A stretch of 64,000 nt of DNA from Cliona cf. orientalis (taxonomy: Eukaryota > Porifera > Demospongiae > Clionaida > Clionaidae), in NCBI GenBank assembly GCA_963930775.1, contig OZ005697.1:5912292-5976291 (forward strand), written 5' to 3'. Of this stretch, positions 1 through 64,000 are shown piece by piece. Position 1 is the first letter of the stretch; every line of letters starts with the position of its first letter. A model generated the notes under the pieces. That model was not told the origin of the DNA. It saw only the letters and a list, made by a program, of their open reading frames with translations, and ran no database searches. The position numbers and the translations under genes are program-made.

Positions 1-223
1 TGACTTCCAATCCATAATCAACATGTGTTCTAACTGGCATTACTGTGTTATGCAATCACTTAGAGTATGTTTTGTGTGTGCATGCTAGCTATCACGTACA
101 TGACTTGATGGGCAATAGTATATAAATTGAGTGTAGCTAATTTTATATAGCTAGCATTGTGTGTATGCATGACAGTTGAATAAATAACTTTCAGTGTGGC
201 TAATCAGATCGAGATGTTATTGC

Positions 224-569
224 ATGGGCGTCGCACCCGGGGGGGGGGGGGGGGGGGGGGGGGGCGGGTCAGGGGGCTATGCCCCCACTTTTCATGACCG
301 GATACACCCACTTTAGATTATGCCATAGAATAAGCTGACCTTACCCGTCTATATGAACGTTTTGCCTGAAAACTAGACTGCTTTCATCTGTGCTTGAGTT
401 GATAGCAGCTTCTGTCTGCCCTACAGTCGTCCCCGCTGCTTTTGCTCGTTAAGTTCAGTGCTAATCACGAACTCGTTTCCCATTAATTAGTGGGCGTGGC
501 TATAAATTTGGCGCGCGTACTGTTACTTGACCCTTGCCCCCTCACCTTCCAATTGCTTCCGATGCCTAT
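224..569 (-). mobile_element. Dispersed MITE-like repeat, copy 1
   Basis: This roughly 346-bp unit recurs in opposite orientation at 56294-56625, with high similarity along its whole length by eye. Its ends are weakly inverted (ATGGGCGTCGCACCC at one end, CTTCCGATGCCTAT at the other, sharing GGCGTCG). A long G/C homopolymer lies just inside one end of both copies. No coding capacity is seen. The inverted ends suggest a non-autonomous DNA transposon; the superfamily is unknown. Confidence 0.7.
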
Positions 570-769
570 GTATTGAATTATAGAGTGCCTTATAATTGTA
601 GTTACTTCAGTTATCTTCCTGTGCGTGCATGCTACTTGTACTGCCACTCCTTCAGCTTACAATATTATTCCCTGCCATGGGAACGTTAAGGTAGCATTAA
701 AGTGCGTGGGCGTGAGGTGGGGGATATGACACCTAAACCACATCAAAGTCATTAGTGAGGTGCATGTTG

Positions 770-1690
770 TGTAACCACGCCCTTTTAATTGCACAGGTCT
801 CAGGGGTGTGGCTGCTAGAGCCGGAAGTGTTCATTTAATATCCTCCATGGACCGGAAGCCGAGCCGGAAGGGAGGGGCCAGGCCACGCCCAAAACAGCCC
901 CACCCTGTTCCCCAAGGACCACCATTCTCAATCAAGTGCCTACTAACCACCGGATGTCCACCGGAAGCCCACAATCAATCCCAATTAAAACACACAGCTT
1001 CCTCAAGGCCAAAACACACACAAACACTTGGAGGCCGTTCTGCCACACCGCCCACGCAAGAGCTCACCTCATTTCCTGTGTGGGCGGAGTAACAACACGT
1101 CATCGCAACCACATCCGCTTCAAACCATCGTCAGCTTCCGTCCAGCCGTACGGTCCCGATCCCCTCCATCGCACCGCCGTACAGTGCCTCATTAACAGAC
1201 ATGGCCTCACCTTTGACCTCCTGCCACGCCCCCAAGCCTCCTCGCGGGGTTCAAAGGTCACCACCGCTTCCGGGACACGCCCACCTATCGCCGAGGCCAA
1301 GTCCCAGGTGCCGATATCCAAGCACTGGCCCGTGAAGCCACGCCCAATCGGAAGCAATAAAACCTGCATTAACGCACACGCACACACTCCACACAGTGCC
1401 AGGAACACGCCCACATGCTTAATTAGGCCTAATAAGGCTTTTTTTTTTTTTTTTTTGTCGTTGCGGTTAATAGTTAAGAAAGAATGCTTTGATCTTGCTT
1501 TGAAGTGGGCAATTACCGGTGTTTTCTTCAGGGGCCACTTCCGGTCGCTAATTACACGCGCATAATCATCCCTGGCCGATTCTAGACACGCCCACCTTCG
1601 ACCAAAAGCACTCGTATGGCCTCTTCGGCCACGCCCCTTCACGATTCGCTAATTGAATTAGCCAATCCTGACGCTCACGCCCACGCACCC
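770..1690. promoter_or_regulatory. CACGCCC / CCGGAAG motif cluster
   Basis: At least nine CACGCCC-type boxes, nearly all in the same orientation, and several CCGGAAG boxes occur within about 900 bp that is locally GC-richer than the flanks. CACGCCC resembles KLF/Sp sites and CCGGAAG resembles ETS sites. It could be a CpG-island-like regulatory region or a degenerate repeat; no transcript start can be fixed from sequence. Confidence 0.25.
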
Positions 1691-2318
1691 TTAATTCCTA
1701 CTATAGTAATAGTGAAAAGTTCAAAACATATTATTATTATGCATCCTGATTGGTAAAGGGTACGTAGGATTCAAAAGATGATAGAAGGCTACGTAATGAG
1801 TACTGCCATGGCACGTTTAATTAAAGAAGAATAATTATTATTCTTCCAGTTTATTCTAGCATTTCAATAACATTATGAGTTGCTCAATCACAATTTTGGA
1901 AAATTGATGCCATGCAGGCTATGGTCATAAGCTCTTTGATAATAGGTAGGATCATGTCATGATCAAAAGATCCTAATGGTTTCACTTTGCTGTATCATCT
2001 AATCTATGGTTCCATAGAGCAGAAGAGTTGGTTCCGTAATTCGATTATACAGTTGTGTAACCCATAGCTACCTATTTAGCTAGTGCATGCTATCATTCGT
2101 AAAATCAAAAATTCACTTTTTGAAGTATTATAGTTTTTTTTATGTATCTTATGGTTGCATTCTTATGTGCATAAGTTAATTTTTATCCCAGGGGGATATG
2201 AAAATTGGGGGGGGGGGGGGGGGGGGGGGGTAATAATGTACCTATAAAATTAACTGATAGTCATACGTGACCTGGTAATGTTAGTCTTGATACCAGATCT
2301 AGACTGGCGCTCCCATCG

Positions 2319-2360
2319 CAGTGTTTAGTTCTTTCAGGATCCTGAAATAACTAAACACTG
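2319..2360. repeat. Loop-less 42-bp palindrome
   Basis: Two 21-base arms meet at a GGATCC centre with no spacer and one mismatch. It lies about 300 bp upstream of the calmodulin-like gene. It may be a remnant of a foldback element or a symmetric binding site. Confidence 0.75.
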
Positions 2361-2583
2361 GTAGTGTGGTCATGACAATGGCTAAAACAGCTTCTTAAAG
2401 ACCAATTTAATAAAAGATTATTGAACATATATATATATACGTCACCCTTATAGCCCAGGTCCCAATCAAAAGGCCTGGGGACAAGCTCACCCTATCTTTA
2501 ACCCTGGCCCGCTGGCCACCGGAAGCTAATTAAAAGTAAGTGGGTGTGACATGTTGGTAACCTAGCGGAAGTACTAGTTGCGG

Positions 2584-2660
2584 TATAAACTTGAAGCAAT
2601 TGTCCATTCTGTCTCACGCATTGCATTCTTTAGCGATCGATCTCATCCCGATTCTTATCA
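2584..2660 (+). promoter_or_regulatory. Putative core promoter of the calmodulin-like gene
   Basis: A TATAAAC box begins at about 2584, some 75 bp before the ATG at 2661, with a pyrimidine-rich stretch in between. The spacing suits a TATA promoter with a short 5' leader. This is motif-based inference only. Confidence 0.35.
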
Positions 2661-5600
2661 ATGGTAAGACTACATCGAGTTATCTGTACATGTGCTATGT
2701 TGATTGTGCATAACCTGATATATAGGCACAGATTAGCGAACAAGAAAAGGCCGCCTTCAAACAGGCGTTTGACTCTTTCGATGTCAACAAGGATGGGCAC
2801 ATCACCAGCAGCGAGCTAAAGACAGTGCTAAAGAAGCTCGGACAATGCCCTACCGACGCGGAGATTGCCGAGTTCATCAAGGCTTGCGATGTGGACAAAA
2901 ACGGAACGATCGAATTTAACGAATTTTGTCGTTACCTAGTCGAATTGCGCAGAAAGGTGAGTCTGATTTCAACCCAGCATTTTTGAATGTATGTTGCATG
3001 CATGAGACTTATGATGTCGATGTTGCGGCGGTACCCCGGCAGCGTTGAGGTTCTGTAGTCGCAAGCCAGGGTGTGGCTTAAGTTAAGCGAATTATCCGGA
3101 GGCAGTACAGTTTGTTGATGTAGGAGTATGCAATGCTATTGTATTAAAAAAGCAAGAGTACAGTAGCAGAGATTTGGTCCATTACACCTTGGTTACGTTA
3201 ACACTGCCAAGCACTGCACATGTAGTACACTAATGCCATGCTGCTTACCGATCTGCCGCTAGCTAGCTCCTCATCAGCCTACAGTCACTTGGATACTATG
3301 TAATAAAATTAATTCACACATACCAGGAATGTAATAATATATGTGACCCGCTCTGAGAAAAGGGACCACTCGGGATAAAATTTCATTAGCTAAAATGTGG
3401 GGAAAATTACATACAATTTAATACAAAATTTAATTATAAATGTGCATTTTCCGAAAAACGAATGTACCTATATACCCGAGTGCATAAAAATGATCATAAC
3501 TCCACTTTCATGAGACTTGCACCATTGGATTCAGTACACACAGAGCTATCAATCCATGCCAAAAACTCAATATCCTGAGTGGTCTCTTTTCTCAGAGCAG
3601 GTCACATTATTATTATTTGACTGTCCATTGCAGATTGTATATGCCTATATATAATTACCCCACACGCGCATGCACAGCTAAGGGTAAAGCAATTGCTTTT
3701 GTCTGTCGTCGATCAACATGAAAATTGCCAGATCTGGAGATCTCATGCGCACAACTATGTAGACAAAGGTCGTCAACAGGTGCTAGATCGGTAGGTGCAG
3801 CGTGTGGGGTATGTGCTCTATACAGAGCTCTAGTTATTGTCTGTATCATGTGACTATACTTGTGCAATGATACTATAGGTTTATTCAAGCTGTACTCTTG
3901 CATAGACTCAGTCCTATTGTAATTCAAGCCAGTATATGAAGCCTGTCTATAGTTGCTAGTTTAATAATTATTTACAGTCGAGCCTCCGAACAAAGGACAC
4001 TTTGGGAACGGGCCTTTTGTCCTTTGTTCGGAGGTTATCGTTATCTCGGAGGTTTGCCACATTTTGACCTTAAATTATCTTTAATAGGGCAGAGATTCAT
4101 TGAAATGTAAAAATGTACTAACCGTATGACAATTGAATGTTCAAAACCTGACATTGTGTTATGAGTAGACTAAAGTATAGTCATGCAGTGTCACTTGTCT
4201 TGCAGATGATATGCATGCTTTAGGTTAACAATCTTATCAATATTTGAACTGACAGACAAGGCTTCATGTCCATGTCCTTTATATTCAAAAGTAGCACACA
4301 TGTAGCTATAACTTCCAAACAGTTATAGCTAGCTTCCTTGCAAGTTGTCAATCTGGGAAGGGGTTCTTGTTGATCAATGTCATCGTCCTCATGATCATCA
4401 CCATCTCCTTCCATTTGCTGAGGAGCTGGTTATGCAGGGGGACTTGAAATACCATGTATGTATCACTTCTATGGACCTGCGCCTTACATAGATAAGATGG
4501 AGTTGGTGGACTCATTAACATTATTCCAGTGGCCTTGTCTAATAGCTATCATGTACGTATATTTGCATCAGCGTGTGCAACTTGGTGGTGTGGGCGTGGC
4601 ACATTTTTGAGGGCATGGTTTCCTGGTGTCCATTATTTAGAAGCGAATTTGTATTGGAGAGTCACGTTGGGAGCTGGACTTTTGTCCGCTGTCCGGAAAC
4701 GAGAAGCGTCCACTTCTCGGAGGTTGCGTAAGTACTACAATCATGCTAAATCCAATCCGTAACATGACGCTTGTCCGTTGTAGAGAGGTTGTCCTCTTCT
4801 CGGAGGGTCCGTTATCGGAGGCTCGACTGTATTCAGTGGCTGTACACACTTGATTGTAGTGTAATTGGATTCCCTTGAGAAAGTGAATACAACAATCATT
4901 CTCAGAACTAGCTGCCTCTGGAAGTTATGTTTTTAATGCAGGAACTCAGCAAGTCTGCTGACCACTAGCACTGTCATTATTTTAGTAACTCCACACCATA
5001 CATGATACCTACATAATATGCCTACATGCACCGCACTCATTGAATTATGACTGAAGTTACTCATAGACAACTTGATCTCATTGAATTATGACTGAAGTTA
5101 CTCATAGACAACTCGATGAGTGCATACATCATATTATATTGCTGTATTTTTATAGTACTACCTTCATAAGCTTTATAGGGCTTTTAGCTACTTGAACTTT
5201 GTAATTAGTCTCGCAAGCTACACCCTTGAATCTCCGAGAAAAAGAGGGTCTGGTTAACTGTGTTTATTGTGCGTGCGCATGACAGTCACTATATTATAGT
5301 AATGCTGAAAAGCTACAATCTGATCAGTCACTCCAGGATCTTGGAGCAACAACTTGATTTATGTGAAGTTATACCAGATCCTCTTTCTCTCAAGGATTGA
5401 AGGATGTGGCTTGCGAGACTAGTTCGTAATTAATAACATCAACTGTGGGCACTCTTGTATAGACTTCCATGCATCATTGTAACAATGTCATAGTAAGGCC
5501 AGACTAATTAAGTAAGTTGTTGCACGGATTCGCTCCAATTTTTGGGCAAACAGAAGAAAAAATTTAATTAAGTTGGGTGGAGCTTATGTACAGTAGAGTG

Positions 5601-6790
5601 GTTTTTGTATTCTACCTTGATTCTCTGGTCCTAGATAGTCACATTAGTCTATCTTAATTAGATTGTGGTCTATAACCACACCCCAATTGATTGCTTTTTT
5701 TTTCTTTTTTTTTTTTGGTCGCTCGGTCGGTCCAATTTTTACCTCACAATATCCAAGCAACAACAAATAAATCACTGTATATAGTGACTGACAGACTGAG
5801 TTTCTTTACTATGCATGTGACTGACAGTAGCACAGTGCTATTGAGCCGCATCAGTTGTGACACAAATCCAGATCCATGGCAAAACGTTTCCGACAAAATT
5901 ATACGATAATTTTCTTGAGCACAAATTACCAGATTTGACAAAATCACCATGCATGCACTGTTACAATAATATTATTATTATTCTCAGATCTTCAATGAGA
6001 TTGATGCTGATGGGAATGGATACATAACACCTGATGAAGTGGTTGTTGGATTTAAGAAGATGGGAGTGGATCTCACTCTTGATGGTGCTAAAGCCATTGT
6101 GAGTGAGGCTGACACTAACAAGGATGGAAGGATCAGCTACGATGGTAAGAAAGAGATACTGTACTAAAATTATAATACCCAGAACTGATACATAGCATGT
6201 GTCAAGGAGCTGTCAATGATCCGTGCACTGCGCCCATGCATATTTGTTATTATCTTGGGATCTCAAAACCTTGACCCCATCCCTCTCACCCCTGTGTTCC
6301 CTCCTCCCTAAATTTTTACATTTAGCTAATAAGTACCTATTTCAGAGACTGAGCTATAATTTTTTATTCTTTCTGAGAAGCAGAATCACAAACACTTCCA
6401 CCTATACCATCAGTGGCCTGGATGCATTTCTGAGATCTTGTGCTTGCATGTTTACTGCACTGGTGCATGTTTACTGCACTGGTGCTGCTGAGGCATAGGT
6501 AGTGTTTATGGTATCGGGTATCACACATTACACGCCCAATTACCACAAGTCATCAACTGTAAAATTCTTTGCTGCATGGATACAGCATGGTAACCATGGT
6601 AATCAGGTGCATATAGGATAACAGTGTTACTATGCTGCCAAAGTATTTTGTTTCTACCCATTCAATAATCTTGACCATTACAGGTAGTAGCTGCTATTAT
6701 TGTGGTTGTGTACTTCAATAGCTAGGCTTTGAAATGTTACACTCTATTGCAGAATTTGTGAAGGCAATGCAAGCAAGGCCTCTTATTTGA
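2661..6790 (+). CDS. Calmodulin-like EF-hand protein, 4 exons
   Basis: Exons are 2661-2663 (the ATG alone), 2726-2956, 5988-6144 and 6753-6790, giving 142 aa. The protein starts MAQISEQEKAAF and carries four canonical 12-residue EF-hand loops: DVNKDGHITSSE, DVDKNGTIEFNE, DADGNGYITPDE and DTNKDGRISYDE. All have acidic residues at positions 1, 3 and 12 and Gly at 6, so all four should bind calcium. Calmodulin is about 149 aa; this one has a short linker and ends QARPLI, so it is a calmodulin-like sensor rather than calmodulin itself. The intron directly after the start codon is a known hallmark of metazoan calmodulin and troponin C genes. Intron 1 is 62 bp; intron 2 is 3.0 kb and carries three MITEs; intron 3 is 608 bp. 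The product is probably cytosolic. Targets cannot be inferred. Confidence 0.93.
3341..3607. mobile_element. MITE with 37-bp terminal inverted repeats
   Basis: The ends are inverted copies beginning ATGTGACCYGCTCTGAGAAA and continuing to about 37 bp with a few transitions. The 267-bp element has no coding capacity. It lies in intron 2 of the calmodulin-like gene. Confidence 0.85.
3975..4829. mobile_element. Tc1/mariner- or pogo-type non-autonomous transposon
   Basis: The left end CAGTCGAGCCTCCGA and right end TCGGAGGCTCGACTG are perfect inverted repeats flanked by TA on both sides (3973-3974 and 4830-4831), as expected for the Tc1/mariner superfamily. Further CTCGGAGGTT-like motifs recur in subterminal regions at both ends. 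The 855-bp interior has no transposase. The CAGT start fits pogo/Tigger-like termini. Confidence 0.85.
5036..5117. repeat. Tandem duplication, 2 x 41 bp
   Basis: Two adjacent 41-bp units (5036-5076 and 5077-5117) differ at one base. They lie in intron 2 of the calmodulin-like gene. Confidence 0.9.
5206..5421. mobile_element. Foldback MITE, TAGTCTCGCAAGC type
   Basis: Inverted ends begin TAGTCTCGCAAGCYACAYCC and can be followed inward for about 48 bp with scattered mismatches. The element is about 216 bp and non-coding. GTAATTA occurs just outside both ends and may be a target duplication. Confidence 0.8.
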
Positions 6791-9700
6791 GAGAATTTCA
6801 GGCTCAACTTTGGAATTTCATGACAAGGTAGTTAGCTAGTATAAAAACTATAGAAATTGTAGTGCTATAATAGCTGTTTACACTCATTAGTTGCTATCTA
6901 GCTTCAAAACTTATTTCTAGCAAAATGAATCTTGTACTATAGACCAGAATAAGGTTCCTTTGACTGTGCTGCATGTTAATCTCCATAATAATAATACTCT
7001 TCGATCATATAACATCTTACTATCATGGAGGATAGAGCAGAAGTTTATGCAAGTGGATGACAAATTTGCTCTATTCCACTGATTTCCTACAACGACATGC
7101 ATTACGAATATTTAATATTATTATGCACATGTCCATATCTACTGATATTTATAATAGCTATATCACGGCCATGAGGGATATATGGCATTTATTGCACCAA
7201 AGCCCGAGGGGAGTAAAAATTAATGCCATGCATCTGAGTGTGCGTGATATAACTTGTATCCCGTGGGCATGTAGCTATCATGGATATGCATAGCTATAGA
7301 ACGCTAGAAAAGACAGGCTCATCTATGATCTTACTCGAAACAGACACACAAAGCCGCTCTCTCAGTTGAGCTCTCAAACTTCTGATAGTCTCGTGACCGA
7401 GGGGTGTGGTCACGTTAACACGACCATTGGCAGCGTATCAAGCACCATTGAGCTCAGAAGCCAAAAAAAAAAACGAAGCTCAAGCTGTGGCTTATCCTGA
7501 GAAATAAGTCTATGCATTTCCATGCCAAAGTGGCTAATAGTATGCAGTAAGCTTACCTGTGTTGACCGGATTGACGACTCTAGATCTGCGAGCTGGACTC
7601 TGCCCTTCGCATCAAACCCGCTTAGAAATGGTCTACTTTAGTCGAGGTCCTGCTGCTATTCTCCATTGATAGAGCCTTATTAAAGAGTCACTGAGGAATT
7701 CTTTGATCCCGGGACCGTTTTACTTCGAGTGCTTCATACTGCACTGTGGTTGCCTATAGCTATTATTATTATACTCCGTATGGATTTTAATGTATATAGC
7801 GACAATGTAGTAAGTTGACGTAAGTAATAATATGCCACAACATTGTTGTGAGTGCTGTCATCAATCTATGACAATATCGGTAACATGCATGCTTATAAAC
7901 ACAATGCATGCATATTAGGCATTGTTAGATGTTACCCAGGTAACTAGTGACAGAATACAGAGTAGCATTAGTCTCAAACAGATTCATGTTAGTATACACA
8001 GTGACACTGCATGTGGGCAACATGCTCAATGTAAAAGAATAGATATACTAATTAAATTCCTATGTCAACATCTAGCAAATCAGTTATTATGGCAGGCATC
8101 TGTCTTGTTTTGGCCCGAAGCTTATAATTATTATTATTATAGTACTGTATTATACAAATTAATGTCATGGCAAAATTGTTTTTCTTGTCCTCTCGTCTGG
8201 GAAGAAACAAGAGCTTTGAGTCAGTATAACCCCGACAATAAAGATAACCACATTGTTTCTATGACCTTATGCACCACAATAGATCTAGAGGTTGTACCTA
8301 TGTACTAATTGAGACCTGGCAGCCATTGAGGAAAGTACTACCGTTAGAAGCCAAAATTCGAACATGGTTAACTTAAAGTAACTGTTGTATTTGACCATTT
8401 GAGGTTACACTGAAGCTTTAGCAAAGTGGTCAAAGTTTATTATTAATTTTATTGCAGAAGCTTTAACCAAAACTTCACAGGGTTTCTTACTGACATTTTC
8501 AAGAGGAAGGAACCGATGCAATAATATTGGTAATTAGGTATAAACAGTTAATTTGAATGTGGGGCAATTATATACCTTAATTGTGGTTCCTACTACATAG
8601 CTAGCAGACGCCCTACATACATGTAGCTACCAATAGCTAGTAGGCATACCGCTAGCTCACTCTGTAAATGCTCGCAATTGTGGAGTGGGGAGCACATGCA
8701 AGGATACAGAATTGTCCCACAATGTTGTGAAATTATACAGTCCCCTGTTTGCATGCATGCAACATTAAATTTGCCCTTTCACGTACTGCAGAATTAAATG
8801 ACTGCAGTATTCTGATGCACCATGCATGGTCGAACAGATTCTTATCTATTTGCCTGTAGCTATAGCTACAAAATTAACTGCAGCACATAATAAAATGATA
8901 TTATAATACTATATACTATTCACTGCATCTGCTCCACTATTAGCTACAAGCATGTAGTGTACACCAATTTGGCATTGATAGTTGAATAGCTACATGGAAA
9001 CTAGATTAGTGCTAGCTTTGTTGTGGTCACTTACCTACATCTACAAAATCTCAATTTGTGTGTTCGCCAAATGAAACCTTTTCACTCCGATCACAGACAA
9101 GGGTCACAAACTGGTTCGTCTGAGTTGCCAAATGACTCGGAGTCAGACATACCATGTGTAGCTGTCAATGATCATATCCTATATTATTGTTGTTACTGTG
9201 GTATTATAAGCCTGCAAAGTTCTGCTTACTTTAGGGGTCAACTCTTCAGTATAGCTAGCTACCTCACACGTACTGCATTAATTTTAACTGGACATCCAAG
9301 TATGATGGACTAGAGCTAATTAAGTGATTGTGTCTTATACAACATTGATAATACACATGTACTTACTATAGAGGCATATTATTATTAACGCTCGGCGCGT
9401 GCGCACGAGGGTTACAGTAGTCTGTTTGTGTGTCTGTTATGCCTGCGTAGGATATTTATGCAACAAAATGAACCACCAGCCAATTTTACGCCAAACTCCA
9501 AAGGTTTTCAACTAAGGGATTTCGCTAAAAAGCTTTCTCTCACGAGTTATAGCTTATTCTTCATATTTAGCATAGCAAAGTCAGCCATTTTTCAGTTCCC
9601 AGTGCCGTAAACTATAGGGTTAAATCCCCTCCGTATACTGCGTGCTAAATGTGCTTTTATTCCATGGTGCATTGTATTCTTGGGTAAACCATGACATAGG

Positions 9701-10520
9701 GGGAGGGGCCTGGGGGGCAATGCGATTTAATCTGTGGCTGTAATACAAGTTTACAAGCTAATTACAACTGTTAGCTACATGCAATGTACCGTGCTTACTT
9801 GCTTATACAATGGTAGGTTGGTCCTATCTAATACCGGGCAGCTAGGATTTAGTTGTTGCAGCTTCTAGCTTAGCTACTAGCCAGTCACGACAATAATTAT
9901 ATTAGCTAACTATATCCACAGCATAGTTGGCATTCAATAATCTCAGACCATTACATATGACATCAGGAATAAGCAGGCCTGAGGCTATCAGGCCTACACA
10001 GTGCAGGTAGATGATCGCACATTCAATTATCATTAGAGTGAAGACAACTAAAATGGCTTTGTTATGATAAAGAGAAACTTAGGAATCTGAGTGAAATACT
10101 GGTAGTAGCAGCTAGGGAGAGGAAGAGAGAGAATTGCATATCATTCTGTGTGCTTTAATTTTTGTCATAATTATCTGGATGTTTAATTAATTAAACACTT
10201 ATAGTCTTGTAGTCTAGTACCAGAGTCATACTAATGACATAATGATTTCCTTTGTTTGGTTTGTTAACTGGGCATAATAATCATGAGTGCTACATGAGGC
10301 TAGCCTTGGAGAGATAGCTACATAATAATTATTTCAATGATAATTATTACAAGTATAAAAAATAATTGAATAAAATTTAAGGATGAAGTAGGGATGGCAA
10401 TGCCAAAAAGTATACAAATAAGATTGTAGGGATAAGAGATAATCACAACCACTATACAACCAGTAGTAGTAGTTAATTGCTTGCCTATCCTTTCCCAATT
10501 GTCATAGAAGTTTTAGTCCG
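6791..10520. other. Gene-poor interval
   Basis: Apart from the tentative exons at 7319-7640 I see no gene. The open frames here (for example 7922-8308) are AT-rich, repetitive in composition and recall no family. Simple TAT/ATT repeats are common. Confidence 0.5.
7319..7640 (-). CDS. Possible exons of an unrecognised minus-strand gene
   Basis: Two short open stretches on the minus strand each end in a good splice donor. The upstream one (about 7640 down to 7557) reads SGFDAKGRVQLADLESSIRS near its end and is followed by GTAAGC. The downstream one (about 7405 down to 7329) includes ETIRSLRAQLRERLCVSVS before GTAAGA. Their composition looks protein-like and faintly coiled-coil, but I could not place start, stop, linking exon or family. 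They may be chance. Confidence 0.2.
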
Positions 10521-10529
10521 CTGGCTATA

Positions 10530-10823
10530 GGCAGCTAGCCAGAGTTGTTGTTTGCAGGAAGCCCAGGTAGTCAGCTGGGTGCCTAGGCTCCCCATTAGCT
10601 GCATATGAACTGGCAAGACTGTTGGCTAGAGGATAGATGCTTGACGGGTATCATCCTCAATCTTGCCGCAGCAAAAACCTTCACACAAAGGCTTGGGGTT
10701 CCCGAAATAAAAAGGGGGAAGTGGCACCACTTCCCTGCACCCAACATCCTACCAGGCTAATCACGTCAAGATAACTTGACGGAGAAAAATAAAAACAAAA
10801 CAAAAAATAAATAAAAATAAAAC
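10530..10823 (+). mobile_element. Possible SINE-like retroposon
   Basis: A GC-balanced stretch of about 250 bp ends in a 40-base A-rich tail (AAAATAAAAACAAAAC style) at 10781-10823, unlike the local AT background. The tail suggests a retroposon on the plus strand. I could not confirm RNA polymerase III A and B boxes or a target duplication. Confidence 0.3.
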
Positions 10824-10999
10824 ATTGAGTGGAGGGTGAGGCGGGGCAAACACAAGATACTGTAGTTCCTCCTCAACCTCTGTCTGAGACTTCACTAACT
10901 TCACTCATTGTTACGTTTGAGTGAGTTTTTATAGCTGCTGGCTGCACGCTTGAATTGCATGCCCTATGCACATGTGACAGGCAGCCCTGCCATACCATA

Positions 11000-11175
11000 G
11001 TGTTTGTTTGTTTGTTTGTTTGTCTCCACAGGCACTAGACAACACACTGTCGTAAAGGCACCCCGCATTATGGAAACATCGATAATCTCATAAGCCAGCT
11101 TGTCTCCAAGCCCTTGCTAGTGCAAGGACCTACAGGATGCACCAGCCTGCTCGCGCAGGGCTGCATTACTTTAGA
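11000..11175 (-). mobile_element. Possible SINE-like retroposon with (AAAC)n tail
   Basis: Read on the minus strand, a GC-richer body of about 150 bp ends in a simple AAAC repeat, seen on the plus strand as GTTT repeated near 11003-11021. This is the usual outline of a SINE. No clear tRNA-derived promoter boxes were identified. Confidence 0.3.
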
Positions 11176-11189
11176 ATATAACAGGGATA

Positions 11190-13237
11190 GTGCTGCAATT
11201 AACCTGCTTTAATTGCATACAATTAAACCTCATCAAACCTCATATTGTGTTTATGCTTGTTGATGACTGGGGATGGGCAAATGCTGGTTCCCATCGTGAC
11301 CCTCCTACACCAGAGGTCGTCACTCCAAACATCAATAGCTTGGTCAAACAAGGCCTTGAGTTGGATCAGCACTATGCCTTCAGAGTATGCACACCGTCTC
11401 GATGCTCCCTTCTAACAGGACGACTACCCATTCGTGTCAATGATGACAGAGGCATTGAGCCCACGTACTACAATCCAAAGTATCCGGCGTCTGGGTATCA
11501 GGGAATACCACGTAATATGACTGTCATTGCTGAAAAATTGAAGGAAGCAGGCTATGCCACTCACCAAGTTGGCAAGTGGGATGCAGGCATGGCCACACCT
11601 ATGCATATTCCAAGTGGGTGAGGATTTGACTCTTCATTACGCTATTTTCATCATGGCAATGACTTCTACAATGAGACAAATGGTAGATGTGGGGGACAAA
11701 GGATAGTAGATTTGTGGGGAATGAAGACACCTGCTTTTGGATTAAATAATGGAACAGGTCCTGACAACTATGAAGAAGGAGTCTTAACTAATGAACACTG
11801 TACATGTAATGAACCACAACACCTCTCAGCCACTCTTCCTCTATTATGCCACACATGCACCTCATGATCCTTACCAAGTGCCAGAAAGCTACTTAAACAA
11901 GTTTCATTTTATTGACTACTATCTACGGCAGATATACCATGCAATGGTAACATAATTATGTGGATGATGTTACAGGGGCTCTTGTTGATGCCTTCAAGCA
12001 AAAGGGCATGTGGGATAACCTTCTCTTTGTTGCTAGCAGTGATAATGGAGGGCCCATAGGGAGTGATAGGGGTGGCAATAACTATCCACTCAAGGGAGGT
12101 AAAGCAACTGACTGGCAAGGAGGACTAAGAGTGAATGCATTTGTGTCAGGCGGCTATCTTCCGGAGGGCATGCGTGGTACGAAGACAGAAGGCTACATTC
12201 ACATTGCCGATTGGTATGCCACCTTTTGCTCCTTAGCTGGTGTTGATCCAATAGATGAAAAAGCTGCCAAAGCCAACTTGCCTCCTATTGACAACCTGAA
12301 TATGTGGCCACTGATATCAGGACAGAATTCAACCTCACCTCGCATTGACATACCCGTAACTAATAATTCTCTGATCAATGGAGACTACAAGATCCTCACA
12401 GGGAGAGTAGAAGGAGCTGGTTGGTCAGGACCTCATTATCCAAATACTGGTAGTTCTCATCGTGTTGATGCTGTGAAAAAATGCAATGATGGTTGCTTGT
12501 ACAATATCAAAAAGGATCCATTAAGCCGAGGGGTCCGAAACGAAAGAAATTTCGTACACCTTGCTTAGAAATCAACAGAAATCAATCAAGAAATCACTAG
12601 AAATCATCCTGTGAAATCGCTTGCGGTTGCGAAAGATTGACTGTAGCTATCACAAGTTGCAAAATGAAGAATGTTTGGCTGTTGGGTGTTTTCAGTTAGC
12701 TACTATCGACACTGTCATGCATATTGTCTTTCAAGAGCCTGTGCACAATAAATTTTATATCTTTTTATGCATTTAGCTAAATAGTGACATAGTTTGTCAT
12801 GCACTTAAATACTATCAGGCGTATTCATACTAAACTTTCATTTATCAATATTATTAGTAATTAGAAATCCAAAATGTTAAGAAATCACCGAAATCAAAGC
12901 AGAAATCGAACACTAGAAGGGAAATCTGGTCAGAAATCGGATGTCTTGTCTGAAATCGGAAATCAACCATCACTAGAAATCTTAGATGAAATCAGGAAAT
13001 CTGTTTGAAATCTTGTGATTTTGAAATCTCGTACGCCAAAACAGATTGTTGCGGACCCCTCGATTAGAGCAGTATGACTTGGCAACGAAATTGCCTGAGG
13101 TGCTAAAAGAGATGCAGAAGAAATTGGCCAAGTATCAATCTACACACTTCACTCCTGATCGTGATAGTTACTACCCAGGAGCCTGCGAAGCAGCAGTTAA
13201 TAACTATGGCTATTACTGGGGACCATTCCTTGATTAA
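11190..13237 (+). pseudogene. Arylsulfatase (ARSB/I/J-like) pseudogene
   Basis: The opening part (11229-11621) reads as a sulfatase: KPHIVFMLVDDWGWANAG supplies the paired metal-binding aspartates, and VCTPSRCSLLTG holds the C-x-P-S-R site whose cysteine is converted to formylglycine. Downstream pieces match the family too: RQIYHAMV, SSDNGGPIGS, and the C-terminal part near KLPEVLKEMQKKLAKYQ, ending GPFLD. The frame is broken. There is an in-frame TGA after HIPSG (11619-11624), where relatives have arginine or tryptophan; a shift near 11800-11830; another near 11945-11960 just before YVDDVTG; and a 536-bp hAT-like MITE inserted at 12527. No signal peptide precedes the domain, so the 5' end is missing, and no introns are seen across 2 kb, which would fit a retrocopy. 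A live gene would encode a lysosomal or secreted sulfate-ester hydrolase. Confidence 0.85.
12527..13062. mobile_element. hAT-like MITE inside the sulfatase coding region
   Basis: Terminal inverted repeats CGAGGGGTCCG and CGGACCCCTCG bound 536 bp. The right flank is ATTAGAGC (13063-13070) and the left flank ATTAAGC (12520-12526), consistent with an 8-bp target duplication with one base lost; 8-bp duplications and GGGGTC-type ends are typical of hAT elements. The interior carries about 18 copies of GAAATC, all in the same orientation, probably subterminal transposase-binding repeats. Removing it restores the sulfatase reading KKDPLEQYDLATK. Confidence 0.85.
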
Positions 13238-13680
13238 TAATTCATCATTAGCTATTATTAATAATAACATTTTGCCTGGTAATAGAGTTTATTCTAGGTT
13301 GTCTACAGTATCTAGAGAGTTTTTTATGACATTATGTGTATAGCTTTTCACAATCCAAATGAAGCATCATGATGCTCTATTTATTAAAAGACAACGATGG
13401 ATGACACAGATGAATAGATCCAACCATGACTTTGGATGAGTTGGTTGCTTTATATAGGGTCGACCCTTTACCTAACAATCCCGTCTGCATAAAATGCTAC
13501 CCTTTACCTAATCATCCCATTGATATAGGAATATGGTAACATGCTCCACTAAGAGCATTCATGCAAAATTAAAATACATCCAGGTAATAAAATTGTTGCA
13601 CTAGTTTAAAGGTCAAACAGCGATAATATTAATACATGACGTATAATAGCAATGATAATTAGCAATGGTAATGTAGGAAT
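13238..13680. other. Intergenic, no gene seen
   Basis: This AT-rich spacer lies between the sulfatase pseudogene stop and the minus-strand T-box stop. Minus-strand AATAAA signals near 13285 and 13380 could serve the T-box gene; nothing else is apparent. Confidence 0.5.
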
Positions 13681-16213
13681 CTAATCCTGGACCATAGGAA
13701 GGCGAGGGCTAGTGTTTGCTGATCTACCTTGTTCAACTTTAGGTATTATGAAAGCACTTCCCTGTTCGTTTGGAGTGAGTGGCACTTTGAGATTGCTGTT
13801 GGGTGCTTGTATGATGCCCTGAGCACCTGGGGCGCCACTGTAGCTTGGTGGACCATATCCAACAGGGGAACCAGAAACTTGAAATCCTCCGAATCCAGAC
13901 TGGAAGCTCGGCCTCGAATTGACACCAGATAACGAGATTCCGGGCATAAGTGGTGATTTGAGGACGCCTTCTTGGGTTGTATTGGTGGAGGAAGGTAAAT
14001 GAGGAAATTGATAGACGCCAGAATTCATGGAGGGAGCAGGGAAGCCATTGACTAAGGGGGAGATTGGTGGAGACTCCTGGGCCAGCTTGCTAGTGGCGTT
14101 CCATACCATCTGACGATGAGTGTCAGAGAGAGCAGCTGGAGATGGCAGGCCTGGGAATGGATTAAAGATGGTAGTGTGGGAAGAGCATGCAATCATGGTG
14201 CATTACTAAGACTTTAAAACTTTTGAGTGTATAAGCTCCACTCCCCAGGTTTCTCTCTGCCTTTCGGGGTTGCATGTGATAATAATATTGTGTAAGAAGT
14301 CTGGGCATGTGTGTGAGTATGATAATATTATTGTGGTTAAAAAACATTACAGTGTGATCACTTCCCATGCTACTCCATACAACTATAGTGTAGAATACCT
14401 GATGCTGGAAATTGTCTATATGTAGTTGGAGAATAAGGAGGTGACTCCCAGCTGCCAAAAGCTGTTCCAAAGTGAGGAAGTGGAGATGGTCCAGGTGGGG
14501 GAACAATTCCAGGACTCAGCATACCCTGTTGCATACCTGCACGGATGAGATCATACATGGTGAAAGCTGAATTGAGGTGACAATCACATGGACCATCTGT
14601 GCTTATTTGAACATTATGAACAATGCTATGTCTATCCACTGTTGGGTAAAATACAGTAAACAACCACAATACCTTGAGGATCTCCAAATCCATTACCGTA
14701 AGGTGAGAGCAAGGGTGATATTGGTGGCCATGATCCCATCATACCTCCATAACCATACCTGCAACGCATAATAACAGTCACTGTTCTTAGTTATTACAAC
14801 ATAAGAAATAGACTACTAGCTACTATAGAATCTGATGTGCTTTATTAATATTTACATTTCTCCCTCTCCAGGGTTTTCACGGAAAGCCTTTGCAAATGGA
14901 TTGTGATCAATCTTAAGTTGCGTGACTTGGTCATTTTGATAAGCTGTGACGGCAATGAAGCTACATTCATGAAGATCCAAAGTGTACACAACAGTGGAGT
15001 GTTTCTTGGATGTGTACTTAGCAATAACGACCCGAGGAGTGTATCGGTGCATGGAGTTCAGTGCAACCTGCTGTGAAACCAGATAAACAACAAACAACAA
15101 AATTACTTGAGATTAGGTGTTGATGGCTTTGAAAAAGTTATTTCTCACACAGTATCACACATTCTTTTAAGAAATAAAAATCTCATGAACTGTCCTGTCC
15201 GTTTAATAATACAAAGCTTATGATGTGCATAATCCTTCTTACCGGTCCACGTTTGCTAGCTTTATTTTTGTTGTTGGTGACCTTAATCTTCTTGAAAGAC
15301 ACCTTGCTAGATGTCCAGTGCCGACCAGTGGCTGGAGAATCGGGGTGCACATACCTAAGCATATCCTCACAGTGGGACTCTGCTTTCCCCACCACAACCC
15401 ACTTGGCATTGATGTACTTGTAGCGATGATTGTCAGAAGGATTCACCTCCAAGCTGACAATGTACTTAGACTCTGGCTCCAAGCCAACTATCGAGGTAAC
15501 GATTCCAGGGAACATCCGTCTGTAGAAAATTTTATTAACGTGGAATTAACATAGCTATAGTGTTATTTCAGTCTCTGGTACCATTAAGTTGCATGCATTA
15601 CACCTCACCTTCCAGATTTTGTGATGATCATTTCAGTGCCGACTTGGTAGAACTGATGCCAGAGATCGGCTCCTTCCAGGGAGACAACTACATTTGGATC
15701 AAGCTTTCCTGGAGAGACAAACGACCCAAAGAGCATTGGTGAGGGATTGGTGTCGACAGCAGACTGGATGGACTCTGAGGTTTTCACCTCCTCTATGTAC
15801 TGATCTGGAAAGCTGGAGATGCTAGCCTTGGATGATAGTGGTTGCATACTATCTTGTTCTTGCTCCATGTTGATAGTGCTTGAGGGATTACTGAGAACCG
15901 ATTCCTCACTTTGATGAAGAGCCTCTTCCAACTTTGGTTCTACGCTTGCATCATCTTGCTTCGGTGACAGTATAGGTGTGAAAACGTCCGTGACTGAGCA
16001 GTCGCACTCGTTCGGTGCGCCATCTTCGTCGAGTGGAATGGAATGAATATCGACCACGTTGTGAACCTCGACAATCTGTCTGTTACACGGAATGGAAGTA
16101 GGTGAGCAGGCAGTTATTTCTTGAATTTGTTCTTTAGACGTGTGGCAATCGCCATCGCTCCAGCTTTTAGCTTCTACCAACGTCGAATCAAAAGCTGGAG
16201 AGATTTTGTCCAT
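13681..16213 (-). CDS. T-box transcription factor A, 6 exons
   Basis: Exons from 5' to 3' on the minus strand are 16213-15609, 15519-15243, 15070-14856, 14758-14673, 14536-14399 and 14150-13681; the phases close to 596 aa. I took the first ATG in frame (MDKISPAFD). Residues 1-170 are acidic and Ser-rich. The T-box DNA-binding domain runs from about 174 to 362: LWHQFYQVGTEMIITKSGRR, then MFPGIV, YVHPDSPATGRHW, LNSMHRYTPRVVIAKY, FIAVTAYQNDQVTQLKIDHN and PFAKAFREN. All hallmark motifs are intact. The 230-residue C-terminus is rich in Pro, Gly and Ser, as in activation regions. It should bind T-half sites in the nucleus. The subfamily is unresolved: HPDSPATG resembles Tbx2/3-like and DNHRYKY is Brachyury-like. 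It shares a promoter with T-box B. Confidence 0.93.
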
Positions 16214-16696
16214 CGTTGCCTCCAGCTGGTCGAGGATCAAAGCGGAGCAACAAAGTGAGTAATCGGAAAGATTAAAGCGAGATTACACCTTTATCGTTGA
16301 ATCTCTATGCAAAAACTTCGTGGAGCTGGTTTTTACACTTGAGCACCTACAGGTGTAAAAATGGGGTGCAAAAAATATTGCAAGATCGCCATTCATGGGT
16401 GGGGCTTGTATGTCTATTGCGCATGCGTGATTACTGATACGCATGCGCAGCGCGTGACAAACAAACCACTCTGGTTATTATCACATTTTAAGTGCGAATT
16501 CTTAGGGATCGTTTCGACGAATCAGCTTCAAGGTAGGATATTGACACTAATCCTGTAAATTACCCTTTCCTAAAGCTAAAGATCACGGGGTTAGAGCAAC
16601 TTAAACCTCACGTGAGGTAAAGGGTTTCTTTGATAGCTTGTAGGTTATTATTGAAGTAAATGGCAATGCAATAGATGCTCTTCAAAATAGTAAAGC
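16214..16696. promoter_or_regulatory. Bidirectional promoter between two T-box genes
   Basis: Only 483 bp separates the two divergent start codons. Near the middle lie TTGCGCATGCGTG (16417-16429) and ACGCATGCGCA (16439-16449), two facing NRF1-like sites about 10 bp apart. No TATA box stands out. Divergent genes with NRF1-type palindromes fit a shared TATA-less promoter; co-expression is inference. Confidence 0.6.
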
Positions 16697-18982
16697 ATGA
16701 GTTTTAGTTCTGATGATAGCCTTGGTGATCTACCACTTCCCTATGACATCTCCACAGCCGTCTCGAGGGCGCTGCGCATTAATTCCACCGGATCGACCTC
16801 GCCGGACGATGGTACCAAGGTCGCTCACCCTTCAAACTCTTTGACAGCGGTTGATGCATCAAGCCATGCTATAAAAGCACACATCGCAATGCCACAATTC
16901 AATCGTTCCAAACAACTATCCTCTGCAAGGTACGTCTACGAGAATACTCTTCAGCAGAACTTCATTCCTACTGGACTTCATCACTATCCAAATCCTGGAC
17001 AACCCGCAATTTACGATCAATTTGGCATGGAAGCAGTTGATGCCTGGAGCGATAACACCGTCACTGTGAGCATCTGCAGAAGCTCCGAGAGCATGCTGGA
17101 CTCTCAAAACGATATGGAGCAGCTGGATCAGTTCTGCAGTTACATTGTCAGCAACAGTGATGAAGAGCTGCCCCTTGAGAACAACAGCTCCACTGGGCAA
17201 GCAGCCTCAGCAACTCCCATTTATCCCAGCAACGTCTTCCCTGGACCAGCCTACTACTATCAGTATCCACCTACGGGCATGGAAAGTCCTCCCAGGAAGA
17301 AGCAGAGGAGCACGTCCTCCTACAGAGAGTACCACTACCCAACCAGCTGCAGCAGCACAGAGAGTTCACCAGAGAAGTGTGCTGGTGTGCGAGATGCTGC
17401 CAGCTGGAGAATCAAGCTGGAGAACTTACAGCTGTGGAGGCAGTTCGATCAGATTGGAACAGAAATGGTGATCACAAAGGGAGGAAGGTAAGTTCACTAT
17501 GCACTGCTAATTATAGGCATGTTTATGTTACTAATTTACAGAATTATTGTTATTAAGTATTATTCCTTAACTATTTCATTTTGTAGGAGAATGTTTCCCT
17601 CACCTGTGCTAAGTATTTCAGGCCTCGATCCTGATGCTAGCTACACCCTTAAGATGGAAATCCTTCCAGCTGACAATAAACGCTACAAGTTTCTCCAGAC
17701 CGAGTGGGTACCAGTTGGCAGAGCTGAGAAGAAGCAGGTGCACCGGGAGTATGTCCACCCAGATTCACCAAACACTGGTGCTTTCTGGATGGAGAAGCAG
17801 GTGCACTTTAAGGTCGTCAAGCTCACCAACAACAAGAGCACCACTTGTGAAGATCAGGTATGGTATTCAATATTAAAAGCTGATCCTTAACTTTGTTAAT
17901 ATTACAGTATGTATCTTTCTTTCATATTTCAGATCATCCTGAATAGCATGCAGAAGTACCAACCCTATCTGAAGCTGACCTGTGTTAATACAGGAGTCTC
18001 TCAGTCATTCTGCTTCTCGGAGACCATGTTCATTGCAGTTACAGCATACCAAAACAGCAAGGTAAGCTCACTGTTTGCATATTACTAGAATGTATACAAT
18101 ATCATAGTATAGGAACTATCTGATAATGATAGCATTATTATTACTTTCTACTCTAATAAGTGATCATGGCATTAATTTGTTGCTATTAGATCACCCAGCT
18201 GAAGATTAACAACAACCCCTATGCGAGAGCTTTCCGGGAGTCCATTCCAAGTGACGCCAATGGAGTGGAGAGGAAGGGTGGTCACTACAAGGACAGAGAG
18301 TCTTCTTACTCTCCTCGCCACTCCGCTCAGGACCAAGCGAAAGCAACGAGCTGGGCAAATGGCGCTTCCAATCTGTCTCCTTCATCTTCCCCAAAGAGAG
18401 CTGGAACGCCCACTCCCAACACCGGAAACAAATGCACAAGCCATACGAGCGTTGAATCAGGTAAATATTTGCAGTAGTTAGGGTACTAAAGGATACCTAC
18501 TCATATAGGGTTGTTGACAAGGAGTTGACACCTTAGGCTCTAAATAATGGCCGTCATTTGCACTTTTCTCTTTTAGAGTGTGTACATAATAATTTTTGTA
18601 TTTCCTTGCAGGCTTTGAGAGTTGTGATTCTGGAGAGACAGTCCAACAACAGGACCGTTCCTTCTCAGAGATGAAGATCATCACTCAGCCAAATCCATTC
18701 TTGGCTAACTCCCTCTCTTTCTGGGCAGATGATAACAGCCTCTGGAACCCCAACCTTATCTCACCCATCTCCCCAGACCCTCTCATGGACTCCACCAACT
18801 CCTTCTCTGAGCCATACCTCCAGCAGTCCACGACTGCCTTCAGGAATGCCCTGTATGAGAGCATCAGCCCACTCAAGCCAATGGCTTCCAGAGGCTCCTC
18901 GCTGCTGGATACCACACCACCAATCCAGCTGGAGCTGGAAGAAGAGCTACATCTGCTAGGAGAAGACGATGTCTTCGTATGA
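16697..18982 (+). CDS. T-box transcription factor B, 5 exons
   Basis: Exons are 16697-17487, 17587-17857, 17933-18061, 18190-18460 and 18612-18982, closing to 610 aa from MSFSSDDSLGDLPLPYD. The N-terminal 235 residues are low-complexity, with a basic PPRKKQRS patch near residue 200 that may be a nuclear signal. The T-box spans about 236-415: LWRQFDQIGTEMVITKGGRR, MFPSPVLSISGL, YVHPDSPNTGAFWM, ILNSMQKYQPYLKLTCV, FIAVTAYQNSKITQLKINNN and PYARAFRES. Where most T-box proteins have PR in the KYxPR motif, this one has PY, and the following strand is unusual, so DNA contacts or dimerisation may differ. The first two intron positions and phases inside the T-box match those of T-box A; the third (before ITQLK) is unique to B. 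A possible AATAAA is at 19436. Subfamily unresolved. Confidence 0.93.
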
Positions 18983-19597
18983 ACCAACTGACTATTCAAC
19001 AGCTCCATACACCATTCATAGCACTCAACAATGATTATTGTTATCCCTTCTGCACAATACTTTTATTCTTCTGTTGTTTTTATAATCTGTTCCATCCTTT
19101 TTTGCTATAATTTTATTTTTTTTGCTTTGTCTATTGTTCATCAGAGCTTATTTTTTCAATGTGAGTCTGAAAACCATCCTCAAAATAATAATAATGCTGA
19201 CCTTAATTATTGTCGCAAGATAATAATAATGACATGCATGTGCAGATCTTTACCAAGGTACTGCATGGTGTTTATGGATACAGTTAACTGGATTATTATT
19301 AGGTATTGGCTTTAGAAATCATCGAAATAATTTTGTGCATGCAACAACAAAATTAATGGCATTATATAATATCAGGAGTGCTCCTGATAATATTAGAAGG
19401 ATCATCTCTCTCCACCCAAACAGTATTGTAAGTGCAATAAATTATTACTTTGTGCCCCATTAGCTATTGTTATTCTGTAACTTGATTTTGATCCTAAATC
19501 GTGACAATAAATTAATATTATGATACAATGTTATAATATGAAGTGATAATTAATTTTGTGTTACACAATAATAATTATAGCCAACTTATTCCTGCTA
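18983..19597. other. Convergent 3' region of T-box B and ERI2
   Basis: This 615-bp spacer between two stop codons that face each other holds T-rich and ATT-rich sequence, a possible plus-strand AATAAA at 19436-19441, and a short hairpin centred near 19375 (AATATCAGGAG stem). No gene is seen. Confidence 0.5.
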
Positions 19598-22500
19598 TCA
19601 CCTCTTACTCTCAAAATATTCTGGCTCAAGTATGTTACATGATGCTGTTCTTGATTGACAGTGAGATTTAATGAAACTTTGTGGACTAGAGCTACAACTG
19701 TCCAGCACCTTTTCCCACTTGAAGAAGCCACACCCTCGAGCCTGGTCTGATGCCTTGCCATTTGGACAGGCATAGAAGGTCCTTCCTTCATTTGGCCCTG
19801 GATTGCTCACAGTTCTTCGTTTCGTTCTCTTACCACAGTTGCACAGCGGAGGGGTGACTTTGCCCCCACTGGATAGTAGCTCTCCACTGATACTGCCAGG
19901 TGATGGAGTATGGATGGAACTAGGCGATGAAGTGTGGGTGGAGCCACAGCTCAGCCTCTTCACTTTCATCCATTCAGATGTTGAAGGAGTTTGAAACTTG
20001 ACTGCAGAGTTTGGTGTGTCACAGTTGTGCTGAAGTGCAAGAGCAGAGGGAGTAAACCTTGGTGATGATTGAGGAGTATTGCTGGTACGGGTACTGCTAT
20101 GAACAAAATTTCGACTGGCAACAGTTGGAACTTGCTGACGAATAGTATGACATGTGCTACCCGAGAGTGATAAATATGTTCGAAGATTGACTGAACTTTC
20201 AACAGAGTATGGTGGAGTTTCGTTAACAATGCAAATATCGGAACTGGCGCTTTTATTTTGTACCTTTGATGGTGACACTCGTGAGTTACACACTATAGGA
20301 GATGGCAACTGAGCAGATATAGGGCATGATAGTAATGTGACTGGTGCAACATGGCTGACAAAGTCAGTTCTCGATGGAGTTCCTGCCTTCAGTCTAGTAT
20401 TCCCTTGGTCTGACTGAGACTTAACAAGAATGGGTCGTGCATTGGGCAGACCGCTGCACACACCTTGCCTATTGATTCTATGGCTGCTGTCATGGTGCTC
20501 CTTGTGTGAGGTTGAGGGCTGGATACTTCCTAGAAGCTGCTCACTTGCTGAGTCATCATTATCCCAGTCATCCAACTCTCTCACAATGTCTTTCGTGAGG
20601 CCTTCATCAAAGCTCGTCCACTTATCATCAATGTCTGCCCCAGCAACATGTGAGTGTTCTATATACAACTGTCCACTTTCATCTGTAAGCGGCTTGTCTG
20701 AGTTATTTTTATCAACAGATGTCATTTTGTTATTCACTGATACAGAAGGAACTACTACCAGCTTAGGAGACTCATTAGACAATTTTGTTTGATAGTTTGA
20801 CGGTGCATTTTCTTGCTCTATACGTGGAGAACTTTCCTTGCTAGGGAGAATGGGTTTGGTGGAGGTTGGAGTTGGTTCCGCATTAGCACATGCACTTGTG
20901 GTAGTCGATGAAGGTCGATGGATGATTGAAGGGTTTGGCTAAAAAAATTACATTGCATACAAGTAAGTTGCATAAGACCACTAGGATGTGTGTCTTATAA
21001 AGAGTAGATGCTCATGGTACATTGTGAATTATCGGCATGGATTTTTCAGAAATAATATTTATACCACACACATGTACATGTACATATGTAGTTGCATATT
21101 TTCGTCCTCATCGTTATACTAAGATTACATTTGTCTGTGAGTCAGTGTGTCCGTATAAGCAGGAGGTGATTAGAAGCCATTCGATGTGAGTTAAACTTAA
21201 AAAGTTTCTTTCTTTGCATTGCTGGACTTGGAACATTACAACAGACAGCCCACTGACACAACTGGCACCAGCTGCGACTAAAGTGAACTGCTTCAAAAGG
21301 ATGGTGGGACAGAATAGATTGCAGTGCACACTACATGTTCATATTATGGTGGCTTGTTGAAAGCAAAAGAGTGACATTCTGGAATTGATGTTGTCCACAG
21401 GTGCTTTCCAGAGGGAGGCGATTCTACTCTAAGCGTCTTCTCTTGGGAGCCCTTGCGAGTGAAGCTGCAAGACTAGTAACGACTTTCTCAAGCTAGCTAA
21501 CTAACAAGTCACATGATCAGCCAGGATACACATATGCTTCATATGCGCATGCGCACCGGGTAAACATATTGCGATAATGCTGCAGTTCCCATTGAATTTC
21601 CTGTGCAGATAAACTAGATGCAGAATGCAGCACATGGTGTACCGTATTCACTCGATCAGACGCCGATCTTGACTAGTCACTGCTCTTGAATAATTTCTGC
21701 ACCTCCGGAAGTGCTGAATGAAATAGTCGCCGCTCTCAAATAGTAGCAGCGCCATGTCTACTATTCGAGAAGCACGCAGCACGTGGACATGCCTCACAAC
21801 TCATTCTCGATAGCAGGTACACAATAAATACTTAGTAGACTTCTAGAACAAGTTTTAACATTAGCAAAGGGGCCAGAAATCTCCTAGATCAGTGGTATCA
21901 ATTGATTGTTTCTCTAAGGATTGCCGCTCTGGCAGCTACCGATATTAATCAACGCCACACAAACTCGGGTGATGAAATAAATAGTAGCTGCAGCGTCTGA
22001 TCGAGTGAATACAGCATGTGCATGCTCTAGCTAGAGAGCTTAGGTTGATACAAGGAGCGAGCAAGAACATCACTAAGGCACTAGCACCCACAAAACATAG
22101 CAAGTACATGTGTATAAACCACAGTGAACTGGGACTGGTGATGGTTGATACATGTACATTTGGTAGTGATAAAAAATGGTAAAGGTCATCAATAGCTAGA
22201 GACATTAGGCAGATACACAGAGGAGGTTGGCCACACATCATGCATACGATACATCATGCGCATGTGACTAAACTAGTATTCCTGCATAAATTAGTGACAT
22301 AGTACTGCACTTGTTTTGATCGCAGATTTAGGCAAAGACAACTTTCTTAGCCTGACTTCAAATCCAGAGAGGGAGAACAGACGAGTAAAGTCTTAAATCA
22401 GCAGGAAATGCTGACTTTTGATTGATCATGAGCAACAACAAAGCCTCAGTACTCGCTTATTTGACTGGGATTGAACAGGGTTGAAAGGTTGGTTTGTCAA

Positions 22501-25500
22501 AGCTCACCGAGTTCTTTCCCAACAGCATCCTTTGCGAGGCACAGGAGTGCGTGATTAATACCTGCCATATGTTTCTATACATTTCATGTCGGTGCACGTG
22601 ACACATTGGTGATATTAATTTTGATGATGCACGTCCAACCTCCTCTGGGTGGTACCACTTACATGTAAGACACACATGCCCACTTACTCTGCTCGAAATG
22701 CATTTTGTGATGTCCATCCTACAGCCATCCCTGACCATCCTATAGCAAAGCTTGGCTGTGTTGCGAGCATCATCAATGCCTACAGTAATATACATGTACG
22801 TGTACACATAATATTATACATAAATACAGGAGTGCTTCATACACAGAAATACATGACATTGTACATGTACATGTGTATGTTAGCAATTCCCCGCCCCCCA
22901 CTAAGGTGAGAGTAAATATTTTGGTAAAGGATAAGCACTAATTTTGGTGCAAAATATTATTGATTGGTAACGAAGCTAGTTATTAATTGCAAAACTTCTA
23001 TACTTTACTTCTTGTGTTGATTTCTAGTACCCATCCATCTACCCATAAAAAATCTTACATGTCTATGGAACCCTATGTGTATGTGTACATGGTAACATAC
23101 AGGTGAATGTATACAAGTACAGATGCAGGCTTACCGGAGTGTTGTCTACCAGTGAACACAATGCCTAGATCTTCCATGGCTCCACTCAGTCCCGACGGCT
23201 TCTGGTCATAGAATCTCTAAAATACCACAATATAAGTGCAAATGTCAGATCAAAAACTTGCCAATCTAACTTAATTCACATGCACCTGGCGGTAAAACTT
23301 AAACCTCGCCAATAATAATGGAGAGTCATTTCGCCAAACCTACACGGAGGATTAAAGTATGATGGGGATTCCATACATGTAGGTAGGGATTCCCAACACA
23401 AATACATGTACATCCCCTTTCTGCATGTAAATATTCAGTGAAGTAAGGGAGGAGGCTTTTGCAGGGGATCATGATATTCTCAGGTGATGATCATTACCAG
23501 CCAACTATTGCCACGTGGAAACAATACATGCACTTTCACTTTACTGGGTTTATAAAACTTGAGAAGAGCAACAGTGCAACACAAATGGCTAGTATACATG
23601 TACTAGTATACTGGTTGCAAGCTACTATTACAGACCTAATATACCATGTTCGGTATGGGATTGTCATACGTGTATATGCAAGTAGAAAATTTTGGCGGAT
23701 TTTGATTTCGCGGTTATATTATAGACCACCAAACTGCCAAATTTTCCGGCTACCACCAAATTTAAATCCACTAATATTCTTGCAATAGCGATTTTGGGCT
23801 CAACCGCCAAATTAAATTCCCACCAATATTTCCGGCTATACGGTATGGAGCAACATTGAGGAAAGATTATGTATTTTAGGGGGGGGGAACCACCATATTA
23901 AAATTTTGTGGGTATTACATCAAAAATTGCACAGAATATACGTGAATGAGCCAGATACACGTATGAATGGGGCAAAGGATCTATGGTGCTCCATCTACAA
24001 TCTATAATGTCACATGACACTATACACGCAGTTTCAAGCATTGTGTCCCCCTTCCCCCATTAACCATTAAGGTTGTTCCGCCCACGCATAATCAAAGTTC
24101 ACATGAATAATAAATGAGAGTTATATTCCAGTTTTTGTCCATGTTCTGTCAAGGCACAGGTAAGTAGCTCTCCTGATGCCTGCCTCATGTACCACAAAAA
24201 CAAAAAGCATACCTGCCACTGTCTGTCTGCGAGCGTGGGTAAGTGTTGCAATTTTCTGCGTCAGTTTTTGCCAAGGCAAACAGCCTGTATGTAATGACAT
24301 CCAAACAAAATGATAGCTTGTGAGTCTCTACAGGGCCAAGTATAGCATTTGAACTCTGTTGAGTTACACAAACAGAAAGCGAACATAAAACTTACTGATC
24401 AGCTACCATATGATTCACTTAATGGCGGCCCTCCAGGACAAAACCTTGTCTGATCATTCACCATCTTCGACTTTTCGATGGACTGCTCCGATCGATGGAC
24501 TATCGTGAATGACAGCAGAGTCAGTTGTTCGAGTCTCTAGTCTTCAAAAGTTGACGCAGAAATTTGGACTTTATTTATATCTGGAAATGGTCGACCATTC
24601 GTTCACGTTTCCAACTAAATTACATTAAAAAATGTGTGAATTGTGTCTGTCGCAATCATTTATAAATTGTGTGTCAAATACTATCCTGTAACCTATGGAT
24701 GTCACTGAGGTATTATACGTGATTTCATCTAGTGCTCTTAACAAGTTATTATTACTGATCACTTGCACTGCAGTGCGAAAATAACACACTCCCCCCACTA
24801 CCTCTCTCTCCTTTCCCTTTTTTCTTCCTTCTCTCTTCCTCTTTTTTGGGGGGGGGGGGGGGGGGGGGGGGAGCTTCCCACCACCCCCCCTCCCCCCGCT
24901 GGACGAAGCCCTAACATTGGGCTAAGCCTATCACATACATTGTATATGTAATGAACTCAAAGATAGGAAAATGCACCTTATAAGTTGCCCGGACATCAAT
25001 CCACTGGTTGAAGTAGTTTGGCTTTCTGATCTGCTTCCTCCGACACTCATAGTTTAGACACACTTCCAAGTCCCAGTCTGTAGAATTACAATGTACACGG
25101 TATGAATCACTGATTCCACTCTATGCAAGCAGTTCTTTCATCTCTTAAATTCTTTGCACATGTCTACTAGAGGGTGTAGTCAACATACAATCACAATAGC
25201 ACCTCAACCTTGAATGCCACTAGATGGAACATTTTGTAAGGCAGTCGGTCTTTATACTGATATTTTGTTCCTCTACTGTCACAAGTCAACAGTTGGCAGC
25301 TAATAGGATTGCATGGACGATCAGGCTAACTACCAACTATATTGGTAAGCGCGAGTAAGCCTCCAGGGTAGTTGAAAATTAGAAGCTATGGTAGACCTGG
25401 GTGAAAATGACTGTGCAAATACATGTACGCGGTTAGCACGAGCATTGGTTGGCACAACGTGAATATCCATGCATATACACAATATATGTAAAAATAGTCA

Positions 25501-28500
25501 CCGTTCAACATTCGGTCATCCCCAATGCACAGGTGTAAGCAGTTCAAAAATAATTATTAACAACGATGGCATTTTGATGTTGGGCCCGACCAAAACAAAT
25601 ATTAATTTACCAGGCCTGCCAGCATCAGGTTTTGGCTGCTGGACCCTCTGGCAGACGTCTGACTTCACAAAACTGCTTCTTTGATGGCTAAGCTATAAGT
25701 CACTAAGGCCAGTCATGTCTCAAACTTGTTTTGCACAGGGTCCGTGGTAAGTGGGTGTGGTTAGTGATGGACCATGCCCCGCAAAAATGCTGCCAGCCCA
25801 CATCATTTCTGAGCTTGGGTAACTAAAAATTTTATTTCCTGGCTTTAAAGAGCAGGCGATACTCAGGGTCGTTGAAGCTTAGTAGCTGAAGGTTTGGACA
25901 AGTACAGAATCAAAGTGCTTCTTTATTTTCGATCGCACCAGAAATAAACAGTTTGGGGCGGTACCGTGCGGTAATACGCACAAAATTTGGCATAAAAACC
26001 GCGGATCTTCACATGTAGTCATTCCATTTCACCTGGGAAGTGCCAGGGACACTATGGAATGTAAATATCATGTGTACACCATTCCCAGCTTACCAGACCA
26101 CGTTGCTAGAGCACAGAGTGACATTTCCTCAGTGTAGTCCTTTCCTGGCTCCATTATCACCACACCTCTCTCCTCTGTCATCTTCCTCACCCAGCGACCA
26201 AACAGATAGAGACAGGTGGCCACAGGAACTCCATTGTCAACTTGCTCCTGTGTTAAACAATGTGCAGTAAACGTCCAGTGACCTACAATGTATAGTAGAA
26301 TCCCTCTGATCACAACACCCTTGGGACCCAGTTTTGGTGGTCAGAGTATTTGGTGCCCTATTTTCAGGGGTTATTGATTTAGCATGGGTGTGGGTTACTG
26401 CTAAAAATTGACGATGTAATGTGATCTATGTATAAATTAACCCCACAGTAAAGCACATGGATGCTACTCACCGAGAGATTAGAACTTTTAGCATACTTGT
26501 AGTGCTCTATCTACCCCCCCCCCCCCCCCCCCCCAAAAAAAACACCCAGCTTCCCCCACCCCCCCAAAGGAAGAGAGAAAGGGAAAGGAGAGAGAGGTAG
26601 TGGGGCGGAGTGTGTCATTTTTTGCACTGCGATGCAAGTGATCAGTAATAATAACATAAGAGCACTAGATGAAATCACGTAATACCTCAGTGACATCCAA
26701 AAAGACATCTTGATGGTTAATGAGGGAGGGGGGACACGGTGTGTGAAACTGCCACACCCACGCTCCCCCCTCACCATTATTTTCTGGATGAAACCTTTGA
26801 ATTTTGTCCACTTCTTCTTGCTATTTTTTTTTAAAACAAGTCTACAAGTCTGTTTCCAATGCAACCGTGACATTGCATGGGCAGTGAGTGGTATTGTTGG
26901 AGGCTACATGTAACTAAGGCAAGTGTGTAATAGTGAGGTGCCTATATTTCAGGGGTTAAATACACAGCTAATATAGGCAATACAATCCGTGCCTGACATG
27001 TGTGATCACTTTAGCAGGGAGTCCGCAATTCATGAGGCTGAGGGTCCACTGTATCTACAGTGCATATACACTGTACAAGCTCTCAGGATAGTGTGGACAT
27101 TCTCACTTACTTGTACATACAATGTACAAATGTACATTTGGACTACACTGTACAAAATAAATGTACATTTGGACTACTGTATACCGTAGGACGGCTTTTA
27201 ATTGCATAGTTTAATGATTGCATTCTAGTCAAGTCAGGCCAAATTGCAAATCCAATAATTGTGATGGATGACCCCATACCGTACTGTAGTATACGTGCAT
27301 GTTTATGTTTGCGAATCTATTTATTGCAAAACGTAGAAAAATTCGCAATTCGCAATTAATAGATACTCGCAATTAAAACCCAGCCTACGGTATGTAGCTA
27401 ACATTTCTCACCTGAGAAATTCCAGTGAGGGCCTTGCAGAAATCGCTCAGCTTGGGGTTATCCCTTGGAAGAACATACTGTTGAAACTCATCAATTATCT
27501 TTCCAGTCTCAAGGTCCAGCAAGACAGCAGGGAATTCAACTGCAATAAAATATCAACAACAATAGTATGTATAGCTACAATATCTCATACTGATTACCCA
27601 GATAGCAATAAGAGTGGTTCTGTCTAATGCCACATCAACCCAATGTTCATGAAGAGAATACTGGTATATGGAGTTTAAAGAAGTTAAACGGAGTTAATTG
27701 GTAGGCGGAGGACGCATGCGCGCTAGCAGAAGTTGGAGGCGCGTAAAGTACATTCCTACCGCAGAGTGTCAGTTGCCCACCAGCCAGCAGGAGACGCGTG
27801 TGCGAGCTATCTACTCAAGAGCGAATAGTTGTCAACGGAGACCCTCCTGTCACCTCAGCAAGTCCCCTAACTACCGAGAGTAAAGTCTCCTATCGCCACA
27901 GCAGGTTCCGCTACCTACCGACATGGCCACTCCTCCAGCCGTTCCGGGTCCATCATCGAGCGCCACGACCAGCTCTTCGGGTAAGCTGCCGCACCCAACG
28001 ACAGGGCCGCCTAACCCAAGCAACTACAGCCAAAGCCTCCCCGCATGCATCAGAGCCGCCCCGCATGTCCAGGCATACAATCAAGGACCCTATTTCTCTT
28101 ATTAAATACAGCCTTGCCCTATACTAGGCATGTTAAACCCATCCGCCGGCACCGCCAGGTACACCCCGCTAATGCTGCAAATTTCGCCACGCGCAGCCGA
28201 CTCGGCTGCGTACTAGAATACTCATCCTACCCTACTGCAAAGTGCACAAGCTCTGCAGCTACCTGCCGCTGCCCGCCATCTTGCCCGCCTAACCAGCTCC
28301 CTTGAGGCCTTTAATATGCCAGACAATTTGCGCACCTAATTGACCTAATTGACCACAATAACGTATCCTATACATGCACAGCAGAACCACCCCCCACCAT
28401 GCCTGCAACCACCACTGCTGTAACAGCAGCCATGGGAGTAACACCAGGGAGCTCAGCACTGGCACACATTCCACTAATCACTGCCCATCCCACTACCACA

Positions 28501-31500
28501 CCAACGCTGCTGCCCCCTCCAGCAACAGCCACGCCACCCCCGCCAGCAACATCCATGCCACCCCCACCAGCAACTGCTATGCCAATCCCGCCAGCAACGG
28601 CTATGCCAGCAGCACCTATCATGGCTACAACCAGCTCCACCCCTATAGGGCCCTCAATGCCACCCGCTGTACCAGCAGCCACAGCCAGCGACCCATCCTT
28701 ATTTGCAGCCGATGGTATATGCCCACTCCCAGAACAGCTGAGAAAGAAAATCCTTAACCTCGAGTACGTAGACATGGCCGAGCTCAGGCCGGAATCCTGG
28801 CTATTCCACTCAGACACAGACTCAGCAACCCCACTACAAGGCCTATTCCAACGCCGCAAAGAGCCAGTGACGGACCTCGCAGTGTGGATGCAGTGCTATG
28901 CCTCACTCACATCAGTACTTGTGGAGAAATATCCACAGTACACTAAACACTTCTTGGCTTATATGGCTACAATTGCAACTGGCTATAAACGCTTCAAAGG
29001 TCTATGCTGGGCAGCATATGACGCAGCCTACCGCCGTAAAGCAGCCAGGACAAAATCACTACTATGGGGCAACGTAGATCAATACCTCTACACGGTGTGG
29101 TTTACCAATCAAGCTCAAGGCCCCTCATGCACCAATTGCCTCAGCTGCGAGCACACAATGGACACCTGCCCGAACCTACCCATTCCCCTTCTTGGGCAAC
29201 TGCTTCCCTCCCAACAGCAAATGCAAACCAGCTGGAATCAATCCCAACAGCGTCCAGGGCCCATGCACACCAAACAGGCCCAAGAACCATGTGGCCTCTA
29301 CAACGCAGCCGCAGGGCCTCGCTGTGCCTTCAACCCCTGCAAGTACGCCCATACCTGCAAATCATGCGGTGGAGGTCATCCTGCGTCCTCGTGCCCCCGC
29401 CTCTCCAGAAAACGCCAGCAAAACCCCAACTGGCAACCACAAAAGTTTATGAAGCCGTTTCCCAACTAAGCAATAACTCATGATAAGCAAGCAAGCTAGG
29501 ACACCCAAGAACTCTGCTAACATACCCAATCGGGGAAACTGGCTATCAGCACTCGTGATCAATTATGTATCCACTATAGCATAACCAACCATTCAAACCA
29601 GCTGAAAGATTATTTAATCACCGATTCTTATTACTCGTAACTGATCATATATTTTATCAGTATCCTGACTATCTCGATTACCCAAATCTTCTATGTACAC
29701 AATTCTTAATAATAATAATTATTATTTACATAAAAATAAAATCCTGCATGACTGCATGTCTTCTCCGCCCCTCGGGCGTGACAATCATTAACGTAATATT
29801 ATGCAACTATACTCACACAGGCTCGCACAACCCATTCACATCTGAAGGGCTTTATCGCTACTCAAATGACCTACTAACACTAAATAGCTACTCCTCGCCG
29901 GAGTCTCAGCCAATCCCAGCCTGCCTCACCCACATTACCACCCCACTGAACTTAGAGGCGTGGGACATGTGCCTTCGGAACCACCCAGATAGGACATTCG
30001 CAAGCTACATACTTTCAGGAATATCTCACGGGTTTCACATTGGGTTCAACCATGAAACGCCCATTCGCTCAGCCAAAGGAAACATGAGCTCAGCAGCACA
30101 CCATGCGCCAGTCATCGAGGACTACCTAAAGGCTGAGCTAGAGGCCAACCGCATTCTCGGCCCGTTTCAACCAAGCAACATGCCCTGCCCCATCCATATC
30201 AGCCCAATAGGCATCATCCCCAAACGACACCAACACAACAAATGGCGACTAATCGTCGACATATCCTCCCCTAATGGAGCAAGCATAAATGACGGCATCA
30301 ACCCCTCCTTCACCTCTCTATCATACATCCACATCCAAGATGTGATCAAACAGATTATGGATCTGGGGCCAGGGGCACTCCTAGCAAAAATTGATATAAA
30401 AAGTGCATATCGCATTATACCAGTCCATCCCTCGGACAGACCGCTGCTGGGCATGTCTTTCCAACATCAAGTCTACATTGACGCATCACTACCCTTCGGC
30501 CTACGGTCGGCTCCCAAAATTTTTAACTCCCTAGCAGATGCCTTATTATGGATACTATTGCAGCACAGCGTCTCCCATTTACTGCACTACCTGGATGATT
30601 TCATTACCATGGGTCGAGCAGCAACAACCCAGTGCCAGATGAATTATGACATTATTCACAGCATATGTGAGCTGCTTGGAGTGCCACTAGCAGAGGACAA
30701 ATGTGATGGCCCGTGTACGCTCCTAGAATATCTAGGATTCCTCCTGGACACAACAAAGATGACGGTATCTCTACCAAGAGAGAAACTGAACAGACTAATA
30801 CACCTAATACAATCATGGAGCAATCGTAAGACATGCACCAAACACGACCTGGACTCACTCATAGGCCAGCTCCAACATGCCAGTGCAGTAGTAAAGCCAG
30901 GCCGATCATTCCTCCGCCGCATGATTGTACTCGCCAAATCAAGACACCTCCCCTCCCACCCAATCCGCTTAAACCAAGGATTCCGCTCGGATTTAGCATG
31001 GTGGCACCTATTCCTCAAGCAATGGAATGGCATATCACTAATGTCAGCAATTGGCCAGGAAAAGCCAGAATTCACAGTCACAACAGACGCATCAGGCTCT
31101 TGGGGCTGCGGAGCACATTTCTCAAGCCACTGGTTCCAACTAAAATGGACGCCAGCTGCCGCCTCTCACTCCATCGCCTTTCTGGAGCTAGTGCCAATAG
31201 TAATATCAGGTTTAGTATGGGGAAAACACTGGAAAGGTACCCATGTGCTTTGCAGATGCGATAATCTCGCCGCAGTTGAAGTCATTCAATCACGTTACTC
31301 ACGAGACGACAACCTAATGCACCTGCTCCGCTGCTTATTCTTTGCCGAAGCAGCATTCAATTTCACATTCCTACCTCAGCACCTACCAGGCCGGCTAAAT
31401 GAAATGGCAGACGCTCTGTCCCGCAATAGCATCTCCCCTACCATGCTGCACACCAACGGTCTGGATCCGCACCCAACAGTAATCCATAGAGAAATCCCTA

Positions 31501-34500
31501 ACCTTTTACTCAACATGCAGGTAGACTGGCTCTCACAGACATGGACAGCCTTGTTCAATTCTATTTTGAGCAAGGTCTGAGTTCATCCACACATCGCACC
31601 TACACAACCGGTATCAATCGCTTTAACAAGTTCTGCTTAGTCCACGACATCAAGGACCCTTTCCCACTATCCCAAACTCTCTTATGCTATTTTGTTTCAT
31701 ATCTCGCTAATCAGGGTTTATCGACAGGCACTATCAAGGTCTACCTTTCCGCACTACGTCACAAACAAGTATCGCTAGGCCACCCTGACCCCCAGCATTC
31801 CTCAATGCCAAAATTAAAACTAGTCACGAATGGAGTTACTAGGGCAAAGGCAAAACAGCCATCCTCATCAACAGGACCATCACGTCTCCCTATAACCCCT
31901 ACCATCCTCCACCAAATCAAGCAGGTCTGGTCCAAAGATAATGCAAACCCGGACATAATCATGCTATGGGCGGCTTGCACTACGGCATTTTTTGGATTCT
32001 TCCGTATGGGTGAACTAACGGTACCGTCACCCGCAGCATTCGATCCATCCACCCATATTACAATTCGGGACATAGCTATCGACAAGAGAGATAACCCATC
32101 GTTGATTCAGATACATCTCAAAGTATCAAAAACGGATCAGGAGAGGAAAGGGGTATCTATCTTCATTGGGAAGACAGGAGATGATATTTGCCCAGTAGCA
32201 GCTCTAACGGCATATTTGGCGACCCAGGATCGTGGAGACGGCCCACTGTTTCAATTCAAGGATCGGACTCCACTGACAAAAGACAGGTTTATCCACCATG
32301 TTCGAGCAGCATTGTCATCCGCAGGCTACAACCCATCACTCTACGCAGGCCACAGTTTCCGAATAGGGGCGGCCACTACAGCTGCGGAACGGGGAATTGA
32401 AGACTCCACGATCAAAGCTTTAGGGAGGTGGAAGAGTGACACATTTCAGACATACATCAGAATCCCCCGAGATAAACTAGCAGCAATAGCTCCCATTCTC
32501 AGCAGGCCAACGTCCCAGCCACAATAAACTTAAAGCTAAACAGTCATAGCTACACTTGCTTGTGCTAATTAATTACTTGAATGATATCATCAAATTCTAA
32601 ACATCCAGGTTGTCAGGTGTGACTGGGGGTAGGAGGTTAACCTCCAATGGGCCGGAAGTCAAGGACTTCATTACCCCCAGTCACGATTGAATAGTAACAT
32701 TACTACTTAACTAGCTAATTAGTCCGGGGCAACTTCATTAGCCATAAATAGATTGATGATAATTAAGGGGCAACTCGGTAACCGCATACCAATATCTGGG
32801 GGCAGGGTTGGCCCAAGTCCGGCATACCTACATCATTAGTGAAGACACCGTAACTTGACAGGAGAAGATGACATTGCAGAATAATTAGATACGTAGCTAC
32901 CAATTAAATGGAGTTTAAAGAAGTTAAACGGAGTTAATTGGTAGGCGGAGGACGCATGCGCGCTAGCAGAAGTTGGAGGCGCGTAAAGTACATTCCTACC
33001 GCAGAGTGTCAGTTGCCCACCAGCCAGCAGGAGACGCGTGTGCGAGCTATCTACTCAAGAGCGAATAGTTGTCCCTCCCAAGACTTCCCACCCTATATTA
33101 CTCCACTGGCATAACATTCCCAGTGTGACGGTTGGGCTAATCCTTCCGGAAGTCAAGGACTTCATTACCCCCAGTCACGATTGAATAGTAACATTACTAC
33201 TTAACTAGCTAATTAGTCCGGGGCAACTTCATTAGCCATAAATAGATTGATGATAATTAAGGGGCAACTCGGTAACCGCATACCAATATCTGGGGGCAGG
33301 GTTGGCCCAAGTCCGGCATACCTACATCATTAGTGAAGACACCGTAACTTGACAGGAGAAGATGACATTGCAGAATAATTAGATACGTAGCTACCAATTA
33401 AGTGGGTGGATGTTGATGTAAATCAGCAAAACGATAATATTATCATGTTGTACTAATTCTCATGAAACATATGTATCGGGAAATAGTTTTTGCAGATAAT
33501 GGTGAAATTAAACCCATGAAATAAACAGTGTACAATGGGCATGAGAGTGTGTCCATGAAAACTTGAAAGTAAAAAATTGGATCCCTTAAAAATTTCCTGT
33601 CATATTATAGTATATAGTACATCATTACATACATGTATGGGTGGTGGATCAGAATCCAACCACTAACTTGGTATTCACTATGATCAGGCATTTTTGTACA
33701 TAGGGCAAGGGGGGAGGGTGTGGAAGACGACCACAGTTGTTTGCTACATGTATACAGCAGCCCATATCCATACTTATGTTACATGTACATGTACAGTGTA
33801 TGACTACTACCAGGACTACAGGTAAGTCCTGTGGCCTGCACCATCAAAGGCCACATTCTACACCTACATGTACCTGTACAATGTACATGTAATACTGCAA
33901 TTGTGTGCCATACAAAGGATCTTACCTCCTTCAGAAAAATCCCTACCTGGTGTCAACTATGAACACCAGAATGATCAACTATCCATCCACTAACTTACTT
34001 ATCTCCTGGAAGCCCTTCTTGTTTTCCCAGCATGTAGACTCAAAGTCAATCACAATTAAATACGACAGTAGTTGACCTGAAAGTGAATTAACAAACACAT
34101 GAATCAAACCAACTCTATTCAACGGAACCCTGTTAGTTAGCAAACTATTTGCTCAAATTACATAACAATATATTAATTACATATATGGCATATCCGGGCC
34201 ATCCCTACTTATAGAGTCTACCGACTCTATGATTATTTGTACATGTAGATACATGTATCCCCTTTGAGTGTAAAGAGAAAACCTCAAATGATATGATATT
34301 TAGCTGGGGAGGGTATCAACTTATTGAGGGAGTAGAATTTAAAATTGTAGTGTAGAACTCTTGTGTTCTCACAAGTTGATCACTGCTGTGTGCCCTGTAC
34401 AGAAAATCTAATTATATACACTGTACATGTGATGATTTTTCAATGTTGAAAAGGTGCTTGATCCTTCCCTTGAAGTTGCTTGATTAGGTTTATATTATGA

Positions 34501-37500
34501 TCCAGCAATTTTTGAGGAATAGGTACCTAGATGTAAAAGGAATGGCCTAGTAGCTTAATTAACTTTCTATTGTTGTGATCCGTTACTTTTTTGTCGTAGA
34601 TAAGTGAGTTAGTTATGCCCTTTTCTGTTCACGTAAAGAGCATAATAGTGGTGATTACTCTGGTTCTCACCATCTCGCTAACTTGAGCTCGATGAGTGAA
34701 GTGTCATCGAGGTGTTCAGGGTAGATCCCGATTCATTATGGCACGCATCGTCACACCATCACATTATAGATTACGTAAAGGAAACCGCTCATGTGAGCAA
34801 TTATATTTGCATAGAACGATGGATGTGTACTCCATGTTATACATGCATGTGAGGTTGATGAATTATATGTGATGAATATTTAAACAGAGCTGGACCAGGA
34901 GGAGCCGGGAAGAGCATAAAATTTAAAATTAGTGTGTAGGGTATATGTAGGTATTGTGAGACAGTTGGTATTATGAGATACTTTCATGAATTCAAACTAA
35001 AACCTTACACGAGCTATCTTTTAGGTAGGCGGTGTCCAGGTTAAAATTACAGTTCTGCGCATGCGCATAATTAGGTGAGCTGCTGCATGGTCACATTGCA
35101 TTTGGAAGCGCTGACATGGCTGAATCCAGGACTCGACTTTAATAGACCTAGATCTATTTCAAGTGAGTTTCTTTTTGCATTTATCATGAAATATAGAAGT
35201 TTGGTAAGGCTTTTGCATGTATCAGTATATTCAGGCGAATAGGACTACCTGTCTATTCTAAATAAAGCACACTTCTTTGTCTGTTATACCTACCTATAGA
35301 AATGTTGAAGCGAAAATAATGGACAGAGGAAAGCATGGAGGCTGCTGTGCAGTGTGTTAAAGATGGCAGTAAGGGTCTTAGAGAAAGTGCTCGATTGTAC
35401 AATGTTCCAGTAGAAACATTGCGAAGACATGCAATTGGAGAGTGTGGCACGGTAGTAGGCCAGGACCACCAACCGTATTGACAGAAGAGCAAGAGGACAC
35501 TCTAGCTAAATATCTGATTCAAATGTCGGAAATGGGATTCGGCCTACATAGAGAAACAGTAATGGAAATGGCGTACGAAATTGCTGAGAAAACAGGAAGA
35601 AAACATCCTTTCAAGAATGAGACAGCTGGAAGAGCATGGTTCAAAGGATTTCAGAGGCGACATCCAAAGTTGACAATGTGAAAACCCCAACCACTCTCGT
35701 ATTGTAGAGCAGCATCCGCTAATCAGGAAACCATAGATGATTTCTTCGGTAAGCTAGGAGCCATGTACATGTATGGGCTACTAAATCTAATTAGTAAGCC
35801 TATGCAAGTCTATAATGCCGACGAAACCGGTATAAGCAAGCCAGGCAAGGTAGTTGCCGAACTGGGACGCCGGAATGTGTATGCCATTACTTCCGCTGAG
35901 AGGGGGAAGACGCATACAGTATTATCGTGCGTCTCGGCTTCTGGTCATACATTGCCCCCCATGATGGTATATCCCCGGAAGAAATGTGTTCCAGAAAACA
36001 TGCGAGAGGGTGCTGTTCCGGGTACAATGTTCGTCAACAGTGAAACCGGATGGATTAATGCCAATATCTTTATAAGTTTTTCATCGAACAAGTGCCCTCT
36101 GCTAGGCCAATCTTGCTCATACTGGATGGCCACACATCTCATACGTCCATCGAGTTAATCGAACTAGCTCGTGAGAATAGTGTTCATCTTTTGTGCCTCC
36201 CTCCACATACGACACACATTCTTCAGCCGTTAGACGTTGGTGTATTCAAGTCATTCAAGGGTAATTTCTCCAAAACATGCATAAGAAGTTTGGCCAAGTA
36301 TCCCGGGAGAGTTATTACTGTCGATAGATTGGCATCTCTCGTAGCTGAGGCGTGGCCTTTATCATTGACGATGGTGAATGTGTTGAGCGGTTTTAAGAAA
36401 TGTGGAATTTCCCTTTGAACCCAGGAGAGATCAGCGATAGGCAGCTTGCCCCCTCCAAAGCTGTTGGTTCTAAAGGTGATCATGAGTGTCAGACTCCAGG
36501 GTCTCCCCTCTTCACAAAAGAAAAAGAAGAACTTTTTCAAAAGCGTTATGAAGAGAAGTATGATATACAAGATCCAGAATATATTGCGTGGCTAAAAATA
36601 CACCACCCAGAAGTAAACTTGAGCCCGGCAGATACATCGTCACTATCCTCAGCAAAACAAGACTCTGTCGATTCATCTCAAGTTCTTTCTGATATACTTG
36701 TATTACCGCACACGGAAGCCACGGTATCGAAGAAGAGACAAAGGGAGCCAGCACGTGCCAAATGCCTAACAGATGATTCGGTGCTTGAAGAGATGAAGAG
36801 CAAAGTAAAGGAAAAAGAAGAGAAAGAAGAGGAAAAGAGAGCTAAGACACTTGAGAGAGAAGAGAAGAGACGACAAAAACAACTAAACCTAGAGAGAAAA
36901 CAGCAAAAGAAAGAACAGAAGCAGGAGAATGCTGGTGTAGAGAGAAAGAAGAAAAGGGGAGAATCACTAGTTGATTTGGTGTCAAACCTGAAACTACATG
37001 TACGTGACTCAGAGGAATCAGGAGCAGATTCAGGTGACACTGTGTCGGATACAGTCTGTCCCACATGTGGTGTGCTGTTCTCAACCGATGGTAAAAGAAG
37101 ATGGGTTGGTTGCGATGGATGTGGGGATTGGTATCACGTCAATTGCACTCACCTCAAAGGGAAAAGACGGCTTCCTGAACATTTTTTCTGCGAGAATTGT
37201 GTGTAAATGGTGACAGTTGTATGTGGAAATCTCTGTTATTATGTTCTTAAAAGTGTCTCATAATTGGAACATTGTCTCATAATATATTGTATATACATTG
37301 AAATTGGTTTACAACAAGAATTTTAATGTCACAATGACTGCAGGTGGAAAGGTGGTAATGTGGGTATTGGATGGTGGTATAATGATGCATATGTGGAAAA
37401 AACAGGGGCGGCTGAGGGTAGGTCAGTTTGGGGGGGCAGTCAGGCACCCACAAGTTTTATAACAAATGTCATATTTAGTACAGTTCAATAAACAGAGCTT

Positions 37501-39134
37501 GTAGCTAGCTAGTTAGGTCCACCTTCATGGCTATTACATAAAATTAATATTATTTAGAATTTTGGTTCAACGAACTTGAATTGATTATAGTAGGTGAGTT
37601 GCTAGAAATACAGTGTACATGCATCAGAATAATAATGTAGGTCTAACTCTAGCCATCCAGTTTGGGGGGGGGCAAGGCCCACTGATCTTAACTTTGAGGG
37701 GGCGATTGCCCCCCCTGCCCCCCCTGTTCCGCCTCCCCTGAAAAATATTGGCTTTCTATCATGGTTGCATTTGAGGTTATGTGTAGTTAAAAATTTGTGT
37801 CTCATCATTGCCACATGTACCCTATGTTTTTCTTGACAACTGATAATCTGGGTGCGAGCCCTTCACAAGAAAGGAAGGGTCTGGTACACTTCGCACATCG
37901 ATGATTTATTCTGCCAAGTCAGCAAAAGTAGCTTTAACAAAGTGGATGTGAGCATAAATTTAGCCTCGTCCCCAGGCCACTCCCACATTTTCATGTTTGA
38001 AAACGTGGGAGTGGCCTGGGGACGAGGCTACATTAATTCACAAGTATTGATGGGTTTGAAATGGCTACTACCATTCTTTTATGAACGTGATTTGCACTGC
38101 AGGTTCAGTTAAGAACAGAATCACTTACCCGCTACTATTCTTATCCACTACACGCAAGATCCAGACCCAGGCCTATGGTACCCGTGGGTGTGAAGATCAA
38201 GTCGGTAAATTATATGCAAAGCGTACCAGACCCTTCCTCTCTTGTGAAGGGTCTGGCACCCAGAATAACAACTAGACAGCATCAGTCTTTGGTACCACCA
38301 CAGATAAGGCCAAACAAACTTAATTACTAGTTTCTCAGGCTTTCAAATTTCAAAACCCATGCGGGAGGCGGCTTTTTATTTTATTTTTTAATGAAAAATG
38401 GGCGTGGCGATAGTGACCACGCCCATTTTCGCTAGTGCTGCACGTGGTTGATACACAAGCTAGTGCTGAAATACAAGTATTGAAGTCCAACCAGAAAGAA
38501 TATCTAGCCTAACAATCAAGTTTAGCTTTCTATTTAGTAGAAAAAAGTTTCATCAGTCGTACTAACCTTGTAAGATGACAAGATTTAGCCTGCACCAGAT
38601 GACGTCATCATCTTTGAAGAAAATAGCTAGCTAGCAGCTGGCTAAATACCACTTTCACGGAGACTTCAGTTATGAGATGTCAACCAAACTGTCTCGAGAT
38701 GCCAAAAACAGTTAGTTTCATGAACTCCTTTATTGTACATTCCAATTTTTGTCTGTTAATTAAATTAATTAGCACGTGACTGCTCACGTGAGAAATAAAT
38801 AAAAAAAGTCTCGCGTTCTCAAAATTTGATGCGGGCGGGCCTGAGAAACTATTAATTAACTTTGCTTGGCCTAATAGCTATGGTACCATAAACCACAGAT
38901 ACTTTAGAGTCTATAAAATATCTACATGCATGCACAAACCATAATTTCTTTTCCTTCTTTTCTTAGTCACTGTGGTTCCCTCTGAGTCTCTTTCTTCCAC
39001 CGCTTGGCCAGGCTTACTTTTCTTCGAGTTTATCAGCCCCAGCTTTCTGGATTTCGTATAGATACGATTATCATCACGGGATAATGCATATCAGGAGCTC
39101 ACCTAGCCAAACGTTTCGTCTTGGTGGTAGGCAT
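19598..39134 (-). CDS. ERI2: ERI1 exoribonuclease 2 (ERI2), 9 exons
   Basis: Exons on the minus strand are 39134-39103, 39046-39018, 34076-33999, 27539-27412, 26247-26094, 25077-24977, 23216-23135, 22779-22688 and 20938-19598; phases close to 678 aa (human ERI2 is about 691). The N-terminus MPTTKTKRLARKLGLI resembles vertebrate ERI2. The DEDDh exonuclease domain covers about residues 22-232: YLIVIDFESTCW gives the first Asp and Glu, ATWSDWDLEVCL the second Asp, and RQHSGIDDARNTA the His and last Asp. The long last exon is disordered, then ends in a GRF zinc finger (about 593-640: PLCNCGKRTKRRTVS to GCGFFKWE). The family trims RNA 3' ends; ERI1 relatives act on small RNAs and histone mRNA. Exon 2 could instead run to a weaker donor near 38940. 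The gene spans 19.5 kb because its introns have taken in a Ngaro element, a pogo transposon and MITEs. Confidence 0.92.
20939..22687. other. ERI2 last intron, with MITE
   Basis: This intron joins phase-0 exons and shows no further exon. It contains the inverted-repeat element at 21640-22013. A GCGCATGCGCA motif near 21545 is NRF1-like but far from any identified start. Confidence 0.4.
21640..22013. mobile_element. MITE with GTATTCACTCGATCAGACGC ends
   Basis: The 20-bp inverted ends GTATTCACTCGATCAGACGC bound about 374 bp of non-coding DNA in the last intron of ERI2. The superfamily is not determined. Confidence 0.8.
24697..24890 (+). repeat. Inverted repeat arm 1 in ERI2 intron
   Basis: About 190 bp here (GGATGTCACTGAGGTATTA through a CT-rich tract into a G-run) recurs inverted at 26515-26699. 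The two arms lie on either side of ERI2 exons 25077-24977 and 26247-26094. Similarity is high by eye, with small indels. Confidence 0.85.
26515..26699 (-). repeat. Inverted repeat arm 2 in ERI2 intron
   Basis: This is the complement-orientation copy of the repeat at 24697-24890. It begins in a C-run, passes through an AG-rich tract and ends in CCTCAGTGACATCC. The open frame across it is a compositional artefact. The repeat family is unknown. Confidence 0.85.
27182..27392. mobile_element. TACCGTA-type MITE beside an ERI2 exon
   Basis: Inverted ends TACCGTAGG...TTTTAATTGC and GCAATTAAAAC...CCTACGGTA enclose 211 bp, with TA at both edges as in Tc1/mariner-type elements. Its right edge is only about 19 bp from the donor side of the ERI2 exon at 27412-27539. 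A related element with TACCGTA ends lies at 60924-61113. Confidence 0.8.
28399..29469 (+). CDS. Gag-like part of the Ngaro element
   Basis: The frame has a Pro/Ala/Thr-rich N-terminal half, a central region that reads as a structured domain, and Cys/His clusters near the C-terminus (CLSCEHTMDTC, CKSCGGGHPASSC) like nucleic-acid-binding knuckles. It precedes the RT frame, as gag does in DIRS-order elements. The true start is uncertain because of the low-complexity N-terminus. Confidence 0.7.
   Translation: MPATTTAVTAAMGVTPGSSALAHIPLITAHPTTTPTLLPPPATATPPPPATSMPPPPATAMPIPPATAMPAAPIMATTSSTPIGPSMPPAVPAATASDPSLFAADGICPLPEQLRKKILNLEYVDMAELRPESWLFHSDTDSATPLQGLFQRRKEPVTDLAVWMQCYASLTSVLVEKYPQYTKHFLAYMATIATGYKRFKGLCWAAYDAAYRRKAARTKSLLWGNVDQYLYTVWFTNQAQGPSCTNCLSCEHTMDTCPNLPIPLLGQLLPSQQQMQTSWNQSQQRPGPMHTKQAQEPCGLYNAAAGPRCAFNPCKYAHTCKSCGGGHPASSCPRLSRKRQQNPNWQPQKFMKPFPN
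29748..31580 (+). CDS. Reverse transcriptase-RNase H part of the Ngaro element
   Basis: The polymerase region shows LLAKIDIKSAYRIIPV, SLPFGLRSAPKIF and the YLDD active site; a TDASGSWGCGA stretch follows as the start of the RNase H region. Its 3' end overlaps the recombinase frame. Confidence 0.9.
   Translation: MTACLLRPSGVTIINVILCNYTHTGSHNPFTSEGLYRYSNDLLTLNSYSSPESQPIPACLTHITTPLNLEAWDMCLRNHPDRTFASYILSGISHGFHIGFNHETPIRSAKGNMSSAAHHAPVIEDYLKAELEANRILGPFQPSNMPCPIHISPIGIIPKRHQHNKWRLIVDISSPNGASINDGINPSFTSLSYIHIQDVIKQIMDLGPGALLAKIDIKSAYRIIPVHPSDRPLLGMSFQHQVYIDASLPFGLRSAPKIFNSLADALLWILLQHSVSHLLHYLDDFITMGRAATTQCQMNYDIIHSICELLGVPLAEDKCDGPCTLLEYLGFLLDTTKMTVSLPREKLNRLIHLIQSWSNRKTCTKHDLDSLIGQLQHASAVVKPGRSFLRRMIVLAKSRHLPSHPIRLNQGFRSDLAWWHLFLKQWNGISLMSAIGQEKPEFTVTTDASGSWGCGAHFSSHWFQLKWTPAAASHSIAFLELVPIVISGLVWGKHWKGTHVLCRCDNLAAVEVIQSRYSRDDNLMHLLRCLFFAEAAFNFTFLPQHLPGRLNEMADALSRNSISPTMLHTNGLDPHPTVIHREIPNLLLNMQVDWLSQTWTALFNSILSKV
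31541..32527 (+). CDS. Tyrosine recombinase part of the Ngaro element
   Basis: The C-terminal catalytic region carries AGHSFRIGAATTAAERG (the H-x-x-R box), then GRWKSDTFQTYIR with the Trp and the presumed nucleophilic Tyr. The N-terminus resembles a SAM-like DNA-binding core domain. It identifies the element as a YR retroelement. Confidence 0.88.
   Translation: MDSLVQFYFEQGLSSSTHRTYTTGINRFNKFCLVHDIKDPFPLSQTLLCYFVSYLANQGLSTGTIKVYLSALRHKQVSLGHPDPQHSSMPKLKLVTNGVTRAKAKQPSSSTGPSRLPITPTILHQIKQVWSKDNANPDIIMLWAACTTAFFGFFRMGELTVPSPAAFDPSTHITIRDIAIDKRDNPSLIQIHLKVSKTDQERKGVSIFIGKTGDDICPVAALTAYLATQDRGDGPLFQFKDRTPLTKDRFIHHVRAALSSAGYNPSLYAGHSFRIGAATTAAERGIEDSTIKALGRWKSDTFQTYIRIPRDKLAAIAPILSRPTSQPQ
33402..33998. 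other. ERI2 intron remainder
   Basis: Host intron sequence lies between the Ngaro element and the ERI2 exon 33999-34076. ACATGTAC-type simple repeats recur. No gene is seen. Confidence 0.5.
35056..35067. promoter_or_regulatory. NRF1-like palindrome upstream of the pogo transposase
   Basis: TGCGCATGCGCA matches the NRF1 consensus exactly and lies about 235 bp before the transposase ATG. A GTGAGT donor near 35163 and an acceptor just before 35300 suggest an untranslated first exon. Confidence 0.4.
35302..37206 (+). mobile_element. Decayed pogo/Tigger transposase with PHD finger
   Basis: An N-terminal psq-type helix-turn-helix (WTEESMEAAVQCV, then ARLYNVPVETLRRH) is followed by a CENP-B-like region, a DDE_1 catalytic domain (NADETGI, LILDGHTSH, LQPLDVGVFKSFK supply the three acidic residues), a long Lys/Glu-rich coiled coil (about 36790-36960) and a C-terminal PHD finger (CPTCG, CDGCGDWYHVNC, FFCENC). 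The frame is broken: a stop six codons in, a shift near 35450, a CpG-type TGA at 35679, and shifts near 36075 and 36405. The element is therefore inactive. It lies in ERI2 intron 2 on the opposite strand. Terminal inverted repeats were not located. Confidence 0.88.
37403..37740. mobile_element. hAT-like MITE with CAGGGG ends
   Basis: Left end CAGGGGCGG and right end CCGCCTCCCCTG are imperfect inverted repeats around 338 bp, with G- and C-runs just inside both ends. CAGGGG termini are typical of hAT relatives. The 8-bp flanks do not match clearly. Confidence 0.55.
37848..38263. mobile_element. Foldback MITE with 40-bp ends and a nested palindrome
   Basis: Ends of about 40 bp are near-perfect inverted copies (CTGGGTGC, then CCCTTCACAAGARAGGAAGG). 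Inside, 37961-38030 is a separate 70-bp palindrome beginning TAGCCTCGTCCCCAGGCC and ending with its complement, probably a second, smaller element. No coding capacity. Confidence 0.85.
38328..38851. mobile_element. MITE with TAGTTTCTCAGGC ends
   Basis: The 13-bp ends TAGTTTCTCAGGC and GCCTGAGAAACTA are perfect inverted repeats around 524 bp. TTAATTA lies directly outside both ends and is a likely target duplication. An internal hairpin with a GGGCGTGG/CCACGCCC stem sits at 38388-38420. Confidence 0.75.
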
Positions 39135-39210
39135 GGTCCCAGTATTGCTGATGAGGCAGGTATTACTGATCCCGCCATTTCATGATACCTACTGCGCATG
39201 CGCATAAGCT
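39135..39210. promoter_or_regulatory. ERI2 promoter with NRF1-like palindrome
   Basis: TGCGCATGCGCA at 39193-39204, an exact NRF1-type palindrome, lies about 60 bp upstream of the ERI2 ATG. A plus-strand ATG at 39233 opens a 46-codon frame (MSKRYQSYFLLSDAFVDG) that could be the first exon of a divergent gene, but no partner exon was found. Confidence 0.5.
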
Positions 39211-41380
39211 CAGCGCAGCTCAGCTGTTGAAAATGTCGAAAAGATATCAAAGTTACTTTCTTTTATCAGACGCTTTCGTCGATGGCCACGAGCACTGTAA
39301 ATGGGGTCAGCCACCTCCGCGAGACTACTGTCTAGCACCTACTGAGCTCGTCAATGAATTGGGTATTAATTAAGCATCTATTTTATATTAACTTGGAGAT
39401 GTCCCTGCGCATGCATATGCGCATGCAGACTGGCTTTGTAGCATATGTAGCCACGGACCCACGGGCCACCTCAGCTTTTATTAGACACGCTGGTGGGGAC
39501 AAGGCTAGCCGGCTGTGCATGTCTGCTTACAGATTGGGTAATGGATCTTTCTCAGTCGCTATCTGCTGGAGATTTCTGCGGACAATTCAACTATTCATTA
39601 TTGCCAATGTTTTGACTAGATCATAGTAGATGCTCTAGCCATCTTCAGGACAAAAAGGTGATTTTTGACAGTTGAAACATCATGGCACTAGCTAGGGGGG
39701 AAAGGTGTGTATATACATGTCAAAAGAAGCTCAGTTAAGGGCCTGTGACATGATGACGGTATTTTGACCTCCCCTCACCCTCCATAGGCCATACAGACTA
39801 ACCCTGCTAACCATTATACCCAGAATCCAGCTCCTTGGATCCCTTTTGAATCTCTACTATGATAGTTGACTGCATGCAGGGGGTCCTAACAATAAGAGCA
39901 TGACACATGATTCAAATGCTAGTGGAGCAGGAGCAGATCTAGAGCAAGAATTAACTGTGCAGTCACCATGGTTGCAACGATAGTATTGTATGTATGGTAA
40001 TATGGTATTATAATAATGTATGCTGTCGTGCTTCAGGAATGGAATAATAGTACACTGGCCAGACAAATTAAGTGAAAATACGAGGGAGGTACGTGCTAGC
40101 TGAGGAATATTAGTTTAGCACATGAAAGAAAGAAGAGAGAAAATATCAGCTAATAGATGAATGAAGAAAAGATGAATAATCTAAGTAGGCTAGTTGCATG
40201 AGCTTAGCAGGTTGACATCATTGTACTACATTCAAGGAGTTAGTGCAGATTTTAAGAGCAAATCCTAGACCTGCATGTCAAGTTCAAAGAATTAAGTTTT
40301 TGTTTTGAGTAAGGAGGCATAGCACACTCCAGATGAGGCCTATAATTATACAAGAGCCATGCATGCATGGACATGGGTAAGTAATCGGGTCTAGTGTTGC
40401 TATCACCCAGACCTAACTTCTCACAGCATACTGGTGATGCAATACATCTGGTGCTATGGGAAATTAGGTCTGGGTGACAGCAAGACTGTATAGGGTCATA
40501 ACATCTAAGTATCTAGTAGCTACCTGACAATGCACCAGGCTAATAACAAGCAACCTCAGGGATTCTAGTACAAAGTTTTCCTGGGGGAGAATGCCCCATG
40601 GCTATCCTACATGACTAGTAGGGATCATGTGCTATAACATGCACACTAGAACAATACCCTTAACCCCCCTAAATTTCATACTTCCTCATCCCCCCCCCCC
40701 CCCCCCGGCCCCCCATGCATATGCCATGGCCTGCAGTGTCTAACTAAGACTCCCAACAAATTTAAGCTTATAATATCGAGTTTTCTCAAATGAATAATAG
40801 CAATCATAATGTTAACTAACCAGTATCTGTTTTCAGTAGCAAACTTTCTTTCATCAATTTAATCCTGACAGAGCAAATATTTCCAAAATAGTGTATGGGG
40901 ACATAGGTATAATTATCAATAACTAACTTAGATTGTATAGTAAAAGCAACCGTAGACTGATAAAATTAATGCTAAATTAGCCTCATCCCCAGCTTTTCAA
41001 TAATGCATATGCTGCATGTGTTTTCTCATGTGGGTATGGGGGTGAAGCTATAGTATGATGAATTCACTGAGAAACACTGTTTCTCAGTGAATTCATCATA
41101 CTATAGCTTCATATACCCACATGAGAAAACACATGCAGCATATGCATTATTGAAAAGCTGGGGATGAGGCTAATTTTTACAGTTGGTATTTCTCAAGTGT
41201 TTAATGTTTAATCAACATGCATAAAATTGTATAGCTAATGTTCTTTCAGTATTCCCAAATCCTTAGTAGGGGTATTTATATTCTTCAGTCAACATCGTAC
41301 AATTCAACTGCGAACTCCTGCATGCAGTAGCTACAACAACCCAGTGACAGTGTAAACGTTAAATATCTGCAACTCATGAA
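39205..41380. other. Intergenic with large palindrome
   Basis: No gene is supported. Features are a second GCATGCGC cluster near 39410-39425, a C-run near 40689, an inverted pair around CAGACCTAA (40410-40475), and the palindrome at 40974-41176. Confidence 0.5.
40974..41176. mobile_element. 203-bp near-perfect palindrome (foldback element)
   Basis: Two arms of about 100 bp are joined by a 3-base loop (GAGAAAC-act-GTTTCTC) with only a few mismatches and a small indel. The outer ends read AAATTAGCCTCATCCCCAGC. It belongs by its ends to the TAGCCTC-type foldback family seen elsewhere in the window. It lies about 200 bp upstream of the PMP-repeat gene start. Confidence 0.92.
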
Positions 41381-44213
41381 ATGGGGTCGGCTTGGCTGAT
41401 AATGTTAATTTTGTGCATTTCTTGTCCTTTCGTGAAATGTGAGGTACACTACATTGTACCAGAAGAGAGTTTTCCATGTCCTCCAGGACTACAGGAATGC
41501 TTGACCTTAGAGTACTTTATCAGTACCATCCATCATGTTAGAATTGAGACCGACCTAACATTAATTTTTTTGCAAGGTGAGCATAACTTATATTCAGAAC
41601 TAATCGTAGTAAATTCCAGTGAACTTATCTTGTATTCTACAACTAATAATACTCAAATTAATTGTGATAATCTTGAACTTTTCACATTCGCAAATATTTC
41701 AAATGTTCAAATCAGAAATTTAAAATTTGTGGGGTGCGGAGAAAACTTTCTACAGGAGATAAATCTCACTATTTACAATACTGTCTTTCAAGGTGATCAT
41801 GAGAGTGGTGTTGCATTTATTCTTTTTTACACCACTGCTAATATTACAAATAGTTCATTCATATCAAACACTGGTACATATCAGTTTCCTCTGGATAACT
41901 ACATTCTTCAAGGAGATGAATATAAGGAGGTTGGCGGAGCTATTGCTGCTTATCGGAGCAAGCTTTGGATTACTGAATGCAACTTTAATGGAAATAGTGC
42001 TGAAGTAGGTGGAGCACTGTTCATTGAAGAAAGCACCATTATTATAAGAAATAGCACTTTCGAAAAAAATTTTGCTGAACCACACGAAAATGATGAACCA
42101 GATATAACTGGAGGAGTTATGGTTGCTTACTATGAGTGCGTTGTAAGTATTGAACACTCAATATTCTTCAGTAATTCAGGATCAATAAAATTACAAGGTG
42201 TATTATTCAGTTACCGAAGCTTGATACTAGTAGAAAAGTGCTCATTTGTAAACTCAACGGGCAGCGTGTTTCATATCGAGGAGAGCAATTTAACTGATTA
42301 CAATAGTATTTACGAACATAACACATGCTCTAGATCTGTAGGTGCAGTATCATTTGCAATATGGAATAGCAACTTGACATACATCAGCAGCCAGTTTTCA
42401 AACAATTGTGCTAGTTCGAGAGGAGGTGTTTTTTATGCAGTTGATCACAGTTCACTTATTTTAAAACATTGTGATTTGAGTCACAATATGGCTATTTCCG
42501 GTGGAGCGATCAATGTTGAGTTTTGTACCATCAACATAAGAATGTTTATTTCATAGTCATGCTGCTAGTAAGGGAAGTGCAATATTGGCTGAAGCAAGTG
42601 GCATCACTATAAATGAAACAGTTTTCCATGATAATTCTGCTAAATGGTCTGGTACTTTATATTTTGCTAGCTGCAATGTGTCATTCATATCTACAGCTAT
42701 CATTAACAACAGCGCGAATAGTGAAAATCAAATGACTAGGGGGATAATTTATGCAGCGGACAGTATGATACACAGTTCACAAGGATTGCTAATATCAGGA
42801 AACTTCCTGGAATTGGATGCAAACATTATTTACCTGGAGAGATCTACCTGTAACTTCAATGGGAGGTTCATATTTTCAAATAACTCGGGTTCTTTACTGG
42901 CAATCAATAGTTGGATAGCATTCTATGGATACACAAGATTTCAATTTTGTTCATATTTATACGATTTTGTCACATTTGAGAATGGGGGAGCAATTACAAT
43001 CATAGAAAGTACAATATACTTTAACAAAAGAACAGAGATCACTGCAAACTATGCTAGAGGAAAGGGTGGTACAATTCACGCCACAGGAAGTACAGTGCAC
43101 ATGATCGGCAAAACTATCATCGCAAATAACACAGCAGACACTACTACACTATCTTTGCTTGAAACGTGTGGGATAAATATTTGAAATGTATATGAACAAT
43201 AGAATGATGTTTGAATGGTGCTTGAATTTATAAGATGTCTGGTGCTTCTCTTGCAAGTCGTTTGAATTTTTTATTTATTGTTGGAAAAATATTTGAAACA
43301 TATCTCGCAAATTATTATGTGTGTGAAAAATATCAAAATTTATACTAATTTCATGTGAAACTTTTCATTTGTTGTATATGAATAATATTTGAAATGTATA
43401 CTTTAACATAATATTATGAAAAGAATTCAAACAATAATTGAGGTATAGCTATATGAATGATACTTGAATTGTACATCACTAAAATATGTGAAACTTTTCA
43501 GTGCATAGATCTATATGAATAATATTTGAACTGTACTTCTTTCAGTGCATGTATGAATAATATTTGAACTGTACTTCAACATTTTTATGTGTGAAAAATT
43601 CCAACTGCAATTGAATTATATTTAAATGAACCCTTGACCATCTCCCCAGTAGCTGCACAGTGTAATGGTGCATGTGGTAAAAGGTCGTCAATAGAATGCG
43701 TACACATCGATCGATGCTGGCCCCAGAAATCATGGAGATGGCGTCTAAGATCGACTCTCAACCTTGATAGCGACAAGTTTCGATGCTTCAATCACAGAGA
43801 CGAACTCGACAACACAGTATTCCTTCAGGTTGGTCACGCTGCTGCAGTCGCGCGCGGGCCAGCCCCTTGTACAATTGTGGCAGTGATGCGTGCTATATAT
43901 AGCGTAAGGCTAGCTTTATTTAGCCATGGCATTACGTAAGCCAAGAAAACACGTGAAGTTCAACCAACAGTACTTCTCAGAGAAAGTAGCGCTCAGCTTG
44001 TAATCTATTCGCTGGATACACGCGTAAGATACTCTACATATTTACTGATTTTCAAGTCTCAGAAAGGCTCCAGCGAGGCCCTGAATTTTCTCATAATTAC
44101 CTCATAGATTACCTAAGAGATTACACCATAGGTTTCATCATAATTACACTATAATTACCTCATAACCACAGAAAAGTAAATTGCTACTGGGGAGATAATG
44201 AACAACTTAGAGA

Positions 44214-44624
44214 CTACGTCCAGAGTCCCTCATGAATACGCCGCCATAAATTCGAACCAGGACACATCGACAAACTGCGCATGCTCCGTATACGCGTACA
44301 ATATTGGGGCGTGCGGCTTGAGCCGGTTGACCTTCACCCCCATGTGCTCGACTGAATAGGGAAATCCCCCCGAGTGCGAGCTCGCCAAAGAAAGCGAACC
44401 GAGAAAATCGCCATATCTCATCGATAGTCCACGATGTCTTCTACGCTAGGTTCGAATTCTGGGTCCCAACAACCTTTCATGCGCGCTAAACATTTTGAAA
44501 CAGTTTCACAGGAATTACATCATAAGTTTCATCATAGGTTTCATCATCATTTCATCATCATTTCATCACAATTTCATCATAGCGAGAGCCGAATTCTTTG
44601 TTTCTAATTGGGACTCTGGACGTA
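44214..44624. repeat. Inverted pair with TTTCATCAT arrays
   Basis: TACGTCCAGAGTCCC (44214-44228) and its exact complement (44610-44624) face each other. On both outer sides are short tandem arrays of TTTCATCATAG-like units. It is probably part of the surrounding transposon. Confidence 0.7.
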
Positions 44625-45114
44625 ATCATTCCAACCATTTAATTTTGTGTGAAAAATATGACATCATTGTTAATGCTAGTATCACGTGATCAGGAGGGAA
44701 GTTTTAAATTTTGAATTTGAACGCAGCCTAGGAGCTATATAGCTTGCTACATGATGACTGTTTGTGAAGAAATGGTCAACAAAGAAGGCTAATAAACATC
44801 GAGAGTCTCAAGGTTTTCATTAAACTATCTAGCCGATACGGATAAAGTGCCACCGATGTCAAGGAGGTTGATTTACTAAGCTGTGTGATAAGAAGGCTCT
44901 AGACTGAAATCAACGTTGAGATCATCAGTCACAAGCCAACAAGTAGGTAAGTATAAATGTAGCTAAATACGCTAGCAATCCTCAGTCAGCTCTAAATTTG
45001 TTAGTTTGTCCTTTATTTTCTAATTAGTGCCCCCTCCCTCTCTCTGTCTCTTTCTCTTTTCCCCCGGCATGCTTTCCTTGGCTTTAGTTCTTGTGATGGA
45101 ATACAATTGGTTCT

Positions 45115-45691
45115 TAGCCTCGTACCCAGGCCCTTTGAGAAGGAGGAAAACTTAAGGGCCTGGTACACACTGTGTGCACGTGTTATTAAATTTTAGTAAA
45201 AGCTGGGAATTCGTATTTTTGTCCATAACGTGAACCTTGATCTACTACTTGAAAAATCATTTTTGTTGGCAGCATTTCGGGCTAAAGATGCCTGCTATGA
45301 CCAATTTAGCTATATAGCACAAGCGAGCAACATCGACAGAAGAACAATAAAAAAGCTAGAAGGACGTCGTACTCACGTTTAGTAAGATGAATAATCAGAA
45401 GTATCGATACCGATTGAGGCAGTTATCCAACGGCAGCGAATTAAGGGACTTTCATGATCAGATCTCTGAAGCTCAATTTAAAGTCATATGAGAGCAAAGA
45501 AAGTCTGCCATACGATACTCTATAGAAATATCGAGTCCCTACTTTGGATGCTTGTCTGTACTCATCCGACCACATGATAGCGACAATATCCGACAAATTA
45601 TACTAGGAAATGCTCCATATACTTAACACATGCACGTACAGTGTATACCATGCCCTTCTCCTCCTCCTCAAAGGGCCTAGGTACGAGGCTA
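45115..45691. mobile_element. Foldback MITE, TAGCCTCGTACCCAGG type
   Basis: Inverted ends TAGCCTCGTACCCAGGCC... and ...GGCCTAGGTACGAGGCTA, about 25 bp with one mismatch, enclose 577 bp of non-coding DNA. Confidence 0.85.
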
Positions 45692-45899
45692 CATGTAAGT
45701 TGGTTCCCTAACTATAGTAATATTAATTCTTCTATGTAGGGAATGAAGGAATGTCTGCTGGGCCAATTGTGTTGCAGTGGCACTAATCATGATGTGATGA
45801 CAATGATTTGATGAGTAAGGTGATACCAACTGAAGGTATATTGCATACTGTATTATCATCTGAGCGGATGGGGTGGAAAGAGAAGGGTCTGGTAGCTAC

Positions 45900-46201
45900 T
45901 AGCCTCATAGCCAGGCCCTTTGAGGGGAGGAAAAAGGGTCTTGTACCTATTACACACACGTGTACCAACTACCCCAAGAAAACCTGGGGTGCCACAAAAG
46001 ACTGTATGCCTTTTCACCCACCTCCCATGGGCAATGGTACGAGGCAATGTCATATTTGGTGTAGCCTCGTATACTCTAGGCTGCAGGAGGAGGGTAAAAA
46101 GTGTACAGTCGTTTGTAGCATCCCGGGTTTTCTTGGGGTAGACTAGTTGGTGCATGCACATGCGATACCTTTTCCTCCTTCCAGGCCTGGGCATGAAGCT
46201 A
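45900..46201. mobile_element. Foldback MITE, long-arm copy
   Basis: The 302-bp element folds over almost its whole length: outer ends TAGCCTCATAGCCAGGCC and GGCCTGGGCATGAAGCTA, inner arms CCCCAAGAAAACC and its complement. It belongs to the same end-motif family as 45115-45691. Confidence 0.8.
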
Positions 46202-46848
46202 GGTAGCTACACACTGAATATGCATAAACTTCCTCTGTAAATTTACTGATATTAGTGATGTCAAGGCTGCATGAACCAAGAGTCCATATAAGCCTTTGCA
46301 ATTGGCTGGTGTAATGTATATTTTACTCAATGGATTAGACTTATATCATCCATAATATTATTATTATTATTATACTGATCAATGCATAACCTATCTATAT
46401 GCAGAGAAATGATAATTTCCTCTGGAAAAGAGAAAAAAAATCAGATCAGTTTCCACAGCAGGAACCAGTATTGCAACCAGGAAGGCCAGCCATGAACGGA
46501 TGCTGCCCAAGGGACTGTATTAGGCGAGTCAATGGTACTAATTGTCATGATTAATATTTTAATCCTCCTTTTTTACATGGTTCAATATTTTATCACATTT
46601 TTTACATAATATTATCCGATTCAAATATTTGCCAAATTTTTCCTGTGATTATTATTCCAACATTTTTCACTTGATTCATATGTATTTCATTTATTATTTA
46701 TCTATTAATAGTATACTTGTACTTTGATGTGTACAAATCTGGTATACCAATTACAAGTATTACAAGTGAAATAGGCACCTGAGTTTGAAATACCCTTCTG
46801 AGTTGAAATACCCATCTGACTTTGTGTATGTATACTATTAGCCTGTGA

Positions 46849-46998
46849 TAGTGAGGTTGTATGTTGAATTTGGATAAATAGCACTCTGAAATAGGCATTT
46901 GGTTCATCAAATTGTACTCGCTATCGCTCGTACAATTTTTGAACCAAATACCTATTTCAGAGTGCTATTTTACCCAAATTCAACATACAACCTCACTA
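46849..46998. repeat. 150-bp palindrome
   Basis: Arms of about 58 bp (TAGTGAGGTTGTATGTTGAA at the outer end) are separated by about 30 bp. Non-coding; probably a short foldback element. Confidence 0.85.
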
Positions 46999-49926
46999 TT
47001 ACCTATACAAATATATTCCCATATGTCTATTATTTCCTATGGTATTCATCTGATATTCATCTGATATTAAAACATATTTTGAGCCGTTTTCAATCAAAAA
47101 CGTGGCACAATTTCGTGCGATTTTCAAGCGTTTTTTACACTTAATGGAATTATGAATGAATTGGCCTAAAATCCACGTATTTTTCAAATACAATTTGCGT
47201 ATGGATTTCCTAGTAGTGAGATGAGTCGGGTGGAGGTGTGTACCTTTTCCAAAGTAAATTAAACTGTGCTCTCAAATGTATCTTTCTTGGAAATACAGCA
47301 CTGAAATCAGGTGGTGCAATATATGCTATTGCTTCAACTTTGTATGCTGATGAGAAATTGATAGGTATTGGGACACAGTTGCATTTGAATTGGCAAATTC
47401 CAACCGATTATCCTTCAACAAATATTTCAGAATTCAAAAATAAAACAACTATGATCATATTTACAAGTAACAATGCCCAATTGGGAGGAGCAATTGCATT
47501 TGAAATGAATTCAAAGTTCTATGGTAGTAGTTTTTATAAGTATGTATTTAAATACAACTCAGCAGAGTATGGTGGAGCAGTGTATGTAAATGACTACACA
47601 AGCTCAGGCACTTGCGCCAGTAGATCCTATCTTGCCTACTCAGCATCTTCTGAATGTTTCATTCAAACTGTTAACTATAATAATTTCAAAAGGATACATG
47701 TAGATGAGTATCGCTATGAATTTCTTGACAATTATGCAAAAATATCCGGACCTTCGCTGTATGGCGGACTGCTAGACAGATGTACAATAAGCCAAATTAC
47801 GGGCCTTAAATCCAAGCACCTAGAAGATGTCAATGTGACAGTTATAGTGACCCCAAGAGCTACAAGAAATACTGAGGATGACACTCAAAATTTAATGATT
47901 TCCTCTGATCCCGTTCGTATTTGTTTCTGTAGAGATATCATGAATCCAGACTGTGGATACCAGTGGCCAGATATATCAGTGATGAAAGGTCACCCGTTCA
48001 CAGTTACTCTTGTGGCTGTGGATCAAGTCAATCACAGTGTTAATGCTACCATCCGCAGCTTTCTCTCCTCACCAAGAGGTGGTTTAGGGGAGGGACAACA
48101 ATCACAGAGTTCCTATCAAATCTGTACTAATCTGACATTTAATGCATTCTCACCACTTCCTTCTGAGAAACTTACTCTGTATGCTGAAGGCCCATGCAAT
48201 AACACTGGAATTTCCAAACGCAATGTGTTCATATATTTTACAGCTTGCATTTGTCCAATTGGATTTCAACCAATAGACTCTAGCAACTCAAACTGTGACT
48301 GCACCTGTGATCCTCGTCTCTATCCTCAATTCATTACAAGTTGTAATCATTCTACAACGGAATTGCTAACCAGAGAAGATACATCTTGGATCGGCTATCA
48401 TAGAGAAATTAACCACAGTGGCTATATCATCTATCGCTACTGCCCTTATGACTACTGCTTTCCTCCAACTCATGCTGTCAAAATCAACTTCAATGTGGAC
48501 AATGGAGCTGATGCTCAGTGTAACTTGAATCGTTCGGGTCTTTTGTGTGGGACTTGCGGATCTGGACTGAGTCTTTCACTAGGCAGCACAAGGTGCATGT
48601 GTCCCAAACAATGGCCTGGATTACTAATCATCATGACTTTGGCAGGAATTATGTCTGGTTTAGTACTCATCGCCATACTCCAAGTATTACACCTCTCTGC
48701 AGCGGTTGGAACTCTAAGTGGTATCATATTCTATGCTAATATCATTGCAGCAAATTTTAGTACCTTTATACCTGTAACTCATCCAAATGTTCTCACTGTA
48801 TTCATATCCTGGCTAAACCTGGACTTGGGAATTGACATATGTTTTGTAAACGGAATGGACACCTTTGCAAAGCAGTGGCTGCAATTAGTATTTCCAACAT
48901 ATGTCATAGTCTTAGTGGCTATGGTGATCTTTATCAGTGAACGATATACACGACTTGCTAAGCTAATTGGAAGGGGCAACCCAATAGCTACACTAGCTAC
49001 CCTTATCTTACTATCATATACTAAATATCTTCGAGCTATTATTGACATTTTCTCATTTGCAATTTTGAAATATCCCGATGACTCTGTCAGAGTTGTCTGG
49101 CTACCTGATGCTACAGTGCGATATCTCAGCGGTAAGCATGTCCTCCTGTTTTTGGTGGCGGTGGTCATCATCATAATATTATTATTAGGTGTTGTCTATA
49201 CATCTCTTCTCTTTGCTTGGCAATGGCTTCAGCTGCTTCCAAGGAAAAGGATTTTTGAATGGATTTGGTACACAAGAGTTAATTCATTTATGGATGCATA
49301 CCTTGCTCCTTACACACCAAAGCACCGTTATTGGACTGGCCTCCTTCTCATTGCCCGAATAGTGCTTTACCTTGTATCGGCACTGAATCTATCAAATAAC
49401 CCACAAATAAATCTTCTCGCCATAGGCTTGACCATTTCTTGCCTTTTTGTTTTGAAAGCTGTATTACTGGTTCAAATTTACAGAAAATGGCCATGCAACA
49501 GAAATTGTTGAATTTTCTTTCCATCTTAATCTACTTTTCCTCACCTTTTGCAGCTTCTACTCATTAGGAGACAGTGAAAGACAAATTGCCATAGCATACA
49601 CTTCAATTAGCATCAGTTTAGCACTGTTTTGTGGCGTAATGCTGTATCACATAATATCCACTATATTGAGTACAATATGGCTGAAGAGCCTAATAAATAA
49701 AGTAACCCAAAGGAAGGTTGATGTTTTGGGTGATGCTCAAACTGCTCTCTTGCTAGGCGACTATGGTGATAATAATATGGAATTAGCAGCAGTCGCTCCA
49801 ACTTCAACTATAGTCGAGATATCACCTGAACACTCAACACAGGACTCAAGGAATATTGATATGATCCCTCACGATTCACTAGATATGCAAATACCAACAG
49901 AAACTGAGACTCCTTGTGGGAACTAG

Positions 49927-51028
49927 CTATAACCATAGTACATTAACAAACAGGAAAGATACTATATACACAAACTTGACTTCATAATTTTATCACTCAA
50001 TTGCTGACCTTAATATTAGCAAGGTAGCTAGCTACATGATATTGTTGTTCACTTGTGACTAATAATAAGAAGTGTATTTTGATGTCTCACATATTACATA
50101 ATGACCAATGTTAATTGTGAGGTCATTTATTTGTCACAGTTGGGCAGACTACTGTTCTGGCTTATTAATTTGCACCGTCATATCAGGTGCTGTATAGCTA
50201 TATAGGTAGCTGATATTTATTTGCCAGGCACATACATTCTATACCTGAATATTATAGTAACAATGAACCACATGACATTAAGATATTGTCCCAAGACTGA
50301 TGGCCAAGTGTATCTGGAGCTTATAGTATAAAATCAGTCTTTTCAGTACATTTCACATTTTCTATAGGTAAATAACAGTGTTTCAAAATACAATCAGGTC
50401 ACTCAGGTGGGCCACAGTACGCATTCTTACCTGGCCATAATAATATTAGTGGGGAAAGTGTACAATCTATGTTACTATTGAGATGTCACCCCTGACAAAC
50501 TGGCTATACCAAGATTTTCCTCGTCCATCACACTTCTGATATAATATGCTTTAGTGTGTATAGTCTAAAGTTACGTTGATATGTAATGTATCTATGGTAA
50601 TATCCAGAAGCATGCATGGTCTCAGATGCTTAGTCTCATTCCCAGACCTAGCCCCAAAAAACGGGGGAAAGATTTTGGGGACTTGGGGCCATTTGATTGG
50701 TTTGGCTGGCTTTAGGTGCATGCACTAACGCAGCTGAGCTAAAATAAATCTCGGATCTGATTGGTTATAGCATGACATCCCTGAGAACAAAAACTGCCAA
50801 TTATGCACAACCAAGAAGATGCTCGCCAGTCCCCAGACCCTTTCCCCTCGTTTTGGGGCTGGTTCTGGGAATGAGACTACAGACGCTGGGGAGAGTCCAT
50901 CCTTTCATGTTATCCCCACCCAAATCCACCAATACCAGCTAGTAGCCTACTACATGTAACGAAGAACACAGGATACAAGCTAAAATGATTATGCACAGCC
51001 TAGTGAATAGAGTCAGTACTGTACTAAA
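49927..51028. other. Intergenic
   Basis: No gene is seen. It contains the foldback element at 50631-50879. Confidence 0.5.
50631..50879. mobile_element. Foldback MITE, TAGTCTCATTCCCAGA type
   Basis: The ends TAGTCTCATTCCCAGAMC and their complement bound 249 bp; AGCCCCAAAA motifs extend the arms inward. The end motif is related to the TAGCCTCGTACCCAGG group. Confidence 0.85.
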
Positions 51029-54000
51029 CTAAGGCAATGTCATGGGCTTTACCATCAGTCCGATGTGAGTTATTGATTTTCTGAAGCCTAGCTTCTCCAC
51101 TAAATTGATACCAATGTGGTTATGTTCATCCACCACAACTTCTGGTATTAACCCATCAGCAATTATTTCACCACAGATATGTTGATAAAGTAGACAGGCA
51201 ATGCCTTTTCGTCTGTGTTCCTCCAATACATGGAGATGGCCTAGGCGTGCATTGCTGTACTGCAGGCACCAGCCAATGGGCTGGTCAGGGTTATCAATGG
51301 TGAACATTCCAACACTATGAAAGTTGTTGATGAGTCCCTCAAAGAACCTATGTGTAATTTCGTCTGACTGGTCAAATTTCCATTCCCAGTATCTTGAGAC
51401 AAATTCAGCATGATCAGCTTTCAGTGGTTTAAGTATGTAGCCCTCTGGACACTCCCTGTAAAATCAGTGCACAAATATTTTATAGAGGAAGACTAGCTGC
51501 AGTTGATCCAACAAGCTGGATGGACTCCCATATCACTTGATATGATCCTCACCACTCCATGCACACACAGATCAAACTAAAAACTGGGTGCATATGTAAC
51601 TCGTAGTTATAGTAGACTTACGGTTTTCTTTGTTTCTCTTGAGGCATGTAGTAATTGATACCGTGAAATATAATGTCCACTTGACATGAAAGAGTTCTTA
51701 AACGTTCTTTTAGAAATAGTGATAAATCAGTATCACCTGTATAATAGACACAATACTCAATGTAATATTATTCAGTGAATATAACTATTAAGGTCACAAT
51801 AGCTCACTAAAATACAGCTGATACTTGCATTACCTTATACTGTAGAGCCATGGTTTACCCCATTAATCTATACGCTAAAACACTATATTTTTGAAAGCAC
51901 CATGGTCCATGCATAGGTGACCCCATTGACAGGTTCCACTGCAGTGTTGCTCCACATCAACAAGTAAATGAAGGCCCATACATGGTCTTGCAAAAAAAAG
52001 GCCCTATGGACATTACATCTTACTTTGAGGTCAAACTGCGGGTGGGCCAACATTGCAGTCACCAATATTGCCTACTGCTAAGTGCATGATGCAATGCAAG
52101 TACATAGTGTGTGACATCGCAGACCACACACCTTATACTAGCTGAGTAGCAGAGTAATTTGTACCTATTAAGTGTGTGTATATAACACATCCTCTAAAGG
52201 GGGAGAGGCTTACTAGACAATAGAAAATCCTTATTTGCACTGCTTGTGCTAGGTAAGCACTCTTTCAAACAAATTTCGGACCTCAGCAGTAAATTGAAGC
52301 AAAACTGGGGAATGGGAGCTAGGACAATCCAGATTCATAGAGGGCCCTCTTTCACGAAACTATGACATTGTATACAGTAATAATGATCATGTACCTATAT
52401 ATAGTGATGCATCAGATTTCCTACGTTTGGATCCTCTACTTTACATAATTATATTATTATCTGGGCAAGGGTGATGTGTCCGCTGCTAGCTGGAGGTAGA
52501 TATCATAATTATTGCGAACTATGTGCTAGATTAGGATAGAATAGGACCCAGGCTAGTTAACATGAAGCAAATTTAATGTAATGTTATGCTCACATTTTAA
52601 GCGTATTACTTTCCACTCTGATGACAAGAAGGTCTTTTCACTGGAAAGTATCTTCAAAACATCTTCAAATTCACTGTTAGTAGCTGCATAACAAGTTAGT
52701 TCAATCTGCAGACCAGGAAATAAAATCAGATTGGCACTACTATGAAATATTTTTTTTGCATAATATTAATAATTATTTGTGCTTAACTTAGACAGAATTC
52801 AGACTTAAGCTATGCGGTCATGATCATCTGATTTCTTTCAGTTATGTTAGTCATAATAATATCATTATCAGCTGTTTGAATATGAATAGAGGTGCATCAA
52901 AGAGAACAATGCTATTCTACAACTAGATATCACTAGCTTGCCATAAGAATGTAATTAAATTTTAATGAATAATGCCATTGCCATTCGAGGGGGTGGGGGA
53001 CGGGGGAGGGGTCGATTAATGGATTTTTGAGTACCTGGTGCTACGAACTCAATCGAGCTATGCGGAGCATGCATGGCTGGACTTCTAGCTAGTTTTGTGG
53101 CCTAGCCCTTTCACAGGAGAGGAAGGATCAGGCCAAATTTACCGCATTAATTGCAGCTGTGTGAGTATTAATGCCACCATCCATTGATGTACCTTGTGCT
53201 GTGCACAAATGCTAATTGCATAGTACATGTAGCATTGTGCTCTAAGGCACATACCAAATAGTCTGGCCAGAATAACGCAGAAAACTGTCATGTTTACGAC
53301 AATCAGCATCGAATTATTAGTCGTGTGCATACCTTGTACATGTATTGCTCATAAACCAGTGATGCAAAGCTAGTTGACCAGATCCTTCTTTCTTGTGAAG
53401 GCCCGGGGCTAGCCCTCGTGATTGTCACGAAATAAATGGTTCCCCGCTACAAGTGGTCCCCTGGACCGTCCGTTTCTGCTAAAATTGGTCCCCCATAGTC
53501 GCAGACCGTCCCCCTTGCACGAGTGTTGGAGCATGCGCAATACAAAGCCCGCCCAAAAGGCTATAAAAGTTGAACGCCGGCATAGCTGTGACTGGTGATG
53601 AAAGGCAAGGTTAATGTATCAAACAGCAGCATTATCTTTGCTCAATTGGCTGCCACTGCTATATATATAGCTATATAGAGCCGGAATCGAAAAGAAGGAG
53701 GTGTCATTTTTCAGCGAATTTAGAGCAGTATCGGCAAATTTTCACACTCATCATCGGATTGAGTATCATCAATGTCACGGACGACAGATGAAAGACCATG
53801 TCAGAAGGAGAATCAAATCGGGAATTATTCACATTGGAGTCGGAGATAGCAGATCACATGCAGCAGGAGTCATCAACATCATTATAGCAAGAAGAGCAAA
53901 GTCATCATCACAGCAGGAGGACCAGGAATCATCAGCAGCAGATCAAGGAGGGGCAATATCAGATCAGGAAGATCAGAATGTACATAAACTTCAAGTCCAG

Positions 54001-57000
54001 AGCACCATACCACTGGAAATACCTCATGAAGAACACTGGTACATGGTAGAGAGGGCATACGTGTATCTGAAAACTAAAAAAGGTACATATCCAGAAGGAG
54101 TGACCAAAAATGAAAACCGACAGAAGGCTGAATAATTAATAATTAAAGGAAGAGAATGGGGAGCTAGTATACTACAAGAAGCAGTGATCCCCAAGAGTGG
54201 AAGAAGATCTTGGAATCTTGTCACAAACACCCAACATCTGGGCACATGCATATGCACTGCACTACCAAGGATTACAGAGTGATTTATCTGGCCTAGTATA
54301 ACAAAAGACGTAAAGAAATTGGTAGGTTGATTTAAACATGGCATCGCAAACATCATCAACCTGAGGCGTTTGCTATTGGAGGCAGATGTTTTAAAAAAAG
54401 ATTTCACAAGAAAAATTTAAGCGAAAAGGTGGCAAGTTGGATACAAAAATTAATGGACCGGTCCCTATAGGGTTGCCAAGAGCCTTGGTAGAGGACTGTA
54501 TCGTCCAGAAGATCCAACTAAGATCATCACCAGGATGAATGGAGTCCATTTGAAACCATATCACCAACCTCAAGTAATTTCCTTTTCAAATTGCTCAGAC
54601 TGGTTCCCCTGTGTCTCCAGTTCGCTCAAGTACAACTCGCAAGATGAAACATCTGAAGTTAGTATTAAATTGATATCCTGTGTATCATAATCATATTATT
54701 GTTGTTACAGAGTGCAAAAAGTTCACCTGAAAGAAAGAATGTCTAAAAGGAGGGACGTCTACTATGAAATGCTTGAAGCTAAAAAAAATGCAGACAAAGA
54801 TACCAAGCCACAACACTCCTCAAAGGTACATATAATAGCTATTCATGCATGCATGAATTGGAAATAGCTAAATACCTACTGCCAAATTCAGGCCAATGCT
54901 AGCAAAATAAATGAAGGTGGCCATAATACTAGCTGCAGCCAAGCAACTAATGCAAAGAAATATGTCAGTGTAAGCATGTAGCATGTAGCATGTACAGGAG
55001 ACGATCAGAAGGTGATCAATGTGGATACCTACGAGTTTGCTGCTTCACCAGCCAAGAAGAGAACCTGGATTGTTAATGGAAGCTTTACCCTAACACACAA
55101 AGAGCGAGATGTTTTATTGAATCCGAGGGAATGGCTCTTGGATACAATAATTAATCCATATTAATTATATGCAGATGACTACCTCTTCAAACAAGGTGAA
55201 ATGTGTGGTCCCTGATTGAGTGTCTTGAGAATGGCTCTCTCTCGGATTTTCCCACTAGCAAAACAAGAAGGAAGGGGATGAAGTGTAGGATGGTAGATAC
55301 CATTGAATTCTACTGTACATGCTAGATGCCAGAATTGTGTCTAATGATACATTGTGGCTGCTGTGAAGATCTCTTGTGCAGTGTGCCAGAGTCAGTGCCC
55401 CATGCAGTCTGCAATTGACAACCCAGATGTAGAGTGGACTTGTACATCCTGTAGAACTGACTAAGATCTTCATAGAATAATAGCTTCATTGTTGATCTCT
55501 CTAATTCTAACTAGAGACAATAGCCCTGTTCACACACACTGATCCAAATTAAACTGAACCGGTTTAAACTGCGTTTACACACTAGCGCTTGATCCGGATT
55601 AATATTTTCATGGCCCATTACTTTACATGTAATCCACTTTTAATCCACGTCAGGACGTGGATTCTAATCCGGATTAACTAATCCAGATTAAAAGTGGATT
55701 AAGGTGTTTACACAGAAACTGGATTAGTTTAATCCGGATTCTAATCTGGTATAAGGGCCTAGTGTAAACGGGGCTAATGTTTTAAAATCAATGGGGCGAG
55801 CCTCCGCGAACCCCACACAATTACAAAATTATGATTTGGTACAAATCGGAATTTATGTTTGACTCGAGGGAGTGGAAACTATGGTTAGAACGTGTCTCTA
55901 GCTACTTGGCTAGAGGCCTCGTAGTTCAGCATAGCCTCATAGCGATGATCATTTTGCTAGCAACAGTCACTTGTTTTAGGGCCTTGAATTTGGAGTCCCA
56001 CATGAATCCTCAGCACTCAAAACATTTCACTCTGCTGCCTAGAACGACATAATTTTTCTCTGTAGCCTTGCCCCTCTCAGTCTGAGTCTTTGCAGCTCTC
56101 CTTTTGAAATTTCTGATATCAGTTTCTGCGTTTCTCAGCCTTTCTTCTTTTTTTAATCCCTCGATCACGGATGTCACAGAGCTTGCATGCCCTGAGCCTC
56201 TTTCTCCACTTCGAAGTGTTCGCTCCCGTGTCCCCTACGTCGTATGCGCATGTGCGTAATGGAAGAAATATTGCATATCGTTGAAATAGAAGCATAGGCG
56301 TCGGAAGCAATTGGAAGGTGAGGGGGCCAGGGTGAAGTAATAGTGCGTGTGCAAAATTTTTAGCCACGCCCACTAATAACGGGAAACGAGTTCGTGAACA
56401 GCACTGAATTTAAAGAGCAAAAGCAGCGGGGACGACTGTAGGGCAGATAGAAGCTGCTGGCAACTCGAGCACAGATGAAAGAAGTCTAGTTTTCGGGCAA
56501 AAAGTTCATATAGACAGGTAAGGTCAGCTTATTCTATGGCATAATGTAAAAGTGGGTGTGTCCAGTCATGAAAAGTGGGGGGGCCATAGCCCCCCCCCCC
56601 CTGACCCCCCGGGTGCGACGCCCATGAGAAGACAGGTATACGGAATGACGGACGACAGATAATATATAAACGGAAAATCTTGATTGACATCACTAGTATG
56701 GGGCTCGCTTCGGCTCGCCCCAATTATCCATGCACTGATGTTGAGAGGGGGGGGGGACCATCAGTGTCAGGGGGACTGCTTGTGCAGCTGCATTATCCAT
56801 GCCCTGTATTGAGAGGGGGACCATCAGTGTCCAGGGGGACTGCTCGTGGCAGGCACGGATGGTCCAGGGGGACAGGTTACTCCAGCACCAATGGTCCGGG
56901 GGACTATTAATTTTATTCCCGACATGGGTGGTCGGGGGGGGGGGGGGACCGTCTGCAGTAGCATGACGGCATGACTAGCCAATATCTACTAACTTACAAC

Positions 57001-57269
57001 TGAAAGTAGTCCAGGTGAAGTGGCTGCTCGGCACACCACAGCAGTGAAATCAGGCCACTTGTTAGTGTACACTCTCCCCTCGAGCTTCCCTTGGTTCATA
57101 TGATGAGCTATTCCAATGAGCTGAATCATGATACAGAAACTATAGATAGTGCTACTCGACCTTGGTCGGTAATTATAAATCATACCGATAGTGTCCTTGG
57201 GATGCCTGGTCTGAGCCTTTCGATGAAGCTAGGCAAGCAAGAGCTCTCCAGCTGAACCCTTCCTGACAT
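51029..57269 (-). CDS. GLYAT-like N-acyltransferase, 5 exons
   Basis: Exons on the minus strand are 57269-57186, 57120-56998, 52705-52594, 51736-51622 and 51455-51029, with phases closing to 286 aa (human GLYAT is about 296). The N-terminal part has PRTLSLIGIAHHMNQG and VYTNKWPDFTAVVCR, matching the first domain of glycine N-acyltransferases. The C-terminal GNAT fold shows LGHLHVLEEHRRKGIACLLY, where RRKGIA is the acyl-CoA pyrophosphate-binding loop, then NHIGINLVEKLGFRKS. The family transfers acyl groups from acyl-CoA to amino acids such as glycine; the acceptor here is unknown, and no clear mitochondrial leader was seen. The start is the first ATG giving an open frame. Intron 1 is 65 bp; intron 2 is 4.3 kb and holds several transposons. 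It is followed upstream, on the same strand, by the MFS transporter gene. Confidence 0.88.
53102..53412. mobile_element. Foldback MITE in GLYAT-like intron
   Basis: The ends CTAGCCC and GGGCTAG continue inward as imperfect inverted repeats (CTTTCACAGGAGAGGAAGGA and its counterpart), about 40 bp. They resemble the ends of the element at 37848-38263. Confidence 0.65.
55521..55776. mobile_element. MITE with TAGCCCNGTTNACAC ends
   Basis: Inverted ends TAGCCCTGTTCACAC and GTGTAAACGGGGCTA enclose 256 bp, with TA at both edges. The interior is packed with AATCCGGATTA and AATCCAC motifs in both orientations, so it can fold on itself in several registers. Confidence 0.8.
56294..56625 (+). mobile_element. 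Dispersed MITE-like repeat, copy 2
   Basis: This is the opposite-orientation copy of the unit at 224-569, including the C-run next to one end and the GGTGCGACGCCCAT terminus. It lies in intron 2 of the GLYAT-like gene, within the older element fossil. Confidence 0.75.
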
Positions 57270-57653
57270 TGTGTTGTAAGCTTATATTATACGTAGTATG
57301 TTGTTGTACAAGGTGCCACGCCCCATCCACGAACTTCGTTTGAGTGAGTCTGTATAATTTAATTAAGGAAGTGACTGACAATTCTGACCACAGATAGCTA
57401 CAGCACTAATTTCAGTGTATTGTAGATCTAATAGCTAGGTACACGTAGACTATTATACGACAGTTAGCTTTTGCACAGCAGTATTCAGAGTAGGGTAGAT
57501 AGCTCCATCTCTCTTCCATTATAGCATCAGATTCGTTATGGCAATTTACTGACAGTATTAATAATAATATTGTGAGCTAAAAATTAAATCATGTGAGAGG
57601 GTATCATAATGACCATGTTGGCAATACCACTGAAGCCATGCCATGTGAGTAGA

Positions 57654-60600
57654 TCACACTCTAGTTGTGGCTACATCTGTAGCATCACTAGTTCTTGGCA
57701 TTGCCAATTCTTCTTCCTTTCCTTTGAATGTTAGTTCTAGGCCTCCTTCCACATCAGACTCTGAGCTTGAGGACAATAATGAAGAATCTGATGAAGATGA
57801 GCTATCTGAGTCACTTGAGCGAGATAGCTCTCCGTATCCATGCTCTTCGGGCTGCAAGTGCTTGTAGCACAGGATCAGGCCAATTAGAACGGGAACTCCT
57901 AACAGGAAATCTACGATCATCGTTAGATATGTCCGCTTTCCAGCTGTTTCATATAATGCATCAACTGTGTGAACAGAAAAGACCAGTCAAATGAATGCAG
58001 CGATGGAATAACATGATTATAAGAATTATTAAAGAGAAAAACTCACTCCAAAGAGGAGATATTACTCCAGCGAGACCCTCAGCACCAACAATCAGTCCCA
58101 TTATAGGACCCTAAGAATGGTTTAATATTTACGCAATCATTCACTAATACGAGTCACAACAGTAATTATGATGATTGTACCTTTTCTACGGTATCATCCC
58201 CTAGATTGTCAGTGATCAGCACTGTCCACACCACCTCAGTAATTGGGATCACAAACGCAGACATGGCAACACCAATTGAAAACACATAGAAATTCAAAGA
58301 TTTATGCACCCCTCGGCAGATTGGAGGACAGCCAAGACACTCAACATTAGTTAAAGGTGAATACTGATTCCAATAACAGTTGTCAGGACTACGGAGACAC
58401 TGTTCTCTCGCTCCCAATATTTCAGATTCTACAGCGATTGTATTGCCATAATTATAGCCAATGCTGGGGTTGTGATGTATGCTATACTGTAGACAGGGAT
58501 CAGAGCCAATGGACAGCCAGTCAGCCATTAGGAGACAACCAATCATTGAGATCAATAGAGTGATAATAGTCAATAATCGATTGTTGATCTTTGCATTCTC
58601 TTCTGGATTAAACACAATCCTAACAAACACATCAAGGAAATGAATAGTACAAGGGACAAAGCATGAATTAATATCCCAGCCCGGATATCTGTAGCTACTT
58701 AATTTGATATACTCTAATAGCAGAAATTTCTGAGAGTAGTTGGTGGTGGAAGTACATACAGTGCCAGTAATCAACATTCAGTATTGATTCAAGTGTTTGA
58801 AACACACGTTGCGCCTATATTTATAATGTAATACTGGGTATGAGCTATCCCGGCCTTTGATTATTATTAGGAGCAAGAGATGGATCAACTTACAGGAACA
58901 GTGATCCCGCCACATGCATCAGCATTACTCCAATGAAATAGTAACTGATCACTCTTTCGTTCAGTCCAAAGATGTCCGAGAGAACTGGATTGATAACTGT
59001 TTCAATAGTGGACTGATCGCTGTCTGTGCAGCTAGCCAATAGGAAACAGACTAACATCTATTGCATGGCATGTCAAGGATATCACTTATTACATGACCAG
59101 TTGATAATGATAATAACAAATTTAATTATAGCTATTAAAGCATATACTGGAATTGTGGATACCATAAAATTATTAGTCTCAGCAAGCATGTACATCATGC
59201 TTGATATGCCCATTCAGTAGCTACTACAATATTATACAACCATAAACCTGACTCAGAGGATACAGTACCCTTTATGATGTATGCTTTTGATGGTGAGCAA
59301 TTCCATTTTGATGTCTTTACCCTAGCTCTTCTTTTTAGCTTTGTAATGCGCCTGGGTGTCTGACATTCACCGCGAAATAATGCAACCAACAGCAGCAGGG
59401 CTACAATGTCCAGGGCAAAATTAAACCATCCAACCCAGCGAAATGGATTAATTCCTTGAAACTGTACCACAAAAGCACAGACACCTAGGCAATAAATATT
59501 ACTGTAATAATCCTGTGCTGACTCTGATCAATGGTGTCACTAACCTGGACCGGCCAAAAATGATACACCTTCAGTGAATGTTATCACTGCATATCCTTTC
59601 TGCTTTATTCTTGATTTCTTAAGCCTTTTATTTCCAGCCAAGTCATTCTGCTGCATAGTGGCATATGCTCGCTCATAATTGGCAGCTCTGGCATCAATAT
59701 AAGCAAATGCTACTGTCTCCACGATACCAACATAAGCACCCGAAAGCAACTCAGAAACTGCCATCATCCATCCACTCATAGCAGTAGCGTAAAGCAAGGA
59801 TGACATGGCGTGCATAAGAATACCCACTAGAAGAAGGTGCCAGTATGGAATCCACTTCACTGCAAACCCCACCAGAAGTGCACTCATGACTTCACCAATG
59901 CTGAATGTCGCAATCATCCAGGAGTAGAAAGATTCTGACTGTCCAAGTCCAGGAGTTACCTAAAAATTTAATGTTTTAATAAATCTGAACAGTAATAGCT
60001 AGCTACTTGAAATTTTTAAGGGGTCCAACTTTCAAATTAAAGGTTCTCAATTAAATCAACACAACAAAGGCACACAATTTGAGATCCTCGTATGTGACAT
60101 ACGAGGATCTCAAATTATTGTGTGTAGCTGTATTGACACAACTTGGCAGGAGATGAATAGCACAACAATGACACACAATACTATAATGCAATCAGTGTTA
60201 GTTAGGCCAATGTCCTTATTAGGTAAGCTGCAAGATATACACAAGTCACAAGTGACATAACATTATGTCCACAAGGACTATACATGAGCATAGCTACCAG
60301 AAGAATAATCAGCAGTGACTCTGAGTATATCCCATGTGCACACAGTTAACTATTTGATTCTGTCTCCATCTTAGTTGTCATTGTGGGCACAAAGAGCACA
60401 TAATATTATCCTAGTACATGGAAATGTAGGCACCTGAGCAGCTCGTAAGTACGACGAATCTGTCGAATTTGGTGAATAACAGTTACTATGCTTCCAATTG
60501 ATTGGCACAGCCCGCAAATGGTACAATTTGATTGGTCACCATAGCGATGCCCTTTCTGTTTGTGCACATAATTAGCCTAGTACATGCAGGCAAAGGTCTT

Positions 60601-61844
60601 CAGCAATAATCTAAGTTATGCATTCCTTACTGTTAATTGGCATGCACATTGTCAAATAATTATTATGGGATTAAATTTCAATAGCATTGCCTTATTTGAT
60701 GCAAAGCATTCCACGTTTGGAAGGAGACCAATGTCATGCACTGGGCATCATTGAATGCATATCATGTAAACAGTGATGATCATTTCCAAATACAGGTTGA
60801 ATCCGGTATGCTTACTAACCACTAAGCTAAGAAATCGTGGTCCCCAAATGAATCTATCAGAGTGCATAATACACATGAACCCCAAAGCTGATGTGCATGA
60901 TTAACTTAGTGCTTAGTTTATATTACCGTAAATCGCGAATATTTCGATGTTAAAATATTTTCGGACAGCCTGGCTTGTGCGAAAATTAAACGCACGAAAA
61001 TACATGCGCAATATTAACGATAATAGGTACAGGGTCGTTTGTCCGAAAATTATTTAACGTGAAAATTTATCGCATGAAATATTTTAGACACGAAATATTC
61101 GCGATTTACGGTACATTGTCATTATAATACTAAATGTTACAATGGCACGCACACTCACTGATTGAGTGTTGTTGAGAGGTTCTTGAGGATTGGTGATGAA
61201 CTGATGAAATGTTGATAGGGTAGAGGTCTCTCCAATCCCCTCGACGAAATTAAAAACCACCAATACCATAAAGTTCAATCTCAATCTCCATAGCTCTGTC
61301 AGTGCAATACCAGATAATAATAATAATTATTATTATTAGTATAGATTTGGATAAGCTGGGGCTGGTAGTGCATGACATTTAGACTTGATGTTAGAACAGT
61401 TACTCTTCTACCATAGTGTTTGGTTCATGCTGTGGAGGAGGTATATATCATGATAATGACACTGAAACTGTATATAAAGGAGGTATGGACATTTTGTAAA
61501 GGGTACCTCTATAATTATAATATTATGCTTGTCGATGAGTAATAATTAATAAATATAACCTCATGCGTTAAAAATGATAGTAAAAGGTGGATGATTAGCC
61601 AGCATTCTTTCACCCTATTGCCCCAGATAAAGTATCAGAGTCCATTGCACACTAGTTACAAATGTAATGTAGATAATCTACAATACAATTAGTGTCATTT
61701 CCCCAACAAGTATTAATAACTTTCCCCATCCTACTCTATCAAATTGTTTAATAGATCGATTTATCAACCTGGATTGTAGTCTCTGTCTCCCAGTAAGAAA
61801 CAGCAGCAAGACTTCCACCACACAACCGGCCTCGTCTCCTCCAT
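57654..61844 (-). CDS. Major facilitator superfamily transporter (MFSD8/CLN7-like), 8 exons
   Basis: Exons on the minus strand are 61844-61769, 61295-61159, 59959-59545, 59484-59269, 59050-58894, 58619-58181, 58110-58047 and 57964-57654; phases close to 604 aa from MEETRPVVWWK. Hydrophobic segments fit about 12 membrane helices. SESFYSWMIATFSIGEVMSA and GAYVGIVETVAFAYIDARAA, followed by ERAYATM, recall the first-half motifs of MFSD8, a lysosomal MFS protein. A Lys/Arg-rich loop (KLKRRARVKTSK) separates the halves, and a Cys-rich lumenal loop (ECLGCPPICRG) sits in the second half. The tail has an acidic Ser-rich stretch that could be phosphorylated. Several donors are non-strict (GTTGAT, GTTAGT, GTACTG), so exon edges around 59269 and 61769 are the least certain. 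Substrate unknown; MFSD8 kinship is inference. Confidence 0.82.
60076..60116. repeat. 41-bp perfect hairpin
   Basis: Arms of 19 bp (AATTTGAGATCCTCGTATG and complement) with a TGA loop, in intron 2 of the MFS gene. The flanks show further weaker complementarity. Confidence 0.85.
60924..61113. mobile_element. TACCGTA-type MITE
   Basis: Inverted ends TACCGTAAATCGCGAATA and complement (about 23 bp) enclose 190 bp, with TA at both edges, as in Tc1/mariner-type MITEs. It lies in intron 2 of the MFS gene. Confidence 0.85.
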
Positions 61845-63672
61845 CGACCCAGGCTTATTGCACCATCACGACCAATACGGCTTGACCACACCTACAGGAA
61901 ATCCATTACCGGTAATTACCGCGCCCGCGCATAACTAGAGCTCTGTAGAGCACATACCCCGCGCGCCCATAGCCACTATAGCGTAGTATATATAGCAACA
62001 CTATGAGGCACACATGTAGCGGTTTCATGACGTGACGACCCTTTCCAACACAGTACTTGAGCATGCGCAGTCGCATCCGCATACTATTATTAGGCATATT
62101 ACATCAAAATTTTAGATTATCCCTTACACTTTCTTTGCTACACATAATAATAAAGGAGGCTTCAAGATACAATTTAGTCTTTCTTCCGTAAAATTTCATT
62201 GAGTGGTTGCGGAGATATGGCTGTTTTAATACTTCTAAACATCACAATTATTTTTCTGCCAGGCTTGTGTATACTATTCCAATAGGGGAATGGCACGTAA
62301 CATGTTGATTGCTTTAGAGGCCTATAACTAAAAAAAAAATACACAACTTCCATAGATTGACTCCAAACTTGAAATATAGCATGTAAGTACCTCTCTGCTT
62401 ATTGTATTGATGAATTTAACATGCATCAGTGAATAAAAAAATTCGGTGTGCATACCTGTTTGACTGCTATTGTAGCTAATACTTCACTGCCTCAGAATTC
62501 CAGAAGCTGACTTTATGCATGATTTTTTGAAATTTCTAGTTTAGATGTCCACTCAAACATAATACATAAACTCTCACAGTGGTACACACACATGTTCACA
62601 CATGTATATGCACATTATGCACATATTAATATTGTTTTCTGAAGTGGAATATATTCTTAAAGTGTAAGACAAGCCCCGAGTTCCTTAGAAGCAACAAAGA
62701 GTTTAAAGTGCGTGCACTTTCTATGTAGCATATTTTTTTGGCAGAAATAGTCTAGCTAGGGGTAGTTTGAGCCAAAAATTTCATTTTTCGTATTTTCAAC
62801 GCATTTTCTCATGTGTACACATGTTATTTTACACAAAGTAAAATACTGATTAAGCTCTTTTCGACCGAACACTTCAAAAATGGTTGAAACTACTGAAAAA
62901 TTTGAAATCAGCACCTTGAAGTACCCCTAGAAGCATAAAATGCCCTGGAGAAGTGAGCAGCATGGAGCAAGTTGAAGTTATCCATTAGCAATATTTGTGT
63001 GCCGCAGTAGTTAAGTATGTGGTATTAGGGAGTTTTCCTGAAGCCCTGCAATGCCGGAAGTGGTTACAACCCAACACTTTGGATACTGCAGTGTAGTGCT
63101 ATCTTTGCTGAAGCCTGTGGTGCAAGTTTGGTGTTTGTAGCACATTATAGTGAGTAGTTATGATCCCTGAAACTTCATAATATTTAAATGTGTGCAGGTT
63201 TTTTATAGGAAAATTTTTGTGATTCTGACATGCCTACTATTATGCTAAAAGAGTGGGTGTGGTCGATAAACCACAGGCATGCTGAACAGAAAATGCACGA
63301 TTTGTAGCACTAGTAAGCCTTTTTGAGAAATTCGAAGCGCGTACAAACCATTTTTTCACCGATATCTATCGATTGGTTGTGCTTATAGCACACACAGACG
63401 CCTAGAACTCGAGATCTGGCGATTTTCGTGCCGACGACAACAACAGACGTATAAACCGATTGCTTTACCCCTTGCGCATGCGCGCGGGGTAATTATGCAT
63501 CTCAGACTCAGCACGATAATAATAACGACATTGTTAGCTTCGAATTGTACATACTATTGCATGCCTTTAATTATTAACTATTATAAATAGACAAAACGTA
63601 TGATAATGTCAGATTCATAACCATAACTATAGTAATAATTATAAAACTTTATTCCACCACAGTGCAAAAGCT
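61845..63672. other. Intergenic
   Basis: No gene is supported. GCATGCGC motifs near 62065 (upstream of the MFS start) and 63475 are NRF1-like half sites. The rest is AT-rich with scattered repeats. Confidence 0.5.
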
Positions 63673-63897
63673 TTAAGTGCTAATTAGCCGACAGGAAGCT
63701 TTGACCAGCATTGCTTGCATCTCTCTCATACTCTCCATAACCTTAGCTCCAAACACCTGGCTGTCAGTTTCAGGACAACTTCTCAAACTGGACACGGCAA
63801 ATGTCACTCTGTTGTTTTGAGGGTTGTAGCAGATACCATAGCCGTTAGGAACTTTAGCGCCAAAGAATAGGAAGATTTCGTGTTCAGCCAAAGCTAC
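63673..63897 (-). CDS. Choline/carnitine O-acyltransferase, last exon (gene runs off window)
   Basis: A 75-codon terminal exon opens after a CTACAG acceptor and ends at TAA (63673-63675). It encodes FFGAKVPNGYGICYNPQNNR, then VSSLRSCPETDSQVFGAKV, which match the conserved C-terminus of choline acetyltransferase and carnitine acetyl/octanoyl/palmitoyl transferases (GYG-x-CYNP and SS-x5-ETD motifs). The enzyme moves acyl groups between CoA and carnitine or choline. No C-terminal peroxisomal SKL-type signal is present. The catalytic His and the rest lie in exons beyond the right edge, so the subfamily cannot be settled. Confidence 0.85.
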   Translation of the reverse strand, partial: VALAEHEIFLFFGAKVPNGYGICYNPQNNRVTFAVSSLRSCPETDSQVFGAKVMESMREMQAMLVKASCRLIST

Positions 63898-64000
63898 CTG
63901 TAGTGCCCATACTAAAATTACACTATTTTTCCACAATGGTAATACACAAAAAGGTATATATCTGATCTCAAAATTAATGTGGACACATGCAAGATACTGC

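Follow-up and report, generated by a model that had tools for sequence, protein, structure and literature searches.

An inverted pair of hAT-type MITE copies in introns flanking two in-frame exons of a sponge ERI2 gene

The minus strand of the window (the whole stretch of 64 kb that was analysed, from the sponge Cliona cf. orientalis) carries a gene which, judged by its predicted protein, is ERI2, an exonuclease of the ERI1 family. Six exons (a–f) were modelled and all six of them have AG/GT borders. The exons, the repeats lying between them and a downstream open frame are arranged as follows (slashes mark exon borders):

33999–34076, minus strand: ERI2 exon a, with the IDFESTC motif; AG/GT borders
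27412–27539, minus strand: ERI2 exon b; AG/GT borders; in frame with exon e if exons c and d are skipped
26514–26799, minus strand: arm B, a MITE copy in the opposite orientation to arm A, in ERI2 intron b–c; 5′ terminal repeat at about 26784–26799
26094–26247, minus strand: ERI2 exon c, 154 nt; acceptor acacag/GAG, donor CTG/gtaagc; its protein matches the ERI2 structure 7n8v
24977–25077, minus strand: ERI2 exon d, 101 nt; acceptor ctacag/ACT, donor AAG/gtgcat
24696–24913, plus strand: arm A, main part, a hAT-type MITE in ERI2 intron d–e; core at 24696–24868, 3′ terminal repeat CTGGACGAAGCCCTA at 24899–24913
24074–24694, plus strand: separate dispersed element inside arm A, 621 bp, which would loop out of the duplex
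24028–24073, plus strand: detached 5′ piece of arm A, same MITE copy; pairs with 26709–26752 (84% over 44 nt)
23135–23216, minus strand: ERI2 exon e; AG/GT borders
22688–22779, minus strand: ERI2 exon f; AG/GT borders
19598–20938, minus strand: open frame with a GRF zinc finger (PF06839, E 1.9e-16), probably the last part of ERI2

The domain obtained by joining the exons matches RNase_T (7.3e-26), and among the nine distinct solved sequences that it matches the best is ERI1 exoribonuclease 2 (7n8v, 2.5e-76). Together with the C-terminal GRF zinc finger this supports the name ERI2, which had already been given in the original prediction. Among the best 40 of 256 candidates in the assembly there is no further nearly identical copy of the ERI2 segment. 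The window contains no Rfam family at gathering score, and no tRNA was found in it.

The borders proposed earlier for exons c and d coincide with canonical splice sites, and the arithmetic of the proposed circle is correct as well (154 + 101 = 255 nt). The start of exon c and the end of exon d are codon borders, so skipping of both exons keeps the reading frame; in a circle made of them one frame is open right round, with no stop and with three in-frame AUGs. Both the endless frame of the circle and the in-frame skip follow from exon phase and are therefore no evidence of function. The segment encoded by the two exons (85 codons) contains the stretch TWSDWDL, aligned with TDGSWDM of ERI1; this stretch holds a catalytic aspartate. 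The donor of exon d (AAG/GTGCAT) is unlike those of the five other modelled exons, which are of the GTAAG or GTGAGA type. The introns flanking the c–d block are 1,164 and 1,760 nt long; the other introns of ERI2 measure 6,459, 1,016 and 355 nt.

The inverted repeats claimed for the introns that flank exons 26247–26094 and 25077–24977 are present: positions 24696–24868 align with the reverse complement of 26514–26699 at 80.6% identity over 191 BLAST columns. The loss of identity between the arms is mostly due to gaps. A separate pairwise alignment has 195 columns, with gaps at 22 + 9 positions; of its 164 ungapped columns, 156 match. Between the edges of the arms and the ERI2 splice sites concerned there are 63–108 nt and 266 nt.

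Sequence comparison identifies both arms as copies of one dispersed hAT-type MITE family in opposite orientation. Matches to the two arms in the genome number at least 46 and at least 43 (with the best 40 of 122 and of 128 candidates scored) and are found on most chromosomes. A 20-mer of the core, with up to three mismatches allowed, matches the genome 194 times (39 for the reversed control), and a 15-mer of the terminal repeat, with up to one mismatch, 1,170 times (6 for the control). Comparison of copies together with their flanks demonstrates that the full MITE begins with CAGGGTTTCATCCAG and finishes with CTGGATGAAACCCTG. Once redundant loci, copies sharing an identical core, and matches beginning late or ending early are removed, 41 distinct copies remain, the two arms included. 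Both terminal repeats, with three substitutions at most in each, are seen in 23 of them, 265–339 bp apart.

Target duplications were scored on these two-ended copies (arms A and B each lack one terminus). They are exact over 5 bp in 14 of the 23 copies and contain one or two mismatches in the remaining 9, while none of the 23 matches over 8 bp. Seven of the 14 exact cases share the flank CTAGC and look as if they were amplified inside another repeat, so the exact duplications correspond to about eight independent sites. As the duplications are of 5 bp and not of 8 bp, the label “hAT-type” rests on a larger element of 2,545 bp (C1:29451414-29453958), whose 15-bp ends are identical to those of the MITE and which is flanked by ATAGC duplications. 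It has a frame of 741 amino acids with the hAT dimerisation domain (PF05699, E 4.6e-5). The final 41 bp of this element agree at 90% with the end of one of the MITE copies (L044). A group of hAT elements with 5-bp target duplications, hAT5, exists.

The family resembles the hAT MITE Mar of Drosophila, as far as the available part of its description goes (PMC3517528): both are short and non-coding, both have short terminal repeats beginning with CAG(G/A)G, and both have target duplications and a related larger element with a hAT transposase. In contrast to the 5 bp of the sponge MITE, the target duplication of Mar and of the hAT superfamily is given there as 8 bp. The internal sequence also differs from that of Mar and includes a poly-G run.

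The arms had been described as about 190 bp long; arm A is longer, with its 3′ end at 24913 and an additional 5′ piece at 24028–24073, and arm B reaches about 26799. In other MITE copies a segment like 24028–24073 sits just upstream of the core; in arm A the two are separated by another dispersed element. This 621-bp element gives 41 match rows, its own included, 32 of which span exactly bases 3–623 of the 624-base query at 80–86% identity. About nine bases are missing at the insertion junction in comparison with other MITE copies, and the 5′ terminal repeat of arm A was looked for and not found; hence either the insertion was somewhat imprecise or arm A has decayed. Arm A retains the 3′ terminal repeat and arm B the 5′ one, while a canonical 3′ end of arm B was likewise looked for and not found.

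The outward ends of the arms, at 24696 and 26699, are mirror images, as would be expected if the arms were the long terminal repeats of one transposon of 2 kb with the exons inside it. However, other copies of the MITE continue about 75–100 bp upstream of this point, up to CAGGGTTTCATCCAG, and lone copies of 265–339 bp possess both terminal repeats. Positions 24696 and 26699 are thus internal to the element and are not its end; for this reason the single exon-carrying transposon was rejected as practically ruled out.

The arms being copies of a common MITE, chance placement is the default explanation of the pair. Within the window it is the only inverted pair of at least 150 bp within 8 kb; two others are of 73 columns. 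Sixteen random 5-kb stretches (80 kb) contain one such inverted pair, of 73% identity, a thin sample which gives only a rough rate, as it holds a single event and short stretches miss distant pairs. Two such pairs occur in 49 loci comprising 169 kb, mostly chosen for their MITE content; this set omits L039–L058 and the window's own locus, and some of the loci overlap, so that 169 kb overcounts the distinct DNA. If the MITE family alone is considered, with between 155 and 580 copies spread over 217 Mb, about 0.1 to 1.6 oppositely oriented pairs no more than 2 kb apart are expected by calculation. Among the core 20-mer matches listed, inspection by eye shows no opposite pair within 5 kb other than that of ERI2. 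Other dispersed repeat families are also present in the genome. The pair is therefore uncommon within its own MITE family, yet chance suffices to explain it, given that several dispersed families exist and that the scan sought such pairs. With one pair in the 64-kb window and another in the 80 kb drawn at random, the arrangement on its own looks ordinary.

The arms do not stand out from the rest of the family. Divergence from the consensus of the core (94 columns) is 5.6% for arm A and 7.5% for arm B, the median over the 41 copies being 8.3% (range 2.1–17.6%). At three positions both arms depart from the consensus alike, with changes that are also present in 9, 10 and 13 of the remaining 39 copies. 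Nothing in these sequences suggests selection on the pairing of the arms or its upkeep. In FastTree trees arms A and B are nearest neighbours, with support of 0.949 (32 copies) and 0.897 (41 copies); the ultrafast bootstrap of IQ-TREE for the same grouping is only 43 (41 copies). It is possible, in view of this proximity, that the pair arose by a local jump or by gene conversion and not by two unrelated insertions.

The computed strength of the pairing is considerable. The duplex of the arms has an energy of -287.5 kcal/mol, compared with a mean of -99.4 kcal/mol (sd 7.6, minimum -119.7) in 40 dinucleotide shuffles. With the poly-G/poly-C run removed the value is -221.4 against -64.7 kcal/mol (sd 4.4, minimum -78.5; 40 shuffles). 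When 4,501 nt of the ERI2 sense strand are folded, arm B pairs, in the minimum free energy structure, with 155 of the 218 bases of arm A and with 38 of the 46 bases of the detached piece 24028–24073; these counts describe one computed structure, which splicing during transcription may outrun. As a prediction, then, the long double-stranded RNA proposed earlier for this transcript agrees with the computed fold: the ERI2 pre-mRNA is predicted to be capable of forming a long imperfect intronic duplex, looping out exons c and d with the intron between them.

Complementary sequence in both flanking introns, a common but not universal feature of circRNA loci, is found around the c–d block. In mammals, pairs of Alu elements serve as inverted repeats flanking circularised exons. 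The same layout, with complementary introns flanking a short block of exons and a predicted loop-out, is seen in the RCMs of C. elegans as presented in the available portion of PMC8330042. In contrast to both, the sponge repeats are hAT-type MITEs, and the circle and the skipped product are predicted ones.

The original prediction called such pairing the usual driver of back-splicing. This agrees with the worm data, where, in the same portion of PMC8330042, deletion of the reverse complementary matches abolished or nearly abolished the circRNAs of all six genes tested, but it is too strong as a general statement: in the honeybee, according to the accessible text of PMC6347836, complementarity failed to separate circularised from linear exons and could not explain which exons circularise. 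For ERI2, a stable circular RNA of 255 nt, made regularly by arm-driven back-splicing of exons c and d, would be consistent with their long and strong predicted pairing, with the distances from the arm edges to the splice sites given above and with the canonical splice sites of both exons. On the other hand, the two flanking introns are not unusually long for ERI2, the 621-nt nested element breaks the 5′ part of arm A, and searches of the open-licence literature, judged by titles, yielded no report on circRNAs of sponges or of ERI2. A c–d circular RNA is a possible product of the modelled fold, and a detectable amount of it may be formed, although we would sooner expect none; its regular production as a stable species seems somewhat less probable still.

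The same pairing might mainly cause skipping. Exon b would then be joined to exon e in frame, and the protein would lack 85 residues of the exonuclease core and presumably be inactive. The codon-border ends of the c–d block, which preserve the frame, the presence of TWSDWDL in the segment that would be lost and the unusual GTGCAT donor of exon d are all in line with this possibility. So are the worm genes, in which intronic matches promoted skipping and their deletion also cut the skipped transcripts in the genes tested, as stated in the available portion of PMC8330042. The skipping could nevertheless be rare or absent, and as the main consequence of the pairing it appears doubtful.

Most probably, the arrangement is a chance pair of MITEs flanking exons c and d that is close to selectively neutral and yields an intronic duplex with low-level side products. 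The sequence shows two hAT-type MITE copies in opposite orientation on the two sides of the exons, one of them split by another dispersed element; on this reading they inserted there by chance. The likeliest effects of the pair would be intronic double-stranded RNA open to ADAR editing, together with low-level skipping of exons c and d, by which the exonuclease core would lose 85 codons in frame, and perhaps some 255-nt circle as a sister product of this skipping.

Another reading takes the hairpin as a source of functional double-stranded RNA which, through editing or small RNAs, would regulate ERI2 itself. The long predicted duplex and the ADAR-type domains in the genome would be compatible with such a role, but the arms are intronic and diverge like other MITE copies, and we regard it as very unlikely, as we do any selected function of the pair. 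The connection hinted at earlier with the small-RNA role of ERI2 is unsupported, since the arms belong to a repeat that is dispersed over most chromosomes. It is only slightly less improbable that the MITE pair has made sponge ERI2 a locus of both circRNA and skipping, with a 255-nt circle, an isoform devoid of part of the exonuclease core, and a nuclease of an RNA-silencing family tuned by a pair of transposons.

The locus nevertheless provides a clean case, open to testing, of two MITEs in opposite orientation around exons that keep the frame, in an animal of an early-branching lineage. It could be used as one observation bearing on the question whether inverted repeats in introns favour circularisation, skipping or editing in sponges. 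As regards editing, the available text of PMC9989829 states that A-to-I editing falls mainly on repeats in nearly every animal studied, among them the sponge Amphimedon. In the present genome the ADAR family model matches several loci with a deaminase domain, which may include members of the ADAT type.

The MITE family that supplies both intronic arms of ERI2 shares identical ends with a hAT element located elsewhere in the genome (L125, C1:29451414-29453958), which contains an open frame of 741 amino acids. This element is likely to be a source of the family's transposase. In another MITE copy outside the window (L058), the inner CT/G-rich part lies in reverse orientation relative to the ends.

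The arm in ERI2 intron d-e is interrupted by a nested, full-length copy of another dispersed element (24074-24694), of ~620-650 bp and found in at least 40 places by a sequence search of the genome. Two segments of intron c-d, 25851-26011 and 25395-25581, match a further dispersed repeat with identities of 81-86% and ~67-73%, respectively.

Intron a-b harbors a retroelement on the strand opposite to ERI2 (28315-32527, plus strand), which we take from its appearance to be DIRS/Ngaro-like. It is flanked on both sides by a repeated segment (27650-27814 and 32836-33054). Transposon-related frames and domains in the window include:

within 28315-32527, plus strand: retroelement frames, reverse transcriptase (PF00078) and tyrosine-recombinase-like (PF02899)
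35382-35678, plus strand: Tc5-type transposase DNA-binding domain (PF03221)

Two divergent T-box domain frames, 15186-15545 (minus strand) and 17492-17887 (plus strand), are both located past the 3' end of ERI2.
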